Shown here piece by piece: positions 1-37,510 of a stretch of DNA of 37,510 bases. The stretch spans positions 1 to 37,510 of the forward strand of contig JALCBR010000034.1 in NCBI GenBank assembly GCA_028066245.1, in the 5' to 3' direction. Positions within the stretch are counted from its first letter, which is position 1; each line of letters starts with the position of its first letter. This DNA is from Pirellulales bacterium (lineage in GTDB: Bacteria > Planctomycetota > Planctomycetia > Pirellulales > S012-138). Under the pieces are notes generated by a model that was not told the origin of the DNA, ran no database searches, and saw only the letters and a program-made list of their open reading frames with translations. The translations under genes and the position numbers were made by a program.

Positions 1-72
1 CATCCAGTGAGTTGTGCGGCAAATACACGATGCGAACAGAGCAACATCATGCCGATGGAGCTGCGGAGAGAC

Positions 73-1155
73 CTACGCTGCCCGGATCTGTAGATCGCCG
101 GTCGCCTGAGAGAGCCGGTGCCAGAGCGTGGGAATCGTTTCGGCATGATTGCCTTGGAAGTAATAGCTCTGGCCACCGTCAGCGACCGTGCGAATCAAGA
201 TGGTTTTCCAGGGGCGATAGAAATACATCGGATGGCTCTTCGGGGGAGATCCTTCTCGGAAGTCTTCCGGCAATCCCACCAAATCAAACACGGCTGTCGT
301 GAAGTGGCAAATCTCTTTACCTCGCTGCCGGGCCACGTTGCGAGCCATCGAAAGCGCCTTGAGATAAACCTCTGGTCCTGTGACAGCGCTTCCAATGTTC
401 AAGAACACGCCGCCTTCCAAATTTTGCACCGAGGCGGTGAAAATCAGGAAGTCCGTATAGCTGGTTTGCCCCAGGGCCGCGCCGCTGCAATTGGCGTGCG
501 AATGGATGATGTCGCTCCCCACGCTGACATGCGATGTCACGGGGACGCCGCATCTCCAGCCCGCTGCGGCAACAGACAAATGACGCTGTGGAAAATGCTG
601 TTCTTCAACAACCCGCCCGACCGCTTCTCCCAACCCTTCGCCCAAAGCGGCCCCTTCACTGATGATGTCATTAAGTCGGGAAGTGGGATTCCACAGGCCG
701 AACTGTCCCTCGGCAATCCATTTCGGCACATTTTCGCTGGTCCCACCCACCAGCGCGAGTTCAAAATCATGAATAATGCCAGCGCCGTTTGTAGCAACGT
801 GTGTGACCCAGCCGCGTTCAATCATGTCCACGAGGAACCGCGCAAGACCAAGCTTAATGGGATGCCCACCCATCATCAGGATCACAGGCCGTTCGTTCCT
901 GCGCGCTTCTGTAATTGCCGAGACAAGGTGTCCAAATTCCGGATGTTGGTAGCTGGCGTTGCTAGCATCAAGCGACATGCAATCCGCAGCACGCAGATCA
1001 TGTCCTCTGGACGCGACAGGGCGCATCTCGATCCGGTTTCGATCAAATGCTTTATACCGGGTCACGGATTCGTCTTGGAGAGAATCAGAAAACGGAATAT
1101 CGTTGCCCGGTGTCGGTATAAACTTTTTTGGCGACAGTAATCCAGGCCAGTTCAT
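73..1155 (-). CDS. Deoxyhypusine-synthase-like conserved hypothetical protein
   Basis: A 360-residue reading frame that I know only as a conserved family often found near ADP-heptose genes; its biochemical role is unknown to me. The segment THVATNGAGIIHDFELAL (about residues 118-135) resembles the nucleotide-binding stretch of deoxyhypusine synthase (compare STTAANLEEDIFN in the gene at 13674-14639), so a related NAD-binding fold is plausible but only inferred. A long Gly-rich stretch (SEGAALGEGLGEAVGRVV) follows. The longest frame starts with an ATG that overlaps the hldE start codon head to head. The conserved part seems to begin near residue 31-44, so the GTG at 1065 or the ATG at 1026 could be the true start. 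It is divergent from hldE and shares no free promoter space with it if the longest start is used. Confidence 0.75.
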   Translation of the reverse strand: MNWPGLLSPKKFIPTPGNDIPFSDSLQDESVTRYKAFDRNRIEMRPVASRGHDLRAADCMSLDASNASYQHPEFGHLVSAITEARRNERPVILMMGGHPIKLGLARFLVDMIERGWVTHVATNGAGIIHDFELALVGGTSENVPKWIAEGQFGLWNPTSRLNDIISEGAALGEGLGEAVGRVVEEQHFPQRHLSVAAAGWRCGVPVTSHVSVGSDIIHSHANCSGAALGQTSYTDFLIFTASVQNLEGGVFLNIGSAVTGPEVYLKALSMARNVARQRGKEICHFTTAVFDLVGLPEDFREGSPPKSHPMYFYRPWKTILIRTVADGGQSYYFQGNHAETIPTLWHRLSQATGDLQIRAA

Positions 1156-2662
1156 GATATCCCAAGACCTGCTCCCGATACTGGATTCACTCGGCCATCC
1201 GCGCGTGCTCGTGCTGGGCGATTTGATTCTCGACCGCTACACCTGGGGAAATGCCGAACGCGTCAGCCAGGAAGCTCCGGTCATTCTCCTGCGGGCAGAT
1301 CACCGGGAAGTTCGGTTGGGAGGAGCGGCGAACGTTTGTCAGATGTTGCGCGGACTGGAAGCTGAGGTGACGTGTGCTGGTGTGGTGGGGGTCGATGCGG
1401 ATGGCGCGGAGGTCCGCCAAATCCTTCGCGAAGCCGGCGTCGATGAATCCGCGGTTCTGTTCGACAAGCACCGCCCCACGACCGTCAAGGAACGCTTCAT
1501 CGGCCGCGCGGCCAATCGCCATCCACATCAGATTCTGCGCGTCGATACTGAAGAGCGGATGCCACTCTCGCCAGAACTCACGCATCAATTTGCGGAGGAG
1601 ATCAAAGAGCGGTTGGGCGACTTTGATATCGTCCTGATTTCCGACTACGACAAGGGCGTCTGCACGCCTGAGCTATTGCAAACGGTGATTCGCGCGGCGA
1701 GTGAGCAGTCTGTTCCAGTGGCCGTTGATCCCATTCGCGGATCGGACTATAGCCGTTATCGTGGAGCAACACTGATGACGCCGAATCGATATGAGACAGA
1801 ACTCGCGACTGGACTTGCCGTGAACAGCGTCGACGACGCGTTCACCGCAGGCGAGGAGCTATGCCGTCGCTATGATTTACAGCATGCGATCGTCACGCTG
1901 GACAAGGATGGGATGGTGTTGACCTCGCAAGGGATCGATGACACTGGAGAGCAAAATTTTCAACATGCGCACTTCCCCACCCGGCCGCGGTCCGTTTACG
2001 ACATTACCGGTGCGGGCGATATCGTCCTGGCAATGATCGGACTGTGCGTTGCTGACGGGATCTCTTTGCCGCATGCCGTGCCGCTGGCCAACGTCGCTGG
2101 CGGATTGGAGGTCGAACATGTTGGTGTAGCGCCCGTTCCTCGACAAGACATTCGCTTAGACCTGTTGCGAAATCTGCCTGACGGTTCAGTTCGCAAGGTC
2201 ATCACGGCGGAAGATGCTGTGCGAATTGCCGAGACCGCACGTGAAAAAGGCAACCGAGTTGTTTTCACCAACGGCTGCTTCGACATCTTACATGTCGGGC
2301 ACGTCACGTACCTGGAAGAAGCCAAGGCCCAAGGTGATCTGCTGATTTTGGGTCTCAACAGTGACGCCAGCGTGAGTGGGCTGAAAGGTCCCACGCGGCC
2401 AGTCCGCAAGCAAGCGGAACGTGCCGCAGTCTTGGCCGCGCTTTCCTATGTCGACTACATCGTCATCTTTGATGAGCCAACGCCCATTGCGTTGATTGAA
2501 TCCATCCGCCCGGAGGTTCTCGTCAAAGGCGGTGACTATCGAAACAAACAACACCAGATCACCGGCAAGGAGTTCGTGGAGAACTATGGTGGACGCCTGC
2601 ACCTGGCGGGGCTTGTCGAGGGTGTCTCCACAACGGCCATTCTTAAGTCTGTGGCGGCGTAG
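1154..2662 (+). CDS. hldE: Bifunctional heptose-7-phosphate kinase / heptose-1-phosphate adenylyltransferase
   Basis: This 502-residue protein phosphorylates D-glycero-beta-D-manno-heptose 7-phosphate and then adenylylates the heptose 1-phosphate, making the ADP-heptose precursor used in LPS inner core. The N-terminal half is a PfkB/ribokinase-type domain: GDLILDRYTWG near the start, the GGAANV substrate motif around residue 57, and the ITGAGD anion-hole motif near 285. The C-terminal half is a nucleotidyltransferase with TNGCFDILHVGH (about residue 370), the HxGH signature, and a GLNSD motif further on. Both halves are intact and the length is close to the 477 residues of E. coli HldE. The ATG at 1154 matches the family N-terminus; the frame extends upstream but that part does not look like HldE. 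No strong Shine-Dalgarno site is visible. Confidence 0.93.
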   Translation: MISQDLLPILDSLGHPRVLVLGDLILDRYTWGNAERVSQEAPVILLRADHREVRLGGAANVCQMLRGLEAEVTCAGVVGVDADGAEVRQILREAGVDESAVLFDKHRPTTVKERFIGRAANRHPHQILRVDTEERMPLSPELTHQFAEEIKERLGDFDIVLISDYDKGVCTPELLQTVIRAASEQSVPVAVDPIRGSDYSRYRGATLMTPNRYETELATGLAVNSVDDAFTAGEELCRRYDLQHAIVTLDKDGMVLTSQGIDDTGEQNFQHAHFPTRPRSVYDITGAGDIVLAMIGLCVADGISLPHAVPLANVAGGLEVEHVGVAPVPRQDIRLDLLRNLPDGSVRKVITAEDAVRIAETAREKGNRVVFTNGCFDILHVGHVTYLEEAKAQGDLLILGLNSDASVSGLKGPTRPVRKQAERAAVLAALSYVDYIVIFDEPTPIALIESIRPEVLVKGGDYRNKQHQITGKEFVENYGGRLHLAGLVEGVSTTAILKSVAA

Positions 2663-2717
2663 CTGGGCCGGCTGAGGACATTGCGAACTTTCACTCGCTG
2701 AATGTTTAGTAAGCTTG

Positions 2718-3986
2718 TTAGTTCTTGGCGTGATCGCCTACATTCGGCAAGTTTTCAAACACGTCTGGCCCGAAATAGCGTAGGCCGACCAAGTCTTCAT
2801 TGCCTGTGTTTTCTACGGTCACGCCGGCGGTCGCCGCGTCATACGTGATGAACAGCTCATCGCTGGTTTCCTCGCCAAAGCGAATCATGGCCGGAGTTTC
2901 GACACTGACGGTCGCCCCGTTGCGGCTCATCCGACCCCGGCCCTGAACGGTGATCCAACCGCTGGCACCGGGGTCTTTGATTTGGCATTTTGCGCCCGGA
3001 GCGAGCGTCAATTCCTTGCTGCTGAAGAGCTGCTCGCCATCAATCCGGCCATACACGACCCAGCGGTCAGTGAAACCTTCACCACTGCACGCTTCATCAA
3101 CAATAGGCTCGATGTAGTTGTTTTGCTTGAAGTAAGTATCGACGTTCTTCTCCCAATCCAACTGATCGACAATAAAGTCCAAGTCTTGATGTTTCTCTTC
3201 TGGCACATCTTTGACCAGCAAAGACCAGGGAACCTCTCGCCCTTCCACCAACGATTGAAACATGCCGAACACGTCCGATCCCCATTGCGGCTCGTACGTC
3301 AGCAATGAGCCGGGCGCGTGCAGCACGCCAGGGGGAATCAGCCAACCAGTTCCTCGCTGCAGGCGGTACGCCCGCGTGAGGTCCAGCATCCCGTTATCCC
3401 CATCACTCCAGCGTTCCAGGCATCGGCGGACGTCCGCCTTGGAGGTGCCGGGCTCTAAGCCCATGAACGTGTAGGCGAAGTTGTTGTCCACATTGTTGAG
3501 TTGCGGCGGGAAGTAGTAGCTTTCCGGCTTGCCCTCCTGCCCGGTGAGTGCCGCGTGTTCGTGATCTTGATGCATGTGGTGAGGGATTGGGCCCATGTTG
3601 TCGAAGAACTTCGAATAGATGGGCCACTTGCCGTACTTGTCGAACATTGGGCTGCCGATCATTGTCGCGCCCGCTTCCGCCACAGCATCGCGTAGCAGAA
3701 ACCTCTCACCGTTGGCAACGACGTAGCTCAATCCCTCATCAGGCAAGCGACCCTCATTGGCCGCTTCTGTAGTGCTGGCAAACCAACGCTCATCAATACC
3801 GCCACGATGCGCGCCGTAGGCGTAATAATCTTCTGGACGAAGTTTGAGCCGCTTGCCTGGATGCAAGAAACTCCGCGGCACCCAAGTGGGGGCAAGTCGC
3901 AACAGGCCTCCGCCAATATTCATTGCGGAGTCCAACGCCGCAGCGACATTATCTTTGGAGATCGGCTGAGAGGGGATGGTACTCAT
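2718..3986 (-). CDS. Cupin-fold class I mannose-6-phosphate isomerase-like protein
   Basis: A 422-residue protein resembling type I phosphomannose isomerases and related sugar-binding cupins. Seen in the sequence: a His-rich metal-binding-like stretch (PHHMHQDHEHAA, about residue 158), a second cupin half with GTGWLIPPGVLHAPG (about 258-272), and a C-terminal beta-rich cupin-like domain (GASGWITVQGRGRM). The classic isomerase signature is not obvious, so substrate and reaction are uncertain; it may act on another sugar phosphate. The start is the ATG at 3986, because the upstream 86 codons are in a palindrome-rich intergenic stretch and do not look like protein. No Shine-Dalgarno site precedes it. 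It is convergent with hldE. Confidence 0.75.
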   Translation of the reverse strand: MSTIPSQPISKDNVAAALDSAMNIGGGLLRLAPTWVPRSFLHPGKRLKLRPEDYYAYGAHRGGIDERWFASTTEAANEGRLPDEGLSYVVANGERFLLRDAVAEAGATMIGSPMFDKYGKWPIYSKFFDNMGPIPHHMHQDHEHAALTGQEGKPESYYFPPQLNNVDNNFAYTFMGLEPGTSKADVRRCLERWSDGDNGMLDLTRAYRLQRGTGWLIPPGVLHAPGSLLTYEPQWGSDVFGMFQSLVEGREVPWSLLVKDVPEEKHQDLDFIVDQLDWEKNVDTYFKQNNYIEPIVDEACSGEGFTDRWVVYGRIDGEQLFSSKELTLAPGAKCQIKDPGASGWITVQGRGRMSRNGATVSVETPAMIRFGEETSDELFITYDAATAGVTVENTGNEDLVGLRYFGPDVFENLPNVGDHAKN

Positions 3987-4046
3987 GGGCGGGTTCGCAA
4001 AGCATTGACGGATGCCACAGGTCGGCACCGGAATCTCAGCGGGCGA

Positions 4047-4068
4047 CATTGGAAGCTCGCTTCCAATG
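4047..4068. repeat. 22-bp palindrome, 10-bp perfect arms
   Basis: Two perfect 10-base arms (CATTGGAAGC and its complement) are separated by TC. It lies about 60 bases upstream of the start of the cupin gene and just ahead of a second hairpin. It could be an operator or a dispersed REP-like palindrome; a genome-wide count would tell these apart. Confidence 0.6.
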
Positions 4069-4098
4069 CATCGCGCGGAGTACAGAGAACAATTTGCA

Positions 4099-4114
4099 GC
4101 GGCAAGCGTGCCGC
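4099..4114. repeat. Short GC-rich hairpin next to the 22-bp palindrome
   Basis: GCGGCA and TGCCGC face each other across a 4-base loop AGCG. With the palindrome 30 bases away it gives the paired-hairpin look of REP/BIME-type intergenic elements. Confidence 0.4.
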
Positions 4115-4210
4115 AACGCTGCCCTCTCGTGACCTTTATAATGCTGGGTTTCTCGCCAAGCAAGAAACCGCAGCACTCTAACGCTGCCGCCGGTGGTTGG
4201 AGTAGAAACG

Positions 4211-4250
4211 AAAAAGCGACGGACGGCTCTCTTGTTAAAGCCATCCGTCG
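4211..4250 (-). terminator. Rho-independent terminator of the RTX-repeat gene
   Basis: On the minus strand a 12-bp stem (4239-4250 with 4217-4228, one G-U wobble) closes a 10-base loop and is followed by CTTTTTCGTTTC. It begins 37 bases after the stop of the RTX gene, which reads in this direction. Confidence 0.8.
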
Positions 4251-4287
4251 TTGGCGCGCATTACCGATTCACTTTCTTGACCGCTTC

Positions 4288-5064
4288 TTAGTAATCTTGT
4301 TCGATCACTGTCATCTCGACGCCATAGGGATTATTGGAAGACCAGTAGTCGCTGAACAACAGACCACCGTAGCCGTAAATCGGATCGGCATCGTCGTCTT
4401 CCAGCCAGTCCGCAGCACAATACAGGTAGGTGTCTTCATCAGGCCCGCCTTTGAGCACATCGTAATTGCTGGTGTGAGACCCGTATTGGGAACCGATCAG
4501 TACATCCTGCCCACTGCCACCCAGCAAAGTGTCTCCGTAAAGCCAGTGGGTTGACTCCAGACCGCCAAAAAGAATGTCGTCACCGGGGCCCCCTTCGATT
4601 TCGTCAGCGCCGGTTCCGCCGTCGATGTCGTCGTCTCGCCAGCCGCCGAGAATGTCATCATTTCCGTGCCCGCCGTAGATCGTGCAGGGAATCTTCATGG
4701 CGGAGCAATCAATCAGATCGTCTTCAGGCATGCCGTCGATGTGCAGGGCCTTGACGCTTTTGGCCAGATAGACGGCTTCGCCTTCCAGGCGTCCGCCGAT
4801 GCGTTCACGAACCTCTACGACCAAGCAACTGGCGCGGTGGATTTTACCCAGCGAACGTTGGTCGTAGTAAGCGACAATTTCATCTTCGCCGCGTGTGCCA
4901 AAGACGGAGAGCGTACCGTTTGCTCCCAGTTTGTGGATGATTTCGGCATCAGCAACATTGGACGACGCGGTGGTGAATCCAGCGACAATGGACGCCAGCA
5001 AGGCGAGTTGTGTTGTACGACGAGCGCGAGGGCCGCAGCGAAAGGCCTTGGTGAGAAGGGACAT
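4288..5064 (-). CDS. Exported protein with RTX (haemolysin-type) calcium-binding repeats
   Basis: A 258-residue protein with a basic N-terminus, a hydrophobic stretch (TQLALLASIVAGFTTASS, about 18-35) and a likely signal-peptidase site near ASSNVADA, so it is probably exported. From about residue 133 it carries four or five glycine/aspartate-rich nonapeptides of the GGxGxDxxx type (GGHGNDDIL, GGTGADEIE, GGPGDDILF, GGSGQDVLI), which bind calcium as a beta-roll in RTX proteins. No catalytic domain is recognisable in the N-terminal 100 residues. The start has a good AGGAG eight bases upstream. A strong terminator follows the stop, so it seems to be a single-gene unit. Function beyond calcium binding is unknown. 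Confidence 0.85.
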   Translation of the reverse strand: MSLLTKAFRCGPRARRTTQLALLASIVAGFTTASSNVADAEIIHKLGANGTLSVFGTRGEDEIVAYYDQRSLGKIHRASCLVVEVRERIGGRLEGEAVYLAKSVKALHIDGMPEDDLIDCSAMKIPCTIYGGHGNDDILGGWRDDDIDGGTGADEIEGGPGDDILFGGLESTHWLYGDTLLGGSGQDVLIGSQYGSHTSNYDVLKGGPDEDTYLYCAADWLEDDDADPIYGYGGLLFSDYWSSNNPYGVEMTVIEQDY

Positions 5065-5197
5065 CAGCCAGCTCCTACTTGGTAAAGGGTGTTGTGTAAC
5101 ACTCCTCCAAGCGGATGGCTTTGATGTCCGTTACAGCTTTCTTGCAAGAACCTCGTGCTAGCTCGCTGGGCTTGCCGCCGGCTACCTGACGAGTCCA

Positions 5198-6808
5198 CTA
5201 TGCAGTCGCGCGGGCCGTCTTGGGTCCGGCGTTCTTGATCTCCTCGCTGGCAACACTGGCGTATTTGGCAAAGTTGTCCGAGAACAGCTTGGCAAGCTTG
5301 ACCGCGGTTTCGTCATACGCCGAGGGATCAGACCAAGTTTGTCGCGGGAGTAGCATCTCAGACGGAACGTCCGGACAGCTCGTAGGCACTTGGAATCCGA
5401 AGAGCGGATCAACCTCGCATTCGGAGCGGGCTAAAGCGCCTGAATGGATGCCATCAATGATCGATCTCGTGTGCTTGAGCTTGATGCGCGAACCCGTCCC
5501 GTGGGCCCCGCCGGACCAGCCAGTGTTCACCAACCAGGCGTCCGCACTGTGCTGCTTCATTTTCTCGGCCAGCATTTCGGCGTACTTCGTTGGATGCCAA
5601 GCCAGGAAGGCTGCCCCGAAACAGGCGGAGAAGGTCGCCTCGGGTTCATCAACGCCAACTTCCGTGCCTGCAACTTTGGCCGTGTACCCACTGATGAAGT
5701 GGTACATCGCCTGCTCGGGCATCAGTTTTGAGACCGGCGGCAATACTCCAAAAGCATCACACGTGAGGAAGATGATATTTCGCGGGTGCCCAGCCACGGC
5801 GGGAATCTTGGCGTTGGGAATGTACTCCAGCGGATAGGCACAACGCGTGTTTTGCGTGATCACCGAAGAGTCGTAGTCGACGTGACGAGTTGCGGCATCA
5901 AAGACGACGTTCTCCAGCACGCTGCCAAATCGTATGGCGTCGAAAATCTCCGGCTCATTGTCTTTGGTCAGTCCAATGCATTTGGCGTAGCAGCCACCTT
6001 CGATGTTGAAGATCCCATCTTCTGTCCAGCAGTGCTCATCATCGCCGACCAGACTGCGGTGTGGATCTGCGGAGAGCGTGGTTTTCCCTGTCCCAGAAAG
6101 CCCGAAGAAAAGGGAAACATCTTCGCCGTCACCCGGTTCATTCCCCTCATTGCAAGAGCAATGCATGGACAGCACCCCAGCTTCCGGCATGAGGTAATTC
6201 ATGATGGTGAACACGCCCTTCTTCATTTCGCCAGCGTATTCTGTTCCCAGGATGACAAATTCGCGGGTCTCAAAGCTGAGCTCCACGCTCGTGTCAGACG
6301 TCATGAACTCCGTGTAAGGGTTTGCCGGAAACTGCCCTGCGTTGAAGACCACGTAATCCGGCTCGCCGAAGTTTTCCAACTCTTCAGCGGTGGGGCGAAT
6401 CAACATGTTGTGCATAAACAGCGCGTGGTAGGGTCGCGCGCAGATGATGCGAATCTTCAATCGGTGCTTCGGGTCCCAGCCAGCGAAACCGTCAATGACG
6501 TAAATCCGTTGCCGCGTATTGAAGAAGTCAATCGCCCGTTGCCGGCTGACACGGAATGTCTTCTCATCCATCCGCATGTTGACTGGACCCCACCAGACGT
6601 TATCAGTGCTGTCCGGGTGATCGACGATGCGCTTGTCTTTGGGACTGCGGCCTGTTTTCTGGCCGCTGTAAGCAATCAAGGCTCCGCTGGAGCTGATTTC
6701 TCCACCATCGTGGCGAACAGCTTCTTCATAAAGAGCCGCCGGCGGTAGGTTGCGCTCACCTTGAGTGGATCGAATGCCGTAGCTGGAAAGGTCAATTGGT
6801 GAACCCAT
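5198..6808 (-). CDS. pckA: Phosphoenolpyruvate carboxykinase (ATP)
   Basis: This 536-residue enzyme converts oxaloacetate plus ATP to phosphoenolpyruvate, CO2 and ADP, the entry step of gluconeogenesis. Visible family signatures: [13 protein letters not shown] near residue 45-57 (substrate binding), the kinase P-loop [14 protein letters not shown] near 236-249, and [13 protein letters not shown] near 320. The length matches the 540 residues of E. coli PckA. The frame is open further up to a TTG at 6883 and an ATG at 6844. I chose the ATG at 6808 because [12 protein letters not shown] lines up with the usual PckA N-terminus and an AGGAG lies 11 bases upstream. The upstream starts remain possible. 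Confidence 0.95.
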
Positions 6809-7330
6809 CGCCGTGGTTGCTCCTGCAGAAACTTGGGCTGGCATCTCGCGCGGAGCGCGAATTCTGGACAAAATTTGCGACAACCCCCAGATGTTACCAA
6901 CGGCAAACCAAGCTGTCTGCGGCCAAGTGACTGTAGGAGCCGAAATCTTGCGGCTTTTCTGAAGGTAAACGAGTGCTGATGGGCGTGAAAACTTGCCTGT
7001 CGCGGAGACTCACTCTCCCTCGCAATGATCCGTTGGTGGTGTGGGGCGTTTCCCATGACTCGCCCTTGGGGCGTGTGTCGTGACTGCGGAAACCTCTGCG
7101 GGGTTTGCCATCGCTTCCAAGGCAGCTCGACAAGTGTCTGATCGAGTTAACTTTTGTTGACTCCCGATGGACTGCTGTTCAACGTTATGCTGTGGTATTG
7201 TGTTTGAATGTGCTTATCCCGAGATCAGGAGGGGTAAGTCATGCGATCACCCAAGCGATGAATTGATCGGGCAGCTAGCTACTCTTCAGTTACTACTGGC
7301 AACCAAACATCTTTCAGCTTGACGCAATTC
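6809..7330. other. Intergenic region between divergent pckA and methyltransferase genes
   Basis: About 520 bases that must hold the pckA promoter (minus) and the methyltransferase promoter (plus). I see no clear sigma-70 pair. The one strong element is AGGAGGGG at 7227-7234, a very good ribosome binding site in front of a six-codon ORF. Longer frames on both strands here have unnatural composition and I treat them as chance. Confidence 0.5.
7241..7261 (+). CDS. Possible leader mini-ORF (MRSPKR)
   Basis: Six codons, ATG to TGA, placed six bases after AGGAGGGG, the strongest Shine-Dalgarno match in this part of the window. It ends 69 bases before the methyltransferase start. A strong ribosome site in front of a very short frame is what a leader peptide looks like, but no attenuator hairpin is obvious and it may be chance. 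Confidence 0.25.
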   Translation: MRSPKR

Positions 7331-7936
7331 ATGTCACGACAAGATCGCGAGAAGTGGAACGCTCGCTATGCCGCCGCTGCGTACGATGATGGTGAAGACT
7401 GCCCTTTCGCAACGCTGCAGACGCCGCATCCGTTTGTTGTCGCTCAAGCGGACCTGCTGCCAACCGGCGGAACCGCGCTTGATCTAGCTGGTGGCGTGGG
7501 ACGGAACGCTATTTGGCTGGCGCAACAGGGGATGAATGTGACATTGCTCGATATTTCTCATCTGGCGTTGGAGCGAGCTGGCATTTTCGCCCAACAAGAA
7601 GACGTATCTATCAAGATACTTGAGCATGACGCGGCCGATGAGGGAATTCCTGAAGGGGCATGGGACGTCATCGTCTCCAGCTATTTTCTGCGCAGGGAAC
7701 TCTTTGCACAGTTCCCCAACAGGCTCACCCCAGGTGGGCTGCTGATCTTCGTGCATGGGACGGCAAGCAATTTGAAGCGGCACACCAAACCGCCACGTGA
7801 ATTCCTTCTGGAAGATGATGAACTTCCCAGCTTGATTCAAGGACTTGATGTGCTTTCGTACGAAGAGGGCTGGATCGGAGAGCCGCCCGAAGATGCGCGA
7901 CACGAAACGCAATTGGTGGCGAGAAAGCCCACGTAG
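7331..7936 (+). CDS. Class I SAM-dependent methyltransferase (TehB-like)
   Basis: A 201-residue protein with the Rossmann methyltransferase pattern: N-terminal WNARYAAAAYDD, motif I ALDLAGGVGRNAIWLA at about residues 50-65, an acidic residue after strand 2 (VTLLDIS), the motif II/III region DVIVSSYFLRREL, and LTPGGLLIFVH as motif IV. Start and layout resemble the tellurite-resistance/TehB and thiopurine-methyltransferase-like group, in which the substrate is often unknown. The ATG at 7331 fits the family N-terminus; a TTG four codons upstream is possible. It is convergent with the small membrane gene and the SDR gene. Confidence 0.88.
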   Translation: MSRQDREKWNARYAAAAYDDGEDCPFATLQTPHPFVVAQADLLPTGGTALDLAGGVGRNAIWLAQQGMNVTLLDISHLALERAGIFAQQEDVSIKILEHDAADEGIPEGAWDVIVSSYFLRRELFAQFPNRLTPGGLLIFVHGTASNLKRHTKPPREFLLEDDELPSLIQGLDVLSYEEGWIGEPPEDARHETQLVARKPT

Positions 7937-8017
7937 CTCCATCACAGGTGTTTCTCCGACTTGCGGTATTCGGGTTGCTATCCCAGACGATGCCGTCGCA
8001 CGCATTGCCACTCTGGA

Positions 8018-8188
8018 TCAAGCGTTCATCACCACAATCAAGATGACCAGGCTGATCAAAATCAAGAGTGCCACCGTTAGCGATATGGCGAAGATCGCCA
8101 TCCGCCTGCGTTTGCGACGAGCTTCGGCTCTTTGGCGATGGTACCCCATACTCCCAGGGTAGTGATTTCTCGCCACCTCGTCACACAT
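8018..8188 (-). CDS. Small single-span membrane protein
   Basis: A 56-codon frame, or 43 codons from the inner ATG at 8149. It encodes a strongly basic segment (EARRKRRR) followed at once by a hydrophobic helix (AIFAISLTVALLILISL and on to VILIVVM), ending in NA. This basic-then-hydrophobic layout predicts one membrane helix with the N-terminus in the cytoplasm. It lies 49 bases behind the SDR gene on the same strand and may be co-transcribed. No good Shine-Dalgarno site precedes either start. Function is unknown; the amino-acid pattern is the only support, but it is unlikely in random sequence. Confidence 0.55.
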   Translation of the reverse strand: MCDEVARNHYPGSMGYHRQRAEARRKRRRMAIFAISLTVALLILISLVILIVVMNA

Positions 8189-8237
8189 GTTCCGTTTGCT
8201 CTATCCGACAGAGCACGACTCTTGACGGTTCCCTACG

Positions 8238-8981
8238 TTACATCCATCCCTGCGATGTTGGCTTGATCACCAGCTCCTGGACATGTGCTCGTGGCGGCAA
8301 AGTAACCAATAGTGTCACCGCCTGAGCCACATCTTCCGGCTGCAATAGATTCGCGCGGTACTCGGCCGTGGGCGGATTGGGGCGACGGTCCATGATGTCT
8401 GTGTTGACTTCGCCAGGATAAACATTGCACACGCGGATGCCGTGCTCGTTCTCTTCCTGTGCCAGCGAAGTTCCCAACGCCGTCATTGCGAACTTCGACG
8501 CGTTGTAGGCGACACCGCTTGTGGTCCAGGCGCGTTTCCCGGCAACGGATGAGATGTTAACGATCACTCCTGATTTGCGCTCGCGCATTCCCGGCAAAGC
8601 AACCATGGAACAATTGAACGCGCCGGTAGCGTTAATCGACAGCAGGCGATCCCAATCTTCCGGTGTGACTTCCGCAGTGGAGCGATTGGGAATGTTAACT
8701 CCAGCATTGTTGACGAGGATGTCGATGTGGCCCAGTTCGGCAATCGCCGATGTGAACAATCGTTGGACATCAGCTCGGTCCGCAACGTTTGCGGTGAAGA
8801 CGATAACTTCTCCTGGCGTATCCGCGCACGCTGCGGCAACCTCCTCCAGTTTGCCTTGTCTCCGCCCGGCAACAACCACTTTGGCACCGGCCATCGCAAA
8901 TGACTGAACAATCGCCGCGCCGATGCCGGACCCACCGCCAGTGACCAGAGCTGTTTTGTCTCGGAGAGGTTCGGTTGCCAC
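8238..8981 (-). CDS. Short-chain dehydrogenase/reductase
   Basis: A 247-residue classical SDR, an NAD(P)-dependent oxidoreductase of unknown substrate. The cofactor motif TGGGSGIG is near residues 15-22, the structural motif NNAG near 92, the catalytic Ser in NISSVAG near 145, and the YNASK catalytic Tyr/Lys near 160. The PG motif after strand 6 is present as YPGEVNTDIM. An Arg (AGRR) after strand 2 favours NADP(H), which is an inference. The start is a GTG at 8981; no Shine-Dalgarno site is visible. A small membrane protein gene follows in the same direction. Confidence 0.92.
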   Translation of the reverse strand: MATEPLRDKTALVTGGGSGIGAAIVQSFAMAGAKVVVAGRRQGKLEEVAAACADTPGEVIVFTANVADRADVQRLFTSAIAELGHIDILVNNAGVNIPNRSTAEVTPEDWDRLLSINATGAFNCSMVALPGMRERKSGVIVNISSVAGKRAWTTSGVAYNASKFAMTALGTSLAQEENEHGIRVCNVYPGEVNTDIMDRRPNPPTAEYRANLLQPEDVAQAVTLLVTLPPRAHVQELVIKPTSQGWM

Positions 8982-9224
8982 TTGTGTTAGATTCCTTGCG
9001 TAACGAAGACGATCGACCCACCGTACGTGCCGACAGTATCTCAGGTCGGGCAGTCGTTGTCGCGGGCCAAAATCTTTCGCTGCGTTTCTACACGATAGAG
9101 TGAGGATAAAAGGCCAAGGCGAAATCCTTGATCAACACTGCTGACGAAGCGTTAGAATAACGGACCTGACGAGATTAGGCTGCCCTTGGCGAGCGACGAT
9201 CGCCGTAGAAAGAAGGAGTTATTG

Positions 9225-10622
9225 ATGTCCAGGCGTTTGATGCTGTTTTGCATCGTGGTTGTCGCGGCCATTGCTGGGTTGCTGAAAGCGGTGCCCTTCA
9301 CCCAGCAGCCAGCGAATCAATCTGCCCAAGTTGTCGAATTCGACAAGATGTATAACCAGCGCTACGCTGGCCAGAAGCCGCAAGAGGGCGAGACCATCCC
9401 TAACGTGGATGTTTTTGCCGCTGACGGTCAACCTTTCGCTCTGGAGAGCACACGGGGCAAATATACGGTGCTGGTCTTCGGTTGCCTGACGTGACCGCCG
9501 TTTCTCAGAAATGTCTCCGGTCTGGAGACTGTGTATCTGGATTATGCCCGCAAGGACGTGCAGTTCTACTACGTGTACAAGTCACTCGCTCACCCAGAGA
9601 TCAATAACTTTGTTCAGCCGGTGACGCTCAAGGAGCGATTGATGCATGTCGCCGAGTTCAATCGTCGCACGAACTCGCAGATCCCATGGCTATGTGACAA
9701 CATGGACAATGAGTTGGCGGCCACCATGGGTGGAGCCCCCAATGGCGAATACATCCTCGACCCGCAAGGCAAGCTGATTCGCAAACGATTCTGGAGCAAC
9801 CCGGATACGCTCCGCGCAGATTTGACCGAGTTAGTTGGCGAAGTGGAAAACCCAACACGAGTGGTCGATATTGACGTTGAGTTTGCGGTTGAGCCCAGGG
9901 AAGTCGCCAGCGGGGTTTTGCCGGCATTAGAAATGCCCGCAGGTTTGGTACCAATCCTGACGGAACCGGTCGTTAAGGATGAGACTCCTTTCTACGTCAA
10001 GCTGCGTGCGGAAGCATCACAGCGATTGGTGAACAGAGGCCAAGGCCGCGGCAAGCTGTATCTGGGTGTTTATCTCGATCCGATCTACAAGGTTCACTGG
10101 AATAACAAAGCTGGCCGCGTGCAGGTGAAAATCGCTGCCAATGACGGGATCCTGCTTTCAGAAACCTTGCTGGATGCACCTGAGGTGGCAGAACCGGCTG
10201 ATGTTGATCCACGGCAATTCCTCTTGGATGTTAATGTCAGCAACGTTGACGATCCGCTTGAGATCACCGTCAACTACATCGCCTGTGATGACGCGGAAAC
10301 GTTCTGCATGCCCGTTTCGCAGCAGTACCGCGTGACGCTGAAACAGCAGCGCAGCGGCGGCTCGCGTCCCGGAGTCTTCATGCCGCAAATGTTCGCCAAG
10401 GTCGCGGACTTTGACACCAATGGAGATGGCAAGATCACCAAGAGCGAACTTCCCGCAGGCCGCATCTCGCTCTACCTGGGTCACTTGGATCGCAACTTTG
10501 ATGATGTCATCGACAAGGATGAGATCGAGACGTTTCTGCGGATGATGAACAACGGGCGCGGCTTTACATCAGATCAAAACGATGGTGGATCCGCAGCCAA
10601 CAGCGGTGGTGATGGAAGATGA
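9225..10622 (+). CDS. Iodothyronine-deiodinase-like selenoprotein with C-terminal EF-hands (TGA = Sec90)
   Basis: The frame opened by the ATG at 9225 (AAGGAG six bases upstream) reaches an in-frame TGA at 9492-9494 and then stays open in the same frame to 10622, giving 465 residues if TGA is read as selenocysteine. The context VLVFGCLT-U-PPFLRNV matches the deiodinase active site, where vertebrate enzymes have NFGSCTUPPF. The match continues downstream: KDVQFYYVYKSLAHPE, LKERL, a D-rich stretch and GEYILDPQGKL fit the thioredoxin-like deiodinase fold. A membrane anchor or signal (LMLFCIVVVAAIAGLL, residues 5-20) puts the protein outside the cytoplasm. A beta-rich middle domain and two canonical EF-hand loops (397-408 and 422-433) follow. 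Standard gene callers would report two truncated ORFs. The real substrate is probably not thyroid hormone; a thiol/selenol redox role is inferred. Confidence 0.9.
9513..9529 (+). promoter_or_regulatory. Bacterial SECIS hairpin for Sec90
   Basis: A perfect 6-bp stem, GTCTCC with GGAGAC, closes a 5-base loop GGTCT, 18 bases after the TGA. The loop sequence is the same as the GGUCU that SelB recognises in the E. coli fdhF SECIS, and the loop G lies within the 16-37-base distance expected for bacterial SECIS elements. The hairpin is inside the coding sequence, as is usual in bacteria. Confidence 0.85.
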
Positions 10623-10822
10623 GCGCGTCGCCCCAATGCGGTCGGCAACGAATGAACCCAGGTGTGTTGCAGAGGCGTTGGCCGACACGCGACTGCGAGC
10701 AGAACTGAAATCAACAAAGGGCGCTCGAGAACATCTCCTTGATGGGGTGCTCCGTTCCTCGGTAGTTCCCATCGCTTTGCGGACGCGTGATTGAATTACC
10801 GCGGTGTCCGCGCACCCTGCTC

Positions 10823-10854
10823 TCAGGCGTACGGGCGAAATTGACATCGGTCAA
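10823..10854 (+). repeat. Left arm of a 32-bp inverted repeat
   Basis: This arm matches the reverse complement of 11025-11056 at 31 of 32 positions. Weaker matching continues outward (CCTGC at 10816-10820 and GCAGG at 11059-11063), which gives an element of about 248 bp. Confidence 0.85.
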
Positions 10855-10889
10855 GTTTTTCTCGCATTCAGGGGGTGGGCGCAAACGCT

Positions 10890-11024
10890 TCATGCCCAGC
10901 AATTAACCAGCAACGGCACCGCAAACATCACCGGCAATCCCGACGTTAAGGTCAGTAGCATGTTAACCATCAACCCCCTATGGTGCTCGGCAGCGCGCGT
11001 GGACGCCCGAAACACCCCCCACAT
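10890..11024 (-). CDS. Hydrophobic mini-ORF inside the inverted-repeat element
   Basis: A 44-codon frame on the minus strand starting directly at the inner edge of the right repeat arm. Its last 26 residues are very hydrophobic (VNMLLTLTSGLPVMFAVPLL), like one membrane helix. There is no clear Shine-Dalgarno site at the first ATG; GGGGG lies just before the inner ATG at 10969. It may be a chance frame. Confidence 0.25.
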   Translation of the reverse strand: MWGVFRASTRAAEHHRGLMVNMLLTLTSGLPVMFAVPLLVNCWA

Positions 11025-11056
11025 TTGACCAATGTCAATTTCGCCCGTACGCCTGA
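11025..11056 (-). repeat. Right arm of the 32-bp inverted repeat
   Basis: This is the partner of 10823-10854. It abuts the start codon of the minus-strand mini-ORF. Transcripts across the element could fold into one long hairpin. Confidence 0.85.
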
Positions 11057-11193
11057 AGGCAGGCCGTGTGGGCTCCTGTCACGGGATGACTTGCAGCGTC
11101 CGCTTGGGCTAGCGGAACAGCAGTCGGCAGGTGTGCTAGTGCCCGCTGTTCGCAATGCAATTCGTCCAAGGTACATGCTGAGTCAATACATAG

Positions 11194-11222
11194 TTGACAA
11201 ATATATCGATCATCTATATAAT
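11194..11222 (+). promoter_or_regulatory. Consensus sigma-70 promoter of the padR operon
   Basis: TTGACA (11194-11199) and TATAAT (11217-11222) are separated by 17 bases, a full match to both consensus hexamers at the ideal spacing. It lies about 90 bases upstream of the padR start and points toward it. Confidence 0.85.
11202..11220. promoter_or_regulatory. Palindrome over the spacer and -10, likely PadR operator
   Basis: TATATCGAT and ATCTATATA face each other around one central base, with 8 of 9 pairs matching. The site covers most of the promoter spacer and part of the -10, so a bound protein would block polymerase. Autorepression by the PadR protein encoded just downstream is the simplest reading, but this is inference. 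Confidence 0.55.
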
Positions 11223-11312
11223 CGCTGGCAGTTAGTTAACGTGAACTTGCGCTGACCTACTCACTGGATTGAATTGATCCCACGAACTATGCGAGGGAGG
11301 AGCGACCGCCAC

Positions 11313-11663
11313 ATGACGGAACGCTTTGGGCGAGATCTGATTCGCGGCAGCCTCGACATGATGATCATGTCTGTGTTGGCGGAAGGGTCGCAATACGGCT
11401 ATTCGCTGCAGAAGCGAATTCGGGCTGCCAGCGGGGATCGTGTTGATCTGGCCGCAGGCACGCTTTACCCGCTGTTGCACAAACTTGAGCAAGACAAGTT
11501 GATCCGCAGCCGCTGGGATTCAACAGAAGGTCGCCGCCGCAAGTGGTATGACCTCACCACCAAGGGGCGCAAGCGACTGACAGAACAAGCCAAGGAGTGG
11601 ACCAGCTACGCGGAGTGCCTGTCGAGGTTGTTGGCGCCCATCGTGGGAGCCAAGCCAGCCTAG
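11313..11663 (+). CDS. PadR-family transcriptional regulator
   Basis: A 116-residue winged-helix regulator of the PadR group. The core LIRGSLDMMIMSVLAEGSQYGY (about residues 7-28), TLYPLLHKLEQDKLI (about 50-64) and GRRRKWYDLTTKGRKRL (about 72-88) are the helix-turn-helix and wing hallmarks. The ATG at 11313 matches the family start and follows GGAGGAG by 10 bases. The next gene begins 58 bases on and codes for a HAAS-domain protein. PadR-HAAS pairs are usual in bacteria, the HAAS protein being the regulated membrane partner. The strong promoter with an overlapping palindrome suggests autorepression. Confidence 0.93.
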   Translation: MTERFGRDLIRGSLDMMIMSVLAEGSQYGYSLQKRIRAASGDRVDLAAGTLYPLLHKLEQDKLIRSRWDSTEGRRRKWYDLTTKGRKRLTEQAKEWTSYAECLSRLLAPIVGAKPA

Positions 11664-11721
11664 GCCATCTTGAAGGTTACTTTCCTTTGCCCTTGTTTCT
11701 TTCCCTTAGTACCCCTGACCA

Positions 11722-12793
11722 ATGAGTGAACGCGAATTCGACGCTTATCTCAAGTTGCTGGGTGGGCTGCTGCAATTGGCCCCCAGTCAGCGCGAGCAAA
11801 TTGCTGTCGAACTGCGCGACCATATGGAAGATCGTTTGGAAGCGCTGTTGGCCGCCGGTGTGCCAAGAGACAAGGCCATCGGCCAAGCGCTGGAAGAGTT
11901 TGGTGACGTGGCGGCCTTGGCTGCCAGTTTTCGACAAATCGCCTGGAACAGAAAGAGACGGTGGATTATGCGATGCACGATTGCGAGCGTGTTGGGAATG
12001 TTGGGCATCATCTTGGCGGCGGCAGCCCTCTGGCCGGGCGGGAGCACCGGACCAGGTGTGTTGGCCCAAGCTCAAGCGCAAAGCAATGAAGAAGCCTTAA
12101 CAGGCGATCTTAATTCGCAGGACGCGCGAAGTGCCCTGACAAGGGAGCGGCTCTCACAAATGACCACGGCAAACTTCACTGACGTTCCGCTGGGGGCAGT
12201 CCTCCCGATGGTTTTCAACCAGCTTGGAATCCAGTACTACCTTGACCGGGCGGAAATAGAGATGAATGGCATCGATCTGGAGGAGAATACGGTCACGCTC
12301 GAGATGGACGATGTTCGCTGCAGCATGCTCTTAGACATCGTCCTGTCCCCGCTGGACTGCGGCTATTACCTCCGCGATGGTTTCGTTTGCGTCACGTCGC
12401 ACGACAAAGCGATGTCGATGGCTGAGCTGCGCGTTTATGATTGTTGGTCAATTCTGGATGCCGTCGCCGTCAACACATCGAAGGTTTCGCGCTCAGCCAA
12501 TCGGCTTTGGTGAAGGTCTCGCTGGCGAACCGGGAAGTGTCACGGCTGACAAATCAACGTTCATCACCACGCATCCTAACGCCGGTTTGCTGATCGAGAT
12601 TGTCACGCAAACCGTCGATCCCGATTCTTGGGAAGTAAAGGGGGGCTGGGGCAGCATCGCTGAGTACGATGGCAAGCTGGTCGTCCGCCAAACCGACGCA
12701 GCACACGCGCAAATCCAATACCTACTGGACAACCTCGGCAGCCAGGAACGTCCCAGCTTCTACGAGTCAACGCAGCCCGCTCTCGGTAGGTAG
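11722..12793 (+). pseudogene. HAAS-domain membrane protein with secretin-N-like domains, interrupted by a frameshift
   Basis: The first frame (11722-12513) encodes a HAAS domain (YLKLLGGLLQLAPSQREQIA and the GVPRDKAIGQALEEFGD part, residues 5-65), one membrane helix (CTIASVLGMLGIILAAAALW, about 85-104) and a secretin-N/STN-like domain (FTDVPLGAVLPMVFNQLGIQYYLD and following). It then ends early with RSANRLW and a stop. The +1 frame, open to 12793, continues with the expected second half of this family: LLIEIVTQTVDPDSWE, GSIAEYDGKLVVRQT, HAQIQYLLDNLG. The shift must lie near 12430-12520. It may be a real mutation, a sequencing error or, less likely, programmed frameshifting. The gene follows padR by 58 bases. 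The N-terminal part could still make a HAAS/STN protein. Confidence 0.8.
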
Positions 12794-12849
12794 ATTCGCG
12801 TTTCGCAGGCGGCTTCGATCACCACGTCGGCGGAAACCCCATCTTTCAG

Positions 12850-12878
12850 CAAGGTAACGTGAATTTCGCGTTACCTTG
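12850..12878 (+). terminator. Terminator after the padR/HAAS operon
   Basis: A perfect 10-bp stem, CAAGGTAACG with CGTTACCTTG, has a 9-base loop and is followed by TTCTT. It lies 57 bases after the end of the second frame of the HAAS gene and between two convergent genes. Confidence 0.7.
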
Positions 12879-12915
12879 TTCTTGCGCGTTGCCGGACGAT
12901 GAAGAAGAAAGATGC

Positions 12916-13611
12916 CTATTCACACGGTAAGCGCAGTCGCTGATAGAGCGCAACATCTGCTAGCGAGTTGATCACCAGGGTTGCCATGCTGACATCATGT
13001 CCCATGCTGGCTCCACAAGGAACGGCAACCGTAAATGCTCCCGCTGCGGCAGCCGCGCGGCAGCCGTTCTCGCTATCCTCCAGCACCAACATCTCCGCTG
13101 GCGCGATCCCGAACCGTTTTGCCGCAGAGAGATAGACCTCCGGATGCGGCTTGCCGTTGGTGACATCATCAGACGAGAGCACAAACTGAAACCGCGTGTG
13201 GTACTCGAACATCCGCAAGACGTGATCGACAAACCATCGCGAACTGCTGGTGGCAATCGCCTTGGGAATTTCGGCCGCTTCTAATGATTCCATCAACCGG
13301 ATCAAGCCGGGCATGGGGGCGATGCGGTCATCCAACAAGCCCATGAACGTTTCGCTGGACTCGGCTGCCAGTGCATCGACATCGATATCCAACTGATGAT
13401 GGTCGATCATGATTTGCAACGCCACGCGGGGTGGACGGCCCATCATGGCGTCTCGCAAGTCCGGTTCAAACCGCTTGCCACGACGACCGAGCAACGTACT
13501 GCCGACTTCTTGATAAATCTCCTCCGTGTTGAACATCAAGCCATCCAAGTCAAACACCACAGCCCGAATATCACACGATCCGGCGGTCGAACTGGAATCA
13601 AACGCGTGCAT
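12916..13611 (-). CDS. HAD-family phosphatase / beta-phosphoglucomutase-like
   Basis: A 231-residue HAD hydrolase of subfamily IA. Motif I is VVFDLDGLMFNTE (about residues 18-30) with the nucleophile and general acid Asp residues in DLDG. A helical cap follows. Motif II is IATSSSRW (about 118), motif III is the Lys in NGKPHPEVY, and motif IV is LEDSENGCRAAAAAG. The FNTE variant and the GKPxPExYL motif put it with beta-phosphoglucomutase/phosphoglycolate-phosphatase-like enzymes; the substrate cannot be told from sequence. It is convergent with the HAAS gene, and deoxyhypusine synthase lies upstream on the same strand (62 bases). Confidence 0.9.
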   Translation of the reverse strand: MHAFDSSSTAGSCDIRAVVFDLDGLMFNTEEIYQEVGSTLLGRRGKRFEPDLRDAMMGRPPRVALQIMIDHHQLDIDVDALAAESSETFMGLLDDRIAPMPGLIRLMESLEAAEIPKAIATSSSRWFVDHVLRMFEYHTRFQFVLSSDDVTNGKPHPEVYLSAAKRFGIAPAEMLVLEDSENGCRAAAAAGAFTVAVPCGASMGHDVSMATLVINSLADVALYQRLRLPCE

Positions 13612-13673
13612 AGTTGTGAGGGGTCAATGGCGCTGGGAAGATTCAAATCTGCGGCAGATTGACTGTTTCGATG

Positions 13674-14639
13674 CTACTCACCCATGACGTACGCAAAAAT
13701 CAGCGGTGCGACAATGCTGGCGTCCGAGTTAATCATGAACTTGGGCGCGTCTGCATCTAACTTGTGCCAGGTGATTTTCTCATTGGGAACCGCGCCGGAG
13801 TAAGAGCCGTAGGACGTTGTGCTGTCGGAAATCTGAGCGAAGTACGACCAGTGTCGAGTGTCTTTTCGCTCTAAGTCTTGGATCAGCAGGGGCACAGCAC
13901 AAATTGGGAAATCACCGGCGATTCCGCCGCCGATCTGGAAAAAACCCACACCGCCACGCTGCTCTTCCGCCATGTACCATTCAACCAACTTCTGCATCTG
14001 TTCTGTGCCAGTGCGGACGGCGTGATGGCTTTTGACCATTCCGTCAATCACGCGGGCGGCAAACACATTGCCCATGGTGGAGTCTTCAAACCCGGGCGCA
14101 AAGATGGGAATTTCCATGTCCATTGCTGCCGCCACCCAGGAATGTTCACGGGGGACTTGCATCATGGCGTCCAATTTTCCTTCGCGGATCAAACGGAAAA
14201 TGTAGTCCTGCTGGAAGTGAGATTCGTTCTTCTCCGCGGCTTCAATCCAATAGTCCAGCAGCAGCGCCTCAATTTTGCGAAAAGCCGACTCCGGGATGCA
14301 GGTGTCGGTGACTCGGTTGAAGCCAGCGTCGCGGATGGCGACTTCGTCCGCTGCGCTCAGGGCAAGATAGTCGGGCGTCGTCTTGTACTCGTCATGGGCA
14401 ATCAGGTTGAAGATATCCTCTTCCAGGTTGGCTGCTGTCGTGCTGATGGCGTGCACTTTCCCCGCACGGATCATCTGGGCGAGACTGATCCCCAATTCCG
14501 CCGTACTCATGGCTCCCGCCATGGCCAGGAACATCTTGCCGCCCTCTTGCAGCAGGTTTCTCCAAGCCTTCGCGGAGGCCAGGGTCTCGCGAGCGTTGAA
14601 ATGGAGGAAATTTCGCTCCATGAAGCTGGAAATCGACAT
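13674..14639 (-). CDS. Deoxyhypusine synthase-like enzyme
   Basis: A 321-residue member of the deoxyhypusine synthase family, which uses NAD and spermidine to move an aminobutyl group to a lysine (eIF5A in eukaryotes and archaea) or to another amine. Family motifs: AMAGAMSTAELG near residue 41, ISTTAANLEEDIFNLIAHDEY near 65-85, GGGIAGDFPICA near 240, and SGAVPNEKITWHKLDADAP, where Lys293 sits at the place of the catalytic lysine (human WGK). A C-terminal DASIVAPLIFA matches the family end. The ATG at 14639 has GAGG five bases upstream. Bacteria lack eIF5A, so the product is probably homospermidine or a related polyamine, or a modified unknown protein; this is inference. Confidence 0.9.
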   Translation of the reverse strand: MSISSFMERNFLHFNARETLASAKAWRNLLQEGGKMFLAMAGAMSTAELGISLAQMIRAGKVHAISTTAANLEEDIFNLIAHDEYKTTPDYLALSAADEVAIRDAGFNRVTDTCIPESAFRKIEALLLDYWIEAAEKNESHFQQDYIFRLIREGKLDAMMQVPREHSWVAAAMDMEIPIFAPGFEDSTMGNVFAARVIDGMVKSHHAVRTGTEQMQKLVEWYMAEEQRGGVGFFQIGGGIAGDFPICAVPLLIQDLERKDTRHWSYFAQISDSTTSYGSYSGAVPNEKITWHKLDADAPKFMINSDASIVAPLIFAYVMGE

Positions 14640-15389
14640 CGCCACCTCACATCTGGGACTTGTGAACACCTTTGGGGCCTGGGCTGAAAGGCGAATCCTA
14701 CGACTCGGCAGCGCTGACGCAACCGCCTCTGGCCATGAACGAGTGGCCAACCGTGGAGGTTCGACAGCGCGAAAACGATCCCCATGTAGGAGGGAGTCTC
14801 AACTTCGCGAACTGTCCACGTGTGTCTCCAGCTTTGCGATTCGCCCCGGCTGCGAGAAGAATGGTAGCCCGTTGAACCGTCCACCGTTTGAGTGAAGCTA
14901 CGGGTGAGATCCTTATCCGTTGCCCGAAAACACCGCGATTTACGAGCCGTGTCGGAGGTCTGCCCTCACGCTTGGCCTCGGATGAGAAACACGCCCGGTG
15001 ACTTTTTCGTCCCGCGTTTGGCTGAGTTCCCGCACGGAATCTGTGGTAATTTGGGTAATCTCGGCACTGAAAGCTTGACAGCAGTCAATACCTGAAAATA
15101 ATTAGTCGATTCACTTGGGAATCGCTCCCAACAGCCGCGAGACGTCACTTTTGTGGCACCTTATCGCGTTGAACGGATGCAAGGTTTGAACGCCTAATCA
15201 ACCTACGGCGTTTTTTCTGCTGAAGCGCGCACTCAAGGCGGAGCGACCAAGAATCTGGCTCGAGAAACGTGCCTGCCTTTTGCCCAATGGAATGTGGCTC
15301 TGCCTTGATGGAACCGGCTGACTCTCCATGTAAGCCGATCCCAGTAACCTGTTTTCCCATGGACAACGTAGTTAGGAGTTTGTGAAAAA
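14640..15389. other. Long intergenic region with one promoter candidate
   Basis: About 750 bases without a convincing gene. A promoter-like pair TTGACA / AATAAT with a 16-base spacer is at 15075-15102 on the plus strand. A small perfect hairpin (TTGGGA, 5-base loop, TCCCAA) lies near 15116-15132. Frames such as 14672-14875 and 15145-15366 have no coding character that I can see. Confidence 0.5.
15075..15102 (+). promoter_or_regulatory. Possible sigma-70 promoter upstream of the 71-aa gene
   Basis: TTGACA is a full -35 match, then a 16-base spacer and AATAAT (5 of 6 of the -10). It would leave a leader of about 280 bases before the start at 15390. Confidence 0.4.
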
Positions 15390-15605
15390 ATGAGCAATGT
15401 GTTCGAGGCGATTTTGAAGTTCGGTCACGATGAGGGTTTCGCTCCGCGTGAGACTAAGGAATTTGTGGCCACGCAGGCTCCGGCCGGTTCCTCTGAAAAG
15501 ATCTCCACGCTGGCGCGCCGCGTTGAATTGGGACTGCCCTTGTGGCACCCCGAAGATCGAGCTGATTACAGTGGCCTGACTGGCGCTGTTCGCCCCCGCG
15601 AGTAA
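15390..15605 (+). CDS. Small conserved-looking hypothetical protein (71 aa)
   Basis: A small soluble protein, MSNVFEAILKFGHDEGFAPR at the start, with a balanced mix of residues, no signal peptide and no membrane span. The ending (LGLPLWHPEDRADYSGLTG) looks like real protein. TTAGGAG lies 11 bases before the ATG. It stands alone, with an intergenic stretch of about 180 bases before the next, convergent gene. I do not recognise a domain and assign no function. Confidence 0.6.
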   Translation: MSNVFEAILKFGHDEGFAPRETKEFVATQAPAGSSEKISTLARRVELGLPLWHPEDRADYSGLTGAVRPRE

Positions 15606-15784
15606 TCTACGCGACGCGTCTCCGTCACCCTGTATTTGCGCCCTGCGTCAACGCTTGCCTGAGCTCGCGACCTTAAACGGATGCAGGCGCCCCGCTGCGC
15701 GGTCGCTAACTGCGTTCGCACAACTTCACTTTTGTGGCAGGTCGATAAAAAGCAAAGGTATAGCCTTCAGGTCAATGTTGGCCA

Positions 15785-17197
15785 TTAGTTCGGAACGGCG
15801 CGCGGCAAAGGGATGTCATTGAACTCGAGTTCCAACTCTCGCTTGGCCCGTAGTCGAGGGTAGCGAATGATGATCGACTCCGGCGGTCCGGCTGTGGCGC
15901 CGAGATATCGGACGCGGACTTTCAAGCCGGTTGAACGCTGAGACCAATCCGCTTGTTCCAATCTCAGCGGTTTATCTTCGTCATCCAACAGCAGGACTTG
16001 CGTTTCTCCGTAGAACATTCGGGATGGCTCCCAGCTAGGGAATGTTCGATCAATTAGCAGTTGCACTTCCTGTCGTTGATATGGTCGCACCACTCGGCTT
16101 TGCAAGGTGACGCCCACCTCGTCCTGCTGGTAGATTTTCGACGTGGCCAGGTCTTCAATCCGCAATTCTGCGAAATCTCCAACCGCGGCGACCTCCCACG
16201 CTAGGCGCAGTTTGGCAATCTTTTCCGCGCCAAGCGTTGGTGGAGTGAGTGCGAGCGTGAACGTCGCCTGACGGTTGAGTGGGTTGGCGACCGCCCAATC
16301 TTCCGTTGACGGCGCCGCCAACTCCAGCACCTGGCCGGTGTCCGTAACGGCCTCAATCAGTCGCGGTAGCTTGCGGTGCGCGATCATATGAAACTGCTCT
16401 TCCCATTCAATCCGCAACTCGATCACAAACGTGTGTGTTTGCTGAGAGGTTGCTTGGCCGAAGTCCATGTGCTGACTGAACTCACGTCGCGCTGACAAGA
16501 TCTGGCCGCGAAGTGGGCCCACATAGGTCACCGGTGGCATCGGCTGCAATCCGCGAGAGATCCCGAGTCTCGTTTCACGTCTGCCCGTGAAGTAGGCGAC
16601 ATGATTCGCACTTTTCGCGCAGAGCTGATCCACGGCCTCCCAAAACGGCACCCGGCGAAAGCTCGCGTCAACGGGCATATCATTGATGCCTGAAGTCCCT
16701 GCTCCCAGCGTCAGGTTGTTTCGCGTTTGTCGGGCGACTTCCTCAAAGACTTCTTTGACAGGGCGGTCATGCACGTTGATGTTCACCACCGATGCGTCCC
16801 ACATCGCGGATAGCTTGAGTTCGCGCAATAATTCTTCGGCCCGAATGCGCATTTCCGGGTTTGACGATTCTCTGACAGCTTCCAACGGCAGAATCGACTC
16901 ACGCCCTAGAGCTTGCAACTGCTTGCCGGCAGTTTCCCGCCGTGCATACGAGTCAGAACCCAAATCGCGAATGAGCCTCGCGACCCACTCTGGCGGTTGG
17001 TTCGACTGTTGCCGGGTATCTGTGAGAGAGGATTGCTGGAGAGGAAGAGACGGTGACGCGAACGACACCAGCGGCAGAGGTTGAATGGCGCTCACGGCAG
17101 TTTGCCAAGCGACGAGTGCACCAACACCAATGAACAAAGCGGCAATGCCGAGCAGAAAACGGCGAGCATCTCCTCGGCGATGATTGGCATTGGTCAT
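15785..17197 (-). CDS. Membrane-anchored hypothetical protein with HEAT-like N-terminal region
   Basis: A 470-residue protein with an N-terminal membrane anchor (FLLGIAALFIGVGALVAW, about 14-31) and the rest presumably outside the cytoplasm. Residues about 68-130 (PPEWVARLIRDLGSDSYARR, then EELLRELK) look like a helical HEAT-type repeat found in many planctomycete surface proteins. A secretin-N-like segment follows (VNINVHDRPVKEVFEEVARQ, ASFRRVPFWEAVDQLCAKS), then a beta-rich C-terminal half of about 260 residues. AGGAG six bases before the ATG supports the start. No catalytic motif is visible and the role is unknown. Confidence 0.8.
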   Translation of the reverse strand: MTNANHRRGDARRFLLGIAALFIGVGALVAWQTAVSAIQPLPLVSFASPSLPLQQSSLTDTRQQSNQPPEWVARLIRDLGSDSYARRETAGKQLQALGRESILPLEAVRESSNPEMRIRAEELLRELKLSAMWDASVVNINVHDRPVKEVFEEVARQTRNNLTLGAGTSGINDMPVDASFRRVPFWEAVDQLCAKSANHVAYFTGRRETRLGISRGLQPMPPVTYVGPLRGQILSARREFSQHMDFGQATSQQTHTFVIELRIEWEEQFHMIAHRKLPRLIEAVTDTGQVLELAAPSTEDWAVANPLNRQATFTLALTPPTLGAEKIAKLRLAWEVAAVGDFAELRIEDLATSKIYQQDEVGVTLQSRVVRPYQRQEVQLLIDRTFPSWEPSRMFYGETQVLLLDDEDKPLRLEQADWSQRSTGLKVRVRYLGATAGPPESIIIRYPRLRAKRELELEFNDIPLPRAVPN

Positions 17198-17594
17198 GTC
17201 ACGCTCCTGCGTCTTGCCTTCAGCTCAGAATGCTGATCATCCTGGTGGCAGGTGCCCCAATCCAAGTGCGAACTCGCTATTGCTGTTCAGGCACTCTTCT
17301 TCGACCTGAATGACATTGAACGATCTTGTTGCAAAGCGAAACACGTTCAAGCTGCTTAGAGATGAGGACGGTACGCAGCCAATGAAATCACGTCAATGGC
17401 GGACCATGCAGTCAGCGACAGCAATCAATGGGACGTAGCAGCCGCAAGCCAAGCTGACAACACCGGCTCAGATGCTCCTCAAGCAACTCAGAATGAAACT
17501 TGCGAAACAACCTCAAGACCGCCTAGGAGCGATCTGAGTAACCCGTTGATTTATCTGCGTGCCATACCTGTCCAACTTGGCGCCTCAATGCATG
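17198..17594. other. Intergenic region, nothing recognised
   Basis: About 400 bases between two minus-strand genes. It should hold the promoter of the HEAT-like gene. I see no clear promoter pair, hairpin or RNA. The plus-strand frame 17396-17635 runs into the antisense of the racemase gene and lacks a ribosome site. Confidence 0.4.
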
Positions 17595-18842
17595 TTAGGC
17601 AGAGTATCGTGGCAGCGACGAGTTCAAGTGCATAAACAGATCGTAGACGGAAACGCCCGTTGTCGAGGAAAGCCAGTTTGGGTCGATCTCTGGGTGTTCA
17701 GATCCCATCAGCGTGGCAACATCACCCACGTTGACTTTCTTCTCAGCACCAACTTCCACAATCGTATGACTTGCGGATACAGCCCCGATAACCGGGTAAG
17801 TTTCGGAACCGATGAGAATGCGTCCTCCCTCCACTCCCTTTCGGGGGTATCCATCCGTATGACCGGTCGGAATTGTTGCGACCCATGTGGGTTTCTCCGC
17901 GATGTAATTGCGACCGTAACTAACGCTGTCCCCGGTTTGCAGTTGCTCTACCCGAACGACTTGAGCTTTCAGGCTGAACGCAGTTTGCAGGCGAGCCCTT
18001 TTCTGTTGTGTAACAGGATCATTGGGATAACCACCGAAGATGGCAATTCCTGGTCGAACGAAGTCCAAGTGAGCCTCTGGCAGCTCAAACACTGCGCTCG
18101 ACGATGCGGCGTGTAGTTTGCCCAAGTTGTATCCACGCTGCGATGCTTCTTTTGCCAGGATCTGAAGACGCTGGAGCTGTTCGCGGTCAAACTCCGCGTC
18201 CTCCGTAAAGCCCATGAAAGCACCTTGCAGAGAAACGGTTCCGCTCTTTGCCAGTGCCTCGATCCATGGAAGGGCTTTACGATAGGGGACGCCCATGCGG
18301 CTCATGCCAGTATCCACATAGACTTGGACATCAACCGGACGCCGCAGCAGCTCGTACATCGGTTCAACTAGTTCGAGAGCGTTTGCCGAATACAAGCATG
18401 GTTGAATGTCGTGGTGCGCAAGCTCTTTCGCCGCAGATTTTGGAAACAAAGCCATGAGGTGAATCGGTTTCTTAATCCCCGCCTCTCTCAGCTCGATCGC
18501 CGATTGCACCTTAACAACCGCTAGCGCAACGATTTCAGGAAGTGTCTCGAGGTATTTCGCGGTTGCGACCAATCCCAACCCATACGCGTTGTTCTTGATC
18601 ACGCCGACAATCGATCGGTTATTTGTTAGTTGGCGAATGGCCTTGACATTTGCCTTCAACAGACGATCGTCGACTTCGATCCACGGATCAATTCGATCGC
18701 GAGGTACGCGTTGACGCCCAGTTTCCATTTGTTGCTGTGCATTCGACGATGGCGTTGCTGCGTTTGATGTTCGATCACTCAATCCTGCCGTAGCTGCCAC
18801 CGTAAGTGCGGATTGAAGAAACGTGCGACGACCGATGCTCAT
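17595..18842 (-). CDS. Alanine racemase with a twin-arginine signal
   Basis: A 415-residue PLP-dependent racemase (fold type III) that interconverts L- and D-alanine or other amino acids. VIKNNAYGLG (residues 81-90) carries the PLP lysine, Lys83. The second catalytic residue is the Tyr in DSVSYGRNY (about 307), followed by PTGHTDGYPRKG. The N-terminus is RRTFLQSALTVAATAG, a twin-arginine pair and a hydrophobic core, then a low-complexity linker, so export of the folded enzyme by Tat is likely. Cytoplasmic alanine racemases lack such a signal; periplasmic broad-spectrum racemases are a better parallel. GGGAG seven bases upstream supports the start. Confidence 0.9.
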   Translation of the reverse strand: MSIGRRTFLQSALTVAATAGLSDRTSNAATPSSNAQQQMETGRQRVPRDRIDPWIEVDDRLLKANVKAIRQLTNNRSIVGVIKNNAYGLGLVATAKYLETLPEIVALAVVKVQSAIELREAGIKKPIHLMALFPKSAAKELAHHDIQPCLYSANALELVEPMYELLRRPVDVQVYVDTGMSRMGVPYRKALPWIEALAKSGTVSLQGAFMGFTEDAEFDREQLQRLQILAKEASQRGYNLGKLHAASSSAVFELPEAHLDFVRPGIAIFGGYPNDPVTQQKRARLQTAFSLKAQVVRVEQLQTGDSVSYGRNYIAEKPTWVATIPTGHTDGYPRKGVEGGRILIGSETYPVIGAVSASHTIVEVGAEKKVNVGDVATLMGSEHPEIDPNWLSSTTGVSVYDLFMHLNSSLPRYSA

Positions 18843-19050
18843 AATAATCTCCCAAACACCCGTTCGATTGGCCCGCGAGGAGAGCTGTTGGACTTGCTCA
18901 CGAATGTGGGCGCAGGTTCAGGTTACGCAGTCTGTCAAACTCGAGCGGCAAGGCATCGCCCAGCGAAACTGGTCGAATGACGAATCGGCTCAATGCGGCA
19001 TTGTAGGCCAATCGCTCATCGCGCGCGATGAAAACTCGATTCAAAAAGCG

Positions 19051-20871
19051 CTACTTCGCGTCGGCCATTTCCGTCAATTGCAAAACCGCGCGGTTGTGTT
19101 CCTTCTCCAGGTAAGCGCGGCCTTTCTTGACGTTGACGTGATCCCAAGGCAGGCGGTCGGCAAGTTCGTACGAACCATGGATGACCGATTCCGCGTCGAT
19201 CTCACAGTCTGCCACGGCTTGCCACCACCGGTCGGCATTCATGTTTTCCTGCCAGCTATCGTGTCGCGAGCCGCGCTGCCAGGCCAGTTCAATCGCATCC
19301 CCCAACCGGCGGTCACCACGGCTGAACAAGCCTTCCAGCAAGCTGGTTTCCACATCATGGCATTTGACCGTGATGCTGCGAACTTGGCGTTGATCGCGCA
19401 TGTACTGCCTTGCCCAATGCAAGTAATCACGCGTTTGCATTCCGGTCCACTGATAGGGAGTGTGAGCTTTGGGCACAAAGTTGCTCACGCTAGCGGTGAC
19501 CTTCGCGTATCGCCCACGAACCTCCTTGCCGATTCGTGAAATCGTCTCAGCCATTTCCACAACGCCATCCAAGTCCACCGGGCGTTCCCCAGGCAAACCG
19601 CACATGAAGTACAACTTGACGCGCTCAAAACCGTTTCCGAATGCCGCACGGCATCCGTCATACAAATCTTGATTGGAAATCTTCTTGCGGATCTGTTCGC
19701 GCATGTCGTCGCGAGCTACCTCAGGCGCAAGCGTCAATCCGTTGCGGCGGTCTGTTGAAAGCAACTGTGTGACCGCTGTGAGTTGATCATTCACTCTCAG
19801 GCTAGGCACACTGATGTTCACACCTAAGGGACTGAAGACTTCCTTCATCTTCGTTATCAACGGCTCAAAATGCGGATAGTCGCTGGTCGATAGCGAAAGC
19901 AACGAGATCTCGTTGAAGCCCGTGTTGTGATAACTGGCCAACGCCGCGTTGACGATCGTATCCACTTCACGGTAACGCAGCGGACGCTTGATAACCGTGC
20001 TTTGGCAAAATCGACATTGCCAGGGACAGCCGCGCATAATCTCAATGGCAATCCGGTCATGGATGCACTCCGTGTACGGCACCACCGGCTTAACCGGCAA
20101 CGGTGTGCCTTCGAAGTCGCCAATCACGGAGGGCTCGATTGTCTCTGGCACATCGGGACGCAAGCGATTAAGCGTCACGTACTTGCCATCGGCATATTCT
20201 GGTTCATAGAACCGCGGCACATAGGCATACGGCAAAACTTTGGCAAGCTCCGCCAGCAATTCCTCCCGTGCCTGGCGGCTGGCTGAATCGCTCGAGAGTT
20301 GTCCGATGTTGCGTTTGAGTTCCAGCCAGGTATCACAGATGAATGGCAGCGCCGGTTCGCCATCGCCAGTGACAAATACATCAACGAAGTCCGCCAGCGG
20401 TTCGGGGTTTTGCGTGCAGGGACCGCCCGCGATGATGAGCGGGTCATCCATCGTTCGCTGAGAGTTGCGCAGCGGAATGCCGGATAAATCCAACATCGTG
20501 AGCACATTCGCGTAACAGATCTCGTACTGGAGACTAAAGCCAAGTACATCGAACTCCGCCAACGGGCGAAAGTTCTCCAAGCTGTAAAGCGGCAAGCCAG
20601 CAGAACGAAGCTCTTGCTCCATGTCCATCCAGGGCGCGAAGACGCGCTCACACGCCCAATCTTCGCGGTTGTTCATCAGGGTGTACAACACCTGTAGGCC
20701 ATGATGGCTCATGCCGATGCTGTAGGTGTCTGGAAAAGCGAGACACAATTTGCCTTGAACCTCGCGGTGATCTTTGCGCACCGCGTTGAGCTCGCCGCCC
20801 AGGTATTGAGCCGGCTGCCGCACGCGAGACAAGAATCCCAGTAGGCGATCTTTGAGATCCTGGTTGAGCAT
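19051..20871 (-). CDS. Radical SAM protein of the TIGR03960 / YgiQ-like type
   Basis: A 606-residue radical SAM enzyme. The N-terminal part has a B12-binding-like segment (PDTYSIGMSHHGLQVLYTLM, and FDVLGFSLQYE), a GDGEPALPF motif near residue 170, then the iron-sulfur motif CPWQCRFC near 281-288 that cleaves S-adenosylmethionine. The order matches the family I know as TIGR03960. In many bacteria this family is fused or adjacent to a DUF2344 protein (TIGR03936); I see no such partner in the window. The substrate is unknown. The ATG at 20871 fits the family start. Confidence 0.88.
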   Translation of the reverse strand: MLNQDLKDRLLGFLSRVRQPAQYLGGELNAVRKDHREVQGKLCLAFPDTYSIGMSHHGLQVLYTLMNNREDWACERVFAPWMDMEQELRSAGLPLYSLENFRPLAEFDVLGFSLQYEICYANVLTMLDLSGIPLRNSQRTMDDPLIIAGGPCTQNPEPLADFVDVFVTGDGEPALPFICDTWLELKRNIGQLSSDSASRQAREELLAELAKVLPYAYVPRFYEPEYADGKYVTLNRLRPDVPETIEPSVIGDFEGTPLPVKPVVPYTECIHDRIAIEIMRGCPWQCRFCQSTVIKRPLRYREVDTIVNAALASYHNTGFNEISLLSLSTSDYPHFEPLITKMKEVFSPLGVNISVPSLRVNDQLTAVTQLLSTDRRNGLTLAPEVARDDMREQIRKKISNQDLYDGCRAAFGNGFERVKLYFMCGLPGERPVDLDGVVEMAETISRIGKEVRGRYAKVTASVSNFVPKAHTPYQWTGMQTRDYLHWARQYMRDQRQVRSITVKCHDVETSLLEGLFSRGDRRLGDAIELAWQRGSRHDSWQENMNADRWWQAVADCEIDAESVIHGSYELADRLPWDHVNVKKGRAYLEKEHNRAVLQLTEMADAK

Positions 20872-21021
20872 GAACGATAGACCTTGCGAGTGACGAACGC
20901 GGAGACCAGTTGAGACAAAGACGGCACGAGAAGTTATCCATGCCGCTAGGTGTGATTCGCTATTATGCCAAAAGTGGTCGCCGCTCCCAACAGGTTGTCG
21001 GCACGCGGGAAAGCTTGCGTG

Positions 21022-22734
21022 TCAGGGCTGTGGCTTTGGTTTGGGAGCAAAATAACCTCCGCCGAAGCCCGCCCCACCGCCACCAAACCCTCCTAAGAGC
21101 GGCTCTTCTCCCTTGCGGATCCGCTTGATCAATCGGGCGACCTTTTCGTGATTCTCGCGAGTTTGCGTGATCATCAATATCTGTTGTTTCACCACGAGTG
21201 CATACTCGTTCAGTTCGGAGTCGCCAGCAGTCACGACTGAGAAGCCGTCCGCCCCTATCAACTCGGGCGGGGATTCCAAGCGGACGATTTCGCCCGGCAA
21301 GTCCGGGTTGTTGTTGTCTTGCCACGTACCCTTAGCGACCAATTGAGGCAGCTTGGTTGCCATGTCTAGCGCGACGTTCGTCGGCAGACGATAGTAATAC
21401 GTCAGGATGTCCTGCGAGGGGTCCGGCTCATGCCCTCGCGGTTCGGCGCTTGCCAAAGCTTGGCGATACATCGTTAGCAACTGCAGGACTTCATTGTGCA
21501 TCTGCTCCGTCTGGCGAATCGCCATCACGCCAACTCTTGGGAAGTAGATCCTGCCGAAGCCGGTGCCGTCATCAAACCATGAATCCTTCGTCTGTGACTG
21601 AATTGCGTCCGACAAGGCTGAGGATTCTTGAGCTGACTGGCAAAGGTCACGAACGTCATACAGCGACGTCTTCAAGTTAGCGACCGCGCGATCATGGCTG
21701 GTGATCCACAGCACACCGTCTTGCAACATCCAATCAAGCTTGAGTCTGGCCACCAGCACATGAAGAATCGTACTGAACTTGCGGTCAAGCAATTTCAATG
21801 TGACTGGCTCGCGATCGCGGACACCGCTCTCTTGCAACCCCTTCGTGTCCAGCCGAATGCCAACTCCTGTAGCAGCAGCTAATTCCGCGACGGCAGTCAC
21901 CAGCGGAGTTCCGTCAAAGTCAACCGATGCCTGTTCTTTGAGTCGCGAGCGGATTGCGATGTGCTGCGGAGGGTCAAAAGCAAACGTTCGCTTCGAGTGC
22001 GCACGCAGAGCTTGCAAGAATCCAGCGATCTCTCTCTGTTGCATGTCTCCTTGGCGAACAAATAGAATGTCTCCCAGCAATTCCAGCGTCCCGGGGCCGG
22101 TGCCGGTGCTCAGCCAGCCACCGGAAGTCATCAAACGAAGTGATTCAAGGAGTTCATTAACTTCGTAGCCGTTATCGAGCAAATCGCCTACCGAATACGA
22201 TTGTGTCGACATTCGCTCTTCCGCGACTTCGTTTGTGGTGATGTTCAGAACATCATCTTCCACATACCAGGTGAGCCCCTTGGACTGAAGCCGGTTGAGC
22301 ATCAGGTAGAGCGGTTCGCTAGCGAGGCGATCCGAGACAGGCTCACCTTGCGGGATGCCCTCTGTGACTAAAGCATTAGAGTCAAACAACGTGGTGATTC
22401 CCTGTTCAGCTTGCAACCAGTCGGCAACTTCGCGCAGCGACGAATCACTGAAGTCAACCGTCACTAGCTTGGCGAGCGCGGCTGGAACGAATGCTGCCGG
22501 ATCAACCGTCTTGGGCTCGTCTTTGATCGCGGGAATCTGCGGCTGTGGTTGTTCCTCTTGCGATGTGCCTGACTGGCGCTGCCTTTCTTGAGCGATGTTG
22601 ACAGGGCGCATCTGCTCTGACCGCTGACCTGACGACCACGCGGCAAACCAAAACATGCCGCTAACGATGGCCACGAGTCCAGCGAACTTGTAGCTCAAGG
22701 ACCGGAGACGCAAAGCGAAACTTACGGTACGCAT
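21022..22734 (-). CDS. Membrane-anchored protein with secretin-N-like repeats
   Basis: A 570-residue protein with one N-terminal membrane helix (FAGLVAIVSGMFWFAAW, about 17-33) and a Gln/Glu-rich linker. Two or three repeated units follow, of the type VDFSDSSLREVADWLQ and GTPLVTAVAELAAATGVG, then repeats with LYDVRDL. These resemble the N-domains of secretins and STN domains, and the layout is the same as in the frameshifted HAAS gene at 11722-12793. The C-terminus is glycine-rich (GGFGGGGAGFGGGYF) with a PKPKPQP tail. The ATG at 22734 was chosen because AAGGG lies 8 bases upstream; the frame is open another 30 codons. Likely exported, role unknown. Confidence 0.82.
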   Translation of the reverse strand: MRTVSFALRLRSLSYKFAGLVAIVSGMFWFAAWSSGQRSEQMRPVNIAQERQRQSGTSQEEQPQPQIPAIKDEPKTVDPAAFVPAALAKLVTVDFSDSSLREVADWLQAEQGITTLFDSNALVTEGIPQGEPVSDRLASEPLYLMLNRLQSKGLTWYVEDDVLNITTNEVAEERMSTQSYSVGDLLDNGYEVNELLESLRLMTSGGWLSTGTGPGTLELLGDILFVRQGDMQQREIAGFLQALRAHSKRTFAFDPPQHIAIRSRLKEQASVDFDGTPLVTAVAELAAATGVGIRLDTKGLQESGVRDREPVTLKLLDRKFSTILHVLVARLKLDWMLQDGVLWITSHDRAVANLKTSLYDVRDLCQSAQESSALSDAIQSQTKDSWFDDGTGFGRIYFPRVGVMAIRQTEQMHNEVLQLLTMYRQALASAEPRGHEPDPSQDILTYYYRLPTNVALDMATKLPQLVAKGTWQDNNNPDLPGEIVRLESPPELIGADGFSVVTAGDSELNEYALVVKQQILMITQTRENHEKVARLIKRIRKGEEPLLGGFGGGGAGFGGGYFAPKPKPQP

Positions 22735-23019
22735 GGGATGCCCTTTCTGAGAGAGATGTGCCCTAGCGATGGAGCCCCACGGCGAAATCCTAGACGTCAG
22801 CTTGCCAAGGAATACGCCAAACACGGAATAGCGGCTCTGGTTATGCCGGAGCCCTTAATCTAACGGGCATAATGCTACCGCCCAAAAAAGAGAACATCCG
22901 CTGAGAGTGTCTCCGGTTTGTGACCTTGGCTCGGGGAAACGCTCAAGACCGCCAGGCAAAGAAGAGCGAGGCGCGTTGAAAACCAGCACCTGGCTGAGCA
23001 TTCCTGCGTGATGAAATGT

Positions 23020-24084
23020 TTAGCTCGCCCCGCTGACTTCGTTGCCGACGAATTCGTTGCGGGATCGATCTTCGTCCAATGAATGTTCCAGTGACTCAAT
23101 CTCGCTTTCATCTTCAAGCACGCGATTCATGAACGTCCGATTGGCCAAGTAGTATGCCACGCCAGTGATCGCGACGAAGATGGTGATCACGCGGTACCCG
23201 AGCACGACAATCAAGCCAGACCCCTCGGAGATCTGCGCCGTTTGCTGATACAGCGCATCCAGTGCGAATTCTCCGGCACCCAAACCACCCATCGGCAGTG
23301 GCACCGCATTCGCCAGCAGCGTGAGCGGAACGACAAGGAAATGTTGGGGCAAGCTTGGTGAGGGCAAAGACAATCCGCCAGCAATCCAAAAGAACCCGCA
23401 CGTTGTCCCGCAATGAACAAAGATGCTGATCGCGAGCGCCAATGCGACCGTTCCCATTCGAGCGCGAAATTGACGAATTGCCCTTAGTAGTTGTCCAATC
23501 AGAGCGCCCACATGGGGAAGTCGCGATAGCGCGCGCGACATTCGGCCATGCGTAAATCCAGGGATAAGGATCAAGAGGATACCGACACCACCGATGCCGG
23601 TCCCCAGCAGCACAAGCTGCGAAAGAACGCGAACGCCGTGGTGGTCGCTGGCGTAGCTGCTTTCCCACAGAACAGCGGCTGTGGCAACGACGAACAATCC
23701 GTACAGACCGATCACGCGATCAATGACAACCGACGCCACGGCTTCCGCCCGCCGCCCGGGCTGTTCGCGGGCAATGAAAACGGCTTTGAACAGATCACCG
23801 CCAACACTTCCCAAGCTGACGAAGTTAAACAGGAATCCAACAAAGCCCAACCGAAGCGCATCACGCAGGCGAAAGTCCATGCCCAAGGCCCGTACCAGCA
23901 GCCACCAGCGAACAAACGTGGCCACAACCATCGCTAGGATCACGCTCATGGCCGTAGCAAGCAGGTGCCAATGTTTTTTCTGCCGCAGCAGTTCAGGCAC
24001 GTCATCCCTGGCAAGCCAGATCAGCCAGCCCACCACACACAGCGAGACCGCGAACTTGAGCGCCGTGACAACTGTCCGTTGCAT
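23020..24084 (-). CDS. Flippase-like membrane protein (LPG_synthase_TM family)
   Basis: A polytopic membrane protein of about 354 residues with roughly eight hydrophobic segments, the first directly at the N-terminus (ALKFAVSLCVVGWLIWLA). Family hallmarks are NFVSLGSVGGDLFKAVFI (about 88-105) and VASVVIDRVIGLYGLF (about 117-132), and PLPMGGLGAGEFALDALY near 260, as in the lysylphosphatidylglycerol synthase transmembrane / UPF0104 family of predicted lipid flippases. The C-terminal 45 residues are soluble and acidic. The frame extends to a GTG at 24141, but the first 19 codons are Pro-rich, so I prefer the ATG at 24084. The lipid substrate is unknown. Confidence 0.85.
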   Translation of the reverse strand: MQRTVVTALKFAVSLCVVGWLIWLARDDVPELLRQKKHWHLLATAMSVILAMVVATFVRWWLLVRALGMDFRLRDALRLGFVGFLFNFVSLGSVGGDLFKAVFIAREQPGRRAEAVASVVIDRVIGLYGLFVVATAAVLWESSYASDHHGVRVLSQLVLLGTGIGGVGILLILIPGFTHGRMSRALSRLPHVGALIGQLLRAIRQFRARMGTVALALAISIFVHCGTTCGFFWIAGGLSLPSPSLPQHFLVVPLTLLANAVPLPMGGLGAGEFALDALYQQTAQISEGSGLIVVLGYRVITIFVAITGVAYYLANRTFMNRVLEDESEIESLEHSLDEDRSRNEFVGNEVSGAS

Positions 24085-24466
24085 ATTGGACTGACGATCT
24101 AAGGGAGTGGGAGAAGGCGGCAACGGAGATATGACGCCCACAGTTGTCAGATCAGGGGGTGGCGGGGTAACCAGCGATTTTGATGACGCGACCGTGAATT
24201 GACCGGCCAGGCCAAGTTGCAGCCTAGGGCTTTCTCAGCGGCTTGACACTCTTGCCGAACATCTGCTACGGTTGCGTCTTGCGCTCGGAATCAGGCGAAC
24301 AGCACGACATAACTGCTGTGGACTGTAGGATTTAGCGATCGACTGCTCAAGGCCATTCCTGGCCAACGAGTTCGTCCATCATTGGAATACTTTCCCAGTC
24401 AAACCCTCCAGTGCGCAGATTTCGTGGGCGCGGGCCGATTTCTGAACAATGATAGCATAAACCCAA
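24085..24466. other. Intergenic region upstream of tRNA-Ala
   Basis: About 380 bases with no convincing gene. A promoter-like site with an extended -10 lies at 24243-24272 and points to the tRNA. Nothing else is recognised. Confidence 0.5.
24243..24272 (+). promoter_or_regulatory. Possible tRNA promoter with extended -10
   Basis: TTGACA, an 18-base spacer and TGC-TACGGT (an extended -10 of the TGnTAnnnT type). It lies about 195 bases upstream of the tRNA, so a long leader would be trimmed. A second weak -10-like site lies near 24450. Confidence 0.4.
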
Positions 24467-24539
24467 GGGGGATTAGCTCAGTTGGGAGAGCGTCTGGCTG
24501 GCAGCCAGAAGGTCAGGGGTTCGAGTCCCCTATCCTCCA
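24467..24539 (+). tRNA. tRNA-Ala (anticodon GGC)
   Basis: A 73-base cloverleaf: acceptor GGGGGAT pairs with ATCCTCC, including the G3-U70 pair that identifies alanine tRNAs, followed by discriminator A. The D-arm is AGCTCAGTTGGGAGAGC, the anticodon stem TCTGG/CCAGA with loop CTGGCAG gives anticodon GGC (reads GCC), and the T-arm holds GGTTCGAGTCC. CCA is not encoded. It is the boundary of the accessory island to its right. Confidence 0.97.
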
Positions 24540-24541
24540 TT

Positions 24542-26542
24542 TCAAAAGCCTTGCTGTGACAACACGTTGCGGCAAGGCTTTCTATTTGGCATATCAACGA
24601 CGTAGACGATCTTGCGCGACAGATCATATCCACCGATCAGAACTCCGCCCGTTTCGTTTGGCAGCTTTGCAGCACGCAGTTCACCCAACCGACCTACGGC
24701 GTGAGCTGTGACAACCAGCGTCCATTCTCCAACTTGTGTTCTGTCGACGTCGTGGACGGCAATCTCAGTGGGCTGCACTCTCATAGGCGTTTCGCTCGCC
24801 TGCCAGATGATGGCTTTCGCACTGCCGCTTCGATTGGCGTTTCGCAGTTCGTCTGCCGCAATCGCAGCGTGCATCCCGACCAGATTTGCCGGAATGGTCG
24901 AAGATACATCGCGGCACGACCGAGCGTATCTGATTCGGCCTGCCGGGGGCGCAAGATGTTTCGACAGAGATTCGTTGAAGGCGACCTCGCGATAATACTG
25001 CATTTCGAGGCAATCCAAGGGGACTGCTCGTGCGGTGTCTTCAACAAGCATCACCAAATCGCTGCCGCTGGGATTCAGGAACAGCGACGCTCGCCGAGCG
25101 TTACAGTTGAGATCGTGTGCGACATGCCTCGCCACTGGAATTGAGGCGGACATGTCCAGTATCAGTTCTGACGAGTCTACAGCTTCCTTCAGTTTTTCGT
25201 CCCTCACTGAGGCACGCATAAAGTCATCGACGATCGGCGTGGGTGAAACATCGGTTGGGTAGAATTCAGACACTTCTTGAGCAAGGGCCGTGGCTTTCGA
25301 CCAGCCTATCCACATCGGTGACAAGGCGTGCCTCGCCACGTTGTGTGGAGCGAGGATGTCTTCATCAACGATTGTCCAAGACCCGAAGCCTGACTGGGCA
25401 AGCAGGTGGATCACCTGCGAACCCAGCGCACCCGCACCGATGGCAACCGTCCTACAGGGATCGGCCAAAGTTCCGCTCGCGGCTGCGGCTGCCTCACGAG
25501 ATAACCCGAACTGGGGAGCGATCACGTCGATCTTTATTTCGCTACCTGTCGCCTCTAGCATTTCGCCCATGACCGTGCCAAGTTGCTGGTCACCGGGCAT
25601 CTTCATCCACACACCGATTGCGATTCCTACTTCGGCAACTGAACTCGCGGTAAAGAAGGCCCAAACGTCGGTGATCTCAACCGTCAAATCAGCGTCGCGT
25701 GACAACGGAAACGCAATCACAATCAATAACTTACGCTTCCACCGATGTTCCTCATCAACCGCTTCGAGCTGACTTCGTAGTTGCTGACGCAAATCCGTTC
25801 CATCAATCGCAAGCAGGTCGTGAAGCTCAGCCAGTGTCTTCGGTCGTCGACGGATCGCCGCGTGCTGTCGCGGTTTCGCCATCAAGCAGACTGCCGTAAC
25901 CGAGAGTCCGCCTGCCCGTGGATCGGGGTGCGTGGAAAAAACACGGCAGTTGTCTTCGGGCGTCGCGGTACCGACCTGCAACTGCTTCGCATCTTGATCG
26001 TCCCATGATGCAAACAAGTCCGGCGGCAGAATGATGCTCAGCCCCGTACCGGCCAGTACCGGTTCCAGCGGTTGGTCCGTCTGATGCAAAGAGCCTTTGG
26101 CTGTTTCTGCCAGCCAAGTCCGAATCCGTTCGATAAAGCCCGTTGGCGTCCACCGCAGCGCGATCTCTGACCACGACTGGTCATACAGGCAAAGGCTGCG
26201 TGGAAACTCCTCGTCGCGCAAGTTCAGGTGCGGCACCTGCGGAAAATCTGCCCGTAAAGAAATGACCTCGGGATACCAGTTATCAGCAGCGGCAAACTCA
26301 ACGGCGATTCGTTCGATACGCCGAATGTCATGCATGCAGCGCTGGGGACGCTCGACTTCGACATCGAATACAATCGTCTCCCGAACGTCTCCGTCGTCGC
26401 CAGAGCCGCGCCGACATTCGATGTGCGTGACGAATGCCAGCCTACCGGTTTCCATTGCAGCCGCCAGTTCGCGGCTACGCGGCAGCTCAAGGGTGTCCGT
26501 CGCAATAATCAATCCCCCAGCGTCCAAGTGTTCGTCTTCCAT
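24542..26542 (-). CDS. E2-E1-JAB fusion protein, JAB domain truncated
   Basis: A 666-residue frame with ubiquitin-like conjugation parts in one chain. Residues about 70-150 look like a prokaryotic E2, with Cys118 in RSLCLYDQSW and the RIRTWLAETAKGSLH helix. Residues about 365-570 are a ThiF/E1 domain: GAGALGS (369-375) for ATP, the Asp in VDEDILAPHNVARH, GWSKA, and a likely catalytic Cys543 in ARSCRDVSS. Near the end a JAB/MPN deubiquitinase begins (HAVGRLGEL, NETGGVLIGGYD with Glu630), but the frame stops 36 residues later without the zinc-binding HxH-D motif, so this domain is truncated and probably dead. The start ATG has AGGG before it; a GTG two codons up would overlap the MBL stop. It probably works with the adjacent MBL protein. 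Confidence 0.85.
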   Translation of the reverse strand: MEDEHLDAGGLIIATDTLELPRSRELAAAMETGRLAFVTHIECRRGSGDDGDVRETIVFDVEVERPQRCMHDIRRIERIAVEFAAADNWYPEVISLRADFPQVPHLNLRDEEFPRSLCLYDQSWSEIALRWTPTGFIERIRTWLAETAKGSLHQTDQPLEPVLAGTGLSIILPPDLFASWDDQDAKQLQVGTATPEDNCRVFSTHPDPRAGGLSVTAVCLMAKPRQHAAIRRRPKTLAELHDLLAIDGTDLRQQLRSQLEAVDEEHRWKRKLLIVIAFPLSRDADLTVEITDVWAFFTASSVAEVGIAIGVWMKMPGDQQLGTVMGEMLEATGSEIKIDVIAPQFGLSREAAAAASGTLADPCRTVAIGAGALGSQVIHLLAQSGFGSWTIVDEDILAPHNVARHALSPMWIGWSKATALAQEVSEFYPTDVSPTPIVDDFMRASVRDEKLKEAVDSSELILDMSASIPVARHVAHDLNCNARRASLFLNPSGSDLVMLVEDTARAVPLDCLEMQYYREVAFNESLSKHLAPPAGRIRYARSCRDVSSTIPANLVGMHAAIAADELRNANRSGSAKAIIWQASETPMRVQPTEIAVHDVDRTQVGEWTLVVTAHAVGRLGELRAAKLPNETGGVLIGGYDLSRKIVYVVDMPNRKPCRNVLSQQGF
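24545..24581 (+). terminator. Hairpin terminator directly behind tRNA-Ala
   Basis: A perfect 10-bp stem, AAAGCCTTGC with GCAAGGCTTT, has a 17-base loop and is followed by CTATTT. It starts 6 bases after the tRNA. On the other strand the same bases code for the last residues of the E2-E1-JAB frame. Confidence 0.7.
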
Positions 26543-26544
26543 GA

Positions 26545-27699
26545 TCACCCTGCACGAAGTCCAGCACGAGGAGCAGCAACTGAAGTTACTGCGGCTGACC
26601 CAACGACCTGTGTTTTCTTCAGCTTCGCCCCCAGCCCGGTGATTTCAACGACAACTGGCTTCGGTGCAGAAACCTTGGGATGCTCCATAGTCACGATGAA
26701 CTCACCATCCTTGTCGCTGGCAACCTCGCGGTAATAGTTGGCAGCCTGCCGATGCGGGGGCTGTTTATCTTTGTCGGCCTCTGTGCCTTTCGACGGAATC
26801 GGCTTGCTGCTGGATACGATAATACAGCCCTCCTGACCTTGAGTTTCAAACAGCCACTCAACATCCTCAACCGGTTCCGTTTTGTCTTTACCACGCTCAG
26901 GACCGAGTGTTAGATAGCTGCAGTGGTGTGGCAGTCCCATGACGTCCCACAACAGGCGATCTTCGTTGTCATGCGACTTCGAGATGCGGACAATCTCGGA
27001 CAGAGGTTCGTGAGCCACGTCCGCGCCGATGAAGAAGCGGGTGATTTGCTGATTGAATTTGAACGTCGCCTGCATCACCAGTGAGTCGCCGTTTCTGTCG
27101 ATCAGAGTGTTCTCGTCCTGCCTCCACGCGAAGGGTGCGTGAACGAAGAACTCAACTCCGTCATCGTCCAGCGTCAAATCGGGTGCGAGCTGACCGGCAT
27201 CGGTGATGAGATGCTTCCGCGATTCGATTGTCAGCCCCTTCGACTTCAGCCAGTCTTCCAGCTTCTTCGCTCGGGAAAACACCCTCACGCCGTAACCCTT
27301 TTCCAGCCGGTAGCGGGCCTCCGCCTGAATCAGCTTGGAAGCGGTCGTCAGATCATTGCGACTCTCAGTAATGGTGTTGGCTGGAACCCACAGCGTGCCA
27401 AACGAGTAGCGATCGCCCGACTGATGTTTCTTGCTGTGGTCGAAGTAGAAGAACTCGTCAGAACCACGAGTATGATCGTCGTCCAGATGGGTGAAGGCAG
27501 TGATGTCGTAGCCCGACTTGCTCGCGTCCGACAGGTCATCGCCGAGTGTCTTTGGCAGGTCGATCCCCTTGTCGTTTGGGTCGCTCAGATTGGCGACGGC
27601 AGCGAAATCGAACAACACCTTCTTACCGTTGTCCAAATCGATCAGCGTTGTGTCCGCATTTTGGTTTGACCCAAGCGGGTAAAATGTCAGTTTGTGCAT
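26545..27699 (-). CDS. Metallo-beta-lactamase-fold protein with an LRAG tail
   Basis: A 384-residue protein of the MBL superfamily. FTHLDDDHTRGSDEF (about residues 51-65) is the HxxxDH metal motif; later ligands are probably in FFIGADVAHE and MGLPHHCSY. It resembles the MBL group found in genomic islands rather than true lactamases; the substrate is unknown. The last 20 residues are a small-residue, probably flexible tail ending -LRAG, similar in style to a ubiquitin-like or CBASS CD-NTase C-terminus. It overlaps or abuts the E2-E1-JAB gene, so the tail is a candidate conjugation site (inference). The start ATG at 27699 has GAGG six bases upstream; the frame is open further but the extra 64 codons lie over the palindrome region. 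Confidence 0.88.
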   Translation of the reverse strand: MHKLTFYPLGSNQNADTTLIDLDNGKKVLFDFAAVANLSDPNDKGIDLPKTLGDDLSDASKSGYDITAFTHLDDDHTRGSDEFFYFDHSKKHQSGDRYSFGTLWVPANTITESRNDLTTASKLIQAEARYRLEKGYGVRVFSRAKKLEDWLKSKGLTIESRKHLITDAGQLAPDLTLDDDGVEFFVHAPFAWRQDENTLIDRNGDSLVMQATFKFNQQITRFFIGADVAHEPLSEIVRISKSHDNEDRLLWDVMGLPHHCSYLTLGPERGKDKTEPVEDVEWLFETQGQEGCIIVSSSKPIPSKGTEADKDKQPPHRQAANYYREVASDKDGEFIVTMEHPKVSAPKPVVVEITGLGAKLKKTQVVGSAAVTSVAAPRAGLRAG

Positions 27700-27763
27700 G
27701 TTGAACCTCAAATACTTGTCTGTTCGGGGGGATTCCGCCCATGAAATCTTCGTCCACAACGCT

Positions 27764-27824
27764 ATATGCGCGACCGTGACAGAAATCCCGATTTTTTCCC
27801 GTCGCGTGTCACGGTCGAGCATAT
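27764..27824. promoter_or_regulatory. Long inverted repeat in the divergent control region
   Basis: Arms 27764-27781 and 27807-27824 match at 17 of 18 positions. In each direction the motif reads TGTCACGGTCG, one variable base, then GCATAT. The repeats lie between the MBL operon (minus) and the sigma operon (plus), one per direction. They could be paired promoters for one sigma factor or a two-half-site operator. Confidence 0.75.
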
Positions 27825-27875
27825 CAGTACAATGAGCGGAGCAGAAAAGCCGCATCACAGCACGGAGTACATGAC

Positions 27876-28541
27876 TTGCAGGAACCCGCAAAGGTTCAGG
27901 AAACGGACTTCACCGAGGAGTCTGATGCTGACCTTCTGACGCTCATCAGTTGGCGTGAGGAAGACGGGGAGGCTGCGCGAGCAGCATGGCGAGAGTTCTA
28001 CGATCGATATTTCAAGCTTCTGGCCTACATCTGCATGAAACGGTTCGCATCACAGATCGGCGATCAGGGCGTGAATGATCTTGTCAATGACACGTCCCTT
28101 CGAGTCTTTGACGGCGGTACTGATACGTTCAAAACCGATGAAACCGATCCGGAAAAGCTGAGACACCTCATCGGTGCGTGGCTGTCACAGATTGCTCTGA
28201 ATATTTTCAGGGCTCGTTTGCGAGGGGAGAAACGTCTCCCGTTAGTGCAGGTCGAGGAGTTTGAGTTTCCTATCGAGGAATCGCCGCCACTTTCTGGCGA
28301 ACGTGCTGAGCAGTGCGAGCAGTTGAAGGAAGTGCTGGAAGATCTAAAACCAAGGGAGCGAGACATCCTTTTGGCCAGATGCGCGAACTACCATCGCTCA
28401 AAGGGAAAGCAGCAGTTTGAATCGCACGTGCTGGAACGTCTTGCCAAGGACTGGAGGATCACCAAGGACAATGTCCGTCAGATTTACAGCAGGACCATGC
28501 GAAAAGTAGAGGAGCAACTCTCGCAGCGACCCGCGAGGTAG
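27876..28541 (+). CDS. Sigma-70-family (ECF-like) RNA polymerase sigma factor
   Basis: A 221-residue sigma factor. Region 2 is near residues 20-80 (ARAAWREFYDRYFKLLAYI, NDLVNDTSLRVFD), and region 4 is near 150-215 (LKPRERDILLARCANY, then LAKDWRITKDNVRQIYSRTMRKVEEQL, a helix-turn-helix that binds the -35). The start is unusual: TTG, with GGAG 8 bases before it. The ATG five bases upstream is in another frame. The next gene starts 5 bases after the stop, so it heads an operon with a small acidic protein and an ImmA/IrrE protease. Divergent from the MBL/E2-E1-JAB unit across a long inverted repeat, it is the likely activator of both arms (inference). Confidence 0.85.
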   Translation: MQEPAKVQETDFTEESDADLLTLISWREEDGEAARAAWREFYDRYFKLLAYICMKRFASQIGDQGVNDLVNDTSLRVFDGGTDTFKTDETDPEKLRHLIGAWLSQIALNIFRARLRGEKRLPLVQVEEFEFPIEESPPLSGERAEQCEQLKEVLEDLKPRERDILLARCANYHRSKGKQQFESHVLERLAKDWRITKDNVRQIYSRTMRKVEEQLSQRPAR

Positions 28542-28546
28542 ATGAC

Positions 28547-28909
28547 ATGGCGAAGAACAACAAGAAAACGAAGATAACGCCAGACGAACTTGAGCAAATC
28601 ACGTTCGATGCGATGCGTGTTCATGGTGTGTTGCCGCCAACAGTCGAGGAAGTCGCAGCATTCGACGCCGAGTTGTCCGACGTGGACTTACCCTTTGGCG
28701 CGAGTGATCCCGAGGAATTGCTCAAGAAACTGGAGACGGAAGTTGATGCCGACGAACAAGAAGTCATCTTGCCGTTTACAACGATGGAGGAAACAAGCCG
28801 AAATCTTGCCCGAGCGGCGCGTCAGGGAGGTGAACTGACCGAAGATATTGAACGGCGAATGGCCGACGACAAAGCGAAGTTGTTGCAAGATGAGCATGAC
28901 AAAGAGTAA
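28547..28909 (+). CDS. Small acidic protein between sigma factor and ImmA/IrrE
   Basis: A 120-residue acidic, soluble protein with a basic start (MAKNNKKTK), a conserved-looking HGVLPPTVEEVAAFDAEL near residues 26-43, and a charged helical end (DKAKLLQDEHDKE). No membrane span or known catalytic motif. Its position between a sigma factor and a metallopeptidase suggests an anti-sigma or adaptor that the peptidase cuts, as ImmA cuts ImmR in mobile elements; this is inference. GAGG is 8 bases before the ATG. The stop overlaps the start of the next gene by about 20 bases, so the two are translationally coupled. Confidence 0.8.
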   Translation: MAKNNKKTKITPDELEQITFDAMRVHGVLPPTVEEVAAFDAELSDVDLPFGASDPEELLKKLETEVDADEQEVILPFTTMEETSRNLARAARQGGELTEDIERRMADDKAKLLQDEHDKE

Positions 28910-29741
28910 ATCGGCCAACCCGCATTTGACTGCGGAACGCGAAGCAGAGATCGGAGAGCTAGCGGAGTTCATTGCAGAGGATCGTTTTCCACAAAAGCGT
29001 GTCGAACCAGCAGCGATTGCCAAGTCGGTTGGAATCGGTGTCATTCCCGGGTACTACGATGACCAGTTCGACGGAATGCTGGAACACGATTCCGACCGAT
29101 TCTTCATCTACTGCAATCTCGACCGCGTCGAGTCATTGACGACTCCGCGAGCACGTTTCACGCTCGCCCACGAACTTGGCCACTACTATATCCCGGAGCA
29201 TCACAACGCCCTGAAGTCAGGCAATGTCCCGAAACACCCGTCGCACTGCGATCATGAATCGACGAATCCCATCGAACTTGAGGCAGATCACTTCGCCTCA
29301 TGTCTGCTGATGCCAAGCGACCGATTCCGCAAACGAGCCAAGAGGGTGGCGGACGGTCTGGAAGGAATTCGTCAGCTCGCAGGCGAGTTCGGAGCATCGC
29401 TGACCAGCGCCGCGATTCGTTATGCGAAACTTGACGTGCAAAAGTGTGTCATCATCAAGTGGAACACTGACGGGTATGGCTGGAAATGGCTCTCGCCAAC
29501 CGCTTACGCAGAAGGCTGGAGAAAAACGATCGAGGAACCGGCAAAACTTGTTCCCGACAGCGCGACGGAGAAAATCGTTTCTGGATCAAGTTCCGGCGGT
29601 GACATCGTCAGTACCGGCACAACGGCAGCGCACTGGTTTCCCTTTGTTTCAGTCGGGTCATACGGAGACTGCCTTCTGAAGGAGGAAGCAGTTTCGCTGG
29701 GTCGCTACGGCACATTGACCCTTCTGTCGCTGGCCGAATGA
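28890..29741 (+). CDS. ImmA/IrrE-family metallopeptidase
   Basis: A 283-residue protein with the zinc-peptidase motif HELGH in FTLAHELGHYYIPEHH (about residues 101-116) and the third ligand Glu/Asp region in NPIELEADHFASCLLMP (about 143-159). This is the ImmA/IrrE (DUF955) family, whose members cut or act on repressors in stress and mobile-element regulation. About 110 extra residues follow the peptidase core, with a Trp-rich strand pattern (TDGYGWKWLSP, THWFPFVSVGSYG type). The ATG at 28890 overlaps the end of the acidic-protein gene; the ATG at 28896 is also possible. Likely target: the small acidic protein upstream. Confidence 0.88.
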   Translation: MSMTKSKSANPHLTAEREAEIGELAEFIAEDRFPQKRVEPAAIAKSVGIGVIPGYYDDQFDGMLEHDSDRFFIYCNLDRVESLTTPRARFTLAHELGHYYIPEHHNALKSGNVPKHPSHCDHESTNPIELEADHFASCLLMPSDRFRKRAKRVADGLEGIRQLAGEFGASLTSAAIRYAKLDVQKCVIIKWNTDGYGWKWLSPTAYAEGWRKTIEEPAKLVPDSATEKIVSGSSSGGDIVSTGTTAAHWFPFVSVGSYGDCLLKEEAVSLGRYGTLTLLSLAE

Positions 29742-29894
29742 AGCGTTCGTGCTGGCATTTGTTGTTGTGAACGATCTGGAAGTCAAAGGACTAAGGGCGA
29801 GAATCGCGACTCTCGATTACTACGTGGAATTTGTCTTCGATTGAACGTGATTGTAGAACTGAACTCGTTGGGTCGATTTCGAGCTTACCTTACC

Positions 29895-30731
29895 TCAAGT
29901 AAGTCTGTCGCCAAGTTGCTCCGTCATCGCGCCGAACAGTTGAGGAACAGTCTGACCGGAGAAACTGTGAGTGGTCACGTCCTCGAAGCGTTCCTCAAGA
30001 GCACCCGTCCGACATGGGAAGTACTTCAGTGTCGCCTTTTCATGTTGAACTGAAAATGGACGAAACTTTGTCAGCATTCCGGCAATTTCGGGATGCTGTT
30101 GCATAAGTTGATGAATCGTTGGTGGCCGGTGACCCATCATGAGCATCTTTTGCATGACGTCGTGGTCCAGCATGTCTTCGATCGTGACTCCCTCGACCGG
30201 TCCAACCGACTCAGCCATGACAAAGTCGGGAAGATACGTTCGGACGCTCGATGTGTTCTGCTGCAGGCCAATGGTCATGTCGACAACGTGAAACGGAGGT
30301 GCCATCAACCATGCATGCCCGGCAGCATTTGACCCTTCGGGAGCCTCAAAGAAATGTGCCCAGTACCGGGGAGGTTGTTTTGTGACCGGGTCAAACTCGA
30401 TCGTCAGCGATCCTGCCATGGTGCTGCACCAAATACCAAGCCGCTCCAGAATCTTCATCGCAGCTTGGACAAAATCGAGACAGGCACCGAGCTTGCCGTC
30501 ACGCTTCAATTCCTCGCGAAGAAAGTCGCATACCAGAGGAACGACGCGTCGGCTTCGCTCCAAATACTCCGTTGAGTATTCCTGACAGGCCACGTATTCG
30601 CAGTACGTTTCCAGCAACATCGGGTTGCTTTGTTCCGCCTCAACGAAGCTTGGGTGGTTGTAGAACTCAACTTGATCGTATGGAATTCCGAGCGAAGTCA
30701 GCTCGACTTCGATTTCGCCAATGGCTCGCAT
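29895..30731 (-). CDS. Transglutaminase-like protein of unknown role
   Basis: A 278-residue protein. The pattern GACLDFVQAAMKILERLGIW (Cys84), GHAWLMAPPFHVVDMT (His139 and Asp151) is that of the transglutaminase/papain-like fold: Cys at a helix start, His in an HAW strand, Asp in VVD. I therefore propose a Cys-His-Asp hydrolase or acyltransferase, with moderate certainty. The remaining 130 residues, rich in Met and His, are not recognised. The ATG at 30731 has AGGAG 8 bases upstream, better than the GTG at 30767. It lies 124 bases behind jetD on the same strand, so it may be a passenger of the Wadjet operon or an independent island gene. Confidence 0.65.
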   Translation of the reverse strand: MRAIGEIEVELTSLGIPYDQVEFYNHPSFVEAEQSNPMLLETYCEYVACQEYSTEYLERSRRVVPLVCDFLREELKRDGKLGACLDFVQAAMKILERLGIWCSTMAGSLTIEFDPVTKQPPRYWAHFFEAPEGSNAAGHAWLMAPPFHVVDMTIGLQQNTSSVRTYLPDFVMAESVGPVEGVTIEDMLDHDVMQKMLMMGHRPPTIHQLMQQHPEIAGMLTKFRPFSVQHEKATLKYFPCRTGALEERFEDVTTHSFSGQTVPQLFGAMTEQLGDRLT

Positions 30732-30855
30732 GCCCATCGCTCCTGATGATGAATACGCATGATACACTTAGTTGGTGGCCGTGCTACGATGAAGATATTG
30801 CTGGACGAACTGGAATGCACTTCGCAACATGCACTCGGCCCACTGCGTGAATAGT

Positions 30856-32184
30856 TCACGCCGGATTCGTGATTGCTTCCTGCTCAATCCAAACGCCAGA
30901 CACTGCGATCTGTCGGAGTAAATCCGGGCAACTGGTTGATTCTGACTTGTTTGACGCAAGGAACTTCTGAAGTCGACGTTGTTCTTTGGGCGGCAATGGG
31001 ATGCCGGTTGGTGCGTATTCATGATGCGTCGACACATCCATGTGTGACGACTGAATGTTGATGCCCGTCCGGCTGATCAATGAATCAAGAATGCGTACGC
31101 CGTAAAGGTCGAGGTCACCTTGGTGCTCGAATTTGGCTTGCGGACAACATTCCGACAGTTTCCGCAGGAAGCTGATGACGGCTCGGTTCGCGTGGCCTTC
31201 GGTATAGACCAAGAGCGTGTCGCGTTCACTTTCGAGTTCGACAGTCAGATCCAAGAATGACGTCTCGTTTTCAACCGTAACGACCTTCCGCAATGGATTC
31301 GCGAAACGCAGTTCAGCACCATCCAAGTGTCGAGCGGAAAACCACACAGGTTGCCGCTGTTCGGCGGCTTCCGAGGGCCATCGCCAGACGCCACTAGCGC
31401 GAACGATCTCAAAACGACCGAATACCATCACCAAGACAGAAGTCAGGTTCTCAGTGATTCCGATGAGATTCAGCACCTTGGCATGACGGAGTCGCGACGG
31501 AAGGTCTCGTGTCATCTCAGCGAGACCGGAATCGTATTCAACCAGGTCTCGTGCAAGGTCTCGCCATATGCGGTTACCCGGACGAAGCCAATGCGTATCA
31601 CCGGCAATCTGACGAGAGAGATGAATGACATGTTCGATACGATCCGTTTGACGGTGTAGCTCGTCAGCCAGAGACAACAACCGAAAGTAGGTCTGCAAAG
31701 TGTCAGCAAATGACCCCGCTGCCCACTTGCGGCAACGATACCAATACCGCCCCTTGTCCTTGTCTAAGTTGGACAGTTCACGTCGAGCCACCGCCCCTGC
31801 GAGGCCGGGCGAGTCAATGTATAAACGCAGGCAGCTTCGCAACTCGGCTGAGCGTTCTTGTTTCGCTTGTTTCCGATTTTGAAATGCGTGGCCCACTGCA
31901 TCGGCGAGGACATCTACGAATCCATCGATACCCGCACTGGACGCTTCCCATTTCGCGAAATGTAGCTTGGTCGAGCGCCCGTGATTGGCGGGGCGAACGA
32001 AGTCGCCGGAAAAGAGTGACAGCAACGCGCGATGATTCGCGTCGTCGTACGGAACGGTCAACGTCTTGGACATTTGACCGTTGGACTCAGCACGCTTCAG
32101 AATGAGCTGAGCCATTGCCCGGGCGGCTTCGCCGGAGTCCAGCCAGCCACGGACTGAGACGACGTGTTTGTCACTCGTGTTCAT
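30856..32184 (-). CDS. jetD: Wadjet component JetD (TOPRIM-type nuclease subunit)
   Basis: A 442-residue protein matching the DUF3322/DUF2220 layout of JetD, the topoisomerase-VI/TOPRIM-like nuclease that cuts plasmid DNA after the SMC complex has extruded it. The TOPRIM acid is the Glu in LLVYTEGHANRAV (E329), and the DxD motif is in HQGDLDLYGVRI (D357, D359). The N-terminal half is helical with basic stretches for DNA binding. The chosen start, ATG 32184, overlaps the end of jetC by 14 bases (an ATG at 32193 is also possible); the frame extends upstream inside jetC only by chance. It is last in the jetABCD order. Confidence 0.9.
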   Translation of the reverse strand: MNTSDKHVVSVRGWLDSGEAARAMAQLILKRAESNGQMSKTLTVPYDDANHRALLSLFSGDFVRPANHGRSTKLHFAKWEASSAGIDGFVDVLADAVGHAFQNRKQAKQERSAELRSCLRLYIDSPGLAGAVARRELSNLDKDKGRYWYRCRKWAAGSFADTLQTYFRLLSLADELHRQTDRIEHVIHLSRQIAGDTHWLRPGNRIWRDLARDLVEYDSGLAEMTRDLPSRLRHAKVLNLIGITENLTSVLVMVFGRFEIVRASGVWRWPSEAAEQRQPVWFSARHLDGAELRFANPLRKVVTVENETSFLDLTVELESERDTLLVYTEGHANRAVISFLRKLSECCPQAKFEHQGDLDLYGVRILDSLISRTGINIQSSHMDVSTHHEYAPTGIPLPPKEQRRLQKFLASNKSESTSCPDLLRQIAVSGVWIEQEAITNPA

Positions 32185-35100
32185 CGCCTGCATTACCAAA
32201 GATTGCCGCTGGTCGTGGCTCAGCAAAGAGATCGCCCTGCGATTCTGCCTTCTCCCAGACGAGCGTGGCGATTGCCACGTTGTCGTCCTCGTCACGCTCG
32301 ACCAATAACGACGTCGTATCGTATCCGTCGCCCAAGAATGTACCGTCCACATCCGGTGACGCTATAACAAGGTCCAAACGTAACTTCTTTGCACACCGAA
32401 GCAGCAATTCTTTACGGTCAAGACTTAAATCCGGAAACGCTTCATCCATCATAAGAATGCGAAGCTTCGACTTCGTCTGATCAAACTGAAAACTTGCCAA
32501 AGCAAACAGCAACAGATAGTTGTGTGTCACCTGTGCGCCACCGGAACCCTTTACAAGCTCGGCGCGGCCAATCGACAGTGCATCGTCCGATTTGATGGAC
32601 TTAGCCTGAAATTGGAAGTCGAACCAATTGCGGTAGTCGAGAAATGGAGGTACTTCGCCTTCGCCGGCCAGAGACTCCTGACGGTTTTCCAAGTGATGGA
32701 GCAACTCGGTTTGCTCCGCCTCGTTTAGCAGCGACTGCCGCTGCACAAGTTTGATGAATTGCTTGTGTTCGTCCGTTGGCGTAAAGGTTAGTTGAAAATG
32801 CTGATGTCCAAACTGCAGGTCTGCCAGCACACTGTTGAGCCCCCTAACGGTCCGCTCCAGTGTCAGCAAGTCGTCCTGCAATCGTGAGATCAGGTCCTGC
32901 GCCAATACATTTTGAATCAGATTGAGTCTGTTCTTGTCGAGCGATGATCTCCACTCTTCCTCCTCCTGTTGTCGTTGCTGGAGGATTTGAGCAAGTGTGT
33001 CACCGCGATAGTCGGACACGGAAATCCTTCCGCCCTCGTCGACAACCTGAAAGCGGTACTTGGTCGCAAACCGGTTTTGCAGAACGCCATCGCTGCTTTC
33101 GAGCCTTGTCTTTTTTGTCGACTCATCAACGATCGCGTCCCGCAAACGAGGGGCGAGGTTATCGAGTTGGATTTGCGAACCGCGCTTGGTCGTAAACACA
33201 TAATGGTCGACGTCTGATACTTCAGGTGGAATGACAGCCGAGAGCGAATCTCGCTGAACACCGAAGCTGATTTCTGACTCGCGCAGTTGGTCGTCCAATT
33301 CCGGGATTTCTTGTTCAAATCTCTTCACCGCGTCGACTTGTCCGTCTCTCGATGTGCGTGCCGATCCGAGCTCCTGATTGGTGATGCTGTGTGTGCTTTC
33401 CAGTGTTCCGATCTGTTGCAGCAACGCGTCGACGTCCGCTTGATTGACCTGTCCCGCCAATGTGTCGCGAGTCGCCTGTTTTGACTGCTGCTCCGTTTGC
33501 AGCCCATCGACTTCATTTTCAAAACCAGTCACGGCGCGCTGGTACTGTGCAGCCGCATCGCGGGCAGCCTGTATCTGCGTCCAAAGTACTTCCAGCTTTG
33601 ACGGGATTCCGAGTTGATTGAGTTCCCGAATGAAAGCCTCGGTAGACGTGATTTCGGCATCTAGGGACTCACTGAGTTTACCGAGACGCTTTGTTTCTGC
33701 CTTGAGTTCACTTTGCTCGCGATCCAGTTCAGCAAGCCTGTTTTGACGAATCTCCGTTCGTCGTTGTTCACCAATCCACTGAGCACTTGCAAGTTCCGTT
33801 CGTCCGCGCGCTCCCCGCTCGCCATGGAGCCCTTCGTCGTCGATCCAGTGTCGATTCTCTCCCTCGCCAACCTGCTTGTCTTCCAGTTCGACATCAGTGA
33901 AAACCGCATCCAGATGAGCACGGACTCGCGGATCGCCTGCTTCAAGCACGGACGCGATTGATTCGCCATCATCGTCGTCCGCATGAGCCTCGCCAGTCGC
34001 TGCTCCACTCAATTGGAAGCCATCGTCCCGCGCGTCATCGGACATTTCTTCGGGTTCAGGACGCACAGGGGCGGAATCCAGAACACGTAACCCCGACCCA
34101 AACTCAAAGACAATCTCGCGAGCCCTGTCGACATCCGATGGGTCGACAATCAACGTCGACAATGCTGTCATCCCCATCGCGGTTTCGACAGCGGCAGCTT
34201 TTGAGTCGTTGATGGAGTTACTGAACTCGATTTCCTGAAACAAAAACCGATAGTCAATTTCATGACTTCGCAGCGATTCAAGTATTTCCTCAATCTGTTC
34301 GACAGGAGCGACAAGATCAGGATGACTTTTCAAACGTTCGAGTTGGACGCTGACCTCGCCGAGCCGATCATCGACGTCGGCCAAATCGGTCGTCACTGTG
34401 ATGAGCCGCCCTTTGGCCCGTTCCAGATTGGAATTCCCATTCGACCGCAGCGTCTCGACGCCCGACCGCAGCTCATCGGCTTTCAACACATCGTCGATTG
34501 CCCTCGGCAGGAGACTGGCAACCGTCACAACTTCATCAGCAAATTTGGAACAGTACGGTCGCAATGACGCCGACAACTTGCGGAGCTGATTGTCTGCTGT
34601 GTCCAACACTTGCTGAGTGTCACTCTGCAGTTTCGTCAGTTTTTGGTTCTCATCATCCAGACGTCCTCGCTGTTCGCTGAGCTGTCTGTTCTTTTCGGAA
34701 AGCTTCGATCTGAGCCCATCAATCTCCGTCTTCAGTTCAGCGATCTTCGCGGCCTTACTGTGCGTATCGCTTGCCCTCAGTGTTGCAAGCTGTTCCTGCA
34801 GCGATTGCGACCGTTGGGTCAGGCGGTTGATTTTCGACTCAAGCTGGTCCCGCTGTGACTCGGCATTCGCCTTGTTTTGTTGAGCCTCGTGAAGTTGCTG
34901 CGAAGCTGAGTCCACGTCAAACTTGGCGGAAATGTACTCATATCGTCGCCTTGTCTCTCGCGCGTCCTGCGCATCGGTGCAGGTTTGGTCGAGTGCAGTC
35001 AGCGCCGTAACATCCTCAGCCAGTTCAATCAGGGTTTCTTCGATTGATGAAATGTCCTGAAATCCCTTGGCGACTTTGTCGAATGGCTCGGCATCTGGTT

Positions 35101-35758
35101 CTGGCAACACTCGCCGGAACAGATCTCCAATGTTACTTGTTGTTTTGACCAGTTCCTTGTAACTCTTGGCTCGCTGCCACAGCTCCGTGACATTCTCAAA
35201 GTCGTCTCTATCCTCAAAAAGGCGATCGACGACGGCTTTCCGATAGGCTTCGCGACTTCGCTGCAGGTCCGTCTTAATGAGTTGCTGTAGCTCATCACGG
35301 CCGACGATTCGCGAACTGCCGTTGCCGTTGTCCTGCACTAGCGGAAGGTCGCAAGCATGCTCACTGCAGATCAGTCCCCAATAAGAAGGTCTCGCTTTCA
35401 TGTCGGCCACCGACGCTCCAAGAAGCAGCGTCATTGTCCGATCACCTGTCGTGGATACGAATTCGGCGGCGGAATACATGATGCTACCGCCGGATCTCGC
35501 TGGCACGCCGGCGAGGTTCGCTCGGAGAATGATTCCATTGATCGAACGCCCTTCACTTCCGCGTCCAGCCATCTTCGCAGCAGCGTTCAAATCCCAATGC
35601 ATCCCGCCGGACAGGACAAGGTGCAACGCATCGAGAATCGTTGTCTTACCTGACTCATTGATTCCAACGACGAACAGATCGCCGGAGACTTCGATCAGTT
35701 CGTCTTCATAGTTGTGAAACCCCACGAGTCGCAGAGCACTAAGTTTCCATTTCAACAT
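32171..35758 (-). CDS. jetC: Wadjet component JetC (SMC-like ATPase)
   Basis: A 1195-residue SMC-family ATPase of the MukB/JetC type, the motor that extrudes DNA loops in Wadjet. Walker A is GINESGKT (32-39). Coiled coil runs from about 280 to 430 (LEAQQNKANAESQRDQ type heptads) and again after 690. A hinge-like part lies near 520-600 (AAAVETAMGMTALSTLIVDP), interrupted by a long acidic loop. The signature region is GSGGAQVTHNYLL (about 1071-1083) and Walker B is LRILMMDEAF (1099-1108). The C-terminal tail has QGDLF (1174-1178), like a beta-clamp motif. It starts 6 bases after jetB and is overlapped by jetD. Confidence 0.93.
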   Translation of the reverse strand: MLKWKLSALRLVGFHNYEDELIEVSGDLFVVGINESGKTTILDALHLVLSGGMHWDLNAAAKMAGRGSEGRSINGIILRANLAGVPARSGGSIMYSAAEFVSTTGDRTMTLLLGASVADMKARPSYWGLICSEHACDLPLVQDNGNGSSRIVGRDELQQLIKTDLQRSREAYRKAVVDRLFEDRDDFENVTELWQRAKSYKELVKTTSNIGDLFRRVLPEPDAEPFDKVAKGFQDISSIEETLIELAEDVTALTALDQTCTDAQDARETRRRYEYISAKFDVDSASQQLHEAQQNKANAESQRDQLESKINRLTQRSQSLQEQLATLRASDTHSKAAKIAELKTEIDGLRSKLSEKNRQLSEQRGRLDDENQKLTKLQSDTQQVLDTADNQLRKLSASLRPYCSKFADEVVTVASLLPRAIDDVLKADELRSGVETLRSNGNSNLERAKGRLITVTTDLADVDDRLGEVSVQLERLKSHPDLVAPVEQIEEILESLRSHEIDYRFLFQEIEFSNSINDSKAAAVETAMGMTALSTLIVDPSDVDRAREIVFEFGSGLRVLDSAPVRPEPEEMSDDARDDGFQLSGAATGEAHADDDDGESIASVLEAGDPRVRAHLDAVFTDVELEDKQVGEGENRHWIDDEGLHGERGARGRTELASAQWIGEQRRTEIRQNRLAELDREQSELKAETKRLGKLSESLDAEITSTEAFIRELNQLGIPSKLEVLWTQIQAARDAAAQYQRAVTGFENEVDGLQTEQQSKQATRDTLAGQVNQADVDALLQQIGTLESTHSITNQELGSARTSRDGQVDAVKRFEQEIPELDDQLRESEISFGVQRDSLSAVIPPEVSDVDHYVFTTKRGSQIQLDNLAPRLRDAIVDESTKKTRLESSDGVLQNRFATKYRFQVVDEGGRISVSDYRGDTLAQILQQRQQEEEEWRSSLDKNRLNLIQNVLAQDLISRLQDDLLTLERTVRGLNSVLADLQFGHQHFQLTFTPTDEHKQFIKLVQRQSLLNEAEQTELLHHLENRQESLAGEGEVPPFLDYRNWFDFQFQAKSIKSDDALSIGRAELVKGSGGAQVTHNYLLLFALASFQFDQTKSKLRILMMDEAFPDLSLDRKELLLRCAKKLRLDLVIASPDVDGTFLGDGYDTTSLLVERDEDDNVAIATLVWEKAESQGDLFAEPRPAAIFGNAGDEHE

Positions 35759-35764
35759 GTTGTG

Positions 35765-36580
35765 TTATTCGTCTTTGTTTTCATCAAGTTCGGTCACCTG
35801 AGCTGACAACTGTGTCCACTCAGTATCGGCCAACTCAGCGGTGTCTGATTTCGCTGGATCGCTGACGTCGCCATCCACGACTGCTTTCGGGTCAAAATCC
35901 AACTGGTTTAGTGCTTCTGCCCGATAGCAACGCAAACCCGGAAGCAACGCGTACAGGACATCGTCTTTGCCCGTGCGAGTGAAGCCGTACCGCAGTCCTT
36001 TCTCCTTCACTTCGCCCTCTCGTTGGCGAACGGCGATGAACCGGTACAGCTCCAGCTTTGTGAACAGCGCCCGACAGTGGTCGAACAGCTTGTCCTCTGG
36101 CACGGAATCATCGTCGGACAATTCGTCTCGGTATCTGCGAAACGCAAACTCAATGAAGTCACCGAGAACGAAGCGAACCTCGTCGCAAGTCTCTAAATCA
36201 AGGTTCTGCTCATCAGCCTGTCGTTGATGGAATTCAAGCAGTAACACGAACAGCACAAACTCGTTTCGGCCGGAGAGTCGAAAGATGTGGCGTTGCGTCG
36301 GATTTAGCTCGCTGTTGTAGACCTTGGGTTTGATGAGTCGAGCAACCTGTGTATCGACATAGAGTTCCCATCCATAGAACGACTGAAAGAAATCGGCAAA
36401 GACGCTTCTTCGCCTCCGCAAAGTCTCGAACAGGTCGAGATCGTCGTCCCGATAAAAGAACGGCGACTCCATCAACACATTCAATATCTCTCGTGCTCGC
36501 GCAATCCCAACGCGGTTCGCAAACAGTCCGCGAAATGCCGAATCAGCACCGGAATATGTTCCTTCGTCGGTCGACATCAC
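35765..36580 (-). CDS. jetB: Wadjet component JetB (DUF4194, MukE-like)
   Basis: A 271-residue protein with the DUF4194 look of JetB, a tandem winged-helix subunit that binds the kleisin JetA and the SMC arms as MukE does. ANRVGIARAREILNVLMESP starts the first domain; NEFVLFVLLLEFHQRQADEQ, EVRFVLGDFIEFAF and FTKLELYRFIAVRQREGEVK form the conserved core. The last 40 residues are acidic and probably disordered. The start is GTG at 36580, overlapping the jetA stop (GTGA); an ATG follows as the next codon. Translational coupling with jetA is likely. Confidence 0.9.
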   Translation of the reverse strand: MMSTDEGTYSGADSAFRGLFANRVGIARAREILNVLMESPFFYRDDDLDLFETLRRRRSVFADFFQSFYGWELYVDTQVARLIKPKVYNSELNPTQRHIFRLSGRNEFVLFVLLLEFHQRQADEQNLDLETCDEVRFVLGDFIEFAFRRYRDELSDDDSVPEDKLFDHCRALFTKLELYRFIAVRQREGEVKEKGLRYGFTRTGKDDVLYALLPGLRCYRAEALNQLDFDPKAVVDGDVSDPAKSDTAELADTEWTQLSAQVTELDENKDE

Positions 36581-37510
36581 GTTCCTCGACTAAAGACGAG
36601 TTGCGGAACCTGTAGTCGTCCGTTGTTTTCCCTGACTGCGATCAGGATGGACTTGTCTTTGGGATGATCAACGAATTCGACTTTGTACTTTAGTCGCCGG
36701 CGAAGGTGACTCCGGTCTAATCGCACATACCGAATCGCCTTGAAAAACAATCGCACCTCGTTCCAGTCGTGAAGCTCGATCTCCGCAGCGTGAGCATCAT
36801 CCTGTCCGCGGAGTACAACTGAGTCGACGAATCGGTTCAGTTCTTCCATTTGCTCCAGCAATGCGGGCCGCTCAGAAATCCGCGTCGATGTTCGCTTCCG
36901 AATCGTCGCCCCCGACAGTCGATTCGTTGATCGCACGGAGTTGGAGAACGTTCTTGTCGGTGCGACCTGCGAAACTGGCGTTCCATCTTCATTGTCGAGA
37001 CTGAGATGGGCCGACTGCCAGAAGTTTGCAAAGAACGAATCAATCTGGCCGTTGGCAAACCGATGGTCAGACGCTCGCAGGGCTCGGGTCGAAAGTTCGC
37101 GCAGACTAACGATCATCTGCGAACGTCGAACGATCTCAGCCAAAACACGTTTCAGGTGGCCTGTAACATCGGCTAAACGCTGGTGCACTGCACGACGTCT
37201 CGCATCTAGCACTCCATCGGTCTTCAGAAAGTCGTAAACAACCTGAACGATCTCGGCAGGATTCGGAACCTGCAATCCGGTTCGTGACGGGTCATCGATC
37301 ACCTCCGCCGACCAAGCCTGTCGCACCGATTCAAAGTATGCATCGTCAGCTTGATCCATAATGATTTCCAGCTGCTCAAGACATGACTGGCGGCGGGATT
37401 CCACCTCGCTGAGGTAGCGGTCAAAGTAGGTCGACAGGCTAGAGAGCAATTCGTTGATTCGCTCCTGATTCGGCTTTTCAATCGACATCTCGCTTAGCCA
37501 GAGATCGAGC
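36577..37510 (-). CDS. jetA: Wadjet component JetA (DUF3375, kleisin-like), probably cut by the window edge
   Basis: At least 303 residues from the ATG at 37488, but the frame is open beyond it to the window edge (LDLWLSE precedes the Met), and DUF3375 proteins are normally about 480 residues. So I treat it as a partial gene. The visible part is helical (ELLSSLSTYFDRYLSEVESR), with a middle HQRLADVTGHLKRVLAEIVR and a C-terminal winged-helix-like end (LHDWNEVRLFFKAIRYV, then a beta hairpin). In Wadjet, JetA is the kleisin linking the SMC heads and recruiting JetB. The operon order jetABCD supports the call. Confidence 0.85.
   Translation of the reverse strand, partial: LDLWLSEMSIEKPNQERINELLSSLSTYFDRYLSEVESRRQSCLEQLEIIMDQADDAYFESVRQAWSAEVIDDPSRTGLQVPNPAEIVQVVYDFLKTDGVLDARRRAVHQRLADVTGHLKRVLAEIVRRSQMIVSLRELSTRALRASDHRFANGQIDSFFANFWQSAHLSLDNEDGTPVSQVAPTRTFSNSVRSTNRLSGATIRKRTSTRISERPALLEQMEELNRFVDSVVLRGQDDAHAAEIELHDWNEVRLFFKAIRYVRLDRSHLRRRLKYKVEFVDHPKDKSILIAVRENNGRLQVPQLVFSRGT

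Follow-up and report, generated by a model that had tools for sequence, protein, structure and literature searches.

The window, i.e., the whole stretch of 37,510 nucleotides of Pirellulales DNA that was analyzed, contains a gene that we predict to code for a modular selenoprotein combining a hydrophobic N-terminus, a deiodinase-family redox domain with the selenocysteine (Sec), a DsbD-alpha-like domain and two EF-hand loops (Table 1). Because of the in-frame TGA at 9492, ORF calling under the standard code (table 11) lists two pieces, 9186-9494 and 9531-10622, the second with a GTG start at 9531; the frame is open from this TGA to the terminal TGA at 10620-10622. An earlier interpretation made without database searches (the sequence-only reading) had proposed a single gene split by the TGA, and its coordinates and the FGCLT-U-PPF motif agree with our results. 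It had further described the 376-codon continuation as clearly deiodinase-like: the frame does continue, with the deiodinase-like portion confined to residues ~49-205. Elsewhere in the window are two deoxyhypusine-synthase-like genes, both on the reverse strand (73-1155, 0.00023, below cut-off; 13674-14750, 1.5e-43); this family is more familiar from archaea and eukaryotes.

Table 1. Features of the predicted selenoprotein gene, with positions in the window.
Feature	Position	Strand	Basis or remark
Ribosome-binding site AAGGAG	9213-9218	+	Read off sequence; 6 bases upstream of ATG 9225
Complete gene of the selenoprotein (465 residues; residue 90 is Sec; terminal TGA at 10620)	9225-10622	+	Sequence; 64 homologs
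Predicted hydrophobic export signal or signal anchor, residues 1-34	9225-9326	+	Sequence; AF2 helix 8-19, low confidence; homologs' N-termini signal-peptide-like
Deiodinase-family thioredoxin-fold domain, residues 49-205	9369-9839	+	PF00837, AhpC-TSA, NF038285, hhalign, Foldseek
Cys87, proximal (putative resolving) cysteine of CxxU	9483-9485	+	Invariant, 60/60
TGA codon for Sec90 (motif FGCLT-U-PPF)	9492-9494	+	TGA 55, TGT 6, TGC 3 among 64 homologs
bSECIS apical stem-loop GTCTCC-GGTCT-GGAGAC	9513-9529	+	Starts 21 nt from T of TGA; covariation; lost in Cys homologs
DsbD-alpha (nDsbD)-like domain, residues ~230-376	9912-10352	+	PF11412 in homologs; hhalign; Foldseek, weak TM
Cys354, first of DsbD-alpha-like pair	10284-10286	+	59/60 homologs; aligned with DsbD_N cysteine
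Cys361, second of DsbD-alpha-like pair	10305-10307	+	59/60 homologs; aligned with DsbD_N cysteine
EF-hand loop 1, residues 397-408 (DTNGDGKITKSE)	10413-10448	+	PF13202/PF13405, ~1e-5
EF-hand loop 2, residues 422-433 (DRNFDDVIDKDE)	10488-10523	+	PF13499 pair 394-450, E 0.0023

A first scan of bacterial genomes recovered 11 homologs, whose profile, when run against 398 sampled genomes of the class, detected the family in 49 of them. Ten of the initial 11 have TGA at the Sec codon, with TGT in the version from Rhodopirellula maiorica (L026). Among the 64 parsed sequences, which include that of the window and a few instances of the same genome in two collections (e.g., K23_9, L023/L040), this position is occupied exclusively by TGA or, in nine sequences, by one of the two Cys codons. 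Conservation extends across the whole length of the protein 3′ of the TGA, and this part evolves under purifying selection (dN/dS ~0.09-0.19 for pairs close enough to measure). Given the presence of TGA in 55 of the 64 sequences, the replacement by Cys in the other nine and the purifying selection downstream, the in-frame TGA cannot be attributed to chance. In the family tree, a clade of three Cys versions (L036, L072, L078) is nested inside Sec-containing relatives, and one of its genomes (G566) still possesses selA. In one genome (K23_9, G672; L023 and L085), a Sec version and a divergent Cys version of the family coexist.

In the RNA immediately 3′ of the TGA, using a covariation test restricted to the 50 distinct Sec sequences, we detected a seven-pair stem capped by an apical loop of the form GGUCU or AGUUU. 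In this stem 89.4% of the cells are paired, and in 26 cells both sides have changed; the covariation score was reached by none of 500 shuffles and by no slid register. At one pair of the stem, 27 of the 50 sequences have a C-A mismatch, and the stem is absent in all nine Cys homologs. The element displays the features expected of a bSECIS, namely a hairpin just 3′ of the UGA with a G in the apical loop. This assignment depends on the comparison of homologs, because the window RNA folded on its own does no better than shuffles; the sole match in an Rfam scan of the gene region was a chance one below the gathering score.

Consistent with Sec decoding, the genome to which the window belongs codes for SelA, SelB, SelD and a tRNA-Sec (selC, anticodon TCA), each scoring over its cut-off. 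Across the family, selA scores over its cut-off in 43 of the 49 genomes. Of the remaining six, five (G373, G550, G560, G660, G713) have Cys forms only, and the other (G702), a draft of about 100 contigs, has a Sec form. The hypergeometric probability of such a split, computed by hand and ignoring kinship, is ~6e-5. In a genome from another class of the same phylum (G278), selD, selB, selA and tRNA-Sec are arrayed on one strand with a family member directly after them (L125 3690-9649, reverse strand). Such a complete Sec cluster with one selenoprotein is unusual.

The TGA is an ordinary stop codon in this genome, terminating the gene itself and other ORFs of the window, and the GTG at 9531 could serve as the start of a separate gene; the frame downstream might accordingly be such a gene or a pseudogene behind a true stop, a product of sequencing error, or a continuation in which TGA is read as Trp. 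The same use of TGA as a normal stop excludes a general change of the code, and the 55 TGA carriers exchange the codon with Cys alone, never with Trp. Together with the covarying hairpin, the purifying selection downstream and the full Sec machinery, this leads us to reject the stop, error and Trp explanations, to which we assign a negligible probability. We conclude, as firmly as sequence by itself permits, that TGA 9492 is decoded as Sec. The sequence-only reading had placed a Sec at the position of that in deiodinases, and the codon exchange, hairpin, sel genes and alignment all sustain this; of the two observations that it had named as adverse, neither applies, as selA, selB, selC and selD are all present, and the homologs show TGA/Cys exchange with a conserved downstream frame rather than a stop with no continuation.

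Sequence and structure comparisons place residues 49-205 in the deiodinase family of thioredoxin-like domains. This region recovers the Pfam T4_deiodinase model PF00837 with marginal significance (1.1e-6; 28.5 bits versus a gathering cut-off of 27), AhpC-TSA (2.3e-6) and the Dio3 sequence (4tr3; 7.7e-6). The NCBIfam model deiodinase_rel (NF038285) gives 2.8e-17 and 63 bits, a domain match that lies below the whole-protein equivalog cut-off of 250. In profile-profile comparisons with hhalign, the family aligned with 30 bacterial Dio-like proteins across 150 columns (E 2.2e-27). Foldseek searches with an AF2 model of the protein (mean pLDDT 79) retrieved DipZ first by E-value, followed by the thioredoxin folds of ResA/DsbE (TMt up to 0.85) and by Dio2 (0.74). 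The TUPPF and AHP segments are conserved in the family; its active site, FG-C-LT-U, has a Cys at -3 (60/60) and a Leu at -2 and hence departs from the CxU of iodothyronine deiodinases, as well as from the FG-[SN]-x-T-[UC] of the classical bacterial Dio-like set. One copy of the classical type exists in the same genome (L028 1351-2145, forward strand, contig C8), a second selenoprotein with the motif GSYT-U-PPFL, whose TGA at 1618 is closely followed by a short, perfectly paired hairpin, TTCGCC-A-GGT-T-GGCGAA. A classical PF00837 protein occurs within ~3 kb of the CxxU family member in several genomes (L124 3841-9297; G462, G494, G560), which hints at a common role.

C-terminal to the Sec domain, residues ~230-376 likely form a DsbD-alpha-like redox domain. 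The Pfam DsbD_N model (PF11412) matched nine of 12 homologous domains (best 7.9e-6), whereas the window's own domain searched alone against it gave no match. As hhalign comparisons with the DsbD of the genome itself lacked power, being limited to between one and three sequences, we turned to a set of 28 DsbD_N sequences drawn from members of this class. Against this set the profile of the domain aligned at both cysteines and yielded E 3.3e-6 (probability 88%), compared to E 0.18 for a reversed profile and 0.11 for a Dio profile. A PDB sequence search with the same profile returned no match. In Foldseek searches with a separate AF2 model of the domain (pLDDT 86), the best-ranked matches were a FixG-related domain followed by entries for nDsbD, at weak TM values of 0.41-0.47, i.e., below 0.5. 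The family-level sequence match, obtained through homologs and the profile, is accompanied by a candidate redox Cys pair. The genome also codes for a full-length DsbD with N, TM and thioredoxin parts (C116), and for a protein that ends in a DsbD_N-like domain (2.8e-10) and lacks the DsbD membrane part (L091 1452-2216, reverse strand, contig C25), another free-standing DsbD-alpha. The EF-hands that follow are present in 11 of 12 homologs. At the other end, the hydrophobic N-terminus and the signal-peptide-like starts of the homologs suggest that the protein is likely extracytoplasmic. The sequence-only reading had envisaged a membrane-anchored, deiodinase-like protein with an extracytoplasmic redox role: the Dio-family fold of residues 49-205 and the extracytoplasmic location are in line with this, a permanent anchor is not established, and the CxxU rather than CxU site, the marginal PF00837 score, the DsbD-alpha-like domain and the EF-hands, which it had overlooked, set limits on the likeness.

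Taking these predictions together, we think it reasonably probable that the protein is exported and acts as a Sec oxidoreductase, probably with the activity of a peroxidase or a disulfide reductase. In such a scheme, UGA 9492 would be decoded as Sec by SelA/B/C/D with the aid of the bSECIS hairpin, and Sec90 would reduce an oxidized substrate outside the cytoplasm, preferably a peroxide, in second place a protein disulfide and in third an organohalide. Cys87 may resolve the oxidized selenium by forming a selenenyl-sulfide with Sec90, in the manner of Cys124 and Sec126 in human DIO1 (PMC9141512). The C354/C361 pair of the DsbD-alpha-like domain would then re-reduce the Cys87-Sec90 pair, with the full-length DsbD of the genome carrying electrons across the membrane from the cytoplasm to the fused domain. 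The EF-hands may bind Ca2+ and stabilize the protein.

An all-against-all comparison of the flanks found neighbors conserved among close relatives alone, no neighbor conserved family-wide and no operon partner indicating a substrate. In the window, the neighboring genes are unrelated and include those for an SDR and a PEPCK. One alternative is that the same selenoprotein acts as a TlpA/ResA-type protein-disulfide reductase with little peroxidase activity, e.g., in cytochrome c maturation or the repair of oxidized envelope proteins, and receives its electrons through the DsbD-alpha domain. The ResA/DsbE structures are the closest single-domain matches of the model, and CxxU corresponds to a dithiol/selenol pair of the CxxC type, both in keeping with this possibility; we nevertheless judge it rather unlikely, as deiodinase_rel matches the domain sequence better than ResA does (2.8e-17 versus 0.0012) and disulfide reduction does not generally need Sec. 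Still less probable, in our estimate, is a reductive dehalogenase in which Sec90 strips iodine or bromine from small aromatics outside the cytoplasm by chemistry like that of animal deiodinases. The Dio-family homology across 150 columns and the conserved TUPPF and AHP segments would fit such an activity, against which stand the alteration of the active site to CxxU, the expectation that bacteria lack thyroid hormones (PMC1088965) and the lack of any dehalogenation gene neighborhood around the window gene or other family members. Deiodination of thyroid hormones by this protein is not supported.

Returning to the exported, DsbD-fed oxidoreductase that we prefer, we lean, if slightly, toward the broader proposal that Planctomycetes possess a family of self-contained extracytoplasmic selenoenzymes, in which a deiodinase-derived CxxU domain is coupled to its own DsbD-alpha module such that electrons from transmembrane DsbD power Sec chemistry, be it peroxide, disulfide or organohalide reduction. 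This would join two textbook systems in one chain, namely selenium catalysis of the deiodinase type and a transmembrane supply of electrons like that of DsbD, and, if true, would show the re-reduction route of a bacterial deiodinase relative; in the human enzymes this step is still under study. In practical terms, standard annotation would split the selenoprotein of this family in two in dozens of genomes. The natural Sec-to-Cys switches beside SelA loss should offer a useful setting in which to ask why selenium is retained in some cases and lost in others.

The 2005 study that reported deiodinase-like Sec proteins from bacteria proposed a redox role for them (Zhang, Fomenko and Gladyshev, PMC1088965), and such proteins have been counted in ocean metagenomes (PMC2398784); the selenoproteins of Planctomycetes were described in 2016 in an article whose main text does not use the word deiodinase (PMC4807772). 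The window protein shares with the bacterial deiodinase-like selenoproteins (PF00837) the place of Sec in a Dio-family thioredoxin fold, the TUPPF motif, a bacterial SECIS, Cys homologs and a proposed redox role. The known family is, however, given as UxxC by reviews from 2022 and 2026, with a single domain ID in PMC13188914, a description that sets apart the present one with its CxxU, invariant Cys at -3, fused DsbD-alpha-like domain and EF-hands. With the animal deiodinases (DIO1-3; 4tr3, 9h48) it has in common a homologous domain, the Sec position, TUPPF and a proximal Cys able, in the animal enzymes, to form a selenenyl-sulfide (PMC9141512); this Cys lies at -2 in animal DIO and at -3 here, the AH region is only partly common to both, and the window protein has extra domains and no thyroid-hormone context.

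Its C-terminal domain likely has the same fold as DsbD-alpha (nDsbD; 1l6p, 1jpe), with the Cys pair aligned; the domain is fused to a Sec catalytic domain and has a Cys spacing of x6, whereas nDsbD is fused to the membrane part of DsbD. The top Foldseek match, spanning >300 columns, is the C-terminal region of Mycobacterium tuberculosis DipZ (2hyx), a TlpA-like thioredoxin plus a beta domain. DipZ is not a selenoprotein, and, as the whole-chain TM is only 0.38, its two-domain arrangement is not common to the window protein. TsoB (NF045694, PMC13188914) is another selenoprotein described as DsbD-fusion-like (rhodanese/DsbD), but it has a rhodanese domain and a UxxxxU motif with two Sec residues, and the window protein has no NCBIfam match to NF045694. 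No NCBIfam model fits the whole window protein, and the phage collection had no match to the gene. A full-text search for deiodinase and DsbD together, with subscription literature mostly outside its reach, retrieved a single item, the 2026 review, in which the mention of DsbD concerns TsoB. The combination of CxxU with DsbD-alpha was not found in the literature or family libraries searched, and we regard it as probably an undescribed variant of the deiodinase-like selenoproteins.
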